Program-made: the position numbers and the translations under genes
Assembly (NCBI GenBank): GCA_025463135.1
Contig: JAOAPY010000041.1
Coordinates: 1-48,327 of the forward strand
Source of the DNA: Acidobacteriota bacterium
Lineage (GTDB): Bacteria; Acidobacteriota; Blastocatellia; Pyrinomonadales; Pyrinomonadaceae
Length of the DNA stretch: 48,327 bases
Direction: 5' to 3'
Part shown: piece after piece, positions 1 to 48,327 of the stretch
Position numbering within the stretch: the stretch's first letter is position 1
Layout: each line of letters opens with the position of its first letter
The notes under the pieces: generated by a model
Told to the model about the DNA's origin: nothing
The model's input: only the letters and a program-made list of their open reading frames with translations
Database searches by the model: none

Positions 1-56
1 TGATGATGAACACCGAGCATTAATAACCGCACTCCGCGCCGCCATCGCGGAAGACC

Positions 57-120
57 GTTCATCTTCGCGTGAAATGAGTGTTCACCTTCACGTGAAATCA
101 CCGTTCATCTTCCGTGAAAT
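57..120. repeat. Three 23-bp-spaced direct repeats, transposon-end-like
   Basis: Three near-identical 18-19 bp units of the form GTTCAYCTTCrCGTGAAAT begin at 57, 80 and 103, a regular 23-bp period. The first 14 bases of the window contain the inverse of the unit head (GATGAACAC). Multiple short direct repeats near an end are typical of IS21-like elements, and a window edge at such a repeat suggests an IS element just outside. No transposase is visible, so the IS assignment is inference. Confidence 0.5.
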
Positions 121-147
121 ACGCACCTGGAGAAGCACGAGTCACTG

Positions 148-1884
148 CTAGACAGTCTCATGGTGAACTGACCCAGACTGCTTGGCTGAGGTAGCCAGCA
201 AATGCATGTCGGCAAGAACATCCTTTAGTCTTTGTCGCATCACCGCTTCGATGCCAAGGATGTCATGGACTACATTATCAATCACGGTTCGGTCGTGGGT
301 GGGACTGGACAGATACTGTAGATAAGCAAGCTTCAAACTTGCCCTCTGTTCGTCCGTTAGAGCTTCGACATTAAGTATCGGCACCCTCTTGATGGGACCC
401 GGGGAGATATTATACGTGCCGGCGCCGTAGATTTGTGCTGAGGACCGAAGCATTATTTCCGTGACCGAGCTGGACAACACTGCCAGATAGACTTCTGCCT
501 CAATCTCTCCAAGCTTGCGTGGAAGAAACTCTATGAATAACTCGCCCGGCACAAAGCCCGCTTTGTTCCAGACGACCATGAATGTCCTGTACACCAGCCT
601 GGGAATCAGTATTTCCGCCCGAGAACGCCGCACGACAGCAGTTTTAAGGTCATACCAATACTTCCGCTTGTCCTGTTGGATTCGCTCTTTGTTCTGATAC
701 CCGCTCACTGTCACGTCTTTTCCGCGGACTGATACTTCAGCGCTTTCTCCCGCCTTAATATACTTGAGGGCGCGAGTCTCTTTGAGAAGTACTTTGGGAT
801 CCGAGCAATAAAACATGAAGTAGCGAGCAAGGGAGCCTGGCTGAATAACCGGATCCTTGAAGGATCTAGTCGAATGCGCGAGTGGTTCCATAAATCGGGC
901 CTCAATTTGAAGGTCCCTTGCTCTATCGGCGGTTAGAACGAAGAACTCTTTGGCCAACGTCTGGATGCCGATCCGGGTAATTCCTAAACCTGAGAGAGGG
1001 ATCATCGATCCATGGGATGCAAGTTGCTGACAAACATCCGGTGCTTTGAAATACATCCCCCACTGATCGGATTCCTTGAGTTCGGAGCGCACGATTCGTG
1101 TGGTCAGCACGTCATCAGGCCTCTTTCTGCGGGGGTAATCTAGAAGCTTTTGGAGATCGTTGATGGGAAGTCCGTTTCGTAGGCGAATGAACTCGACGGC
1201 CTTCGTAGTCGTCCGGCTAGGGCGCTTTGTGGCTAGCACCAACAGAGGCTTGACGCTTGCGTCGAACACCCTGCGATCTAAGCTGATGAGCCTTTCGATG
1301 ACGAAGTCCTTATGTAGTTGTTCTTTAAAATATTCTCCGTACGACGTATTTAACCAGGAGTCCGCTGTTATAACCGCCAGTCTCCCTCCAGGCGTAAGAA
1401 GCGGCATCGCCCGCAGCAAGAAATAAACATACAAATCTGTAAGACCATTGAGTTCGGTCTCATCAACAGAGGGATTATTTTTGGCGACACTGCGCCGAAT
1501 CTGCTTAACGCTCTTTTCTTTTAGGTATGCTCGGCGAACATAAGGGGGATTTCCCGTGATTGCCTGGACTTCGGGAAATGAAAGCTGGAAAAAATTGCCG
1601 ACTTGAACATTCGCAAAATTAAGGCTTTTTTCTTTTGCCTTTTGAAGAAAATTTCCATAAGCACTGAGATCAATTTCAGCCCCGTATATCTGGCTTTGAG
1701 CATCGTTTGATGTCGCGCCAAGCGCGCGCAACCGCTCGTAAATTGCAAATGCAAAAGCGCCTTCACCTACCCCTACGTCTAGTACTTTTTGTCGTGATGT
1801 CTGTACCGCCCAACGGGTAAGAAACTGGGCGAAATCATGCGGGGTATAGATCGAACCAAGACTGCGGTGCGGTTTGTCACCCAA
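148..1884 (-). CDS. N6-adenine DNA methyltransferase, Eco57I/TaqI-like
   Basis: A class I SAM-dependent adenine methyltransferase of 578 aa. Motif I (VLDVGVGEGAF) lies at residues 34-44, an acidic motif II (YGAEID) at about 67-72, and the catalytic motif IV NPPY at 112-115. The C-terminal half has the look of a TaqI/Eco57I-type target-recognition region, including IYGAGTYNISPGPIKRVPI near residue 490. The start is a TTG preceded by GAGG with about 7 nt spacing. No restriction endonuclease, specificity subunit or BREX/DISARM gene lies beside it, so it may be an orphan methylase, or its partner may lie left of the window edge. Target sequence cannot be read from the protein. Confidence 0.88.
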   Translation of the reverse strand: MGDKPHRSLGSIYTPHDFAQFLTRWAVQTSRQKVLDVGVGEGAFAFAIYERLRALGATSNDAQSQIYGAEIDLSAYGNFLQKAKEKSLNFANVQVGNFFQLSFPEVQAITGNPPYVRRAYLKEKSVKQIRRSVAKNNPSVDETELNGLTDLYVYFLLRAMPLLTPGGRLAVITADSWLNTSYGEYFKEQLHKDFVIERLISLDRRVFDASVKPLLVLATKRPSRTTTKAVEFIRLRNGLPINDLQKLLDYPRRKRPDDVLTTRIVRSELKESDQWGMYFKAPDVCQQLASHGSMIPLSGLGITRIGIQTLAKEFFVLTADRARDLQIEARFMEPLAHSTRSFKDPVIQPGSLARYFMFYCSDPKVLLKETRALKYIKAGESAEVSVRGKDVTVSGYQNKERIQQDKRKYWYDLKTAVVRRSRAEILIPRLVYRTFMVVWNKAGFVPGELFIEFLPRKLGEIEAEVYLAVLSSSVTEIMLRSSAQIYGAGTYNISPGPIKRVPILNVEALTDEQRASLKLAYLQYLSSPTHDRTVIDNVVHDILGIEAVMRQRLKDVLADMHLLATSAKQSGSVHHETV

Positions 1885-2824
1885 CGGCGTTCCTCAGTGC
1901 GGTGATAGTCAATCTAAAACAGTTTTCCATTATGGTAGTTCTTCCATCCACACTTATGCAATCGATTCTTATAACATCTGAACACTTGGAGTTCAAGTTC
2001 TTGACCCCAACATATTGTTTGTCTTGTTCGTCTTGGTACAATAGATAGGTAAATAACTTCTTACTGCAGTCTCGACTATAACGAAGGAGGAGGGAGGTGC
2101 CCAATGTGCCACTTTCCTCGTGCCCAACGCATCGATTAGCCGAGGATCCGACGGGATCCTTTAAAGCGATTCGGAGCTAGGACGGGTTCGAGAGCGCAGG
2201 CGTCAGTCGCCTTGGGATTATGTCCTGTTCGCTGCCGGATTCGACCATTCTAGCCAGCTAGCGGCCTTGATGCTTCTCTGTAGCTCTCTGCAGAGCAGGT
2301 GCGGTTGAGAGATTGTACGCCAACAATCTTTCAGCAGGACATGAAGGGTCGCACTTAGGCAGAGTGCGACCCTTCCGGTTATATGGACTTCAATAAAACC
2401 ACTTTTTCACAGACGCAATTTCTTCGTACTATCTTAGTGGATAGCTAGGGATATGCTGCCGGAATCTGGAAGTCGGAGTGTGCCTTTTTGTGAGACAACG
2501 GACGTCCTCCTAGAAATTAGTTTGCCTTGAAAGAATGAAGTTGCTCAACAAAGCCTAACGTATTCCCCTCTAAAAAACTACTTCGCCCTAAAAATTGTAC
2601 TGGCACAAAGGCATGCCGGCAATGTTGCCGCCGGAGAGATTGAAAATTAAAGACTTAGGCCCTTGAGGAGTACTCCTTGCAGTTCAAATGTGTGCCTGTT
2701 TTATCTTCGATCCAGCCATCTTCGATCCTGCTATTGACTTTTCGTCCAGACTGAACATCGTCCCGCCGTCAAGTTCACAAGGGCTGAGTTCTCACGAGCC
2801 TTAATGTATTCTAGTCAAACTCGT
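1885..2824. other. Intergenic region with one strong hairpin
   Basis: About 940 bp without a convincing gene, AT-richer than its neighbours near 1900-2060. It presumably holds the methyltransferase promoter, but no clear -35/-10 pair was found. A perfect 13-bp inverted repeat lies at 2343-2375. The rest (2376-2824) shows no recognisable gene, RNA or repeat. Confidence 0.6.
2343..2375. terminator. Perfect 13-bp stem-loop, possible terminator
   Basis: GAAGGGTCGCACT at 2343-2355 is exactly complementary to AGTGCGACCCTTC at 2363-2375, with a 7-nt loop. Neither side is followed by a proper T-run, so it may be a factor-assisted terminator of the minus-strand permease gene about 450 bp upstream, or a remnant of a palindromic repeat. 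Confidence 0.4.
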
Positions 2825-5224
2825 TTATTGATCGCGGAGAGCGGCAACGGGATCCACTTTAGTAGCTTTCCTGGCGGGAAGGTAGCTTGCCAGCAGTGCC
2901 ACCAGGCAAAGGAAAAGGAAGACGCCGGCAAAGGTCGGCAGGTCGGTCGGGCTGATGCTGTAGAGTAAGCTCGATAGAACTCGCGTTAAGATAAATGCCC
3001 CCACTAGTCCGATGGCCATGCCGAGAAGAGCGAGCGTCATCCCCTGGCCCACGATCAATTTCAGTACGCTACTCGCCTGCGCGCCCAGAGCCATGCGAAT
3101 AGCACTCTCATGCCGGCGCTGGTTGACGGAGTAGGCCATAATTCCATAAATCCCTATCGCTGCAAGCATCACCGCGATCGCGGCGAAGATGCTGAGCAAG
3201 GTCATATACAAGCGCGGCTGTGCCAGCGATCCAGCGAGCAGGCTCTTCATGGTTCTGACATTGTAAACAGGCTGATCCTTGTCCACCGCTTGTACCTCGT
3301 TGCGCACTGCGGCGGCCAGACTTGTAGGATCGGAAGTAGTGCGCACCACCAGGCTCAGAGCCGGCAAAGGAAACTGTGGATAAGGAATATACATTTCCGG
3401 CCGTGCTTCGCTACTCAAGCCGAAGTGCTTCACATTTCCCACCACTCCAACCACTAACACGTATGGGAAAGGATCCTTATCCTCGCCTATCTTCACTCGC
3501 TTGCCCAGCGGATCAACTCCCGGCCAAAAGCGATGGGCCATCGTCTCGTTAATAATTACTACGCCGGGGGAGTGATCATTATCCGCGTCGGTAAAGAGAC
3601 GGCCCTGCAAGAGTGGCGTCTGCATTGCGACAAAGTATTCCGGCGTGATGAGGCGAAACTCCGTAAGCGGTTCCTGTCCGGCTGCCCACGGCGCGTGGCC
3701 TTCAATCGTGAAAACTCCATTCACATTTGAGCCACTCAAAGGAAGATGGCTAATGGCGCCGGCATAGCGTACCCCGGGCAGGGTCTTGATTCGCTGAAGC
3801 ACCTGTTGGTAAAAGGCTGTCTGTTGCGGTCCGGTTGAATACTTGGATTCAGGTAGAGAGATTTGAAACGTCAGTACACTATCCGGATTGAAGCCGGGGT
3901 TAACCTTTTGCAAATGCAGAAAGCTATTTATTAAGAGACCAGAGCCGATCAATAGAATCAGCGCCAGCGCCACTTCAAGAATCACGAATAGATTGGACAA
4001 ACGATTTCGGCGAAACCCGGAACCCTTGCCACCTTCTTTGAGCGTCTCATTCAAGGTTGGCCGGGAGACCTGCAGCGCCGGTGTTAAGCCAAAAATTATT
4101 CCGGTTAATATGGAGACACCCAGCATGAAGCCTAGTACTCGAAGGTCAAGGCTGATCTTCCGCAGGTACAACGTGCTGTCGAAGCCAGCCAGAACCAGAT
4201 CTTTTCCAAGGAAGGCTATAAGCAGTCCCAGGACCCCACCCATCAACGCCAGCAACACGCTTTCAGTAAGCACTTGTCTGACAATTCGTCGACGGGTGGC
4301 GCCTAATGCAAGTCGGATGGCGATTTCCTTTTGCCGCCCTGTCGTGCGCGCCAGCAACAGGTTTGCGACATTGGCGCATGCGATCAGGAGAACAAAGCCC
4401 ACTACTCCCAGCAGAATAAGCAACTGCAGTCTGACATTTCCAATAAACTGCTCCTGCAGCGATACCACCTTCGCGCCCACATCCTTGTTGGTTTCAGCAT
4501 CCTGCTGCTGAAGACCGGCGGCGATAGTGTTCATTTCCGCCTGAGCTTGTTCCACCGTGACGCCAGGTTTCAGACGACCAAAGACTCTAAGGTAATGAAT
4601 CTTGCGGTTACTGTTTTGACGCGTAAGCGCGAGAGGCACCCACAGGTCCGCCTGCTCAACGAAGTGAAAGTCTCGACCCAGGACACCGATGATGTTATGA
4701 GTCTCGCCATTGAGCAGCAACTCACGCCCAACTATGTTTGGATCGAGACCAAAACGACTTTGCCAAAGACCGTAACTGATTATGGCAACATGATTACGGC
4801 CGGGCTCGTCTTCTTCTTTGATAAAGACTCGACCACGTGCAGGCTGAACTTTCAGTAACGGGAAAAGCTCGGAAGAAATGCGTGCGCCTTGGATCTGTTC
4901 GGAACTGCCGCTGCTGGTAAGAGTGAAGTTATCGTCGTTGTACGCTCCCATGCTTTGGAACACATGGTTGAGTTCTTTCCAGTCGAGAAAATCCTGGTTC
5001 AGCACAGGAGCTTTACTGAGTTGAGGTTCAGTCTCCCAGACCATCACCAGTTGGTCCGCTTCCTGGAACGGCAATGAACGCAGCAAGACGCCATTGACGA
5101 CGCTAAAGACCAAGCCGTTCGCGCCAATCCCGAGGGCTAACGTAAGTAAGGCTACAATTGTGAACAGCGGACTCTTTGCGAGCATCCGTACCGCGTATCG
5201 TAAGTCTTGCGAGAGAGCGTTCAC
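2825..5224 (-). CDS. ADOP-family ABC transporter permease (MacB/FtsX)
   Basis: A duplicated permease with two copies of the unit [TM helix - MacB-like periplasmic core - FtsX membrane domain]. The N-terminus has the family signature DLRYAVRMLAKSPLFT followed by a membrane helix. The first FtsX block (LLILLGVVGFVLLIACANVANLLLAR split over about residues 270-300) and the C-terminal one ending LPARKATKVDPVAALRDQ are both complete. The chosen start is the GTG at 5222-5224 because GGGAGGAG sits 8 nt upstream; this gives 799 aa, normal for ADOP permeases (about 800 aa). No ATPase is adjacent, as expected for these 'orphan' permeases. It follows the MBL gene on the same strand after about 180 bp, so a link to the peptide-modification genes is possible but unproven. 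Confidence 0.93.
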   Translation of the reverse strand: MNALSQDLRYAVRMLAKSPLFTIVALLTLALGIGANGLVFSVVNGVLLRSLPFQEADQLVMVWETEPQLSKAPVLNQDFLDWKELNHVFQSMGAYNDDNFTLTSSGSSEQIQGARISSELFPLLKVQPARGRVFIKEEDEPGRNHVAIISYGLWQSRFGLDPNIVGRELLLNGETHNIIGVLGRDFHFVEQADLWVPLALTRQNSNRKIHYLRVFGRLKPGVTVEQAQAEMNTIAAGLQQQDAETNKDVGAKVVSLQEQFIGNVRLQLLILLGVVGFVLLIACANVANLLLARTTGRQKEIAIRLALGATRRRIVRQVLTESVLLALMGGVLGLLIAFLGKDLVLAGFDSTLYLRKISLDLRVLGFMLGVSILTGIIFGLTPALQVSRPTLNETLKEGGKGSGFRRNRLSNLFVILEVALALILLIGSGLLINSFLHLQKVNPGFNPDSVLTFQISLPESKYSTGPQQTAFYQQVLQRIKTLPGVRYAGAISHLPLSGSNVNGVFTIEGHAPWAAGQEPLTEFRLITPEYFVAMQTPLLQGRLFTDADNDHSPGVVIINETMAHRFWPGVDPLGKRVKIGEDKDPFPYVLVVGVVGNVKHFGLSSEARPEMYIPYPQFPLPALSLVVRTTSDPTSLAAAVRNEVQAVDKDQPVYNVRTMKSLLAGSLAQPRLYMTLLSIFAAIAVMLAAIGIYGIMAYSVNQRRHESAIRMALGAQASSVLKLIVGQGMTLALLGMAIGLVGAFILTRVLSSLLYSISPTDLPTFAGVFLFLCLVALLASYLPARKATKVDPVAALRDQ

Positions 5225-5407
5225 GGTACCATCTCCTCCCGGTGGGTTATCAGCAACGACAAGGTGGTGGAGTTGCCCAGTATCATTATCACGATGCTGG
5301 TTTCGCGTCACGTTGCCACTCGGCAGTTTTCATCAGCGGGACTGCGGAGTCGATATTGGTCGCCAGCAGTCCTGAATCCCGCAATGATTGTGAAAGGGCT
5401 GCTAAAT

Positions 5408-6813
5408 TCAGGCCTTTGCCAGCGCCATCTTACACTCAGCAGGGTCAGGGGTGGAATAGAATTTAAGCCACTTCTCCGTCTCCCGGGAAAGAAAACTTTC
5501 CAGCAGTTGCAAGTAAGGGAACCGCAACTCGAGGAGATCGATCAACAGAGAGGCTTCGGGTTGAAGAATACCCAGGGGAGTGACCTCATAAATTTTATTG
5601 TAACGACGGTAATAGCCGCCGAGCATCACGTAGTCCCAACCTTTCTTGCCGGTAATGAGAGCGTAAAGACCAGAAGCGGTGATGAGGGCGAAAACATTGG
5701 CTTGAGGGTTCCGCCCAGGGTGAACCTTTGGCGTCTCTTCCGAAAAATCAATAAACCATTTTTGCGAACCATCCGGAAAAACTACTTCCAACTGATAGAT
5801 CACGCTCCATCGGCGATGTTCAGAAAAAGCATCCCGATGTTGGTCCAGGAAAGCTGGGAGTTTCGCTTCAAGCTCTTCAAAAATCGTATTTCTGATGTCC
5901 TCAAGCGGTTCACTATCCGGGTTGTGATCCACCAGGTCGTCCCCAATCTTCACCGGCAGGAAGTCTAATTCGTCACGGTCATCACGCAACATTTTAACGA
6001 ATTTGCTGGACCCGGGATAAGACTTGGGCCGCCCGTTGTTTAGTTGCAAAACATCTCCCGGGTCGAGTGTAAGGACACTGCCGCTCAAACTCGGACACGC
6101 TTTCACGGCATCGCTGCAGAACTGTTCGCGCGCTACCGGAAAGACAACCCGGTTGAGCCAGGAGGAACCGTTCACATATTTGAATCCGTTGGCCCCGGGA
6201 GCCATGGCGCCGGGCTTTATTAGACTGATGTTGTTAAGCAGTTTTCCATATTCGTCAAACGGGAATGACAAAGGCCGGTTCATCTGATAGCTCAATTCCA
6301 TCAGGTGCTGCCACGTCGCTAAAAGAAAATCGATTTTGGAATAGCGAGCCAACAAGAAATCGATGATAGGCGGACGAACAACTGTATCCACCTGATTCCA
6401 AAACGTACCTTCAGAGTCAGCGAAGACGACACCGAATTCCGGAACGTTGTTTTCCGAGCGCGTAGTGCAAATCCTCGTTTTGCCCAACTTGATTTCACTG
6501 AATTCTTTCAATGGATGTATTTTCGTGTAACCCAGCTGGCGCAGACATCTCTCTCTATCAAAGGGTCCTGGGGAATAAATACATCGACATCCTTCCGTAG
6601 AGACGCCAACGTCCGTAGATCAAAATGGTCCTGGTGCTTGTGTGATATAACGAGAAACTCATACTGCGGCAAGTTCTTATGAATAACTTCCCTTTTGGGA
6701 CTGACGTCAAATAGACCTTCCTGATGGGGATCCCAAAGCACCGGATCCATGAGGATCCCGCAGTCCTCGGTCTTTACGAAAATCGAGGCATGGCCAATCA
6801 TGTGTATTTCCAT
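5408..6813 (-). pseudogene. MBL-fold metallohydrolase, single-base frameshift
   Basis: The first segment (6813 to about 6555) opens an MBL-fold protein: LMDP at residues 22-25 and the metal motif HKHQDH at 58-63, as in UlaG-like hydrolases. That frame then runs into a stop at 6508-6510. The adjacent frame carries on without a gap (CLRQLGYTKIHPLKEF) and continues through 5408. The shift lies in a GAGAGAGA tract near 6555-6562 and equals one missing base; restored, the protein is about 468 aa. The start ATG has GAGG 6 nt upstream, 43 bp after the arginase stop. The C-terminal third (with GLYALITGKKGWDYVMLGGY) may be an SCP2-like module (weak). The shift could be a sequencing error, phase variation or decay. 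Confidence 0.75.
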
Positions 6814-6856
6814 TGTTTACCTCACTGAGCGGTTTGGGCGCCCTGGAACGGCAAGG

Positions 6857-8118
6857 CTACACAGTTTGCTTTTGCAGCTGCTCCTCCACGACAGCCTCGG
6901 CCTTTTGGCGTCGCATGATGGCCCCCAGAGAGTTGAGCAACAGGTGACAGGAGATGATGGAGGTGATTTGCCCGATGTCTTTTTCGGGATTAACCTCGAC
7001 CAAATCCAATCCAACCACATTGCGGGCGGACGCGACCGCTCTGAGAGCTGCTTTCAATTCTGAGAAGGAAAGGCCACCAGGCACGGGCGTGCTCGTTCCC
7101 GGTGCGCAAGATGGATCCAGCACGTCAATGTCGATAGAGATGTAACAAGGCAAAGATTCGGGTAAGGCCGCAACGATCGACTCCATCCCATTCTGACGTA
7201 GACTTGCAGGGGTGATCACGCTGATTTTTTCACCCGCCTGGTTGCATTCATCGTAGACCGAATAACCTCTCACTCCGACCTGGACCAACCTATAGATGTT
7301 AGGCAAACTCGCGATGTGCCGAGCGACGTTCTTATGATTACTACAGACACCAGGAACAAATTCTCCGTAATCGTTGTGGGCGTCAAGCCAAAGCACAGCC
7401 ATGGGTTGTTTCAATTGTAATCGCTCTACAATGGGAAATGTAATTGAATGGTCCCCCCCATGAACAAGGGAAACGAGCGCGCCTCGATGATCTCATCACA
7501 CACATCGCCGATGCGTTTGAAGATTGCCTCCGGACTTTCACCATAGCGAAACCATATATTGCCCCAATCACAAATAGTGACCCCTTCTAAAATCCGCTCC
7601 GCTTGTTCGACATCGATCCACCCCAGCGGCTTGCCCGTGAAAAAATCCAGATGACAATCGTAATCGTAGGAACAGACGCGAATCTCGTCCGGAGCTTTGC
7701 GCGCGCCGGCAGCCACACCGTTTCCCAAATCATATGGGACGCCAACAACCGACACGTCGGCCCGCATTTTGTCTCTTTGAACCTGGCTATTGAAAAGGCT
7801 ATGGGAACTGACGGACAGTTTTCTTTCAAGCAATTGGCCGGCCAGTTCATCATCCTGTTCCTCGGTGAGGAGAAACCCTTTCTCGATCAATAAGGCAACC
7901 TGCCCGCTTATTTTCTCTGCCAGATGCGGCGGAACGGCGTCATGAAAATACGCCGGACCGGTAAACTTATTACACAAGAATTGATACAAGGATTTTGTGA
8001 GCTCGAGACGGGAAAGAGTACGGGTGTGGAAAACAACTATCCGGTTATCGCCGATGGACTCTATCGCCAGTTTGGTCGACAGCACCAGGCGAGAGGAAAA
8101 CATTTTGTCGCCAGCCAT
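6857..8118 (-). pseudogene. Arginase-family enzyme with PqqD-like N-terminus, frameshifted at G7
   Basis: Two frames make one ureohydrolase of about 420 aa: 8118-7426 gives the N-terminus through FMGG, and 7453-6857 gives the rest. The junction is a run of seven G; eight would restore the canonical GGDHSITFP metal motif. The other manganese motifs are intact: WLDAHNDY and SIDIDVLDPSCAPGTSTPVP. The catalytic core begins near residue 117 (VSVVGVPYDLGNGVAAGAR). The extra first ~110 residues look like a winged-helix PqqD/RRE-type domain (strand-rich start, then LYQFLCNKFTG, then LIEKGFLLTEEQD), which would suit leader-peptide binding. ATG has GAGAGG about 7 nt upstream. Context suggests a peptide arginase (Arg to Orn in a precursor), although a free agmatinase/arginase is not excluded. 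Confidence 0.78.
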
Positions 8119-8166
8119 CTTAGAGCCTCTCGATTTGCAAGGTCGCCCGTTCCGGCAGAAACTCTT

Positions 8167-9117
8167 TTAAGCAAAATTCTCGCCCCGACTCGGTCTGCCA
8201 ATGAGCCTAGTGGTTAGGAAGCGCAGTCCAATTTGCAGGTACTTCCACATCAACAGCAGCGTGCGGAAGACAAAAATCGACAGACCCAGGAGAACCATGC
8301 TTCGCCATAGGACTTCAAGGAAACTGCTCAGAATTTGAAGAACCCCGATCGGACGCTCACTGAGAGCTCTCCAGAAGGCGACCCAGACGTGGGGATAAGC
8401 CGGGCCTAAGGAATAGATCACCTGGTAGAGCATGATCTTATAAAGGTAAAGAAAGAATACTGAACCCAGTAGAACGTAAGCTATCAAGGCGATGCTCGCG
8501 GTGCGACTTAGATTCAAAACTGGGGCCGTTTGAGCGCCGATGATGGGACGGCCTAACTTGAGCAGTCCGGATTTCATGAGTGCCAGGGATTGCTTTCGCA
8601 GATTAACTATTCCGAACAGGTCAGCCATCAACCAATATCCATCCATGCGAAGAAATGGATTGAGTGAACCGGCTATAGATAAATCAACCATGAAGAAACA
8701 ATAGAGCAGAACCGGAGACTTGAGCCGCCAAAAAAGCAGCAACAGCACCACCAACGAAAGCGATTGAAAATAGATCCCCGCAATGTCCATCATCGCCCGC
8801 TGTTTTCGGTTGAGTTTCCAAGCCTCTGAGACGTCTGTGTAGAAGACAAAAAAGTACACATACAATCCCCAACCGATTTCCGCATTCCTACACCCGTAGT
8901 AGGCAAAAGCCGAGGCGTGTCCCCACTCATGAATGAAAGCCGGAATGGTAGCGAGCAGCATGATGAAAATGACCTGAGGCGCGGTCAGGGTGTTTAGGTC
9001 GAAGGGATGATTGGGAAGGATCTTTGCGTAAAAGATCACATGGACGGCGACTATCACGGTCCAGCCGGCGATGAAAATCCACCGGTTGAAAAGCCATGAG
9101 ACCGAATTTTCTCTAAT
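8167..9117 (-). CDS. M50-family membrane zinc metalloprotease, 5'-truncated
   Basis: A multi-pass membrane protein with the site-2-protease motif HEWGH (residues 43-47 counted from a GTG at 9057) and the third-ligand region NPFLRMDGYWLMADLF. This matches the 'putative peptide zinc metalloprotease' (YydH-like) group often found in RiPP clusters. About seven hydrophobic segments follow. Coding continues upstream of 9057 (SVSWLFNRWIFIAGWT) to about 9117, where similarity ends and a stop occurs at 9127-9129, so the N-terminal domain is missing. It ends 48 bp before the arginase ATG, in the same direction. Residual expression from GTG 9057 would retain the catalytic motifs. Confidence 0.82.
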   Translation of the reverse strand: MRENSVSWLFNRWIFIAGWTVIVAVHVIFYAKILPNHPFDLNTLTAPQVIFIMLLATIPAFIHEWGHASAFAYYGCRNAEIGWGLYVYFFVFYTDVSEAWKLNRKQRAMMDIAGIYFQSLSLVVLLLLFWRLKSPVLLYCFFMVDLSIAGSLNPFLRMDGYWLMADLFGIVNLRKQSLALMKSGLLKLGRPIIGAQTAPVLNLSRTASIALIAYVLLGSVFFLYLYKIMLYQVIYSLGPAYPHVWVAFWRALSERPIGVLQILSSFLEVLWRSMVLLGLSIFVFRTLLLMWKYLQIGLRFLTTRLIGRPSRGENFA

Positions 9118-9660
9118 TTGAAGTTCCTAAAAAAGAGAAAAGAGGACTTTGGCGTAACGATCCGCATCAACTTCGATCAGGAAAACTATCCAGACCTTGA
9201 AGAATTCATTCTGGTACTGCAGCGAGAGTTCGGCGCAGACGAAAGGTTCAAGATAGCCTTTAACCCGGTGGGCCGCTGGGGCGGCGCAAACGATGCTAAC
9301 CTCGCGGTGTGCGGTCTGAACGAAACGAGCCCCTTGAGCACCAGGCTGCAACGATTCTCTTCGGACAAAGGCCTGAACGTAGCCGGAACATTGGAGGACT
9401 CAACGAACCCGGGAAGCCAGGTTTGCTATGCAGCGCGTCCTTACAACTTCATCGTTGGCGCTCACGGTCAACTAGCCGCCCTTAAGCACCGGCAGATCCA
9501 AAGTGAGACACTATTTGAGCCACGACTCTTCGATCGCTGCTGGGGGAAGACTTTGACTGGACTGCGGCTGCAATTAGTAAGTGCTCGATCGGGAGAGATC
9601 AATCAATCACTTTGGGAGGTGACAAGGTCTCTAAGGTCATCTTACATAAGGACACATTAG
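9100..9660 (+). pseudogene. Radical SAM/SPASM maturase, internal fragment
   Basis: Residues from about 9118 read VTIRINFDQENYPD, the conserved step after the radical SAM barrel core, followed by KIAFNPVGRWGG and VCYAARPYNFIVGAHGQL, which is the start of a SPASM domain. The AdoMet cluster motif CxxxCxxC is absent because the gene begins at the junction near 9110. After about 9480 the remaining SPASM cysteines are replaced by unrelated sequence. It is thus cut at both ends. It points away from the M50 gene, whose 5' end is lost at the same spot. Together they suggest a former rSAM + M50 operon broken by inversion or deletion. Confidence 0.72.
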
Positions 9661-9705
9661 GTCAAAAGTCATTTGCATTCAAGAGCCTTCTAGATTGCAA
9701 AATGG

Positions 9706-10065
9706 CTATTTAATCGTGCTTTTGGCTACTGTTTTAGCGGTGTTGGAAAAATGGCGGGCTCGATACACTACAGGCGTCAGGCCATAGGCTCGTTTGAAGT
9801 CACGCGCGAACTGGCTCTTATTTTTGATCCCAGCCTTGAGCATAATCTCTTTGATACTCAAGAAAGTGGTCTCGATCAGGTTTCTGGCCTGCTGCATTCT
9901 TAGGGTGTTGCGATAATGCGTCGGCGACTGTCCAGTTTCTGCTTTAAAAACGTGCCTCAAACGCGACGGAGAAAGATTGACGATTTTTGCTAATTCCTCG
10001 ATAGAAAAGTCACTTCTTGGGTCGCTTTCCAGAAGCGCGATGATAATGTGTACTCTAGGTTCCAT
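9706..10065 (-). CDS. AraC-family HTH transcriptional regulator, stand-alone domain
   Basis: A 119-aa protein made almost entirely of the two-helix-turn-helix AraC DNA-binding unit: first HTH around IEELAKIVNLSPSRLRHVF, second around IKEIMLKAGIKNKSQFARDF, closing with GLTPVVYRARH. There is no effector-binding domain, so if functional it would bind DNA constitutively or act with a partner. It lies beyond the radical SAM fragment, convergent with it. It could have controlled the peptide-modification genes, but no operator was identified. Confidence 0.88.
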   Translation of the reverse strand: MEPRVHIIIALLESDPRSDFSIEELAKIVNLSPSRLRHVFKAETGQSPTHYRNTLRMQQARNLIETTFLSIKEIMLKAGIKNKSQFARDFKRAYGLTPVVYRARHFSNTAKTVAKSTIK

Positions 10066-10287
10066 TCCTCAGCCCCTGGCGGATACGTATTGACCGGACC
10101 TACACCATTCCCCGCGCACTGGACCACGAAGGAAGCGTGAGGTGCAGCTATTCGCGGGCCGGCGTGGGAAATTTGGCGTTACTCACAGGGCGACACCGCG
10201 GCATCCAGAGTGCTGCAAGGATGGACTGTCTCGGTGGACGAATTCTTCGCTGGGCTGACTCAGGATTAACTTGATTGGATACTGATG

Positions 10288-10321
10288 AAAAAGGCAGGAG
10301 CTCTCTTGATCCTGCCTTTTT
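10288..10321 (-). terminator. Bidirectional intrinsic terminator
   Basis: AAAAAGGCAGGA at 10288-10299 pairs with TCCTGCCTTTTT at 10310-10321, leaving a 10-nt loop and T-runs on both strands. It lies 26 bp past the stop of the tricorn-like protease gene and would terminate that transcript. Confidence 0.85.
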
Positions 10322-10347
10322 CTTTACCAGCCTCCTCAAGGCGCCTG

Positions 10348-13300
10348 CTATTTGATTGTCTTGACCGGCGCGGGGGGCCGGGGCGGCAACTTCGCCGGAT
10401 TATTTTTCAACTTGGCCATGATCTCAGCAATGGCCCGTTCCAGTTGTGGATCGTGGCCGGCGATCACGGACCTGGGATCGTTGTCAACTTCAATGTCGGG
10501 ATCGACGCCATAGCCTTCGATGACCCACTCACCTTTCATATTGACCAGTCCGGAGCCCGGCACAAAGATGGAACCACCATCGATCAGTGGACCACGATTG
10601 TTGATGCCTACCACGCCGCCCCACGAACGTTTCCCAATCAGTGGACCAAGTCCAGCCTCGCGAAACATGTAGGGAAAGATGTCGCCATCCGAAGCGGAGT
10701 TTCCGTCAAGCAGGGCCACCATCGGACCAACAAAAGCTCCGTCAGGATAGGTGTTTGGGAAATCATCAACGCGTGAATAGTTAACAGCGAGGACCTTACG
10801 TCGCAATCGCTCAATCAACATCCGCGAGACATTGCCGCCGCCGTTCGCGCGCACATCGACCACCAGACCTTCCTTGTCGAGTTGCGGGTAGTACCATTTG
10901 ATGAACTCGCGGATACCGGGCGCGCCCATATCGGGAATATGCAGATAGCCAACGCGTCCGCCGGTGGCCTCTGCCACACGACGCCGGTTGCCGTCGATCC
11001 AATCAAGGTAAATCAGATTCCCTTCATCGGTAATCGGGCGATAGGAAATCGTGCGCGAGCCCGCAATGCTCGGCTTGCTGTTCACGGTGAGTTGCACCGG
11101 GTTATCGGCCTTGTTGCGCAACAAGCGATAAGGATCATCATTACCTTTCAATTCTTCGCCGTCGATGGCCAGGACATAGTCACCAACGTTGACGTTGACA
11201 CCCATCTCCCTGAGCGGCGAGCGATAGATGTCCTCTTCATTTTCACCGGCAAAGATTTTCGAGATGCGATAGCGTCCCGCCTTCTCGTCCAGTTCAAATC
11301 TGGCACCCGGCAGTCCCACCCGCGGTCGCGGCGGTATTTGAAAGTCCCCGCCCTCGACATAAGCGTGCTGAATCGTCAACTCTGAAATCATTTCCTGGAT
11401 CACGTAATTCAGATCGGAACGATGCGCGACATATTGAAGCAGGGGTCGGTACTGTTCGCGCAATGCGACCCAGTCAAAGCCGTGCATGTTCGGGACATAG
11501 AAAAAGTCTCGATAGCGACGCCAGACTTCGTTGAAGATCTGGTTCCATTCTTCCACCGGAACGCGGTCGACCATCAGGCCTGCGGTAGAAACAGTCTTCC
11601 TGGATTTCTCACCCTGCGGGGTTGCGTCATAAAGGTTGTAAGCCGGGCCCTGGGCGACCAGGATTTTTGAACCGTCGTCCGACAAAGAGTAACCCCGCAC
11701 GTCTTCCGCGAGTGTTGTTTCCTTGCGATCCTTAAAAGCAAAGATGCGCAGCTGAGTAGGCCGATCTCCCTGCCTGCCGTAATAAAACGCCGGTCCAACT
11801 CCGTAAAGCAGATGTCCGGCCTTTGCAGTCAGACCGCCATAGTTATCGGCGCCGACGGGAACGCGCGCAACGCGAGTTGAGATGCCATCGAAGTCGATCG
11901 TCAGGGTCATGGGAGCTTTTGGCGCGGTATCAGGCTTGGCATCCGTGGGTGGCGCCGGTTTGTCTTTGTCTTTCTCTGTCTGCGGCCCCGACTCTTTTTT
12001 CAATTCCTTGTTGAGGTCCTGCGCCGGCGGCTTTGGTTCTTCACCCGGCGGAGTTCCTTTTGGCTTGTTTGATTCGTCGGGCTTACCAACTGTGACCTCG
12101 TCACTCTCTGCGGGGAACGGATGTTTGACGTCCCTGCGCAACGCCAGCGCATAGATGTACGTCGGTCGGTTCATCGCATAGTTGAACTCGATCGAAGATA
12201 CCTGCGGCGCGAATTCACGATCACTGAGATAGTAGAGATAATTTCCCTGTGGATCCCAGGCGGGGTTATACGAGTTGAAGGTACCTTCCGTAACGCGGCG
12301 CACCTTACCGTCTGCAGCGCTCCAAACATAAACCGATGAAAAGCCGGTGAAGGTTGTAGCCATGCTGAACGCCAGATAGTTTCCGCTGGGCGACCAGGTG
12401 TGATCGCGTATTAGACCGCGCGGCGAATCGACAACCTCCACCAACTTGCGATCGGCGACAGTCACTACCCAGATTTTTCCGTCCTTATCGCTAAAGGCGA
12501 TATGCTTTCCGTCCGGCGACCAGTCAGGCTGATACCGCATAGCCTTGCCGCCCCGGGTAATTTGCTCGGCTGGTTTCGAGCCGTCCTGCGGCCCGATGTA
12601 GAGTTCTTCCTCGCCGCTCAGGTCAGAGATGAAAGCGATCCGCGAACCGTCAGGAGACCAGGCGGGCCACTTGTCGTGCGCGCCTGACGAATGGGTCAAG
12701 TTGCGTGTGGCGCCTTTTTCGATCGGCGCGCTAAAGATGTCGCCCCGCGCTGAGAAAAGGGCGCGCTCGCCCTTCGGACTGAGCCCCACGGATTCAATAT
12801 TGTTCGCCGCGGAAATACGACTGGGACGTCGCGCCAAACCATCGTCGGGAACATTGATCGAGATGGCAGAGCTCTTGCCGCTTTGCGTGTTGAGCACCTG
12901 CAACTCACCATTCAATTCGTAAATGATGCGGTTTACATGATCAGAGCTGGGCCAGCGAAGGTCCCACGGTTTATTGCTCGTGACCTGAGTAGTCTTACCA
13001 CTGCTCACGTTGTACGAGTACAGATTGAAGTGGCCGTCGCGATCGGAATTGAAAAAGATCGTGTCACCCAGCCAAATCGGATCGCGAGTGGCTCGCGGAC
13101 CTTCCGTGATCTGCTTCGCCTCGTTGGTCCTTAGATCAAAGATGTAGAGCTTGTTTGCCTGGCCGCCGCCGTAGCGTTTTTCGGGACGAAAGTCACGTGA
13201 CTGAGGTGAATAAACTATGCGACTGCCGTCGGGTGAAAAATCACCCGAGCCTGCTTCAGGCATCGGCAGCGGCGTAGCCATGCCACCATCGACGGCAACT

Positions 13301-13767
13301 GTATACAGACGCGCGATAGGGAGCGCCCATGAATCACGCGGTGATTTGAAGATGATACTCTTACCGTCTTTGGTCCATCCATACACCTGATTGTCCCAAC
13401 CCCAGCGCGGCGTCAAAGGACCTTTGGCAGGATAGAAGGTGAGTTGTCGCGGCACTCCACCCGCGGCGGGCATCACGTATACCTGCTCATCGCCATCGTA
13501 CTGCCCGGTAAAGGCGATCCACTTACCGTCCGGCGAGAACTTCGCGAACACCTCAACCCCTGGATGGGCGGTCAAGCGGATGGCGTTGCCGCCCGTTACA
13601 GGAGCCGTCCAAAGATCGCCTCCGTAAGTAAAGACGACTTGCTCTCCATGAATATCGGGGAAGCGCAGCAATTTTGTTTGCGCTGAAGCGGCGTTGACCG
13701 ATAGCAGTAATAAGGCAAATGACACGACCGCAAGACATGCGGGCTTAAGAATGTTATGAACGAACAA
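10348..13767 (-). CDS. Tricorn-like S41 protease, secreted
   Basis: About 1139 aa: signal peptide (cleavage likely near SVNAASAQ), a long TolB/WD40-type beta-propeller region with repeated 'WSPDGSRIAF' blades, a Pro/Lys-rich linker around PPAQDLNKELKKESGPQ, then the tricorn core and a PDZ-like segment. The catalytic region shows the conserved LTIQHAYVEGGD (His) and LLDGNSASDGDIFPY (nucleophilic Ser). It is therefore expected to degrade oligopeptides in the periplasm. The start is the TTG at 13767, because AAAGGAGG lies 7 nt upstream and the signal peptide follows directly. It is in line with three amidohydrolase genes upstream, 170 bp away; a joint role in peptide scavenging is inference. Confidence 0.92.
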   Translation of the reverse strand: MFVHNILKPACLAVVSFALLLLSVNAASAQTKLLRFPDIHGEQVVFTYGGDLWTAPVTGGNAIRLTAHPGVEVFAKFSPDGKWIAFTGQYDGDEQVYVMPAAGGVPRQLTFYPAKGPLTPRWGWDNQVYGWTKDGKSIIFKSPRDSWALPIARLYTVAVDGGMATPLPMPEAGSGDFSPDGSRIVYSPQSRDFRPEKRYGGGQANKLYIFDLRTNEAKQITEGPRATRDPIWLGDTIFFNSDRDGHFNLYSYNVSSGKTTQVTSNKPWDLRWPSSDHVNRIIYELNGELQVLNTQSGKSSAISINVPDDGLARRPSRISAANNIESVGLSPKGERALFSARGDIFSAPIEKGATRNLTHSSGAHDKWPAWSPDGSRIAFISDLSGEEELYIGPQDGSKPAEQITRGGKAMRYQPDWSPDGKHIAFSDKDGKIWVVTVADRKLVEVVDSPRGLIRDHTWSPSGNYLAFSMATTFTGFSSVYVWSAADGKVRRVTEGTFNSYNPAWDPQGNYLYYLSDREFAPQVSSIEFNYAMNRPTYIYALALRRDVKHPFPAESDEVTVGKPDESNKPKGTPPGEEPKPPAQDLNKELKKESGPQTEKDKDKPAPPTDAKPDTAPKAPMTLTIDFDGISTRVARVPVGADNYGGLTAKAGHLLYGVGPAFYYGRQGDRPTQLRIFAFKDRKETTLAEDVRGYSLSDDGSKILVAQGPAYNLYDATPQGEKSRKTVSTAGLMVDRVPVEEWNQIFNEVWRRYRDFFYVPNMHGFDWVALREQYRPLLQYVAHRSDLNYVIQEMISELTIQHAYVEGGDFQIPPRPRVGLPGARFELDEKAGRYRISKIFAGENEEDIYRSPLREMGVNVNVGDYVLAIDGEELKGNDDPYRLLRNKADNPVQLTVNSKPSIAGSRTISYRPITDEGNLIYLDWIDGNRRRVAEATGGRVGYLHIPDMGAPGIREFIKWYYPQLDKEGLVVDVRANGGGNVSRMLIERLRRKVLAVNYSRVDDFPNTYPDGAFVGPMVALLDGNSASDGDIFPYMFREAGLGPLIGKRSWGGVVGINNRGPLIDGGSIFVPGSGLVNMKGEWVIEGYGVDPDIEVDNDPRSVIAGHDPQLERAIAEIMAKLKNNPAKLPPRPPAPVKTIK

Positions 13768-13936
13768 GAGGGCGCCTCCTTTTGGGAAAGACAACTTAGC
13801 TGATTAATGATTGGGGAGCATAACTCAAATCAATCGGGCAGAATCCGGGGAGCCAATAGGAAAAATCAAGACCTTATGCTTACCACGATAGAGCCGCCGT
13901 CGCTCAAGCACGCAGGAGGCGTGCGGTCTCAGGGGG

Positions 13937-15367
13937 TTACTTCCGATTTTTGAATGCGTCGTTCAATTCCGTGTGGCGACTGGTGAGCGGCACCCGCCGG
14001 CCATCGATAAATAGATAGCGCACGTGGGTGCGCACTTCCAAAAGATCTCCATCGGTGACGACCAGATTCGCGGTCTTACCTTTTTCGATTGAACCCAACC
14101 GATCGGCGACGTTCATAATCTGCGCCGGATAAAGCGTCACCGCTTTTAGCGCCTCATCTTTGGGTAAGCCAAATGCAGCAGCCATGCCTGCATAGAACGG
14201 CAACGAGCGTACTTCGGCGCCCGCATCGCCCGTCGAAATACAGAAACGCACGCCGGCCTGTTGCAGCTTAGCGGCATTTTCATAAAGCGTGTCGTAAGCA
14301 TCGTCTTCCCGCAAGGGCAAGCTGAGAATACCGGTCAGAATTACGGGCACATTCTTTTCTTTCAAGAGACCGGTTATTTTCCACGCGTCGTCACCGCCCA
14401 AAAGAATCGGCTTTAGTTTCATCTCTTCCGCAAATTTAATCGCGCCGCGCAATTCGGCCTCACGATCTGCGCGCATGATGACCGGTCGTTCGCCCCGCAC
14501 GTAGGGAACCAGGGATTCGAGGACGATATTGCGATCCGGCCGCGGCAGCGTGCTGTCCTTCGCATACGCATCCTGTGCCCGGCCATAGGCTTCAGCATCT
14601 CGCAGCAGCTTGCGAATTTGATCGAGCTGGCGCTCGTCTGCCGCCAACGCCGCAGTGATATCCTGCGCCGGCTGTTCGGGTCCGAAATCACCGCGCCGTC
14701 CTCCGAGTCGTGGATAATTAATTACCAGAGCAGCATAGGGTACGACCGCCATTTCCATGGGTGTCGTTCCCACCAGGTTGATGATCGCTGCCTGGCCCGA
14801 GATCAGACCACCGAGTGGTAGCGTTACGGCGTGCGTGATGCCATCAACACGGGTCACGGCGACATGAGCGCTGTGCTGGTTCACGGCAATGATGGCTTTC
14901 GCGTTTGGATTCAATTCTCCGGTTTCACTCGTGTCAACCGTGCCATTGGCGCCCTGTCCCACTTCGACCAAACCGAGCGACGTGGCCGCGTCCATCATTC
15001 CCGGATAGACAGTCAGGCCGCGGCCTTCGATCGTTTGCGCTCCCGCAGGGACGTTGATACTCACACCGACGGCATCGATCTTTCCATCCCGGATGACGAC
15101 GGTTCCATTCTCGATATCAGGCCCGGTCAGGGTGACGATACGCGCATTACGAATCGCATACGTACCGCGCGCAGGCATTGCCCCCTGTTGGGTCGTAAGA
15201 GTCCCAATCTGTTGCGCAAAGGAGGTGACGAGAAATAGAAGTAGGACCACGAACGCCAAAGCCATAGCCTTTCCGCACTGTGCGGCGGAGCCGCAATTTC
15301 TTTTCTCCAGAGTCATGCTTTTCACCGCGCCTCCCACTCTCCGTGTCTCCGTGTCCATACTCTTCAT
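13937..15367 (-). CDS. Amidohydrolase-like protein lacking the HxH motif
   Basis: 476 aa with the N-terminal composite beta-sandwich of the imidazolonepropionase-like amidohydrolases (AIRNARIVTLTGPDIENGTV) and the closing GSIEKGKTANLVVTDGDLL. Where active relatives have PGxxDxHxH it reads YPGMMDAATSLGL, so the first two metal ligands are missing. A hydrophobic segment (ALAFVVLLLFLVTSFAQQ) is the signal peptide, but the n-region is unusually long (about 35 aa); GTG at codon 15 or ATG at codon 18 may be the true start, since GGGAGG stands just before them. The ATG at 15367 overlaps the previous stop by 4 bp (ATGA), indicating translational coupling. Probably a non-catalytic partner of the middle amidohydrolase. 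Confidence 0.85.
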   Translation of the reverse strand: MKSMDTETRRVGGAVKSMTLEKRNCGSAAQCGKAMALAFVVLLLFLVTSFAQQIGTLTTQQGAMPARGTYAIRNARIVTLTGPDIENGTVVIRDGKIDAVGVSINVPAGAQTIEGRGLTVYPGMMDAATSLGLVEVGQGANGTVDTSETGELNPNAKAIIAVNQHSAHVAVTRVDGITHAVTLPLGGLISGQAAIINLVGTTPMEMAVVPYAALVINYPRLGGRRGDFGPEQPAQDITAALAADERQLDQIRKLLRDAEAYGRAQDAYAKDSTLPRPDRNIVLESLVPYVRGERPVIMRADREAELRGAIKFAEEMKLKPILLGGDDAWKITGLLKEKNVPVILTGILSLPLREDDAYDTLYENAAKLQQAGVRFCISTGDAGAEVRSLPFYAGMAAAFGLPKDEALKAVTLYPAQIMNVADRLGSIEKGKTANLVVTDGDLLEVRTHVRYLFIDGRRVPLTSRHTELNDAFKNRK

Positions 15368-16800
15368 GGGCGCTCTCCTTGCTCGACATCGTCGTCGTCG
15401 TGAGACGGGCGGCGGCCCCTGGGTGCCTGGGGCGGGCGGCCGCCTGCAGACGGACGATTGGGCTCGGCCTGTTCCAACTGTGCGCGTTCCTTTGTCAGTT
15501 CGGCGCGCGCGGCCAAATCCTTTTCGCGATCAAAGAAGATGTCGCCATCGATGAACGTCGTGCTCACGCGAGCATAGACACTGAACGGATGACCGTTCCA
15601 GATAGCCAGGTCGGCGTCCTTTCCGACTTCGATGGAGCCGACACGCTCCTGAATTCCCAACTGAATCGCTGGATTTATGGTGATGAGTTTCAGCGCTTCT
15701 TCTTCGCTCAGATCGCCATAGCGCATCGCCTTGGCCGCTTCCAGATTCAAACGTCGCGCCCGTTCGTCAGAATCGGAATTAACTGAAGTAACAATTCCGG
15801 CGCGCGCCATGATCGCCGTGTTGTAGGGAATGGCGTCGTAGGCCTCAATCTTGTAGGCCCAGGAATCGGCAAAGGTCGATCCGCCCGCACCATGCTGGGC
15901 TATTTCCTTAGCTACTTTGTAACCTTCCAGCACGTGCTGAAATGTTTTGACCTTGAAACCAAACTCATTGGCAATATTGATGAGCATCATGATTTCGTCG
16001 GCGCGATAACTATGCGCATGAACATAGCGCTTGCCTTCCAGCACCTCGACCAAAGGCTCGAGCTGCAAATCACGTCGCGGAGGAAGCAGGTTCTTTTCAC
16101 CACGCTTGACCGCCGCGTTGTACTCATCCCAACTCTTCTTGTAATCCCGAGCGCGTGTGAAGGAATCGCGAATTACTTCCTCGACGCCCATGCGTGTGTA
16201 CGGATAGCGACGCGTCACGCCCGGTAGATTTGGATTGCTCGAACGCTTCACATTCTCGCCGAGCGCAAACTTGATTCCAGGCATCGCTCCCGGAAAGAGA
16301 AATTCTTCAATGGGACGTCCGTACTTGATCTTCACGACTGTGTTGAGTCCGCCAATCGGATTCGCCGATCCATGTAACAGATTCAGGGTAGTCACACCGC
16401 CGGCCAGTTCGCGATAGAGATCAACATCGGTGGGATCCAAAACGTCGCGCGTGCGCACCATCGAGGTGACGGCCAGTGTGCCTTCGTTGACGGTGTCCAG
16501 CATCGAGTGCGAGTGGCAGTCGACGATGCCCGGCATCAGGTACTTGCCGGTAGCATCGATCACCCGAGCGTTCGCGGGCGCCGTGAGGTCCCTGCCGATG
16601 GCCGCAATTTTCCCCTTGCGGAGCAGGACATCGGTGTTGAGCAAAGTACCGTGGGTTATCGTGAGCACCGTGGCATTACGAATCAGAGTCTCTGAAGGGT
16701 TCTCAGGCCGAGGCTGCTGGGCCAACGCTGTGGGACTCAATAACCCGGCGCTTATCAATGAAAGCAAGAGGATATGTGCGACTATTTTTCTTTTTCCCAT
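15364..16800 (-). CDS. Amidohydrolase, metal-dependent, secreted
   Basis: The one gene of the three with a full metal site: MPGIVDCHSHSMLD (HxH), VHAHS and FQHV further on, and VNSDSDE with the catalytic Asp. It belongs to the imidazolonepropionase/prolidase-like branch of the amidohydrolase superfamily; the substrate is unknown. The signal peptide MGKRKIVAHILLLSLISAGLL begins at the ATG at 16800, which has GGAG 6 nt upstream; an ATG at 16836 overlaps the upstream stop (ATGA) but gives a poor leader. The tail is disordered (RGRRPSHDDDDVEQGERP). Central member of a coupled three-gene operon. Confidence 0.9.
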   Translation of the reverse strand: MGKRKIVAHILLLSLISAGLLSPTALAQQPRPENPSETLIRNATVLTITHGTLLNTDVLLRKGKIAAIGRDLTAPANARVIDATGKYLMPGIVDCHSHSMLDTVNEGTLAVTSMVRTRDVLDPTDVDLYRELAGGVTTLNLLHGSANPIGGLNTVVKIKYGRPIEEFLFPGAMPGIKFALGENVKRSSNPNLPGVTRRYPYTRMGVEEVIRDSFTRARDYKKSWDEYNAAVKRGEKNLLPPRRDLQLEPLVEVLEGKRYVHAHSYRADEIMMLINIANEFGFKVKTFQHVLEGYKVAKEIAQHGAGGSTFADSWAYKIEAYDAIPYNTAIMARAGIVTSVNSDSDERARRLNLEAAKAMRYGDLSEEEALKLITINPAIQLGIQERVGSIEVGKDADLAIWNGHPFSVYARVSTTFIDGDIFFDREKDLAARAELTKERAQLEQAEPNRPSAGGRPPQAPRGRRPSHDDDDVEQGERP

Positions 16801-16832
16801 TTCGAACTCCACTGGTGCTGGTGCGACCGGAA

Positions 16833-18536
16833 TCATGGTTGGCGCGAGCCGGTCATGGTCGCGGTTCCGAAAACCGATTGCACAGTTCCGCTGAGGTCAT
16901 CGGCGCTAATGGTTGCGTCGATGGTCAGCTCCACGGGCCGACCCTGAATGACAGCGCTGGTTACCACGTGGAATGCATTGCCCGTCACGGCGCCGCCGCT
17001 AAAATCTGACGCACCAAATTGCGTCTGCATAGAACCGGAGACCGCGCCACCTTCCTGGCGCAGTTCCAATTTTCCCGGCAGGCTTTGACCATTGATGCTT
17101 AATGTGATGACCCAGGTGCCGCCAAAATTTGGACGAGTTTCTTCGGCATGAGGGCCCGCGGGCGAAGGTCCGGGCGACGCGCTCGGAGCGGGAGCAACGG
17201 GCGTAACGGGCCGCAAATCTACCGGCCGCCCGTCGATAAAAACGTTGGTGACGCGGGTGGTACGATCAAAAAGATCGCCGCGCGTCACTATCAGGTTGGC
17301 AATCTTTCCCACTTCAATCGTTCCCAGGCGATCGGCAACGCCAAAAATTTCAGCGGGGCGAATAGTCAGCACCCGCAAAGCGTCTTCGTGTGACAATCCA
17401 TTCTCTATGGCCTTCGCCACATTCGCGCGAAAGTCGGCCATGTTCGTAAGCCCGCCTGATTGAAATGCAAAGCGCACTTTCGCGGCCGCTAACTTTGCCG
17501 CCGTCTTTTGCGCTTCGACACGACCGCGCAAAGTGCGCAATGTTTCCGGATCGGCCTCCGGTGCAGCTGACGTCATGCGTCTGGGAAAGTTAAGCGAAAG
17601 CAAAACCGGTACGTCGCGTTCGCGCAGGCGTTCGGCGACCGTCGCTGCTTCGATCCCGCCCGCGATAATCGCGCGTAACTTGAACTCCTGGGCCAGATCC
17701 AATGCGCGTTCAATCTCGCGTTGTCGATCGGCATACATCACCACCGGTAACTTGCCTTCGAGCACCGGGATCAAAGCGGCCAGCGAGCGGTCCAGCTCCG
17801 GCCGACGCCTACCGCGCGGCGTGCGCTCGTAAGCTTCCTGGACTCTTTGATACTGTTGCGCATCGAGAAGCATTTGCCGAAGCGAGGCAAAGACCCCCAT
17901 CAGCGATCCGGGATAACCGCCAGTACGCAGCGACGAAAAGCCCACGTGCATAGCGACCGGCGATTTAACGATCATCTGCTGCGGTGTATCGCCGGCCAGA
18001 TTTATCAAGGCCGATTGTCCCATCCAGATCCCGGTCCGTGGTGCGCTTAGCGCAGTCGTAATGCCCGCATTGCGCGCGCCTTCAATCTCTGGTCCGCCGG
18101 GCTTAAGCATGTCTTCTACCATGACCTCAGGTTGCAATCCCGGAGGCTGCGTTGAATTTGGTCCGCTAATCGGAGTCGCTGCCCGCAACTGCGCCTGCAG
18201 AAAGCCTCCTCCGCCGCCGGGAGTAGGCAACGGTGAAGGTGCGGGCAAGCCAAGAGTGGTGTTCGCGTCGAACAGTCCCGGATAGACAGTCAGGCCGGTT
18301 CCGTCGATCACTTGCGCATCGGCGGGCGCGTTAACCTTGTCGCCTACCGCTGCGATTAATCCGTCGCGAATCACGACTGTGCCGCGCTCGATTACGGGGC
18401 CGGACACGGTGACGATCTTCGCATTCGTGATCGCATAGGTATCGACACCGCTGCGTTGCGCTTTGACAAAGGTTGTAACGGGAATTGAAAGCGCGAACAG
18501 GATTAAGAGGGCAGCGAACGAGCAGATTCTTGGCAT
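16833..18536 (-). CDS. Amidohydrolase-like protein with C-terminal beta domain, HxH missing
   Basis: About 567 aa. Residues 1-27 form a signal peptide. The amidohydrolase-like part follows ([20 protein letters not shown]), with [16 protein letters not shown] in place of the HxH motif, so hydrolase activity is doubtful. After [20 protein letters not shown] comes an extra ~100-aa beta-rich module ([20 protein letters not shown] to [13 protein letters not shown]), lipocalin-like in rhythm. First gene of the operon; its TGA overlaps an ATG of the next frame. ATG at 18536 is preferred to the TTG two codons earlier. Confidence 0.85.
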
Positions 18537-18849
18537 AGTCAAAATCCAATTCCAATCTTGAATTTGATTTTCTAACCACCGGAAAGAAAAGCACCGGAGA
18601 GTATTTACTTGAAGGATGCGACAGCTTATCGCAGAAAAGTTAATCCGTAAATGCTGATTGATAGGCGGATAGTTCTACGAAGTCTTATTCAAGTTGGTTT
18701 CAAGGCCAAATGACATGGGTGACTGACTTAACATTGCTTTGCCCCGAAGGGCAAGGCAAACCGCAGCCCACACAAACGGGTTTGTGAGTGAATTATTTAT
18801 TGCCGGTTGAAATCAGGTGTGAATGAGATGACGAATTCAACCTGCACAG
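18537..18849. other. Intergenic region upstream of the amidohydrolase operon
   Basis: No gene seen. A short palindrome TTGCCCCGAAGGGCAA occurs near 18737-18755, of the same CCCGAAGGG type as the element at 19232-19327. The operon promoter should be here but could not be assigned. Confidence 0.5.
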
Positions 18850-19134
18850 CTACCACTTGACAGTGCCTTCTTTCGAAGTGTCGATCTGGGCCAACTGAGG
18901 TGTATCGCCGAACAGATAGCCTTTGATGTTGTCAAAGAGGAAATCCTGTGCGTCCGTGGTCGACAGATCCAATCCATAGTGATTGATGAGCTGCGATTGT
19001 TTTTGCAGCCAGGCCGACCAGCAAGGTTGGCAGATCTCATTCGCGATTCGCTGTCCCAGTTCGTTAGGGAAAGGCGCAAAGCCCAACGCTGGACGTTTTT
19101 CACCGCAATGTTTGCACTTAACCATATCAGCCAT
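18850..19134 (-). CDS. YggX-like Fe(II)-trafficking protein with zinc-ribbon cysteines
   Basis: 94 aa. The core PFPNELGQRIANEI ... WSAWLQKQSQLINHYGLDL ... GYLFG follows the YggX family (oxidative damage protection / iron trafficking). Unlike enterobacterial YggX it carries two CxxC pairs, C7/C10 (CKHCG) and C35/C38 (CQPC), which could bind zinc or a metal centre. AGGAG stands 8 nt before the ATG. It stands alone, near a peroxiredoxin, which fits an oxidative-stress theme. Confidence 0.85.
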   Translation of the reverse strand: MADMVKCKHCGEKRPALGFAPFPNELGQRIANEICQPCWSAWLQKQSQLINHYGLDLSTTDAQDFLFDNIKGYLFGDTPQLAQIDTSKEGTVKW

Positions 19135-19231
19135 TGAAATTTCTCCTAAGGTCGCATTATAGCGGTCTCTGCGTCACGAGCAAGTCGCGCTTGTTGGCTG
19201 GACTAGATAACCACCGCGGATGAGTCGTCTG

Positions 19232-19327
19232 AGGCCCGAAGGGACGTCAATCAATAGCCACGTCCGTAAGGGCGTGGAGCGTTAGCACAAGAGATGTCTA
19301 GCGCCGAAAGGTGCGCCCTTCGGGCCT
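19232..19327. repeat. Palindromic intergenic element with CCCGAAGGG ends
   Basis: AGGCCCGAAGGG at 19232-19243 is inverted as CCCTTCGGGCCT at 19316-19327, bounding a ~96-bp non-coding element between the YggX-like and peroxiredoxin genes. It resembles REP/MITE-type elements; no transposase is present. Confidence 0.6.
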
Positions 19328-19384
19328 GATATCAAAACCTCATGCCCTGCCTGGAATCGCGCGTTGCCCAAACGCCCTCAAGAT

Positions 19385-19855
19385 TCAGCCCTGCGCTGCG
19401 CGGATCGCCTCGATAATTTCCTCATCCTTCGGACGAAAAAGTCCCAGAGGCCGAACATCTCGATAACGAATCGCGCCACTGCCGTCGATGACGAACACCG
19501 AACGCGCAACCTTTCCGGGGACCAGGGATTTAGCGCCATACGCGTCGGCAACTTTGCGGTCGACATCGGCGAGCAAACGCAGAGGAAGATTGTGATGCTC
19601 AGCAAAATCTTTGTGCGATGCAACCGTGTTGGTGGAAAGACCAACTACTTCCGCTCCCGTGGCCACGTAGTCTTCCCAGTTATCACGCACGGAACACATT
19701 TGCCGCGTACAGATCGGCGTCTCGTCCCCGGGGTAAAAAAGCAGCACGACAACCTTGCCCTGCTGATCGGACAGTCGCCACTGGTTACCTTCACCGTCTG
19801 GAAGCGTAAAGTCCGGCGCTTGTGAACCGACGCCGGCATTTGTTGACTTACTCAT
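19385..19855 (-). CDS. bcp: Thioredoxin-dependent peroxiredoxin, BCP type
   Basis: 156 aa AhpC/TSA-family protein. The peroxidatic Cys49 sits in YPGDETPICTRQMC, and Cys54, five residues on, is the likely resolving cysteine, the pattern of atypical 2-Cys BCP enzymes. The full thioredoxin fold is present, including ARSVFVIDGSGAIRYRDV. Predicted to reduce peroxides in the cytoplasm with thioredoxin. A monocistronic unit as far as can be seen. Confidence 0.92.
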   Translation of the reverse strand: MSKSTNAGVGSQAPDFTLPDGEGNQWRLSDQQGKVVVLLFYPGDETPICTRQMCSVRDNWEDYVATGAEVVGLSTNTVASHKDFAEHHNLPLRLLADVDRKVADAYGAKSLVPGKVARSVFVIDGSGAIRYRDVRPLGLFRPKDEEIIEAIRAAQG

Positions 19856-19948
19856 GCAATTTTCGCTTTCGGATTCTTGGATTCAGGTTGAGTATTGGAC
19901 CTCTCTGATCGCGTTTAGATTTTGAAATCTGAAGTCGACAGTCCGCAC

Positions 19949-21052
19949 TCACTCAAAGTCCCGTATGTCTTTAAAGGGTCTACTGCTGTCGGAAAAATCC
20001 GGTCGGTAGTAATACGCCGCGCCGTCATATTCCTGCATCCAGCCCTCAGCCATGCCTAGCTCATCAAGCGCGGATAACGCCCGCAGCCACTCACTTTCTC
20101 TGAGGCGTCGGGAAAGTAACACATAGCGCGAATTCGTACCCGCCACGTTGGTTGGATAGTACTGGGCCATCAGCGAGATGGCGACCCGCGGACTTAGTTC
20201 ATCCCTGATCCATTCCAGTGATTCCCGCACTCCGCCGATATCATTTGGCAACACCAGCAGACGAATCACCAACCCGCGTTTCAATAAGCCGTCGGCGCCA
20301 AATACCAGTTCGTCGCCGGTCTGGCGATACATCTCTTTAAGCGCGAGACGCGCGTAGTCCTTATAGCCTTTCACCTTTGAATAAAGATAACCGGCATCGT
20401 TCTCGGCGTACTTAAGGTCAGGCAGATAGACGTCGACGATGCCGTCAAGCAACCGTAAAACCTCGACTGAATCGTAAGCATTCGTATTGTAAACAACTGG
20501 CAACCTCAGTCCCTGTTGTGCAGCAAGCAGAATCGCGCGCGCCATCTGCGGTGCGAAATGCGTCGGCGAAACAAAGTTGATGTTATGACAGCCGCGCCCT
20601 TGCAATTCGAGCATCATTCGGGCCAGGCGATCGTGCGTGACTTCATTTTGGATCTGCGCTTTGTGTGTCTGCGAGATTTGATAGTTCTGGCAGTAAACGC
20701 AGCGCAGGTTGCAGTTGCCGAAAAAAATATTTCCGGCGCCGTGCGTGCCAACCAGCGGCGGTTCTTCACCGAAGTGTGGTGTGTAAGACGAAACAATCGG
20801 CAATCGTCCCGAATAACAGGCTGCGATTTCGTCCTTGATCCGGTTGTTCAGACAATCGCGCGGGCAGATAGTACAGCGTTCCAGCAAAGCTTCGAGCGCT
20901 TCGACGCGGTGCAGTAATTCGCCCGAGTGACACAAGTCAAGATACGAGGGTGTAGGGGGTGGGGTGTAGGGTGGGGCTAAGGATTCAGTGCCACACTCAA
21001 CCGTGGACTCGTCAATTGTAGGAACGTGGTGCTCTGCGCTCATATGCTTCAT
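19949..21052 (-). CDS. Radical SAM protein, PflA-like (PflX/COG1313)
   Basis: About 367 aa. The cluster motif is NCNLRCVYCQNYQIS (CxxxCxxC, cysteines about 114/118/121), preceded by a Cys-rich stretch TICPRDCLNNRIKDEIAAC typical of the 'putative pyruvate-formate-lyase-activating enzyme' group. The substrate is unknown; no glycyl-radical enzyme is adjacent. ATG at 21052 is used in preference to a TTG four codons earlier. Confidence 0.88.
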   Translation of the reverse strand: MKHMSAEHHVPTIDESTVECGTESLAPPYTPPPTPSYLDLCHSGELLHRVEALEALLERCTICPRDCLNNRIKDEIAACYSGRLPIVSSYTPHFGEEPPLVGTHGAGNIFFGNCNLRCVYCQNYQISQTHKAQIQNEVTHDRLARMMLELQGRGCHNINFVSPTHFAPQMARAILLAAQQGLRLPVVYNTNAYDSVEVLRLLDGIVDVYLPDLKYAENDAGYLYSKVKGYKDYARLALKEMYRQTGDELVFGADGLLKRGLVIRLLVLPNDIGGVRESLEWIRDELSPRVAISLMAQYYPTNVAGTNSRYVLLSRRLRESEWLRALSALDELGMAEGWMQEYDGAAYYYRPDFSDSSRPFKDIRDFE

Positions 21053-21064
21053 TACCGATAGCAA

Positions 21065-21501
21065 ATCAGAATCTGACTTCTCTTACACCCTGGCCGGGCA
21101 CTCTCTACTTCACAAACTTATCGAATGAATTCTCTGATTAAGTATTTCGACGCGTAGCGTCGAGCTGACTTTAGCCCGGCCTTTAAAAGGCCGGGGTCAG
21201 GTCAGCGAAGTGGTCGCGTCGCGTAGCGACGCCTGAGATCAGAGCTGGATTCAATCGTCGCTACGCGACGAAAACAGGACCTCACCTGATCCCGGCGTTG
21301 AAACGCCGTGCTGAAGTCACACCGACGCTACGCGTCGAAGTCACCTTGATCAGAGCCCCCTCTAGTATCAAGGTTTTCCCAGAAACCACGCCAATGTGAT
21401 TTTGATGGACCGTTGCGTCGGCCACGAACTTTATCCTCATACAGTTTCGGACTTAGCTCATCCTACACCCTTCACCCTAGACCCCATCTCCTACACGCCA
21501 T
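21065..21501. repeat. Cluster of REP-like palindromes
   Basis: A 437-bp gap full of short hairpins. Four copies of a GCGTCGCGTAGCGACGC-type palindrome occur at 21147-21163, 21216-21232, 21256-21270 and 21323-21337, all built on a GCGTAGCG/CGCTACGC core. Two further hairpins are CCCGGCCTTTAAAAGGCCGG at 21175-21195 and GGCGTTGAAACGCC near 21293-21308. No gene is seen. Confidence 0.75.
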
Positions 21502-22050
21502 CTAATTGTGACGGCGAAAGTGGACAAAGTGCGTCTTATGACCTTTGACGATCTCGGCCGGCGCAACCTTCTTGGAAACACTCCACACAAAATCCATCTC
21601 GGCGTGAATTGTGCTGAGCGCAAGTCGCGCCTCAAATATCAACAGCACGCTGCCATAAAAGAGAAATATCGCTCCGATTAAGCCACATATTACCGGCGCC
21701 AGCGTATACCCGGGCGAACCCAGCAAAGCCACAATGCCGATGGCGACAGTGGTGGCGACAAACGCTCCCAGCGATAAATAAAAAGTCACCATGCAGCGCT
21801 GCAGCAGGCGCGCGCGACTCGTCAGCTTGTCGAGTTGTTGAAAGATTGCCTTTTGTCTATCCCGCGTCAACGCGGTCTGTTGATCCGGCCGCGAGATCTC
21901 TTCCAGTTTTTCTGAAAGCGCTCGCACGCGGTCAACGACGCGGCCCAGGCGCGACGATGTCGACAGAATCATGCTGCCACACGCCGAGATTAAGACGGCC
22001 GGCGTGATCATCGCAGTCAAGACGGTAATGGCGGAAGACAAAGGATTCAT
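21502..22050 (-). CDS. DUF2721 membrane protein
   Basis: 182 aa from the ATG at 22050 (MNPLSSAITVLTAMITPAV). The family hallmark LTAMITPAVLISACGSMILS plus SRLGRVVDRVR is present, followed by a coiled region (LSEKLEEISR) and two C-terminal membrane helices. Function unknown. A longer frame reaches 22167 but overlaps the preceding oxidoreductase gene by 47 bp and has a poor N-terminus, so 22050 is chosen; GAGTGAG lies upstream. Confidence 0.85.
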   Translation of the reverse strand: MNPLSSAITVLTAMITPAVLISACGSMILSTSSRLGRVVDRVRALSEKLEEISRPDQQTALTRDRQKAIFQQLDKLTSRARLLQRCMVTFYLSLGAFVATTVAIGIVALLGSPGYTLAPVICGLIGAIFLFYGSVLLIFEARLALSTIHAEMDFVWSVSKKVAPAEIVKGHKTHFVHFRRHN

Positions 22051-22120
22051 GGACTCACTCGAAAGGCCGCTGCCTTCCCCTGCGCCGAGGGGAATTCGCG
22101 CGTACGGCTGACGGAAGGGC

Positions 22121-23707
22121 CTAGCTACGCATTGCTTTGAAATTCTTAATGACTTCCCTCGCAGCATTTGCGCCCGGCCCGCCAGTCACACCGCCGCCGG
22201 GATGCGTCCCTGCACCGCATAGATAAAGTCCATTGATCGGCGTGCGGTATTGCGCCCAGCCAATCAACGGACGAAACGTAAAGAACTGATCCAGCGATTG
22301 CTCGCCATGAAAAATGTGGCCACCACTGAGACCATACACCTGTTCCAGATCCAAAGGCGTGATCACTTGCCGGCCGACAATCAGCTCTTTCAAATTTGGT
22401 ACATAGCCCGTCAGCATCTTGACGACGTTGTCGCCAAATTCTTCCCGTCGCCTATCCCAATCGCCTGCTTTCAACTTATACGGTGCGTACTGCGCATGGA
22501 TCGATATCACGTGCGCACCCGCGGGGGCGAGTGAGGGATCGACGAGCGTGGGAATAGTCACGTCGAGATAAGGTTGAGCTGAATACTCGCCATACTTTGC
22601 CGCATCGAAAGCGCGTTCGAGATAGTCGATGTTGGGCCCGATGTGAATTCGCCCGGAGAGTTTTGCCTTTCCATCATTCTTAAGTGCCGCAAACGAAGGC
22701 AAGCCAGAGAGGGCCAGATTAATTTTCGCCGCCGTCCCCACCGCTCGGTAGTTTTGAATCTTCGATAAGAAGTTCGGATCGAGATCTGTGGGATCGACGA
22801 GCTTGAGGAAAGTGCTTCGTGGATCGGTATTGGACACGATGGCCCGCGCGGAAATTTCATCGCCACCCGAGAGCACTACTGACGAGGCCTTTTCATCGGC
22901 AATAAGAATCCTCTCGACTGCGACTCCCGTCCTGATTTCAACTCCCGCATGCCGTGCCACCGTCGCCAGTGCCTGCGTCAAACCGCCGAGTCCTCCCTTC
23001 ACAAAAACAGAGGGAGCAGTCGCCTGTCCATCCATTGCCGCTTGCCACAGCAAACCCGCGCTGGTTCCCGCGGACCATGGGCCGGCAAAGGCGCCAAAGA
23101 TACCACGCGCGGCAATCGTTGCTCGCAACAACTCGGTTTCAAAACACTCGCCTACCAGATCCGCGACGGCCATCGGCCCCCAGCGCAACAGACGATACGC
23201 GTCCCTCTTATCAAGATTACGGAACGACAGACCAAGCTTACCCAGGTTCCAGAGTTCGCCGGGGGTGGGTTTTTCAATTGTGGGCGGCGTCAGCGCTAAG
23301 AGTGGTCTCAGCACGCGTCCGATTCGTTCGAGGCTCTTGGCGAACTCCGGATAACTCTGGGCATCCTTCGCCGAAAGCGTTGCGAGTTCTTTCGCGGTGC
23401 GCGTTGGATCGTTGTAGAGAGTAAGTGAGCGTCCCTCGTCATCAATGCCAGTAACCCGCACGTCGGGAGCAATCACTTCCAGACCGTTGCGCTCAAGCTG
23501 AAGATCCGCCATGACATGCGGCAACAGTGGGCCAAGCCCCTGGGCCAGGGTCGAGCAACGGAACCCCGGATGAAACTCTTCGGTGACTGCGCCGCCGCCG
23601 ACAATTTCGCGCCGCTCCAGTACCAGCGTTTTCAACCCGGCCTTTGCCAGATAGCAGGCTGCCACCAGACCGTTGTGCCCCCCGCCAATGATGATGATGT
23701 CGTGCAT
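22121..23707 (-). CDS. PYROXD2/phytoene-desaturase-like FAD oxidoreductase (copy 1)
   Basis: 528 aa. An N-terminal Rossmann motif for FAD (IIIIGGGHNGLVAACYLAKAG), the VGGGAVTEEFHPGF turn, and a C-terminal FAD-contacting PINGLYLCGAGTHPGGG. This is the CrtI/PYROXD2-like branch, usually annotated NAD(P)/FAD-dependent oxidoreductase. No crtB or other carotenoid gene is adjacent, so a carotenoid role should not be assumed. A paralogue lies 134 bp upstream. Confidence 0.88.
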   Translation of the reverse strand: MHDIIIIGGGHNGLVAACYLAKAGLKTLVLERREIVGGGAVTEEFHPGFRCSTLAQGLGPLLPHVMADLQLERNGLEVIAPDVRVTGIDDEGRSLTLYNDPTRTAKELATLSAKDAQSYPEFAKSLERIGRVLRPLLALTPPTIEKPTPGELWNLGKLGLSFRNLDKRDAYRLLRWGPMAVADLVGECFETELLRATIAARGIFGAFAGPWSAGTSAGLLWQAAMDGQATAPSVFVKGGLGGLTQALATVARHAGVEIRTGVAVERILIADEKASSVVLSGGDEISARAIVSNTDPRSTFLKLVDPTDLDPNFLSKIQNYRAVGTAAKINLALSGLPSFAALKNDGKAKLSGRIHIGPNIDYLERAFDAAKYGEYSAQPYLDVTIPTLVDPSLAPAGAHVISIHAQYAPYKLKAGDWDRRREEFGDNVVKMLTGYVPNLKELIVGRQVITPLDLEQVYGLSGGHIFHGEQSLDQFFTFRPLIGWAQYRTPINGLYLCGAGTHPGGGVTGGPGANAAREVIKNFKAMRS

Positions 23708-23714
23708 GCTTTTT

Positions 23715-23816
23715 GTAACGCAAGCTGTTAGCTTGCGGTCAACGTTGAATGCCGCTCAGCCATCGCAAACCCCCGGCGGGGCAGCTCCGCTGGGGTGGCC
23801 TTACAGTTTGCGTTAC
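23715..23816. repeat. Palindromic element with GTAACGCAARCTGT ends
   Basis: GTAACGCAAGCTGT at 23715-23728 and ACAGTTTGCGTTAC at 23803-23816 form 14-bp ends with one mismatch. Inside is a second hairpin at 23771-23795 (CCCCGGCGG ... CCGCTGGGG). It fills the gap between the two oxidoreductase genes and matches an element at 42533-42603. Confidence 0.7.
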
Positions 23817-23841
23817 AACTGCGTGTAGGTGCGCCCCTACA

Positions 23842-25422
23842 TCACTTATGGTCCTTCAGAATCTGCATGGCTCCATTGCGTCCGGACGCGCCCATGATGC
23901 CGCCGCCGGGATGCGTTGCTGATCCGCACATATACAAATTGCGAATGGGCGTGCGATATTGCGCCCAACCCGGCGCCGGTCGCAGAAAGAACAATTGTTC
24001 GAGCGTCAACTCTCCCTGGAAAATATTTCCTTCCGAAAGACCAAAGTCACGTTCGATGTCCAGCGGTGTCAGTACCTGGCGATGCAGAATCAGATCTTTG
24101 ATGTTCGGCGCATGCTCGGCAATGGTGTTGATGACTGTATCGCCGAACTCTTCGCGTTTGTCATCCCAGTTCCCTTCTTTTAAATGATAGGGAGCGTATT
24201 GCACAAAGCACGACATCACATGCTTGCCCGGCGGAGCAATCGATGGATCAGTCAAAGTTGGAATCACGATGTCGATGTACGGCCGGCGCGAGAAGCGGCC
24301 ATACTTTGCTTCATCATAGGCACGTTCCATGTAGTCCACGCTCGGCGAGATGGAAACTGCACCGCGCAAGTGTGGACCAACGCCGGGCAAAGCTTTGAAG
24401 TCCGGCAGGCCGTCAAGCGCCAGATTTACTTTTCCTGACGAGCCGCGATACTTATAGCGCTTGAGATCATCACAAAAATCGTCGGGCAGGTGCTCTTCGC
24501 CGACCATCTTCATAAAGGTCAAGCGCGGATCGACGCTGGAAGAAATAAGATCGGCGTAGATCTCATCGCCATTGACCAGCACTACGCCCTTCGCCTGTCC
24601 GTTCTTTACGATGATTTTAGCAATCGGCGCTTCCGTGCGAATTTCGGCGCCTGCCTCGCGCGCTGCATCGCCGATTGCGTTTGAGATGGCGCCCGTGCCG
24701 CCGCGCGACAGGCCCCACGAACGAAAGGCGCCGTCGATCTCACCCATGTAGTGATGCAGCAAAACGTAAGCGGTGCCGGGCGAGCGCACGCCCAGGAAGG
24801 TGCCGATGATTCCCGACGCGGACATGGTGGCCTTGAGCACGTCAGTTTCGAACCACTGGTCCAGAAAATCGACGGCACTCATCGTCATCAACTGCACCTG
24901 GTTGTACTTATCTTCTGCCGGCAGACGTTGAAAACGCCGGCCCAGAAACAATAAATCCATCAGTCCCTTGGGATTGAGCGAAGTCGGATCGGGCGGCGTC
25001 ATGCTCATGATGGGCTTGACGAAGTGCGCCATCTCCATCATGGCCTTGCCGTATTCATCGTATGCTTCGGCGTCGAGCTTTGAATGCCGCGCGATCTCGC
25101 GTCTGGTCTTAGCGTGATCGTTGACGCGCCAGAGATAATCGCCGTTGGGCATGGGCGTGAAAGTGCCGTCAAGCGGCAGAATCTCCAGGCCGTGACGCGG
25201 CAGATCGAGTTCGCGAATAATCTCCGGTCGTAAAAGCGAAACAACGTAAGAACAGACTGAGAATTTGAAGCCGGGAAAAACTTCTTCGGTCACGGCAGCG
25301 CCGCCCAGCACGTAACGGCGTTCCAGCACGAGAACTTTCTTACCCGCACGCGCGAGATACGCGGCATTCACCAGCCCGTTGTGGCCGCCGCCGATAACGA
25401 TGACGTCGTATTTGTTAGGCAT
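23842..25422 (-). CDS. PYROXD2/phytoene-desaturase-like FAD oxidoreductase (copy 2)
   Basis: 526 aa, paralogous along its whole length to the downstream copy: VIVIGGGHNGLVNAAYLARAG at the N-terminus, LGGAAVTEEVFPGF, and IRNLYMCGSATHPGGG at the C-terminus. The tandem arrangement with conserved order suggests duplication followed by divergence, possibly of substrate range or a heteromeric pair. The catalytic reaction is not established for this group. Confidence 0.88.
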   Translation of the reverse strand: MPNKYDVIVIGGGHNGLVNAAYLARAGKKVLVLERRYVLGGAAVTEEVFPGFKFSVCSYVVSLLRPEIIRELDLPRHGLEILPLDGTFTPMPNGDYLWRVNDHAKTRREIARHSKLDAEAYDEYGKAMMEMAHFVKPIMSMTPPDPTSLNPKGLMDLLFLGRRFQRLPAEDKYNQVQLMTMSAVDFLDQWFETDVLKATMSASGIIGTFLGVRSPGTAYVLLHHYMGEIDGAFRSWGLSRGGTGAISNAIGDAAREAGAEIRTEAPIAKIIVKNGQAKGVVLVNGDEIYADLISSSVDPRLTFMKMVGEEHLPDDFCDDLKRYKYRGSSGKVNLALDGLPDFKALPGVGPHLRGAVSISPSVDYMERAYDEAKYGRFSRRPYIDIVIPTLTDPSIAPPGKHVMSCFVQYAPYHLKEGNWDDKREEFGDTVINTIAEHAPNIKDLILHRQVLTPLDIERDFGLSEGNIFQGELTLEQLFFLRPAPGWAQYRTPIRNLYMCGSATHPGGGIMGASGRNGAMQILKDHK

Positions 25423-25475
25423 TACTTGTCGGCTAGTCAGGCTTGCTTCAGATGCTGGTCAACCGCAGCCTATGA

Positions 25476-25775
25476 CTAGCCAAGCTGTCCGGCATCCAAT
25501 AGTCGCTTCCCGTGGATCACGGCTGCGACCGTTACAGTCGTTTCTTCGATACGGTAAATTATTCGGTAGCTGTAGACCAACCTCTCTCTAATGTTTGTGT
25601 CGTCAAGTTCGGGCACAACTCTACCTGCGAAGGGAAAAGATTCGAGTGAGCGGGCAGTGTTTAGAATTTTTCTGACGACGGCGGCGGCGTACGAAGTGGA
25701 ATCACGAGAAATGTAAAGGGCGATAGAGTCAGTATCATCGATAGCTTTCGGAGACCAAACTATTCTGTAAGCCAT
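25476..25775 (-). CDS. ParE/RelE-family toxin
   Basis: 99 aa. N-terminal YRIVWSPKAIDDTDSIALYI and C-terminal RLVYSYRIIYRIEETTVTVAAVIHGKR are typical of ParE-like toxins (gyrase poison or ribosome-dependent RNase; not decidable here). The start overlaps the antitoxin stop by 16 bp, so the pair is coupled. A close relative at 29369-29665 is broken. Confidence 0.85.
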   Translation of the reverse strand: MAYRIVWSPKAIDDTDSIALYISRDSTSYAAAVVRKILNTARSLESFPFAGRVVPELDDTNIRERLVYSYRIIYRIEETTVTVAAVIHGKRLLDAGQLG

Positions 25776-25948
25776 TTGCCGAGTCGCTGTTCGACCTCCT
25801 CCTGCGACACTGAGCCTCGAGTGTCGGCTGCTTCCAACCCCTGATGGATCTTATCGATCACGTAGAGATGATACTGAATATCTTCCAACGAGCAATCTTC
25901 AGGTAGCCTCTTTAGTAATGACTCGACTTCTTCTTTCGCGGTACTCAT
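25760..25948 (-). CDS. Antitoxin partner of the ParE-like toxin
   Basis: 62 aa acidic protein, MSTAKEEVESLLKRLPEDCS then SLEDIQYHLYVIDKIHQGLE and a toxin-facing tail. Clearly homologous by eye to the antitoxin at 29650-29835 (RSLPDNCSLDD). It precedes and overlaps its toxin. No ribbon-helix-helix signature is obvious. Confidence 0.8.
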   Translation of the reverse strand: MSTAKEEVESLLKRLPEDCSLEDIQYHLYVIDKIHQGLEAADTRGSVSQEEVEQRLGKWLTE

Positions 25949-26115
25949 TTAGAATCTTCCTTCCAAGCCGATCTTATAAGAGTTGCTGACTGAGACGGAC
26001 GATTTTACGCTCAGCGCTATGGAATTATCAAAAGGGGATCTGGCAAGAGATGCAAGGCGAGAGTATCATTCGAGCGATGCTGAACGCTGGAGTGCTCGCC
26101 CTAAAGGAGTTTGTC

Positions 26116-26709
26116 ATGCGCGAACCGCTGCCGCTGGCGACGCTTCACGAGGCAGTGCTCGAGTTCCTGCGCGGGCGCGATGATGTAGTTGTGTTTGGAG
26201 CTACTGCGGTGAATGCATATGTATCCGAGCCACGCATGACGCAGGAGATCGATCTGATGTCGACACGGGCGCCGGAACTAGCGGAAGAGCTGCGCGAACA
26301 TCTCAGTGAACGTTTCCACATCGCCGTACGTCTGCGAGTGGTTCGCGGTGGCAAAGGTTATCGCCTGTTTCAAATGCAAAAGACTGGGAATCGCCATCTG
26401 GTAGACGTGCGCCCGGTTAAGTCCCTGCCGAAATCACAAACGGTTGAAGACATCCACGTGCTGACTCCACCTGAACTCGTCGCGAGTAAAGTGAGTTCGT
26501 ATCATTCGCGGCAAGGCCAACCTAAAGGTTTCTCAGACATGCGCGACCTGGCAATGTTATTTCTAAGCTTTCCGGAATTGAAGAGCGAATCCGGAGCGGT
26601 TAGTGCGGCGCTAAAGACACTTGGCGCAACTGCGGAAGAAATGAATACCTGGCGTGAACTCGTGGCCCAGGAAATAATTCAACCAAACGACGACGACGAA
26701 TTCGATTGA
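26116..26709 (+). CDS. Nucleotidyltransferase-like protein (AbiEii-like)
   Basis: 197 aa from the ATG at 26116, with AAAGGAG 6 nt upstream. VVVFGATAVNAYVSEPRMTQ followed by EIDLMS resembles the nucleotidyltransferase fold of the AbiEii/MNT-like group (G..A......R.T.D.D), with EID at the metal position. HVLTPPELVASKV and the helical C-terminus also fit. It lies divergent from a toxin-antitoxin pair, and no AbiEi-like antitoxin is adjacent, so a toxin role is only a possibility. Confidence 0.65.
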   Translation: MREPLPLATLHEAVLEFLRGRDDVVVFGATAVNAYVSEPRMTQEIDLMSTRAPELAEELREHLSERFHIAVRLRVVRGGKGYRLFQMQKTGNRHLVDVRPVKSLPKSQTVEDIHVLTPPELVASKVSSYHSRQGQPKGFSDMRDLAMLFLSFPELKSESGAVSAALKTLGATAEEMNTWRELVAQEIIQPNDDDEFD

Positions 26710-26793
26710 TCCCGACCTCTCTCGACGAAGAAGCGCTGGTTACAGAACCGGAGCGGTAGAGAGTGTGTGGAAACTCCGACTACCGTGTCATGA

Positions 26794-26919
26794 AGTCAGT
26801 ACCACCTCGCGGTAGCGGGTGGGTAAGTGATGGAGCAGCTATAACGCCGAGAGGATCTGGTTGTGCCCAGCGATCTTGTTGGGAGCAGACCCACCCGCTA
26901 CCGCGTGGTGGTACTGACC
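26794..26919. repeat. 126-bp palindromic element, copy 1
   Basis: Ends AGTCAGTACCACC / GGTGGTACTGACCT enclose inner arms GGTAGCGGGTGGG and CCCACCCGCTACC. A second copy, inverted, is at 30291-30416, and a right-end fragment at 26952-26973. Short open frames across it are artefacts of the repeat. Confidence 0.85.
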
Positions 26920-27072
26920 TGATACTGCCAATCCGACGGACTCCTCACGACCCGCGTGGTGGTGCTGACCTCATTACCTTCGAAGAGGTGCGAGTTGAGT
27001 ATTGAGGTCCGCTTCCGGTTCTGTAACGATGGCCCACAATGGGAAATGCGTCTTACTAATCAAACTGCACCA

Positions 27073-27720
27073 CTACCGTCTTTCGGACCCCGAATGCTTA
27101 ATCTTCCACACCAGAAACGCGCCGAACACCAGGATCAACGCTGATAGTATGCGCGCCCAGATTCCATGAATAATTAGAGAGCTCCTGCCCAACAAAAATA
27201 GATGTCCGGTCACAAGTCCCACCACTGCGCAGATAAACGTGACAAGCAAATAGAGAGCAAAGCTCACGACAATGAACACCAGGCATCCATTGAAAATGTA
27301 CGCGGCGGGTCTATTCTGGGCGAGTACGAGCGGATTCGTAGACTCGTCATTACTGCCTGTGAGTTTTTGATGAATGGACCACTGAATACCGTCTAGCCAC
27401 TTTCGAATTTGAATGTCGTAATAACCACCGACGTCGAACAACATGAATCCGCGCCAACCAGCGCGCTCAACCAATAATTCTATGGCCACCACTGTTTCAC
27501 TGTCAGATGATGCTCCGCTCGCGGCTGTTTGAATGTGAAAGTTGGCGATTGCTCGATGTGTAAAACTATAGCCTTCTGCCGTAATCCCGTCCGCTGTTTC
27601 TGTGATCCGCCACCCGAGTGATTCGTCCATGAACGTGCGCGCCGCTTCCAAGACGAAGTCGCGCGTCGCCGCGAAGACTCTCTCCTGATGAAAGTGCTTG
27701 TACTTCCAATCCATGAGCAA
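27073..27720 (-). CDS. Hypothetical membrane protein
   Basis: 215 aa, unrecognised. The first ~130 residues are soluble (DWKYKHFHQERVFAATRDFV; ITAEGYSFTHRAIANFHIQ). The C-terminal part has two or three membrane helices (YIFNGCLVFIVVSFALYLLV; ILSALILVFGAFLVWKI). The start is GTG/ATG-like, two codons before DWKY. It stands between a palindromic element and a GH20 gene; no operon partner. Confidence 0.65.
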   Translation of the reverse strand: MLMDWKYKHFHQERVFAATRDFVLEAARTFMDESLGWRITETADGITAEGYSFTHRAIANFHIQTAASGASSDSETVVAIELLVERAGWRGFMLFDVGGYYDIQIRKWLDGIQWSIHQKLTGSNDESTNPLVLAQNRPAAYIFNGCLVFIVVSFALYLLVTFICAVVGLVTGHLFLLGRSSLIIHGIWARILSALILVFGAFLVWKIKHSGSERR

Positions 27721-27957
27721 TGTTTCCCCACCTGGGCAGCCCAGCGGAGTGATGGTGTAATGCGCGGAGTATAACTACCGGCTAAGACTTGTCAAAGATG
27801 TTATCGATTTGGAGCCGGCGATATGTCGTCGCTTTTCTCGCTGCGACCTGTCGCAGCTGACTAAAAACGGTCCCCCTATTTTGTAAGAGATCTTCATTGA
27901 GTAAAGCGGCGGCGAGCGCCTGAAGCCAAAGCGGTGCCAGCTCATCGCACTCCAACA

Positions 27958-29007
27958 TTAGGGCAAAGGACGTCGCTCGTCTCGCAGCAGCTTCAGCCCC
28001 TCAACCAGCGGTGGGAAATCAACGAGGGCATCCTTCTTTACTCCCCAGGTGGTAAACATATAACCGAGCAGTTTTGGATCAGCATGCAAGCGGGTGAATT
28101 CAATTAACGCCTTTGTCGCCTCAAGGTCCTTCCAGCCGGCCGGCAAAACCCGAAAGCCTTTATCGATGAGCATCGGGATGGATGGATAATCGCCCCGCGG
28201 TTCGTAATGCCAGGGGCAGACAATGATGTCTTTCGGGATCAAGTCGATAGCCGCGGCGGTTCCGTTAGTGGAGGCTTCCCATTCTCCAAAATCGTACTTC
28301 TTACCGTCGATCAAACGATCGCCCCACATCACCATTTCGACGTGACGCTGGCGCACGAGGTGAGCATAAATTTCGTTGACGGATTTGGCGAAGAGTACGC
28401 CGCTGTCTTTGCCTTTCGTCGATGGCGAGAGTTCCGAACCCAGCAAAAAAATCTCATCCATACCGACGTGAAAGGCGCCCGCACGAAACGCGTCAATGAT
28501 CTCGTCCATCAACTGGAAGACGATTCGCCAGACCTCTGGGTTAAGCGGATCCCATTCGCGGCAATAGAGACCTTCGTTATTGGGAAACGCTCCCGGCGTA
28601 AGGTCGAAGGCCGGGTAGACGCTGAGCAGAGGAAAAGTTTCAGCTTTCCAGGACTGATGACCGAGCGATTGAAACTCAGGAATCAGACGGATGTTGAGCT
28701 TCCTGCAGAGCGCCGCGAATCTTCGTGCTCCATCGCGTGTAATCGGATTTGTTCCGCGCCTAAGTTCAGGGTGAGACTTGAACGCGAAGTTGTAGTCAAC
28801 CTCGAGAATAATCACGTTGATTCCCTGCTTCGCCAGGTTTTCAAGATTCTGCCCAAGTGCATCGAGTGCGCTATCGCTGTTGTAGTCGAGGAGATGTAAC
28901 GCCCGCCAGGGTTTCGACTGCTTAGATCCGACACTCGCACCGACCGGCGTCCAGGCGGCGCATAACACGAGGAAAAGAACTAGGCTGAAGTAACGGCTGA
29001 ATTTCAT
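27958..29007 (-). CDS. GH20-family beta-N-acetylhexosaminidase-like, secreted
   Basis: 349 aa from the ATG at 29007, opening with signal peptide MKFSRYFSLVLFLVLCAAWT. The TIM-barrel carries the GH20 catalytic pair Asp184-Glu185 in FHVGMDEIFLLG, and IPEFQSLGHQSWKAE matches the conserved substrate-side loop. It lacks the usual N-terminal GH20b domain, so it is shorter than classical enzymes (500-900 aa). Likely acts on beta-linked N-acetylhexosamine in the periplasm, for example from peptidoglycan or chitin; specificity unknown. Confidence 0.82.
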   Translation of the reverse strand: MKFSRYFSLVLFLVLCAAWTPVGASVGSKQSKPWRALHLLDYNSDSALDALGQNLENLAKQGINVIILEVDYNFAFKSHPELRRGTNPITRDGARRFAALCRKLNIRLIPEFQSLGHQSWKAETFPLLSVYPAFDLTPGAFPNNEGLYCREWDPLNPEVWRIVFQLMDEIIDAFRAGAFHVGMDEIFLLGSELSPSTKGKDSGVLFAKSVNEIYAHLVRQRHVEMVMWGDRLIDGKKYDFGEWEASTNGTAAAIDLIPKDIIVCPWHYEPRGDYPSIPMLIDKGFRVLPAGWKDLEATKALIEFTRLHADPKLLGYMFTTWGVKKDALVDFPPLVEGLKLLRDERRPLP

Positions 29008-29196
29008 GATTGAATCATGACGCATTAAATGTTCGTTTGCCAGAGTCCTGCTTTAAAGACAAGTTCCAGCGCGCGATTCAAACTTCAACCTGGAAGGTCT
29101 GTGTTTCTGCTAAAGGCCGCCAGACGGGATTGATACCGACTCTCCGTGAGCTCGCGAGGCGACATCCGTTGAAAAGGCAATAGTGGAACTCGTTAT

Positions 29197-29225
29197 CGCT
29201 CCAGAGGAGCAAGATGTTTATAGCC
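29197..29225 (+). repeat. GCTCC-hairpin/GTTTATAGC repeat, copy 1
   Basis: CGCTCCAGAGGAGCAAGATG followed by TTTATAGCC: a small hairpin then a conserved GTTTATAGC tail. Three more copies lie at 30630-30658 (+), 30773-30803 (-) and 30871-30899 (-). Confidence 0.75.
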
Positions 29226-29368
29226 AGGCGTACGCGAAAAGATCTGGCTCCGTTAGAAGCGAAACGCGGGGCGGAGAGACAGAGAAAGACTCGGCCGCTG
29301 TGCGTGGTCAATATAAAGATTTGGGCGCGAGCCAGAGGTACGCGTCGGGTTGCCTACTCGTTCTGTGT

Positions 29369-29665
29369 CTACAACTCAGGAATCCCGCGCGCCGAATGCC
29401 AAACACGCACCATTTCACAAAGCCTTCGCTCATGATCGATTCGATAAACGATCCTCTACGGGCGAAAGATAATTTCGCGAATTGCTTCATTCCGGTATTC
29501 GGGAACAATGCGGCCAGACTCGGGGAATATTCGCAGCCGGTCTGTCTCCGAAATTAATTCAAAACCGAAAGCCATCGCACGGTCAGGATTATCACGCGCA
29601 ATGAAGAGCACAATGTCGTGTAGGTCGTCGCGGGCAGCGGGAGACCAGCTTAGCTTATAAGCCAT
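29369..29665 (-). pseudogene. ParE-family toxin broken by an in-frame TAG
   Basis: MAYKLSWSPAARDDLHDIVL matches the intact toxin at 25476-25775. The frame reads ...REIIFRP, then TAG (29456-29458), then continues RIVYRIDHERRLCEMVRVWH to a normal end PEL-stop at 29369. The TAG sits where toxins of this group have Tyr (TAC), so one base change destroys it. Full length would be 98 aa, as in the intact paralogue. The start overlaps its antitoxin by 16 bp. Confidence 0.85.
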
Positions 29666-29835
29666 GAGGCCAACTGTTTTTTGACTTCTTCGTGAGGAAT
29701 GCCTTCGCCGCTGTCCAATTGATCGAGCCCCTTCCGCACAGCCGCCATGAATTCAATGCGCACGGCAATGTCATCCAACGAGCAGTTGTCCGGCAGGGAG
29801 CGAATAGTCTCGATCACGATCTCTTTCTCAGTCAT
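29650..29835 (-). CDS. Antitoxin of the broken ParE module
   Basis: 61 aa from ATG 29835: MTEKEIVIETIRSLPDNCSL, then IEFMAAVRKGLDQLDSGEG and a tail KKQLASWLIS. Homologous to the antitoxin at 25760-25948, with the same 16-bp overlap with the toxin. A longer frame to 29925 is not preferred. With its toxin disrupted it is an orphan antitoxin that might still cross-neutralise the paralogous toxin 4 kb away. Confidence 0.78.
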   Translation of the reverse strand: MTEKEIVIETIRSLPDNCSLDDIAVRIEFMAAVRKGLDQLDSGEGIPHEEVKKQLASWLIS

Positions 29836-30290
29836 GCGACAATTATCGAACCGCACCAGCAAATTGTGCAAGAGCACCGACGCCCCCAGGCAACGAACTC
29901 GCGGACGCAATGCCGTCAGAACCATCCGCGTTGCCGAAATCGCGTCACGCGCTATCCAGACCGAGTGCGGTCCGTTCCGCTGACGTATGATTTGCGGGAT
30001 AGTAATCGCTCAGGTTGTCAGCGGAATTATCCTACTCGCCGGAGGTCTCTCACTGCCAATCTCACGCCTATCGACATTCAAGTAACGGTGGCAGTCAGGC
30101 CTGCGATTTTCAATAATCAATGTTCCGAACTTCTCGGCATGACGTGTAATTGTTTTTTGCGGTGAGTGAATGCAAATACTCGCCGAAGAAAATCTTATCA
30201 CCGTATAGCGTCAATCAAGATCGCAGAATCACAGGGTAGTTCCGATTTCCGATTTCTACATCAACGGAGAGGCAAATCTCGAAGGCAATG

Positions 30291-30416
30291 AGGTCAGTAC
30301 CACCTGCGGTAGCGGGTGGGTCTGCTCCCGACCAAGATCGCTGGGCAAACCAGATCCTCTCGGCGTTATTGCTGCTCCAACGACAACCCACCCGCTACCG
30401 CAGGCGGTACTGACCT
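30291..30416. repeat. 126-bp palindromic element, copy 2
   Basis: Inverted relative to the copy at 26794-26919: AGGTCAGTACCACC at the left and TACTGACCT at the right, with inner GGTAGCGGGTGGG / CCCACCCGCTACC arms and a shared centre containing AACGCCGAGAGGATCTGG. Aligned by eye, most positions agree. Confidence 0.85.
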
Positions 30417-30971
30417 CATGCCTCGCAGTAACTCGCCGGGCAGTCCTTTCTTTCTCAGCAACACGCTAACGGAGCACTACTATTAGCTTGACGATGTCTT
30501 GTCATAGTGTTAAGACCATACACAATTAGGATGACGTAGGAACGCTCGGGAGGTTTTTGTTCAAAACCCCACGGGCTTTTGTTTTTCGGGAATTCAATTT
30601 GGAAGTGCAACAGAATATCGTTCGTGTTTCGCTCCAGCGGAGCGAAATGTTTATAGCTACGAACACACCCAAAAGATTTCGCTCTGGTAGGAGCGAATCG
30701 CCGCAGCAGAGCAAAACTGGTGAAGAAACGGTTACGCTCCTCCGGAGCTAAGGAGCAAAGAAAGGATCACGCAGCTATAAACATCTTGCTCCGCTGGGGC
30801 GAAAACGAGATCACCTGCGGCTCTCCCAAATTCAATGCACTACGGAGCGAGATTTTTGAGCGTCGCCCGTAGCTATAAACATCTTGCCCGCTGGAGCGAA
30901 AACGAATTCACCTGTTGCTCTTGAAACTTGAATCCACCTTTTGAAATCGAATAATCCGTTTGGAGAAAATC
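30417..30971. other. Repeat-rich intergenic region
   Basis: No convincing gene. It holds three copies of the GTTTATAGC hairpin repeat (30630-30658, 30773-30803, 30871-30899) and several shorter GCTCC/GGAGC hairpins between them. The promoter of the following lipoprotein gene should lie near 30900-30960 but was not identified. Confidence 0.6.
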
Positions 30972-32030
30972 ATGAAAAAGATCACTCTCTCTATTTTATT
31001 AGCTGCTGCGTCGACGTTTGTCGCGGCCTGCGGAGGCCCGGCTGCTAACACCGGCGCAAATAATACCAACACGAATGCCAACACAAATACGAGCAAACCG
31101 GTTGCGGCCACACCGACCACCGACGCGTTAATGGCCCTCGACAAACAGGCCAATGAGGCTTATGTGAAGGGCGATTCAAAGTTCTTTGAGGGAATGCTGA
31201 GCGACAAGTTCGTTATTCTCGCCGGCGGCCAGCGGATGGACAAGGCCGCAACCGTCAAGATGATCGCCGGCGTCAAGTGCGACATCAAGTCAATGAACCT
31301 GACCGAGCCCGCGCTGTCGATGATCGACGCGGACACGTATGCCCTCAGCTATAAGGTCACCTGGGACGGCACGTGCAACGGCCCCGACGGCAAGCCGATG
31401 AAGGTGCCGAGCCCGATCCGTTCGGCCAGCATCTGGGTCCGCAGCGCCGACAAATGGCAGGCGGTCTTCCACGGCGAGAATTTGATCGTCGATCCGAAGA
31501 ATCCGCCAAAGGCCGCACCCACAGCTCCGCCAAAAAAGCCCGCAGCTCCCGCCAAAAAAGAAGAGCCGAAGAAGAATGACAAGACTGCGGCTAATTCAAA
31601 TACGGCTGCTAACACTGCTGCTCCGGCCGCAGTTCAGTCTAAGGCCACGCCCGATGCCAACACCGACGCTCTCGTCAAGGTCGAACTCGCGCTATGGGAA
31701 GCATGGAAGGCGCACGACGCCAAAAAGCTCGACGACCTGATGGCAAAGGACGTTTCCTTTGTAAATATATTCGGCACCTACCTCGCAACCAGGGCCGATG
31801 CAATGAAGGACTGGACCGGGGCCGGATGCAATATCAAGAGCGTCAGCGTCACTGACGGCTTCGCCTCAGCTCTTTCGCCGACCGTCGAGATGCTCACTCG
31901 CAAGGGCACTGCCGAAGGCACTTGTGGCGGCCAGAAGGTCGGGGGAACTGTTATCTGGGGCGTGTCAATTTATGTTAAGGACGGCGATGCATGGAAGTTC
32001 GCCTTTGGTATGAATTCGCCCGCTATGTAA
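30972..32030 (+). CDS. Lipoprotein with two NTF2-like (DUF4440-type) domains
   Basis: 352 aa from ATG 30972 (GGAG 6 nt upstream). A lipoprotein signal ending in VAAC is followed by an Asn/Thr-rich tether. Two similar domains, about residues 50-165 (LMALDKQANEAYVKGDSKFF) and 235-350 (VELALWEAWKAHDAKKLDDL), have the SnoaL/DUF4440 pattern; a Pro/Ala/Lys-rich linker joins them. NTF2-like folds bind small ligands; no catalytic role can be assigned. The internal repeat suggests duplication. Confidence 0.82.
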   Translation: MKKITLSILLAAASTFVAACGGPAANTGANNTNTNANTNTSKPVAATPTTDALMALDKQANEAYVKGDSKFFEGMLSDKFVILAGGQRMDKAATVKMIAGVKCDIKSMNLTEPALSMIDADTYALSYKVTWDGTCNGPDGKPMKVPSPIRSASIWVRSADKWQAVFHGENLIVDPKNPPKAAPTAPPKKPAAPAKKEEPKKNDKTAANSNTAANTAAPAAVQSKATPDANTDALVKVELALWEAWKAHDAKKLDDLMAKDVSFVNIFGTYLATRADAMKDWTGAGCNIKSVSVTDGFASALSPTVEMLTRKGTAEGTCGGQKVGGTVIWGVSIYVKDGDAWKFAFGMNSPAM

Positions 32031-32055
32031 GCTTGATTGCCGGTAAAAACTACTG

Positions 32056-32085
32056 AAGGCCGGAGTTCTTCGCTCCGGCCTTTTT
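32056..32085 (+). terminator. Intrinsic terminator of the lipoprotein gene
   Basis: AAGGCCGGAG (32056-32065) pairs with CTCCGGCCTT (32073-32082), followed by further T residues. It lies 25 bp after the stop and before the convergent FGE-like gene. Confidence 0.85.
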
Positions 32086-32115
32086 ATGCGAGCATGCGCG
32101 GAACGAATGTAAAGG

Positions 32116-32940
32116 CTATGACCGCGCAACCGCCACCAACCGAATCCCGACGTCTTTCCAGCGATAGTCGTGGGGAGCTTCGCTGCGTTGGGCCGACCGG
32201 ACGCGCTTGGCATCAAAGGTCCACGAACCGCCACGCTCCATCCGATCGTCTGAGATTGCCTTACTCCATGCTGAGCCGTCCGTTGGCGCACCATCATAGT
32301 TGTTATGTTGGTAGTCCATCACCCACTCCGACACATTCCCGTGCATGTCGTACAAGCCCCATGCGTTCGCCTGCTTCAGTCCCACCGGATGCGTCTTATA
32401 GTCCGCGTTAACCGTGTACCACCCCATTGAGTTCAGATCGCCCGCGTAATCACCAGTCGTCCCGGCGCGACAAGCGTATTCCCATTCTGCTTCATTCGGT
32501 AAGCGGTATTGGTAGCCGTCATTCTGCGCGTTCAACTTCTTGATGAACTCCTGCGCGTCATCCGATGAGACTTGCTCCACAGGACAGTTCTCACCGCAGT
32601 TGCTAAACTTTGAAGGGTTGTTGCCCATCACTTTCTGCCACTGCGATTGCGTCACTTCATAGCGGCCCATGTAGAAGCCGCGCGCGAATGTCACCTGATG
32701 AACGGGCTGCTCGTTTGGATCGCCGTTGCCCGATCCCATCTGAAAACTACCAGCCGGGACATACGCGAACTCCATCCCGCTGCCGTTCTTCACGACTGTT
32801 CCCGGACTACTGTTCGCGCTTTTTTTACTGCAACCACCCAGCGCAATTAACCCCACGAGACATACGAGCCCAATGGCTAAACCAATCCATGATCCGCTCC
32901 GACGCTTCGCTTGCTGCTGGTTGCTGATCTCTTCCGGCAT
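32116..32940 (-). CDS. FGE/SUMF1-domain lipoprotein
   Basis: 274 aa from ATG 32940 (AAAGGAG 8 nt upstream). A membrane segment ends in a lipobox (IALGGC). The formylglycine-generating-enzyme fold follows: MEFAYVPAGSFQMGS, RYEVTQSQWQKVMG, YRLPNEAEWEYACRAG, HGNVSEWVMDY, MERGGSWTFDAKRVRSAQR. The cysteine pair used by true FGEs near the C-terminal RGGSW..C.R region is missing (SAQR instead), so it is more likely a C-type-lectin-like or structural SUMF protein than a sulfatase activator. It lies immediately beyond an attC-like site but has its own upstream region. Confidence 0.85.
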   Translation of the reverse strand: MPEEISNQQQAKRRSGSWIGLAIGLVCLVGLIALGGCSKKSANSSPGTVVKNGSGMEFAYVPAGSFQMGSGNGDPNEQPVHQVTFARGFYMGRYEVTQSQWQKVMGNNPSKFSNCGENCPVEQVSSDDAQEFIKKLNAQNDGYQYRLPNEAEWEYACRAGTTGDYAGDLNSMGWYTVNADYKTHPVGLKQANAWGLYDMHGNVSEWVMDYQHNNYDGAPTDGSAWSKAISDDRMERGGSWTFDAKRVRSAQRSEAPHDYRWKDVGIRLVAVARS

Positions 32941-33137
32941 CTTTGTCACTCCTTTGTAGTGGGCCTCGCCCAAGCGGCAGCCAATGGTTAAGGGTTCAAA
33001 TAGTCAAGACGATTCGGGGAAAGTATTTCGTCTGAGATTTTTTCAACGAGCGGCGACACACTTCGACTGCCGACGTTGTGGGGCTTACGACGACTGGAAT
33101 CTCTCTGCGGATTCGATTTCGATGCTAAAAGGAAAGC

Positions 33138-33282
33138 GCCTAACGCCCGCGCTCAGACGTGGAATTTACGCCCCAGGCTTCATGCTTTCGCCTGCTCCGC
33201 AGGCTGTCAGATACTTTTGCGCTGCTGATATCGGATCGAAAAGAAAATCAAAACCGCGGTAGGCTGCATGCGTTTGTTAGGC
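33138..33282 (-). other. attC-like recombination site (integron cassette end)
   Basis: On the minus strand it begins GCCTAAC (R'', 33282-33276), containing the stop codon of the VOC gene, continues AAACGCATGCAGCC, and ends GTTAGGC (R', 33144-33138), preceded by CGTCTGAGCGCGGGC. The two ends are imperfectly complementary over about 25 bp, with a variable centre of extra hairpins. Length 145 bp is at the upper end for attC. This is the layout of an integron 59-base element. Confidence 0.68.
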
Positions 33283-33693
33283 CGGCGTCTCGTGGCCCCT
33301 CAGCTCCAGCGAAGAGAAGGCACTAATCATGACGTAGTATCCGTCCGGATCCCGGAGCGCGAACTCTTGTGTTCCAGTAGCCGGGTTCGTGTTCGGCTCC
33401 TCTTCGAGCCGGGCGACGAGCGCGCGTGCTCTTTTCAGCGCCATATCGAAATCGTCGACGCGGAAGAACAAAAGCAGCCCGTTGCCCGGTGTCGCATTGT
33501 CCGCGCTCGTCAACGACGGATGCTCGTGCGCGCCCCACTGGTGGAGGCAGAGCAGGACAGTTCCATCCGAATCGACGATCTGACCAAAGTAGGTATGGCC
33601 CGGTTGTGTCTCGGGCTGGCCGAAGAGCGACTGGTACCATTTGAAGCTACTCGGCACATCGCTTACGCCGATGATCGTCCAGGTGCGTTTCAT
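33277..33693 (-). CDS. VOC-family (glyoxalase/bleomycin-resistance-like) protein, cassette gene
   Basis: 138 aa with the two beta-alpha-beta modules of the vicinal-oxygen-chelate family: WTIIGVSDVPSSFKWYQSLF at the start, GHTYFGQIVDSDGTVLLCL, and EFALRDPDGYYVMIS near the end. Enzymatic reaction unknown. The ATG lies 21 bp inside the cassette boundary (G^TTAGGC at 33713-33707) and the stop falls in the first core site of the following attC, a compact arrangement typical of gene cassettes. Confidence 0.88.
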   Translation of the reverse strand: MKRTWTIIGVSDVPSSFKWYQSLFGQPETQPGHTYFGQIVDSDGTVLLCLHQWGAHEHPSLTSADNATPGNGLLLFFRVDDFDMALKRARALVARLEEEPNTNPATGTQEFALRDPDGYYVMISAFSSLELRGHETPA

Positions 33694-33706
33694 AATGTTT
33701 CTACCG

Positions 33707-33812
33707 GCCTAACGATGGCCTTTAACTGCGCGCACGGTCAGCATCAACCGTGAAGCAATTAGCCATTTGAGAAGCACGCTATCGTGCCGTCGGCTGCAAG
33801 GCCTTGTTCGGC
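33707..33812 (-). other. attC-like recombination site
   Basis: On the minus strand: R'' GCCGAAC (33812-33806), then AAGGCCTTGCAGCC and GACGGCACG; at the other end CCGTGCGCGCAGTTAAAGGCC and R' GTTAGGC (33713-33707). The arms pair with a few bulged bases around a ~50-nt centre. The spacing (106 bp) fits attC, and it directly follows the stop of the 57-aa zinc-finger gene (15 bp). Confidence 0.68.
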
Positions 33813-33826
33813 GGCCCATGACGAAA

Positions 33827-34000
33827 TCAACTGTCAAATCGCTTTAGATTTTCATAACCATGTGAGTGCGGGCACTGCAATTGTGTAAGGGTTCCGCCTT
33901 TTAGGCATTCGTAGTGATAGAACGCATCGCACTGTTTGCAGTAGTAGCGTGGATAGCGGAGCTCTTTGCCGCAGCCGTAACACGTTTTTGTTTCCGACAT
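33827..34000 (-). CDS. 57-aa treble-clef zinc-finger protein, cassette gene
   Basis: A small protein with ligands Cys7/Cys10 (CYGC), Cys21/Cys24 (CKQC), His29/Cys32 (HYEC) and a further Cys43/His45/His47 group. The CxxC-x10-CxxC-x4-HxxC pattern resembles PHD/C1-like zinc folds that mediate protein contacts. ATG at 34000 has AAAGGAG 7 nt upstream, 21 bp after the stop of the 168-aa gene, so the two are probably co-translated within one cassette. Unrecognised beyond the metal motif. Confidence 0.75.
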   Translation of the reverse strand: MSETKTCYGCGKELRYPRYYCKQCDAFYHYECLKGGTLTQLQCPHSHGYENLKRFDS

Positions 34001-34021
34001 GATGGGCTCCTTTTACTTTGT

Positions 34022-34528
34022 TTACTTTGTTTTCAACACGATGACGCCAAGCTCGTTTATTAGTTTCGGTGTGCTAAAGAGCAATCCCAGGATTATTCGA
34101 GACAGCTGATCCAACAGCACTTGAGCAATGTCTTCATTGCTCCATTTAGCAAGATAAGAGCCGTGATTGTTGAGGCTAACGTATGGGAGTTCGTCAATGA
34201 TCGCCGCCGCAAGATATGCGGTGTTTTCCATATTCTCGCAAAGAAGCCCGAATATCCTATTAACGTCAGCGCCCTCGCTCATGTCAATAACGCCAAACAA
34301 GTGTGTTAGCCTGATCCAAATGAATTCGCCGCCCGCAGACACTTCGTACAAGAGACGCGTTTGATGCCCCCAAGCGGAAAAGACGGTCTCTAGAACAAAA
34401 CCATCATCTCCCATTTCCGCGAAATTGGTTATGCCAGGGCGGACTCCCCCTTCGGCCTTGGCGGTCTCAACGGTCGCCTGAGTATTCGCCTTAATCATAC
34501 CCAATATCGTCGCCATCCTATCCTTCAT
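34022..34528 (-). CDS. Hypothetical cassette protein (YbjN/type III chaperone-like size)
   Basis: 168 aa, mixed alpha/beta, without signal peptide or membrane segment. It includes WGHQTRLLYEVSAGGEFIWI followed by RLTHLFGVID and LLCENMENTAYLAAAIIDEL. The rhythm loosely recalls YbjN-like or CesT-like chaperone folds (weak). It pairs with the zinc-finger gene downstream. GGAG lies about 6 nt before the ATG. The function cannot be named. Confidence 0.7.
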   Translation of the reverse strand: MKDRMATILGMIKANTQATVETAKAEGGVRPGITNFAEMGDDGFVLETVFSAWGHQTRLLYEVSAGGEFIWIRLTHLFGVIDMSEGADVNRIFGLLCENMENTAYLAAAIIDELPYVSLNNHGSYLAKWSNEDIAQVLLDQLSRIILGLLFSTPKLINELGVIVLKTK

Positions 34529-34935
34529 TTTAGCTCCTTATTCGAATGTATAGGTTCTGAGTCGAACATTCGCAGCCGCCGATCAATGTATCTCTGGTTT
34601 AGTATGAAATCGGCGACCTAAGTTCTCTTGCGTATAAAACCGTGCGCCACGTTCTGTCAAGGCTCTGGTTATCAACTCGAGTACCGGATTCCGCATCTCG
34701 CTTCTATGCAGATCCGTATGAACCCGAATCGAGGCGGTTCAGAGTGGATCCGCCTGACTCCTGACGCAAAACAGTAAGTAAGCCGCCAGTCGGCTCAGGG
34801 CTTTCGCCAAATCGCCGCCATCACCGTGCCGCAGGTGTAGACCGACGGCGACTGTGAACTCATGCAGTTTCCGCGGCTTCGATTGCGGCTGAGCAACAAC
34901 TCGTGTCTGACTGGCACTCCAGTTGAATGAAGTTG
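34529..34935. other. Spacer between cassette genes, no clear gene
   Basis: About 400 bp. At its right end lies the half-site ACCTAAC (minus strand, 34941-34935), followed by a hairpin AACAACT...AGTTGTT to about 34890. A matching GTTRRRY end is not evident; GTTCGAC at 34567-34561 is a weak candidate. Short frames here lack start signals and similarity. Confidence 0.5.
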
Positions 34936-35244
34936 TTAGGTGTCGCCGTCGGATTGAACAGCTCGTTTGCAGATCTCTTGACAACGTTCCTTCGCATAAT
35001 TCCAAGCGGAGAAATGACAACTCTCATCTTCTGAGATGATATAAGGATCATTACCGAAACTCGTGTAATGACTATAGAGTTCATCGGCTGTCATCCCTGA
35101 GCGATATAGGGATCTTAAGTCTGCATCCACCAGCGCCTTCGCCGCGCTCAGAGCGATATCAGATGACTCAAACTCACCATGCGTATACCGCTCGCTTTCA
35201 TCCATATAGTGAAAGTTATCATCCACAACAACTTTGTATTTCAT
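34936..35244 (-). CDS. Hypothetical 102-aa protein, probable integron cassette gene
   Basis: MKYKVVVDDNFHYMDESERY, then GEFESSDIALSAAKALVDAD and a closing WNYAKERCQEICKRAV: a small acidic protein of a type commonly met in environmental gene cassettes. The stop codon TAA lies inside the core-site sequence ACCTAAC, exactly as in the VOC cassette. Function unknown. Confidence 0.75.
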   Translation of the reverse strand: MKYKVVVDDNFHYMDESERYTHGEFESSDIALSAAKALVDADLRSLYRSGMTADELYSHYTSFGNDPYIISEDESCHFSAWNYAKERCQEICKRAVQSDGDT

Positions 35245-35405
35245 CTATAGCTATTCTCAGCTCTGCTAATAATAATCGTCTAGACTAAGGTACATGGGGT
35301 GCAAGGAGTGCAAACGCGGCTTAAGGATTTCATGTCCAAGCTCGCGTCACAGTTTGCGGTCTACACTAGATGGACTGCGTCTCGCGGTCACCTTATCAAC
35401 AGGCA

Positions 35406-35897
35406 TCAGTCGCGGATCCATTTCACCATGTGAGGGAAAGGCTTCACGTTGCGAGAGAGGGCATTCCCTTCGTCAAACGCCATCCCCCATGTCTGCAGTA
35501 GCGGGAAGCCAATGTAGATCCCGCGCCGCGCGCAATCGATGATCATTGGGGAGTCACCACGCTTGTAGGCAGTGTCGTGAAAGACATCCTCCGGCTGAAT
35601 GTCGAGCTCCAGTAAGGCGGCCCAGCACCAGGCGATGGTTGTCAATTCCTCGCCTGCCGCTTCTTCAACGAAGCCAAAGTCAGCTGACCGGCGCTCGGGC
35701 GGGGCAAGCGCGATGTGCGCGGCCTCGTGCAGGGCGTCACCCGGCGCGATGAGTATTGACTCGTCAACGACAAGCGATCCATACGAGATGAGACTACCTG
35801 GGAAGAGCGTCGGCACCTCGATGGTGCCGGCGCGCATTTCGATGCCGATTGAGCCGAGGAACGCGGCCATCCGGGACAGACGCGGATCGCGAAACAT
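35406..35897 (-). CDS. Hypothetical HExxH-containing protein
   Basis: 163 aa. ALHEAAHIALAPPERR contains HEAAH, a zincin-type HExxH, with GFVEEAAGEELTTIAWCWAA further on providing possible third ligands. No signal peptide, hence probably cytoplasmic; the overall pattern recalls ImmA/IrrE-like metalloproteases but similarity is weak. No core site was found upstream, so cassette membership is undecided. Confidence 0.68.
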   Translation of the reverse strand: MFRDPRLSRMAAFLGSIGIEMRAGTIEVPTLFPGSLISYGSLVVDESILIAPGDALHEAAHIALAPPERRSADFGFVEEAAGEELTTIAWCWAALLELDIQPEDVFHDTAYKRGDSPMIIDCARRGIYIGFPLLQTWGMAFDEGNALSRNVKPFPHMVKWIRD

Positions 35898-35939
35898 AGG
35901 CTCGTCAGAATAGCATAGTTGCTTGATACTGCGTTGTTG

Positions 35940-36155
35940 TTACGAGGCAGGAGGTTTTAGCTCCAGCTCTGCAATGCTCCGCTTGAACTTCACCAAGTCC
36001 TCGTCACTCACAGCTTCCCACGAATCGAACTCTTGCATCAGTCGCAGTTCACCGTTCGACTTCATATTAAGGAACCGCGCAAAGTCATAAACCTCTTGCT
36101 GCAAAGACTCCGGGAGATTCTCGACTTCCTTGATAATAAGCTCTTGAGTGCTCAT
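35940..36155 (-). CDS. DUF2281-like small protein, possible antitoxin
   Basis: 71 aa from the ATG at 36155: MSTQELIIKEVENLPESLQQ, then EVYDFARFLNMKS, the DUF2281/VapB-like pattern, with an acidic tail. Such proteins often precede a PIN or RelE toxin; here no toxin follows, so it is either solitary or a relic. Confidence 0.72.
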   Translation of the reverse strand: MSTQELIIKEVENLPESLQQEVYDFARFLNMKSNGELRLMQEFDSWEAVSDEDLVKFKRSIAELELKPPAS

Positions 36156-36287
36156 ATCGTTATTTATCGCGGAATCGCGGACATGTGTAAACCTCTGAGG
36201 ACACGTAAATGGCACATCGTAAAGGCAAGAACAAAGAGTCCGGGTTGTCCACTTGTTATGACCCTGTTACTAATTCACGTCGCATAA

Positions 36288-36809
36288 TTACTCAGGGTGC
36301 TCACCGGGTCCTGGCTGGCCGTCGGGTGGCGGGGGCATTCTCATGCCGCGGAGTTTTCCCTGCTGTTCGGCGGTCAACTGATTCTTGAGACGAATGCCCA
36401 GGCTGAAATGTAGACGTTTGATCTGACGTTCAGTATCCAGCACCTTGTCCAGTTGCGACAGTGCCTGCTGTTCGTCTACTGCATTGGCTTTCATTGTTTG
36501 GTGCAACGCTTCCATCGCATCCTGAAGTTGCCATTGCGACTCGAGAAAGCGCGTCGTGGTCTTTTGAATTTCGCCGCGCATAAAGTTCTTCTGCTCGTCA
36601 GTCAGTCCCAGCTCGCGCGCATGGCCCATGATCAGCTCCGGAGGAAACATTACATCCCCCAACGGATCCATTGGGGGCATGGGAGGCTGAGGCGGGCGGG
36701 GCTGTGCGGCCATTGCATTCGGCGGTGGTTGTTGCGCGCGCAGCAGTGGAATACCAACCAGCACGCTGACGCCGAGTATTGCGATCATGATTCCCATTCT
36801 TCTCTTCAT
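36288..36809 (-). CDS. Spy/CpxP-like periplasmic protein
   Basis: 173 aa from the ATG at 36809 (AAGGAG 6 nt upstream). A signal sequence, a Pro-rich stretch (PPPNAMAAQPRPPQPPMPPM), then LGLTDEQKNFMRGEIQKTTT and LTAEQQGKLRGM, the repeated 'LT.EQ' helix pattern of Spy/CpxP periplasmic chaperones or metal-stress sensors. Last gene of an ECF sigma operon, so likely a regulated envelope-stress target. Confidence 0.82.
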   Translation of the reverse strand: MKRRMGIMIAILGVSVLVGIPLLRAQQPPPNAMAAQPRPPQPPMPPMDPLGDVMFPPELIMGHARELGLTDEQKNFMRGEIQKTTTRFLESQWQLQDAMEALHQTMKANAVDEQQALSQLDKVLDTERQIKRLHFSLGIRLKNQLTAEQQGKLRGMRMPPPPDGQPGPGEHPE

Positions 36810-36820
36810 TATTTTCTCCT

Positions 36821-37378
36821 TCATTGCGGTGTGTTCGGCAAAAATATTTTCAATTCGGTAAGAGAGCGGTCGAGCTGCGGCAACGACGTCAGCACATCGT
36901 CCGCGGGCGACTGCATGAGCGTCGCCGTCGGTGATTGCCAGGTCGAGATAGAGACGTCCGCTCGGATGGCTGAATTTGAAGCAGTGATGTCAGCCTGATG
37001 ACGCAGCGTTGTGAACCGTCGAGTTCCGCGGTTCGACTTAACGTGATTAGGTGCTTGAGCCACGCCCGATTTTGTGGTCCCAGGTTCTGTTGCCGGCGGC
37101 GCCGGCGTTGGGTCAAACGTTGACTGTATAGCGGCCACGGCGGGATTAGACGACTGATCCAATTGTGAGTGTCGCGACCAAAACACGAGCGAGCACAGGG
37201 TGATTACAACCAGGACCGTGGCCGCGGCGAGTGAGAACTTAAATACGCGTGACGACGAAGGACTGGTGGCCCGCGCATGGTTCCACACACTGCTGAATTC
37301 GGGCGCCAGGCGCTCGTCCGCGAGTTTCAGTTCATGAAACAGCGCCAGGATTTTCTTTTCGTTCCCAACTAATTCCAT
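36821..37378 (-). CDS. Single-pass membrane protein, putative anti-sigma factor
   Basis: 185 aa from ATG 37378. A short cytoplasmic part (ILALFHELKLADERLAPEFS), one membrane helix (FSLAAATVLVVITLCSLVFW) and a periplasmic Ser/Thr/Pro-rich domain. It overlaps the 3' end of the sigma-factor gene by about 47 bp and is followed closely by the Spy-like gene, the usual position for an anti-sigma factor, but no zinc-binding HxxxCxxC motif is seen. Confidence 0.75.
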   Translation of the reverse strand: MELVGNEKKILALFHELKLADERLAPEFSSVWNHARATSPSSSRVFKFSLAAATVLVVITLCSLVFWSRHSQLDQSSNPAVAAIQSTFDPTPAPPATEPGTTKSGVAQAPNHVKSNRGTRRFTTLRHQADITASNSAIRADVSISTWQSPTATLMQSPADDVLTSLPQLDRSLTELKIFLPNTPQ

Positions 37379-37895
37379 AATCAAGTTCCTCTCGATTCAA
37401 TGACACGCGCAGATGCTTTTTTCCCCGGTCGTAATGTTGGCGAGCACTGCCAATCGAGACGCCCATTACAACCGCGGCTTCGCGCAAGCTTAGATCTTCG
37501 TAAAAAACCAGATGCAGCACTTCTCTCTGGCGCGCAGGCAAACGTTCGATGGCTTTTTGAAACTGCTGCTGCGCTTGAGACCTTTCGAACGCTGCCGCGG
37601 GTTCGACTGCTAAAGAGTTTCGCTCAGGCCTGGCGGTCGCAGCGGCCATCGATTTCAGTGCGCGCAGCCAACTCTGGCGCTGCTCGGTTATCGCTGTCTT
37701 GCGGATCACGGCGAACAGCCAGGTTTTGAGACTAGACTCACCTCTATATAGCGCTTTGCCTTCAAGGATCTTCAGATAAACTGTTTGCAGTACTTCTTCA
37801 GCGTCTGCATGGTCGCGCCGGCAACAGCTCAGGGCCCAGCCGAAACTGGCGCTATGAAGTTTTTCGAGCTGGGCTTGCAGCTCTGAATTGTGCAT
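37332..37895 (-). CDS. ECF RNA polymerase sigma factor
   Basis: 187 aa from ATG 37895. Region 2 (HADAEEVLQTVYLKILEGKA, then SLKTWLFAVIRKTAI) and region 4 (LPARQREVLHLVFYEDLSLR, then EAAVVMGVSIGSARQHYDRG) are complete. A longer frame to 38042 crosses tandem-repeat DNA and is rejected. First gene of a three-gene unit with the membrane protein and the Spy-like protein. Confidence 0.88.
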   Translation of the reverse strand: MHNSELQAQLEKLHSASFGWALSCCRRDHADAEEVLQTVYLKILEGKALYRGESSLKTWLFAVIRKTAITEQRQSWLRALKSMAAATARPERNSLAVEPAAAFERSQAQQQFQKAIERLPARQREVLHLVFYEDLSLREAAVVMGVSIGSARQHYDRGKKHLRVSLNREELDYGISWERKENPGAVS

Positions 37896-37979
37896 CTGTT
37901 TGTGTGTCACGGTCGTTGTTTCCGTGTTCGTAATATTAGTCGCATCAGCGAAGTAATTATATGACTGGGGGGGGATTTC

Positions 37980-38052
37980 GGATTGCGGATTGCGGATTGC
38001 GGATTTAAGAGCAAAGGGCGAAGAGCAAAGGGCGAAGAGCAAAGGGCGAAGA
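37980..38052. repeat. Tandem repeats: GGATTGC x3 and 14-bp unit x3
   Basis: GGATTGC repeats three times at 37980-38000, preceded by a run of eight G (37966-37973). GCAAAGGGCGAAGA then repeats three times exactly at 38011-38052. Both lie in the upstream region of the sigma factor gene. Confidence 0.9.
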
Positions 38053-38219
38053 GCGGCAGGCCAAGGGGCCGGGATTTTTTAGGGGCATGATGGCTGAGGT
38101 TGAGGGATCTTCGGTGGTTAGGGCTGTTCACAGTATGGCGGGGACAGGGTCCCCTTCCTGACTGCCCTTACTAATGAGAGATCTCCCTCCGCTTACTTTC
38201 GGCCTCTGGCTCCTGCTTT

Positions 38220-38281
38220 CTGCCTTCTGCCTTCTGCCTTCTGCCTTCTGCTTTAAAATCCGCAATTCGCAATTCGCAATC
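38220..38281. repeat. Heptamer tandem repeats CTGCCTT x4 and CGCAATT
   Basis: CTGCCTT occurs four times in a row at 38220-38247, with a degenerate fifth; CGCAATT occurs twice (38261-38274) with a third variant. They sit about 100 bp before the PBP gene. The second set is nearly the inverse of the GGATTGC set 280 bp away. Confidence 0.88.
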
Positions 38282-38369
38282 CGAAATTCTATAATTTGCA
38301 CTGTGGATATCCACGTTGCGCCGGGCCGGGTCCCTACGCGATTCTGAGGTTGAGGAAGGTGGGAATTAT

Positions 38370-40922
38370 ATGGCTACCAGAAATCCTGGCTCTAAATTAA
38401 GGGCTTATTCACCCAGAGCGATTGTCACGGCGCCGCCGGCTGAACGGCGTCACCGCCTGCGCAAGCTTTGGCTGCCCGCGGTTCTGGTTCTCGGTCTGGC
38501 CGCAGGGGGGCTGACCGGCATACTGGCAGCGTACGAGCTGAATTACTCGCGCGCGGCAAATGAGGTTGCTGCCCTGGCGACTTATCGTCCCAGTGTGGTT
38601 ACTCGCGTCTATGCTGACGACGACAAGACAGTCATAGGCGAGTTTGCGCTCGAGAAAAGAATTCCGCTCAAGTACGAAGAGATTCCGCCGGTATTGAAGA
38701 ACGCTATTCTGGCTGTCGAAGACGTGCGCTTTTACGATCACATCGGCATTGATCCTATTCGAATAATCGGCGCCGGATGGAAAAGAGTGACCACCGACAA
38801 AGTGGAAGGCGGCTCTACTTTGACGCAGCAGCTCGCCAAAAATTTATTTCTATCGAAAGAGCAGACACTCAAAAGGAAAGTTAATGAGTGGGCCCTGGCG
38901 CTTCAGATCGAACGCTACTACACCAAGAACCAGATCATGGAGCTGTACGTCAACCACATGTTTCTCGGTGCTAATGCGTATGGTATGGAAGCCGGATCAG
39001 AGACCTATTTTGGCAAGCAGGCAAAAGACTTGACCCTCGGCGAAGCTGCCTTACTTGCCGGAGTTCCCAAAGCCCCCAGCGATTATTCGCCCACATCGAA
39101 TCCGGTCAAGGCCAAGGAGCGAAGGGATCTCGTCCTCGATCTGATGGCGAAGAATGGATTTACAACTCAAGCGGAAGCGGACGCAGCCAAAGCCAAGCCA
39201 ATCCAACTCGCCGACACGGCTTACTACCAATCGCAACCCAAATCGTCTCCCTTCGATTATCCGGTCGAACATATTCGTCAGGATCTGGAAGACAAATACA
39301 CCACGCGCGTCGCCCAGGGTGGGTTGTCCGTTTACACAACCATCAATGTCGAAGCGCAAAAGAAAGCCTACGAAGTCGTGCGCGAAGGATTGCGCCGCTA
39401 CGATCGTTCGCACAGCGGCTGGCGCTCGAGCTATACGATGATCCCGACCACGGTAAAAAGCGGAGAAGGTCCCGCGACGCCGCAGGAGCTGGCCGCCTAC
39501 AAGCACCCCGATTGGTACGGCAATGACTATCAAACCGGCCGTTACCTGATTGGTATGATCATGAAAGTAGATTCGGGACGGAATGAAGCGACGGTGCGTT
39601 TTGGCAAGTACACGGCCACGGTCACTGCCGCCGACATGGGTTGGTCACACCGTCAACCGCGCGATGAGTTCAAGCCCGGCTATCTGGCCGAATTCTCGAT
39701 TAAGGAAGTGAGTGAAAAGGACCGGCGTTTGAAAGTTGAGTTGTCCCAGGTACCCGCGGTGCAAGGCGCGATGATGACTCTCAATGCGAAGACCGGCGAG
39801 ATCGTCACCATGGTTGGAGGCTATGACTTCTATACCAACAAGTTCAACAACGCGACTCAGGCTTATCGTCAAACTGGTTCCTGTTTCAAACCATTCGTCT
39901 ATACCGCCGCGGTCGAATGGGGTATGACTCCGGACACGACCGTAAGCGGCGCACCGATCACTATCGGTCCCTGGCAGCCACATAACTATGACGGCTCGCT
40001 GGGCTGTGGCGACATGCCATTGAAGATGGCGCTGGCTAAGTCCATGAATATTCCCGCCGTGCATTTACTGCAAACGGTGGGCATTCAAACCGGGGCACAA
40101 ATGGTTCGCCGTTTCGGGATCAAGGTTCCGATGGCCCCCTACCTGCCATCGGCACTCGGCGCGACTGAAGTGCCTTTGGACCAGATGGTCTCGGCCTATT
40201 CCGCTTTTCCCAACAAGGGCGTGCGCGTCGATCCGCACATGATTCGGCGCGTGCTGGATCGCGACGGAGCCGCGCTCGAGGAATGGGAGCGCACTACTTA
40301 TAAAGTCGTTAACGAGTACGTGGCGCTGACTATGGTTTCCATGATGCGCGGCGTGGTCCAGTTTGGTACCGCTACCGCGGCCAGTTCGCTGGGTGTGCCA
40401 CTGGCGGGCAAGACCGGCACGGTCAACGATCACACTGATGTCTGGTTCATCGGTTACACACCAACCTATGTCACCGGCACCTGGATGGGCTTTCCGGGGC
40501 GCAAGAAGCCTTTGGGAAATGACATGACCGGTGGCCACGGCGCGTTGCCGATGTTTGTCGACTTTATGAAAGACTTTCTGAAGGATAAACCGAAGGAAGA
40601 TTTCGCGAAGGCGCCGATCATGCCCGAGGACATGAAGGAATTGTATAAGCAGCGGCAACGCGAACTGGCCGCTGAACGGGCTGAGCTTTCCGCCGAAGCG
40701 AAAGACAGTGGTGAGACTGACACCGCCCTGCCGGCGACATCTACGGAGCCAAAGCTCGAGCAAGTAACCATGCCGCCTCCGCCCAAGGCGGACACCGAGC
40801 GTCCGGCTCCCAAACCCGAAACCGTGACGCCTAAAACCGAAGCGCCTCCACCACCCGCCACGCGTCCGCGCGAGGCCGAACCACCGAAGAAGAAAGGAAA
40901 GAAAGGTGACGGCGAACCGTGA
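38370..40922 (+). CDS. Class A penicillin-binding protein (PBP1A-like)
   Basis: 850 aa from ATG 38370, with AGGAAGGTGGG upstream. One N-terminal membrane helix (LWLPAVLVLGLAAGGLTGIL), then the GT51 transglycosylase with catalytic Glu117 in AVEDVRFYDH and EGGSTLTQQLAKNLF. The transpeptidase domain has Ser504 in TGSCFKP (SxxK), the KSMN motif (SxN) and Lys681 in GKTGT. The ~110-residue C-terminal tail is rich in Pro, Lys and Glu and likely disordered. Polymerises and cross-links peptidoglycan in the periplasm. All catalytic motifs are intact. Confidence 0.95.
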   Translation: MATRNPGSKLRAYSPRAIVTAPPAERRHRLRKLWLPAVLVLGLAAGGLTGILAAYELNYSRAANEVAALATYRPSVVTRVYADDDKTVIGEFALEKRIPLKYEEIPPVLKNAILAVEDVRFYDHIGIDPIRIIGAGWKRVTTDKVEGGSTLTQQLAKNLFLSKEQTLKRKVNEWALALQIERYYTKNQIMELYVNHMFLGANAYGMEAGSETYFGKQAKDLTLGEAALLAGVPKAPSDYSPTSNPVKAKERRDLVLDLMAKNGFTTQAEADAAKAKPIQLADTAYYQSQPKSSPFDYPVEHIRQDLEDKYTTRVAQGGLSVYTTINVEAQKKAYEVVREGLRRYDRSHSGWRSSYTMIPTTVKSGEGPATPQELAAYKHPDWYGNDYQTGRYLIGMIMKVDSGRNEATVRFGKYTATVTAADMGWSHRQPRDEFKPGYLAEFSIKEVSEKDRRLKVELSQVPAVQGAMMTLNAKTGEIVTMVGGYDFYTNKFNNATQAYRQTGSCFKPFVYTAAVEWGMTPDTTVSGAPITIGPWQPHNYDGSLGCGDMPLKMALAKSMNIPAVHLLQTVGIQTGAQMVRRFGIKVPMAPYLPSALGATEVPLDQMVSAYSAFPNKGVRVDPHMIRRVLDRDGAALEEWERTTYKVVNEYVALTMVSMMRGVVQFGTATAASSLGVPLAGKTGTVNDHTDVWFIGYTPTYVTGTWMGFPGRKKPLGNDMTGGHGALPMFVDFMKDFLKDKPKEDFAKAPIMPEDMKELYKQRQRELAAERAELSAEAKDSGETDTALPATSTEPKLEQVTMPPPPKADTERPAPKPETVTPKTEAPPPPATRPREAEPPKKKGKKGDGEP

Positions 40923-40958
40923 GTTCGTCAAACGCCTGGACTGCATAAACAAAAGCTC

Positions 40959-41630
40959 ATGAATACGGAAACACAAAATCCCGCCGAGGCAATCGTAGAG
41001 ATGATTGACCGCCTGCCTGCGGATAGCCTTTTGATCCAGCATGGAATTAGCTGGGACGATTACCAGGAATTACTCGAGGTAGTCGGAGAGGCAAGTGGTC
41101 TGCGCATCACCTACGACAGCGGGAGGTTGCAGATCATGACGCTTTCATTCAAACACGAAAAGTACGTGCGCCTAATTGAGCGGTTAGTGGGCCATCTGAG
41201 TATGACGCGCCATCTCAGAGTCCTCTTTTACGGCGCGGCGACTATGAAAAAGGAGAAGGCGCGAAAGGGCGTTGAACCTGATGCGTGCTTTTACGTGCAA
41301 AACGCAGGCGCGGTGGGGAAAAAAGATGTGATTGATCTAACCACCGATCCTCCGCCCGACATCGTAGTTGAGATCGATCTGCACCACGAATCATTTTCTA
41401 AGTTTCCGATTTACGCCACCATAGGAGTTCCGGAAATTTGGCGCTATGAAGGCGAGAATCTGATTATCTATCAATGGACCGAGTCAGGGTATCTTGCGAT
41501 TGAAGCCAGTCAGTTCCTTCCCTTACTTACCAGTTCCGTATTGACCGGCTTTCTCAAGCGCAGTCCCCACGAGGATCAATACGACATCATGCTTGCTTTT
41601 GAGAGTTGGCTTGCGGCTCAGCCGGAATAG
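40959..41630 (+). CDS. Uma2-family (DUF820) PD-(D/E)xK nuclease-like protein
   Basis: 223 aa. The conserved features are GLRITYDSGRLQIMT, KGVEPDACFYVQN and PDIVVEIDLHHES, giving the acidic residues of a restriction-endonuclease-like fold. These proteins are common in cyanobacteria and soil bacteria, often with transposons; their biological role is not established. It follows the PBP gene by 36 bp on the same strand. Confidence 0.87.
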   Translation: MNTETQNPAEAIVEMIDRLPADSLLIQHGISWDDYQELLEVVGEASGLRITYDSGRLQIMTLSFKHEKYVRLIERLVGHLSMTRHLRVLFYGAATMKKEKARKGVEPDACFYVQNAGAVGKKDVIDLTTDPPPDIVVEIDLHHESFSKFPIYATIGVPEIWRYEGENLIIYQWTESGYLAIEASQFLPLLTSSVLTGFLKRSPHEDQYDIMLAFESWLAAQPE

Positions 41631-41656
41631 TTTCTTATTTTGCCTGCCTCATAAAA

Positions 41657-42391
41657 TTAACCAACGAGTTTTCCCAAGGTATGCGGCAGCATCTTGCGCC
41701 ACCAGGGCCAGTCGTGGTCGACGTCGGGGCCCCAGAGGTCGAGTGTGTGGGGAATGCCTTTCGCATTCAGAATGTCGGAGAGCTGGCGACTGCGTTCGGG
41801 TGCTTCATAATTTCCCTGCCCTGACATCAGGAAGATTGCGTCCGCCTGACGCAGGATTGCCAGGTCGTGGTCGTCAGTCAGATTGGAAAGATAATCAACC
41901 GGATTGTTGAAATAGACGTTGTCATCGTAATACCCCTTGAGGTACGACTTGATGTCATAGCCGCCGCTCATCGCGATCACGCCGCGAAACAGATCGGGAT
42001 GTTTGAAATACATATTCAGAGCCAGGAACGCACCCAGGCTCGCTCCCGTCGTCAGCGGCCGCGCGTCCTCGCCGCACTCTCTCCGAATCAGCGGCAACAC
42101 CTCCTGGGTGATGTAGCGATCGTATTGTGTGAGCAGCTCCGCTTTCAGGTGCGCCGGCATCTGTTCGTTAAGCAGGCTGTAGCGATTCACGCTGTTGATC
42201 GAATAAGCGCGGATCTTGCCGCTATCGATAAAAGGCTGAATGGCATCAACCAGGTGAAACCGCTCGTACTCCAAATAATCAGCAGCGGCGGTAGGAAACA
42301 TCAACAGCGGATAACCCGCGTGGCCATAAGCGACCAGCGGCATTTCGATATTTAAGTTTTGACTAAACCAGGCAGTTGTTCGGCGTTCCAT
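41657..42391 (-). CDS. Alpha/beta-hydrolase, esterase (EstD/PHB-depolymerase-like)
   Basis: 244 aa from ATG 42391 (AGAGG upstream). The nucleophile elbow is GASLGAF, with acid and base candidates in DAIFLMSGQGNYE and the C-terminal VDHDWPWW. A YGHAGYPLLMFPTAAADYLE stretch opens the fold. It matches the 'esterase family protein' group. No signal peptide, so cytoplasmic. Convergent with the Uma2 gene. Confidence 0.85.
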   Translation of the reverse strand: MERRTTAWFSQNLNIEMPLVAYGHAGYPLLMFPTAAADYLEYERFHLVDAIQPFIDSGKIRAYSINSVNRYSLLNEQMPAHLKAELLTQYDRYITQEVLPLIRRECGEDARPLTTGASLGAFLALNMYFKHPDLFRGVIAMSGGYDIKSYLKGYYDDNVYFNNPVDYLSNLTDDHDLAILRQADAIFLMSGQGNYEAPERSRQLSDILNAKGIPHTLDLWGPDVDHDWPWWRKMLPHTLGKLVG

Positions 42392-42532
42392 GGAAACCTC
42401 TCGTAGAGAGTCACTTTTTGCAAAAGTCACCCTTAAAATAGAAGAACTCTTCGCGTTTTAGGTAACGAAGGATATTCGCTCAGGTCGCGAGTGGCGCGCA
42501 AGCCCGCGGAGAAAGTCGTAGTGCCCTAAGTT

Positions 42533-42603
42533 GTAACGCAAACTGTTGGTTTGCGAAGACCGAATGGCATTCAAAGCGGCCGCAAACACACAGTTTGCTT
42601 TAC
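42533..42603. repeat. Palindromic element with GTAACGCAAACTGT ends
   Basis: GTAACGCAAACTGT (42533-42546) and ACAGTTTGCTTTAC (42590-42603) are inverted with one mismatch and nearly identical to the ends of the element at 23715-23816, although the centres differ. Confidence 0.7.
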
Positions 42604-42616
42604 AAGAGCAAACTAG

Positions 42617-42747
42617 AGCACTACCTTTTCAGCGGGTAGTGGTGCAGTTTCGCGGCAAATGTCCGACAAACTTTAGTTTGTCGCGGCGTTACGACAAGCT
42701 AAAACTTATCGGACACCACACTGACCCGCTACCTTTTCAGCGTGCGT
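42617..42747. repeat. Nested palindromic element
   Basis: CTACCTTTTCAGCG occurs twice (42621-42634 and 42730-42743), flanking an inner inverted repeat TGTCCGA (42660-42666) / TCGGACA (42709-42715) with further ACAAACTTTAGTTTGT symmetry. Non-coding. Confidence 0.6.
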
Positions 42748-42824
42748 TCTTGACGCTCTCAATTCCCATCTGTTATAAAAACTGACCGCTGTTTTGGATG
42801 CCCTGGGTGATCTAAGACACTTAT

Positions 42825-42884
<60 letters not shown>

Positions 42885-42899
<15 letters not shown>

Positions 42900-43265
42900 G
42901 ATAGGACGAAGGTCGCTGGAAGTAGCTCCGGCGGCCTTTTGTCTTTGCCACGCGGTATTGGTAACGGCAAGCAGATCAAACGGTTGGCGAAACGTAGCGG
43001 TTAGAGTTTGATCCTTCCAAGTCGAGTTCGAACACACAAAATCGAGCAATCGGCGTTTTTCGCTTGGATTCTGTTTTTCAAACAGGAAATAGGCCTTTTT
43101 CGAAAGTTCGAGTAGACGCACGCCGTCTTGAAAATAGTTATGTTTGGAGTCTTGGTGTTCGGCTATTTGATCGGTCAAGCGCTTCTGAGCTTGCTTCCAC
43201 TCTTCCGCCTTGCGTTCAAAAAACCAGGCTCAATGAAACCATCGAGTCAGTTGCTCTGTCCTGCC
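42885..43265 (-). pseudogene. Serine recombinase, C-terminal remnant
   Basis: The frame reads AEEWKQAQKRLTDQIAEHQ, VRLLELSKKAYFLFEKQNPS, EKRRLLDFVCSNSTWKD and TATFRQPFDLLA, the C-terminal part of large serine recombinases of the 'recombinase zinc-beta-ribbon' group. Just upstream the expected DGFIEPGFFERK is split across two frames at a T6 run (near 43220), and the catalytic resolvase domain is absent. It ends antisense in the 3' end of tRNA-Asn, so an element once integrated there is likely. Confidence 0.75.
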
Positions 43266-43291
43266 GATGAATGAAGAAGTCCCTTTGACAA

Positions 43292-43300
43292 TGCTATACT
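43292..43300 (+). promoter_or_regulatory. Possible extended -10 promoter of the antitoxin gene
   Basis: TGCTATACT at 43292-43300 is a good extended -10 element 25 bp before the antitoxin ATG; GAGAGGAAT near 43313 supplies the ribosome binding site. No convincing -35 box at proper distance. Confidence 0.4.
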
Positions 43301-43325
43301 CTCCGAACGCAGAGAGGAATTATTT

Positions 43326-43562
43326 ATGACCCAAACCGTGAGTGTAGATGAGGCACAAACTAAGTTACCGGACTTGCTCGCAGACGCTTTAGCTGGTAAC
43401 GAAGTGATAATCACAGAGCACGGCACGCCGGTAGCGCGCCTGGTTCCGGTTGTAACTCACTCTAAAAAGAAGCGTGTTGCGGGTCTTAATCGAGGGACTA
43501 TCTCGACGAGCAAAGACTTTGATGAACCCCTACCGGATGAGTTTTGGCTGGGCCAGGAATGA
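43326..43562 (+). CDS. Phd/YefM-type antitoxin
   Basis: 78 aa. VSVDEAQTKLPDLLADALAG then NEVIITEHGTPVARLVPV is the Phd/YefM DNA-binding fold; the C-terminal tail FDEPLPDEFW is the usual PIN-toxin-binding segment. Its stop overlaps the toxin start (ATGA). Confidence 0.9.
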   Translation: MTQTVSVDEAQTKLPDLLADALAGNEVIITEHGTPVARLVPVVTHSKKKRVAGLNRGTISTSKDFDEPLPDEFWLGQE

Positions 43563-43756
43563 AACTTCTGCTCGACACTCATGTCTTCATCTGGTGGGCA
43601 AACGACCCAGAAAAACTTTCCGCTGCCGCACTTTCCGCTCTAGAGGATGAAGCAAACGAGCTACTCCTGAGTGTTGCCAGCGTTTGGGTTGACTCTCGAG
43701 GCAAAGCCGAACTAATCAAAAAATCTGCGCGAAGTTACTACTTACCGCTCTCATAA
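43559..43756 (+). pseudogene. VapC PIN-domain toxin, truncated
   Basis: MKLLLDTHVFIWWANDPEKL, then LSALEDEANELLLSVASVW, is the N-terminal half of a PIN RNase (Asp6 present). After SVASVW the sequence diverges from the family (expected EI.IK..LGKL) and stops at 65 aa, half the normal 125-130. The remaining acidic active-site residues are lost, so it should be inactive. Confidence 0.82.
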
Positions 43757-43816
43757 AATGCATCACTCATTTCGTTATCGAAATCACAACGAATACCGGC
43801 GCAACGAACCGCGATC

Positions 43817-44029
43817 ATGCCTCAATTTATGCTTGTGCCCGCCATTTGTATCCTTGGGGTAATTCCGTGCCATCAAGTACTGGCGCAATCGAAACCTGCT
43901 GGAGCCGGAAAATTTCCGCTCTGTAGCCGAGACAGCGCACTCGAGATGGTTAAGCAGCAAGTCGACCTCACTAAGACTTTCAACAACAGTATCCGACGTA
44001 TTACCGCGCTGATTCGAGCAGCAGATTAG
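43817..44029 (+). pseudogene. Secreted protein, N-terminal fragment
   Basis: 70 aa with a signal-like start (MLVPAICILGVIPCHQVLAQ) and then RDSALEMVKQQVDLTKTFNN followed by SIRRITALIRAAD-stop. The end is abrupt after a pattern that normally continues, so it is probably the remnant of a larger secreted protein. Weakly supported. Confidence 0.45.
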
Positions 44030-44356
44030 GCCGCCACTATGTCAACGTGTGAGGTTGGCTCACGTTAGTCAACTGATTAAGACTGAGACGTAGACTTTGT
44101 GAGATTTATTTCGGTTAAGAGTTCGACGAGCGACAGTAGGAAGGTCCAATTGGACCAATGTTACGCTTCTGACTGACCTGTGGTGTTCCGTCAGCACCTG
44201 TTTTGCTGTTGACCGAATCGACTTGCCGGATTAGACACATGTTGGCAGAAACTTAACCTCGCTTGATTAAGAAGTCTTACACCATGGCCCGACAGTTGCC
44301 ACTCATCCCCTTCGGAGTACGACTGTGTACTACTTACCACGGAAAAGGGGAATAAT
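44030..44356. other. Intergenic region without recognised features
   Basis: About 330 bp, no gene, RNA or clear repeat recognised. The promoter of the following small secreted protein should be in its right part. Confidence 0.5.
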
Positions 44357-44608
44357 ATGAAGAAACTATGCGCACTGTTTGCGCTCTTGGTCGCGTTATC
44401 CTGTACTGCTTTCGCTCAGGAGAACCGCGATAACCGGCGCAATGATCAACGACGTTCAGAACAGACCAGGGAGGGTGACCGTCATTCCAACAATGGACAA
44501 CATCGCAACTGGAATCGCCGCCATCGTCGCCACCAAATGAGTAACAAATGGCACAATCGCGACAGTAACCGCCGACGCCACAATCGCCACGAGGGAGATC
44601 GGCAATAG
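44357..44608 (+). CDS. Small secreted Arg/His/Asn-rich protein
   Basis: 83 aa. A clean signal peptide (MKKLCALFALLVALSCTAFA, cleavage after AFA) and a mature part of ~62 residues made almost only of Arg, His, Asn, Asp, Gln and Ser, strongly basic and probably disordered. GGAAAAGGGGA lies ahead of the ATG and an intrinsic terminator follows, so it is a self-contained gene. It may bind metal or nucleic acid; function unknown. Confidence 0.75.
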   Translation: MKKLCALFALLVALSCTAFAQENRDNRRNDQRRSEQTREGDRHSNNGQHRNWNRRHRRHQMSNKWHNRDSNRRRHNRHEGDRQ

Positions 44609-44635
44609 CCGGATTTCCTCTGACCTCGACATAAA

Positions 44636-44674
44636 AAGCCTGCCTTCTGCTTCCGAGCATTGGCAGGCTTCTTT
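44636..44674 (+). terminator. Intrinsic terminator of the small secreted protein gene
   Basis: AAGCCTGCC (44636-44644) pairs with GGCAGGCTT (44662-44670), loop 17 nt, followed by CTTT. It lies 27 bp after the stop. Confidence 0.8.
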
Positions 44675-44809
44675 GTACTCGCTTTCAGTGTCCAATCTTT
44701 TTCTAATCGATGATCCTTGGGCGATACCAATGGCTATGCAATTCACACCTCCGGCGTGAACGAGGTTATGCGCTGGCTCGTAACGACTACACCTTCGGGG
44801 CGCAGGATA

Positions 44810-46360
44810 TTAAACCTTAAAAGCGTAGAACGTTCCATCTAGTCCGCCAAAGAACACCAATCCATCGCCGACGGCCGGCGAGGAAGCGACCCCATGGTCA
44901 ACCACTCCGGGAATCGCACTCATCGGAAAGCGCCAGGCCACCTTGCCTGACGCGCGATCAACGGCAAAGAAACCGCCGTGATGAGGAAGAAAGTAATCGG
45001 TGACTCCGACCACCCCGGCGTAAACATTTTTCCCGGTGACGGCGGGCGAAGACCACACCGACCCATCCAGGTTGATGTTCCAGCGCCGCTTGCCGCTGGC
45101 CGCTTCAATTGCCAACAGTTGCTGGTAATCGGAAGATCCAATGTAAAGGACGCCGTCCAACATGCGCGCTGATGATTCGACCCATGAAGACCAGTAGAAA
45201 TATTTCCACTTAAACTTTCCCGTCGCCGCATCCAGGGCGAACAGGTCTGCACTGCGACTGCCAATGTAAACCGTGCCCGCGACCACCAACGGCGCCGAGA
45301 CTACTTCCCTGCGCGTGTCGTATTTCCAACGCAGCGCACCGGTCCGCGCCTCGAGCGCATACACGTTGTGATCATAACTGCCGATGAAAACCAATCCCCC
45401 GGCCACGGCCGGTATCGAACGCACCATTCCCTGCGTTTCAAAGTGCCATTTCTCCTGGCCTGTCTCGACGTCAACCGCATAGAGCCGCTTATCCGCGCTC
45501 CCGATATAAACAATTCCTCCCGAGACCGTCGCCGCTGACGTCAGATAGTCATAGGTTTGCGATTTTGGACTGGGAAGATCGCGCGCCACCGCACCGCCAT
45601 GCGTATCGAACTTCCAAACAAGTTTGGCAGCGCGTTGTTCGAGCTTGTAGAGATAGCCATCGTCGGACAATGCATACAAATAAGCACCATCCAATGTCGG
45701 GCGACTCATGACCCGACCGTCGGTCTTGAACTGCCAAACCTGCTTGCCCGTTTTCGCATTCAAGGCATAGACAAAGCCGTCATTGCTTCCGAAGTAGACG
45801 GTGTTCCCTGCAAGCGCCGGTGACGACCAGATCGCATCGCCGGTCTTGAAGGTCCAGGCCGGAGTGGCGATCGGACCAGCCGGCGGCGGCGTAACCGCTT
45901 GTGTTGGCAACGGTCCGGGTATTAATTCAAAGGTCAGGTCATTGCCGTCAAAGGACCATGTGCCGGTAATACTGGTGGCCGGAGTTAGGCGCAGGTGGAA
46001 ACCGGATGCCTTGTACTCTTCGCCGTCCTGACTGACGGGGACCGGCCCAAGATTGTTGAACTTTAGATCGGGCAAATCCAGAAACATCACCGGAGTGCCT
46101 TTCTTACCCAACTCGATTCGCAGCATCATGGATTTGCTCTCATCACCAAAATGCAACCGGCCACTCCAGGTTCCGAGCAGTGGATCCTGCGACGTGGCAC
46201 GAGCATCCTGCTCGTGTGCTGTAGTAGGCCCGATGCTGCGTTGGAAACCTCGCATCTTAAGCGCGGACGCCCGTGCCACACGCGTCGTCTGCGCTCGCTG
46301 CGTTCGTCCCATGCCCAGTACCGCGCATAGAAGCAGGCACGTTAAAAGGATTCGTCCCAT
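44810..46360 (-). CDS. PQQ-like beta-propeller protein, secreted (BamB-like repeats)
   Basis: About 516 aa from ATG 46360 (GGAG 8 nt upstream). A signal peptide (MGRILLTCLLLCAVLGMG), a ~110-aa beta-rich module (LLGTWSGRLHFGDESKSMML) similar in rhythm to the C-terminal module of the amidohydrolase-like protein at 16.8 kb, then seven or so PQQ blades (VYFGSNDGFVYALNAKTGKQ; VYIGSADKRLYAVDVETGQE; VYIGSRSADLFALDAATGKF). No PQQ-enzyme active site is recognisable, so a scaffold or sensor role is likelier than dehydrogenase. Confidence 0.88.
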   Translation of the reverse strand: MGRILLTCLLLCAVLGMGRTQRAQTTRVARASALKMRGFQRSIGPTTAHEQDARATSQDPLLGTWSGRLHFGDESKSMMLRIELGKKGTPVMFLDLPDLKFNNLGPVPVSQDGEEYKASGFHLRLTPATSITGTWSFDGNDLTFELIPGPLPTQAVTPPPAGPIATPAWTFKTGDAIWSSPALAGNTVYFGSNDGFVYALNAKTGKQVWQFKTDGRVMSRPTLDGAYLYALSDDGYLYKLEQRAAKLVWKFDTHGGAVARDLPSPKSQTYDYLTSAATVSGGIVYIGSADKRLYAVDVETGQEKWHFETQGMVRSIPAVAGGLVFIGSYDHNVYALEARTGALRWKYDTRREVVSAPLVVAGTVYIGSRSADLFALDAATGKFKWKYFYWSSWVESSARMLDGVLYIGSSDYQQLLAIEAASGKRRWNINLDGSVWSSPAVTGKNVYAGVVGVTDYFLPHHGGFFAVDRASGKVAWRFPMSAIPGVVDHGVASSPAVGDGLVFFGGLDGTFYAFKV

Positions 46361-46612
46361 AATCAAGTCTCCAGTTTTTGAAATTGTCTTCGAGAAATTG
46401 GAAATGGGAGGCCGCAGGAAGAACTCTTTGCAAGTTCTTTCCGCGATTTCGTTGCGGTCTCCATCTTTAGCAGGCTGATCCAGCTTTACCAGCCCAGCCT
46501 TTGCGCTAGCCCGGCTTTAGCAGATTCGTCTCGTGCTGTCTCTTGTTACGGGTTACGGTGTGAAAAAGTTTTTTAACTCCCGCACCCTTCAGTGGTATGA
46601 GTGATCGTGGCT

Positions 46613-47088
46613 TCAGGCGTTTAGAGTACCGACTTCAGTCGAGTTTTTAGTAGCGCGCAAAACCCCGACTGAAATCAGCAGCACTTCTGTTTCGGTAAGC
46701 ACGACGGGCAATCGTTCCGGCTGTTGGGCACGTTCCAGCTTGTCCATTGTGCCGATCTCGATGTCGAGCACGTGACGATAAAGAAAGATCAGGGCGCTTA
46801 GCGCCTGGTGCTGAGTAGAGGCTGCTACTCCTTTGTCGACTGCGAGGTGATTTAGATATTGCTCCCGCTCAGTGGCGCCCATTTCTTTCGGGTGTCGTTT
46901 ATTGTGATAGAAGATGTACCAGGCAGAGTCCCCAGCGGGGCAGCCGCGTTGGGGTGCTTTTTTATCCAGTCGACATAGGCCGCTTCGGTTCGAATGCTGG
47001 AATGCCTGCTTCGCAATACCTCCCGCACCTGATCCAAAAGCCGCGGCTTCGACGCAGACACGGGTTGTCTCTTTTGTTCCGACTGCAT
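46613..47088 (-). pseudogene. Integron integrase (IntI-like tyrosine recombinase), N-terminal remnant
   Basis: From ATG 47088 (GGGAGG 5 nt upstream) the protein reads KPRLLDQVREVLRSRHSSIR, TEAAYVDWIK, then in another frame YIFYHNKRHPKEMGATEREQ, YLNHLAVDKGVAASTQHQAL and SALIFLYRHVLDIEIG, PERLPVVLTETEV. This is the core-binding domain of integron integrases. An insertion of about 40 bp (46919-46958) breaks the frame; the catalytic R...HxxR...Y domain is missing after VVLTETEV. It points away from the SEFIR gene, as intI does from its cassettes. Confidence 0.8.
46930..46954. repeat. 25-bp palindrome inserted in the integrase gene
   Basis: CCCCAGCGG and CCGCGTTGGGG arms around GGCAG. It agrees at 21 of 25 positions with the hairpin at 23771-23795 inside an intergenic element, so the integrase was probably hit by a mobile REP-like unit. 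Confidence 0.65.
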
Positions 47089-47199
47089 ACGGGCCTCCCA
47101 ATGGTGGATGAGCATTTCTACGGTGGGTTTGTGAAGGATTATGGATTTAGAAACCACTAACGTGCTAGTGTTCGACACCACTTAGGGTGGCTGATACAT

Positions 47200-47206
47200 G
47201 TTGGGC
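47200..47206 (+). other. Integron core site GTTGGGC, probable attI/cassette boundary
   Basis: GTTGGGC fits the integron core consensus GTTRRRY. It lies 112 bp from the intI start on the other side, where attI is expected. The following bases TTGGGC are exactly complementary to GCCCAAC at 48027-48033, as required when a cassette's own attC is split on integration. Confidence 0.55.
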
Positions 47207-47252
47207 CGTTCGCTTTTCAACGTAAGGCCAGTCTTTGACGCTAGGAAATCTG

Positions 47253-47987
47253 ATGAGCATTCCCAAAGCCTTTATCTCCTATTCCCATGATTCACAAAAA
47301 CACAAGAAATGGGTTCTTGACCTCGCAACACGTCTACGCAACACAGGGGTCGACGCGATTCTTGATCAGTGGGAGCTCGGACCTGGTGACGACCTGCCGC
47401 ACTTTATGGAACGGCATCTGGCAAGTGCAGACCGTGTGCTCATGATCTGCACCGATCGCTATGTTGAAAAAGCTAACGCTGGTGCTGGCGGCGTCGGCTA
47501 CGAGAAAATGATCGTGACTGCGGATCTGCTGAAAACTATTGACTCAAACAAGGTAATCCCGATTATTCGACAGTCAGGAACATATGCTCGTCCGACGTTC
47601 TTGAAGTCCAAGTTGTTTCTGGATTTTTCGCGCGACGATCAGTATGAATTCAGTTTCGATGAGCTGACGCGCGCTCTTCACAACGCTCCGTTGTTTGTCA
47701 AACCCCCAGTCGGAAACAATCCGTTTGACCCAATCAAATCACCTGAACGTAGTGGCGATGCGCTTGCGAAATTGATGACCGTGGTTGTGTCTATGTTCGA
47801 GAGCCAATCGCACGAAGATATGCACTACAGTTCATTGCTCCAGACCTGGTCTGGCTCGAGAACAATGTTCGATATCCTAGTTGAAGAGGCCAGGGCCGAG
47901 GGGCTTTTGACACTGGACACGTATCGTTTCCTCCAAATTACGGCCAAGGGCAAGCTCTACGCACTACAACACAAGCTGGTGAACTAG
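47253..47987 (+). CDS. SEFIR/TIR-like domain protein, probable first gene cassette
   Basis: 244 aa from ATG 47253. The N-terminus KAFISYSHDSQKHKKWVLDL, then DAILDQWELGPGDDLPHFME and ADRVLMICTDRYVEKANAG, is a SEFIR domain (TIR relative, used in bacterial defence and signalling). The second half (from about residue 150) is helical, unrecognised, perhaps an effector or sensor part. No partner such as ThsA is adjacent. It begins 47 bp after a core site and is followed by an R''-like GCCCAAC, fitting a promoterless integron cassette. Confidence 0.85.
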   Translation: MSIPKAFISYSHDSQKHKKWVLDLATRLRNTGVDAILDQWELGPGDDLPHFMERHLASADRVLMICTDRYVEKANAGAGGVGYEKMIVTADLLKTIDSNKVIPIIRQSGTYARPTFLKSKLFLDFSRDDQYEFSFDELTRALHNAPLFVKPPVGNNPFDPIKSPERSGDALAKLMTVVVSMFESQSHEDMHYSSLLQTWSGSRTMFDILVEEARAEGLLTLDTYRFLQITAKGKLYALQHKLVN

Positions 47988-48026
47988 CGGGGCGGATACA
48001 ATGATTGATGAACTCCGACGTAGGCT

Positions 48027-48112
48027 GCCCAACACGTCGTTGGACCGGAGCGGCGGTAGCTCGTTTCTTAACTTGCGCGGTGCGTTCACGGTTCCTCTGA
48101 TCGCGCATCAAG
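48027..48112 (+). other. Possible attC site after the SEFIR gene (incomplete match)
   Basis: GCCCAAC (48027-48033) followed by ACGTCGTTGGACCGGAGC looks like the R''-L'' half of an attC. The 3' half (L'-R') is not clearly present; GGTTGCGC at 48113 is a poor match. Assigned mainly because it complements the core site at 47200. Confidence 0.4.
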
Positions 48113-48327
48113 GTTGCGCTCCCACCAGAAGCTAAAGTCATTCTGAAATTGTTTTGGGCTGAAGCTCTAAAGTTTGACTACGACGAGGCTTTCGTGAAAC
48201 CACGGAATGCTCAGGAGGCTTACGATCGCGACATGGCCTGGGGCAGCAAATGCGCAGCCAGCGTCGAAAAACTTCGACAAGTCGAAATCAATGCACCTGA
48301 CGGGAAAAGAAAGATCTCAGATTTAGA
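48101..48327 (+). CDS. Unrecognised protein, 3'-truncated by the window edge
   Basis: A frame without stop from 48101 to the window end: PPEAKVILKLFWAEALKFDY, DEAFVKPRNAQEAYDRDMAW and CAASVEKLRQVEINAPDGKR. The composition is protein-like. No ATG/GTG/TTG lies in its first part, so the start is uncertain. Function unknown; possibly a second cassette gene. Confidence 0.45.

What the first reader, a model, noticed from the sequence alone, without database searches (positions are those of the whole stretch)
5408..9660. Candidate peptide-modification (RiPP-like) locus: M50 peptidase, arginase, MBL hydrolase and radical SAM/SPASM
Seen: M50 HEWGH protein, arginase-family enzyme and MBL hydrolase in one minus-strand row with 43-48 bp gaps, next to a radical SAM/SPASM fragment. 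Known: radical SAM/SPASM enzymes, YydH-like M50 peptidases, PqqB-like MBL proteins and OspR-type peptide arginases each occur in ribosomal peptide pathways. I do not know this exact set as a described system. No precursor peptide gene was found; it may lie with the missing 5' parts.
Basis: partly seen in the sequence, partly recalled or inferred. Interest (0 to 1): 0.8.

Follow-up and report, generated by a model that had tools for sequence, protein, structure and literature searches.

The report
Broken gene cluster for modified peptide
This stretch holds the broken remains of a gene set that probably built a chemically modified small peptide; related, intact-looking sets in other bacteria carry candidate precursor genes and sometimes an enzyme of the kind that turns arginine into ornithine.

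Summary
A minus-strand row M50–arginase–MBL (gaps 48 and 43 bp) lies beside a weakly recognised radical SAM/SPASM piece. All four genes are damaged: the M50 lacks about 140 N-terminal residues, arginase and MBL are each split over two frames, and the radical SAM piece is internal and inverted.

Two independent lines support the RiPP reading. (1) The MBL groups with proteins of cyanobacterial Nif11/proteusin/LanM clusters (16 of 19 cyanobacterial GTDB loci, 2 of 2 plasmid loci). (2) The M50 is in a 7-row clade; 5 of its other 6 members lie near short ORFs with one shared leader (P-[LI]-N … E-[LI]-E-x-RLE). Two of these five clusters encode a UPF0489 (OspR-type) peptide-arginase relative, and only those two have Arg after the leader motif. 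Against: inside that clade the window M50 lies outside the five and nearest to the one member without RiPP genes.

So M50 + radical SAM + arginase recurs, but the window has another arginase family (PF00491) with an unassigned N-terminal domain. In relatives the precursor lies where the window is truncated. No intact copy of the four-gene set was found. Peptide arginase activity is inferred.

The parts
8167..9063 (-). M50-type metalloprotease, N-terminally truncated (about 140 profile positions missing); HEWGH and MDGYW present
   Evidence: daptide_HExxH 5.6e-22; profile positions 141-440 of 440 only; clade
7426..8118 (-). Arginase (PF00491) N-terminal half, with an extra ~110-residue N-terminal domain (7770-8118) of no known family; it looks RRE-like to the eye only
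   Evidence: 42.4 bits, residues 120-222; no Pfam hit for 7770-8118; single-sequence model, mean pLDDT 32.1: uninformative
6857..7474 (-). Arginase C-terminal half in another frame; GGDHS, DAHND and DIDVLDP in this frame
   Evidence: 138.9 bits; three-frame translation; profile 86-276 of 280 at 6932-7474
6550..6813 (-). MBL-fold protein, N-terminal piece with the HxHxDH site (HKHQDH)
   Evidence: profile 1-88, E 6.0e-43
5408..6553 (-). MBL-fold protein, C-terminal piece in another frame, 41-51% identical to cyanobacterial proteins
   Evidence: profile 87-465, E 1.4e-155; tree
9064..9117 (.). Proposed rearrangement junction: M50 homology stops and an inverted radical SAM piece begins; in relatives the M50 N-terminus and the precursor lie on this side
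   Evidence: inference from the relatives' gene order
9118..9480 (+). Radical SAM/SPASM internal fragment (positions 233-338 of 438 of TIGR04463); both ends missing
   Evidence: E 7.7e-4, below cut-off; weak

Best explanation
The locus is a decayed RiPP gene cluster, assembled from parts of different origin. Proposed pathway of the intact ancestor: a short precursor was made immediately upstream of the M50 gene, probably with a leader of the PLN...EELExRLEM type; a radical SAM/SPASM enzyme modified the core; the arginase turned peptidyl arginine into ornithine; the MBL-fold enzyme made a further, unknown change; the M50 cut the peptide at the membrane. Shown here: gene content and damage, the RiPP setting of the MBL and M50 relatives, the shared leader, and the recurrence of M50 + radical SAM + arginase with a different arginase family. 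Inferred: that the window's precursor had this leader, that the arginase acted on a peptide, the order of steps, and that an inversion/deletion at about 9,064-9,117 removed the precursor, the M50 N-terminus and most of the radical SAM gene.
For: MBL: 29 GTDB loci and 2 plasmids; 16 of 19 cyanobacterial GTDB loci and 2 of 2 plasmid loci show RiPP precursor, LanM or NHLP-export genes in the held flank (L010 is identical to plasmid locus L004, and L014 and L016 share a contig); the window MBL falls on the cyanobacterial side of a 17-to-5 split, 100/100. M50: 7-row clade, 100/99; short ORFs with the leader motif near 5 of its 6 non-window members; 7 such ORFs (30-120 aa) in 183,220 bp of 11 M50 loci, 0 in 592,267 bp of 35 control loci, 0 in the M50 loci read backwards; all 7 start with ATG and 6 of 7 have AGGAG just upstream. 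Order radical SAM-precursor-M50 in L074, L075 and L094. UPF0489 gene in L074 and L093 (L093 28.3 bits, cut-off 27; L074 17.3 bits, below it), both with EHSS, DAHLD and DIDxDYF. Arg after the leader motif: L074 and L093 yes; L075, L091 and L094 none. Enzymes of PF12640, and KgrD of PF00491, are reported to act on RiPP precursors (PMC12703449, parts 1 and 2 of 5 read).
Against: Within the 7-row clade the five RiPP-linked M50s form their own group (83/83); the window M50 lies outside it, and its nearest row by path is L044 (= L073), whose neighbourhood has neither leader motif nor radical SAM; long branches make the placing unsure. No precursor remains in the window and the leader DNA pattern is absent from the genome (the pattern can miss variants, L075's among them). 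No genome was found with this arginase beside M50, radical SAM or MBL: 1 of 395 other phylum genomes has a match, 37% and partial; 0 of 292 in the phylum of G511 and 0 of 169 in that of G535, searches which the tool itself says show nothing without a positive control. None of the 31 MBL loci has the M50, arginase or radical SAM piece in its held flank. The radical SAM identity is weak. The motif was first seen by eye in L074 and L091, so 4 of the 7 ORFs are independent of its making. The Arg/arginase link rests on 5 clusters.
Confidence: 0.7

Rival explanations
1. The cluster works in the cell; the two frameshifts are sequencing or assembly errors at short repeats.
For: Both breaks lie at or near slippage-prone repeats, a run of G and a GA repeat; metal-site residues are kept and the MBL remains 41-51% identical to intact relatives; long ORFs nearby are open.
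Against: The M50 has no N-terminal part and the radical SAM piece is internal and inverted, which base-calling errors do not give. No precursor is present.
Confidence: 0.13
2. The arginase is a ureohydrolase for a small guanidino compound (agmatine, or a natural-product intermediate as for proclavaminate amidinohydrolase) and lies beside RiPP genes for another reason.
For: The best solved-structure match of its C-half is proclavaminate amidinohydrolase (1gq6, E 2.4e-22), then agmatinases; NCBIfam agmatinase models match both halves below cut-off. No peptide substrate has been shown.
Against: It lies 48 and 43 bp from two RiPP-linked genes on one strand; it has an extra N-terminal stretch; the genome has two other full-length PF00491 genes; arginase-type genes recur in the sister clusters L074 and L093.
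Confidence: 0.25
3. Remnants of two different RiPP clusters, a cyanobacterial-type MBL module and an M50 module, brought together by gene transfer and never one pathway.
For: The MBL C-piece matches none of the other 161 class genomes, and its profile gives only partial matches (positions 3-117) in 4 of the other 226 phylum genomes; no locus read here holds both.
Against: Same strand, gaps of 48 and 43 bp, similar G+C (M50 0.496, arginase 0.515, MBL 0.491) suggest one transcription unit.
Confidence: 0.15

Closest known systems
PF12640 (UPF0489) peptide-arginase pathways: OspR, FlmR/OhkR (PMC12703449, parts 1-2 of 5 read)
   Same: An arginase-fold enzyme in a RiPP cluster with short precursors; relatives of this family occur in the sister clusters L074 and L093 beside radical SAM genes.
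   Different: The window enzyme is PF00491, not PF12640; the sister clusters' leader (PLN...EELExRLEM) is not one of the precursor types named in the text read (NHLP, Nif11, SCIFF, SCCRRSCN, DD(I/V)LF, MGXRRSSE).
Enteropeptin cluster with KgrD, a PF00491 arginase (as told in PMC12703449)
   Same: A PF00491 arginase that makes ornithine in a RiPP.
   Different: KgrD is said to need a thiomorpholine in its substrate; no sequence comparison with KgrD was made here, and I did not see its cluster's full gene list.
Daptide and epipeptide M50 proteases (NF041824, NF058609; EpeP in passages of PMC10885120)
   Same: Best NCBIfam matches of the window M50 and of L074 and L094.
   Different: All far below the curated cut-offs (window 78.4 of 300 and 40.5 of 225 bits); other precursors and partners.
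Cyanobacterial Nif11/proteusin clusters with this MBL, e.g. Nostoc sp. C057 plasmid (L004)
   Same: Same MBL group, 49.6% identity, 95% of the C-piece covered.
   Different: No related M50, PF00491 arginase or matching radical SAM piece in the held flank.
CmlA / FrsH, MBL-fold hydroxylases (nature as diiron enzymes from entry titles and recall)
   Same: Among the first Foldseek rows for the model of the L010 homologue (E 1.1e-10 and 1.2e-9); the family keeps HxHxDH, Glu125 and Asp142 but no conserved further His.
   Different: TM-score about 0.39 by query length; RNase J and many other MBLs rank level or above by Z. A lead only.

Membership tests
PF12640 peptide arginases (OspR family) | Match to PF12640 | tested here: not met
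   Window arginase pieces match PF00491 and not PF12640; the genome has no PF12640 match at E 1e-3.
PF00491 ureohydrolases | Pfam match above cut-off, metal-site motifs | tested here: met
   42.4 and 138.9 bits, cut-off 22; GGDHS, DAHND, DIDVLDP (motifs as such recalled).
Agmatinase / arginase equivalogs | NCBIfam curated cut-off | tested here: inconclusive
   TIGR01230 38.6 and 91.9 bits for the two pieces against 174.3; the pieces were scored apart.
RiPP clusters of the M50 / EELExRLEM group | M50 within the five RiPP-linked members | tested here: inconclusive
   In the 7-row clade (100/99) but outside the five (83/83); long branches.
RiPP clusters of the M50 / EELExRLEM group | Precursor with the shared leader near the M50 | tested here: not met
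   None in the window or, by DNA pattern, in the genome; the place where it would lie is truncated.
RiPP clusters of the M50 / EELExRLEM group | Radical SAM/SPASM maturase | tested here: inconclusive
   Fragment with a weak TIGR04463 match.
Daptide / epipeptide M50 (NF041824, NF058609) | NCBIfam curated cut-off | tested here: not met
   78.4 of 300 and 40.5 of 225 bits on a truncated protein; full-length L074 101.1 of 300.
Cyanobacterial RiPP-linked MBL group | Placed with the group in a tree, both halves matched by its profile | tested here: met
   17-to-5 split 100/100; profile 1-88 and 87-465 (the window C-piece was one of the 22 rows of that profile).
Peptide arginase (by activity) | Arg to Orn on a precursor peptide | not testable with these tools
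   needs an experiment
RRE (PqqD-like) domain on the arginase | Winged-helix RRE fold | tested here: inconclusive
   No Pfam hit; model mean pLDDT 32.1. Resemblance by eye only.
CmlA-like MBL hydroxylases | Fold and metal ligands | tested here: inconclusive
   ligands were not superposed.

The most novel reading that the evidence does not exclude
A RiPP group, not described in the papers searched, in which one precursor leader type (PLN...EELExRLEM) and one kind of M50 protease are combined with exchangeable radical SAM enzymes and with arginases of two unrelated families (PF12640 and PF00491); in the window's version the PF00491 arginase brings its own leader-binding domain and works on peptidyl arginine, and an MBL-fold protein with a CmlA-like metal site oxidises the product.
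Probability: 0.22. Interest if true: 0.75.

Novelty: new variant of a known kind. Interest (0 to 1): 0.5.

Why it matters
[quoted passage not shown] A leader shared by several clusters, with Arg after the leader motif only where an arginase gene is present (2 of 5 clusters), gives ready co-expression tests. If the window's ancestor worked as proposed, the PF00491 family would have entered peptide modification once more besides KgrD, and an uncharacterised MBL family would find a place in RiPP maturation.

Tried and rejected
Considered and set aside: a plain polyamine operon (no such gene seen in the row; two other PF00491 genes in the genome); a phage origin (no PHROGs match at E 0.01 for the two proteins tried, the radical SAM piece and the MBL C-piece; pattern-based viral scans for M50 and arginase N-half gave no relative); the Embleya plasmid hit (an agmatinase-like ORF by eye); the larger M50 proteins of the phylum as models (separate 28-row clade; no leader motif in the 5 of those neighbourhoods that I scanned, L077, L078, L079, L092, L095); the PF12640 match of G038 (an in-frame TGA; no match to the window's proteins around it).

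Led nowhere: AlphaFold of the arginase N-half without relatives; the search for a precursor in window and genome (the pattern misses leaders with E-I-E or another last residue); comparing the radical SAM fragment with related clusters. Papers: nine searches, listings and abstract starts seen; PMC12703449 parts 1-2 of 5 read; PMC11583998, PMC7470986 and PMC10885120 by passages only. 'Not described' means these searches in that library.

By the queries, 13 of 31 MBL loci (L013, L017, L028 and ten non-cyanobacterial ones) showed no precursor, LanM or NHLP exporter. The 35 control loci are mostly cyanobacterial and include two plasmid M50 loci, L008 and L009. On re-reading the calls I lowered the main confidence from 0.75 to 0.7 and the novel case from 0.25 to 0.22, and raised the small-substrate rival from 0.20 to 0.25 and lowered the 'intact' rival from 0.15 to 0.13, because the tree puts the window M50 outside the five RiPP-linked members.
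Full report
What is there. The window is the whole of contig C12 (48,327 bp) of a 6.48 Mb genome of 56 contigs. No call names the organism; that it is an acidobacterium is my inference from gene content. On the minus strand lie an M50 metalloprotease (8167-9063), a PF00491 arginase (8118-6857) and an MBL-fold protein (6813-5408), with gaps of 48 and 43 bp. On the plus strand at 9118-~9480 is a piece that resembles the middle of a radical SAM/SPASM maturase (TIGR04463, E 7.7e-4, below cut-off; no Pfam hit).

The genes are broken. Three-frame translation and profile matches show the arginase in two frames that meet near 7,430-7,474 and the MBL in two frames that meet near 6,550. The M50 matches positions 141-440 of the 440-position profile of three M50s (the window's among them), so some 140 residues are missing; in L074 that part weakly resembles PqqD (E 0.01). 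The radical SAM piece lacks both ends and points the other way. The M50 keeps HEWGH and MDGYW, the arginase GGDHS, DAHND and DIDVLDP, the MBL HKHQDH. I read this as fairly recent decay after a rearrangement at about 9,064-9,117. Sequencing error could explain the two frameshifts but not the truncations.

The MBL. Relatives came from two cyanobacterial plasmids and 29 GTDB loci. In 16 of 19 cyanobacterial GTDB loci and both plasmid loci the held flank has Nif11 or NHLP precursors, LanM or NHLP export genes; L013, L017 and L028 show none of these, nor do the ten non-cyanobacterial loci, two of which have a weak SagB match. L010 is identical to L004, and L014 and L016 are one contig, so the loci are not all independent. 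In the tree the window falls on the cyanobacterial side of a 17-to-5 split (100/100); its place inside is open. Apart from the window's own genome, the C-piece matched 0 of 161 class genomes, and the profile gave partial matches (positions 3-117) in 4 of 226 phylum genomes. A model of the L010 homologue (mean pLDDT 82.4) matches MBL folds in general, with CmlA, NAPE-PLD, isothiocyanate hydrolase and FrsH at the head of Foldseek's list and RNase J at the head of VIA-align's. Among columns conserved in 85% or more of the rows are HxHxDH, Glu120, Glu125, Asp132 and Asp142, but no His after the HxHxDH site. Whether the protein is an oxygenase is open.

The M50. 37 of 396 phylum genomes (own included) match the window protein at E 1e-12, and 5 of 158 class genomes (own included) match the three-row profile at E 1e-20. 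A tree of 35 rows splits into a 7-row clade of 421-485-residue proteins and the window (100/99), and a 28-row clade mostly of longer proteins. I read the neighbourhoods of all six non-window members of the first clade. Similar short ORFs caught the eye in L074 and L091; a regular expression made from them then also found ORFs in L075, L093 and L094: 7 ORFs in 183,220 bp of 11 M50 loci, none in 592,267 bp of 35 control loci (mostly cyanobacterial), none in the M50 loci read backwards, none in the window. They share E-[LI]-E-x-RLE-[ML], and all but L091's also P-[LI]-N; L074 and L075 each have two copies with identical leaders and different tails. In four of the five clusters the nearest such ORF ends 42-431 bp before the M50 frame; in L075 it is 2.2 kb away. 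This is what RiPP precursors look like. Against a simple reading: the five RiPP-linked M50s form a group of their own (83/83) that leaves out the window and L044 (= L073); L044 is the row nearest the window by path, and its neighbourhood has an acyltransferase and, by eye, fatty-acid-type genes, but no leader motif or radical SAM gene. By BLAST the window M50's closest stretches are in L075 (41% over 127) and L094 (41% over 143). Long branches leave this unsettled.

Arginases in the sister clusters. L074 and L093 share, beside the M50, two radical SAM genes and a protein with UPF0489 (PF12640) and TPR repeats (29% identical over 475 residues): L093 28.3 bits, over the cut-off of 27; L074 17.3 bits, under it; L093 also 17.6 bits to the FlmR/OhkR peptide-arginase model, cut-off 350. 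Both have EHSS near the N-terminus, DAHLD and DIDxDYF, variants of the three motifs quoted in PMC12703449. Arg occurs after the leader motif in their candidate precursors and in none of the other three clusters. With five clusters this is a hint, not a proof.

The window arginase. It is PF00491 with about 110 extra N-terminal residues. Its N-half as a query gave, besides itself, one 37% partial match in 396 phylum genomes (L002, next to an ORF that looks HPr-kinase-like to the eye), four weak matches (E 3e-5 to 7e-5) in 27 genomes that carry the MBL, none in 292 genomes of the phylum of G511 and none in 169 of that of G535; the tool warns that these last two empty answers have no positive control. 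The genome has two other full-length PF00491 genes. The nearest solved structure to the C-half is proclavaminate amidinohydrolase. So neither its substrate nor its usual neighbours are known; peptide arginase is my preferred reading because of its row and of the sister clusters.

Conclusion. The RiPP reading is supported. The locus looks like a broken, mosaic relative of a RiPP group that I did not find described. The exact four-gene set was not found intact.

Noticed in passing
window 9706-10065 (-); L092 2427-2756 (+): A short AraC-type HTH protein (119 aa) flanks the window locus; a similar one (110 aa, by eye) lies about 2.8 kb from the M50 of L092, and L075 has a 304-aa protein with a like N-terminus.
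   Followed up: no
L092 5558-10963: In the window's family (G442), an M50 (434 aa) lies beside an MbnB/TglH/ChrH-type enzyme (PF05114, E 5.3e-90) and a protein that looks like asparagine synthase: a different RiPP-like cluster.
   Followed up: partly
L094 4234-11896: A Cys-rich candidate precursor (11 Cys, no Arg after the leader motif) beside a radical SAM protein close to rSAM_vs_C_rich (E 1e-26), an M50, a second HExxH protein and a squalene-hopene-cyclase-like protein.
   Followed up: partly
L074 3059-12934: An apparently intact cluster: B12-type radical SAM, two radical SAM genes with SPASM-type ends, two precursor candidates with identical leaders, M50 and a UPF0489-TPR protein; L093 has a rearranged counterpart.
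   Followed up: partly
L082 8714-9223 (G038 C36): A PF12640 match with an in-frame TGA in the window's own family, with nothing like the window's proteins beside it.
   Followed up: partly
window 2825-5311 (-): MacB/FtsX-type permease next to the locus; proteins that look similar lie in L074, L075, L091 and L093, but such permeases are common in this phylum (recalled), so linkage is unproven.
   Followed up: no
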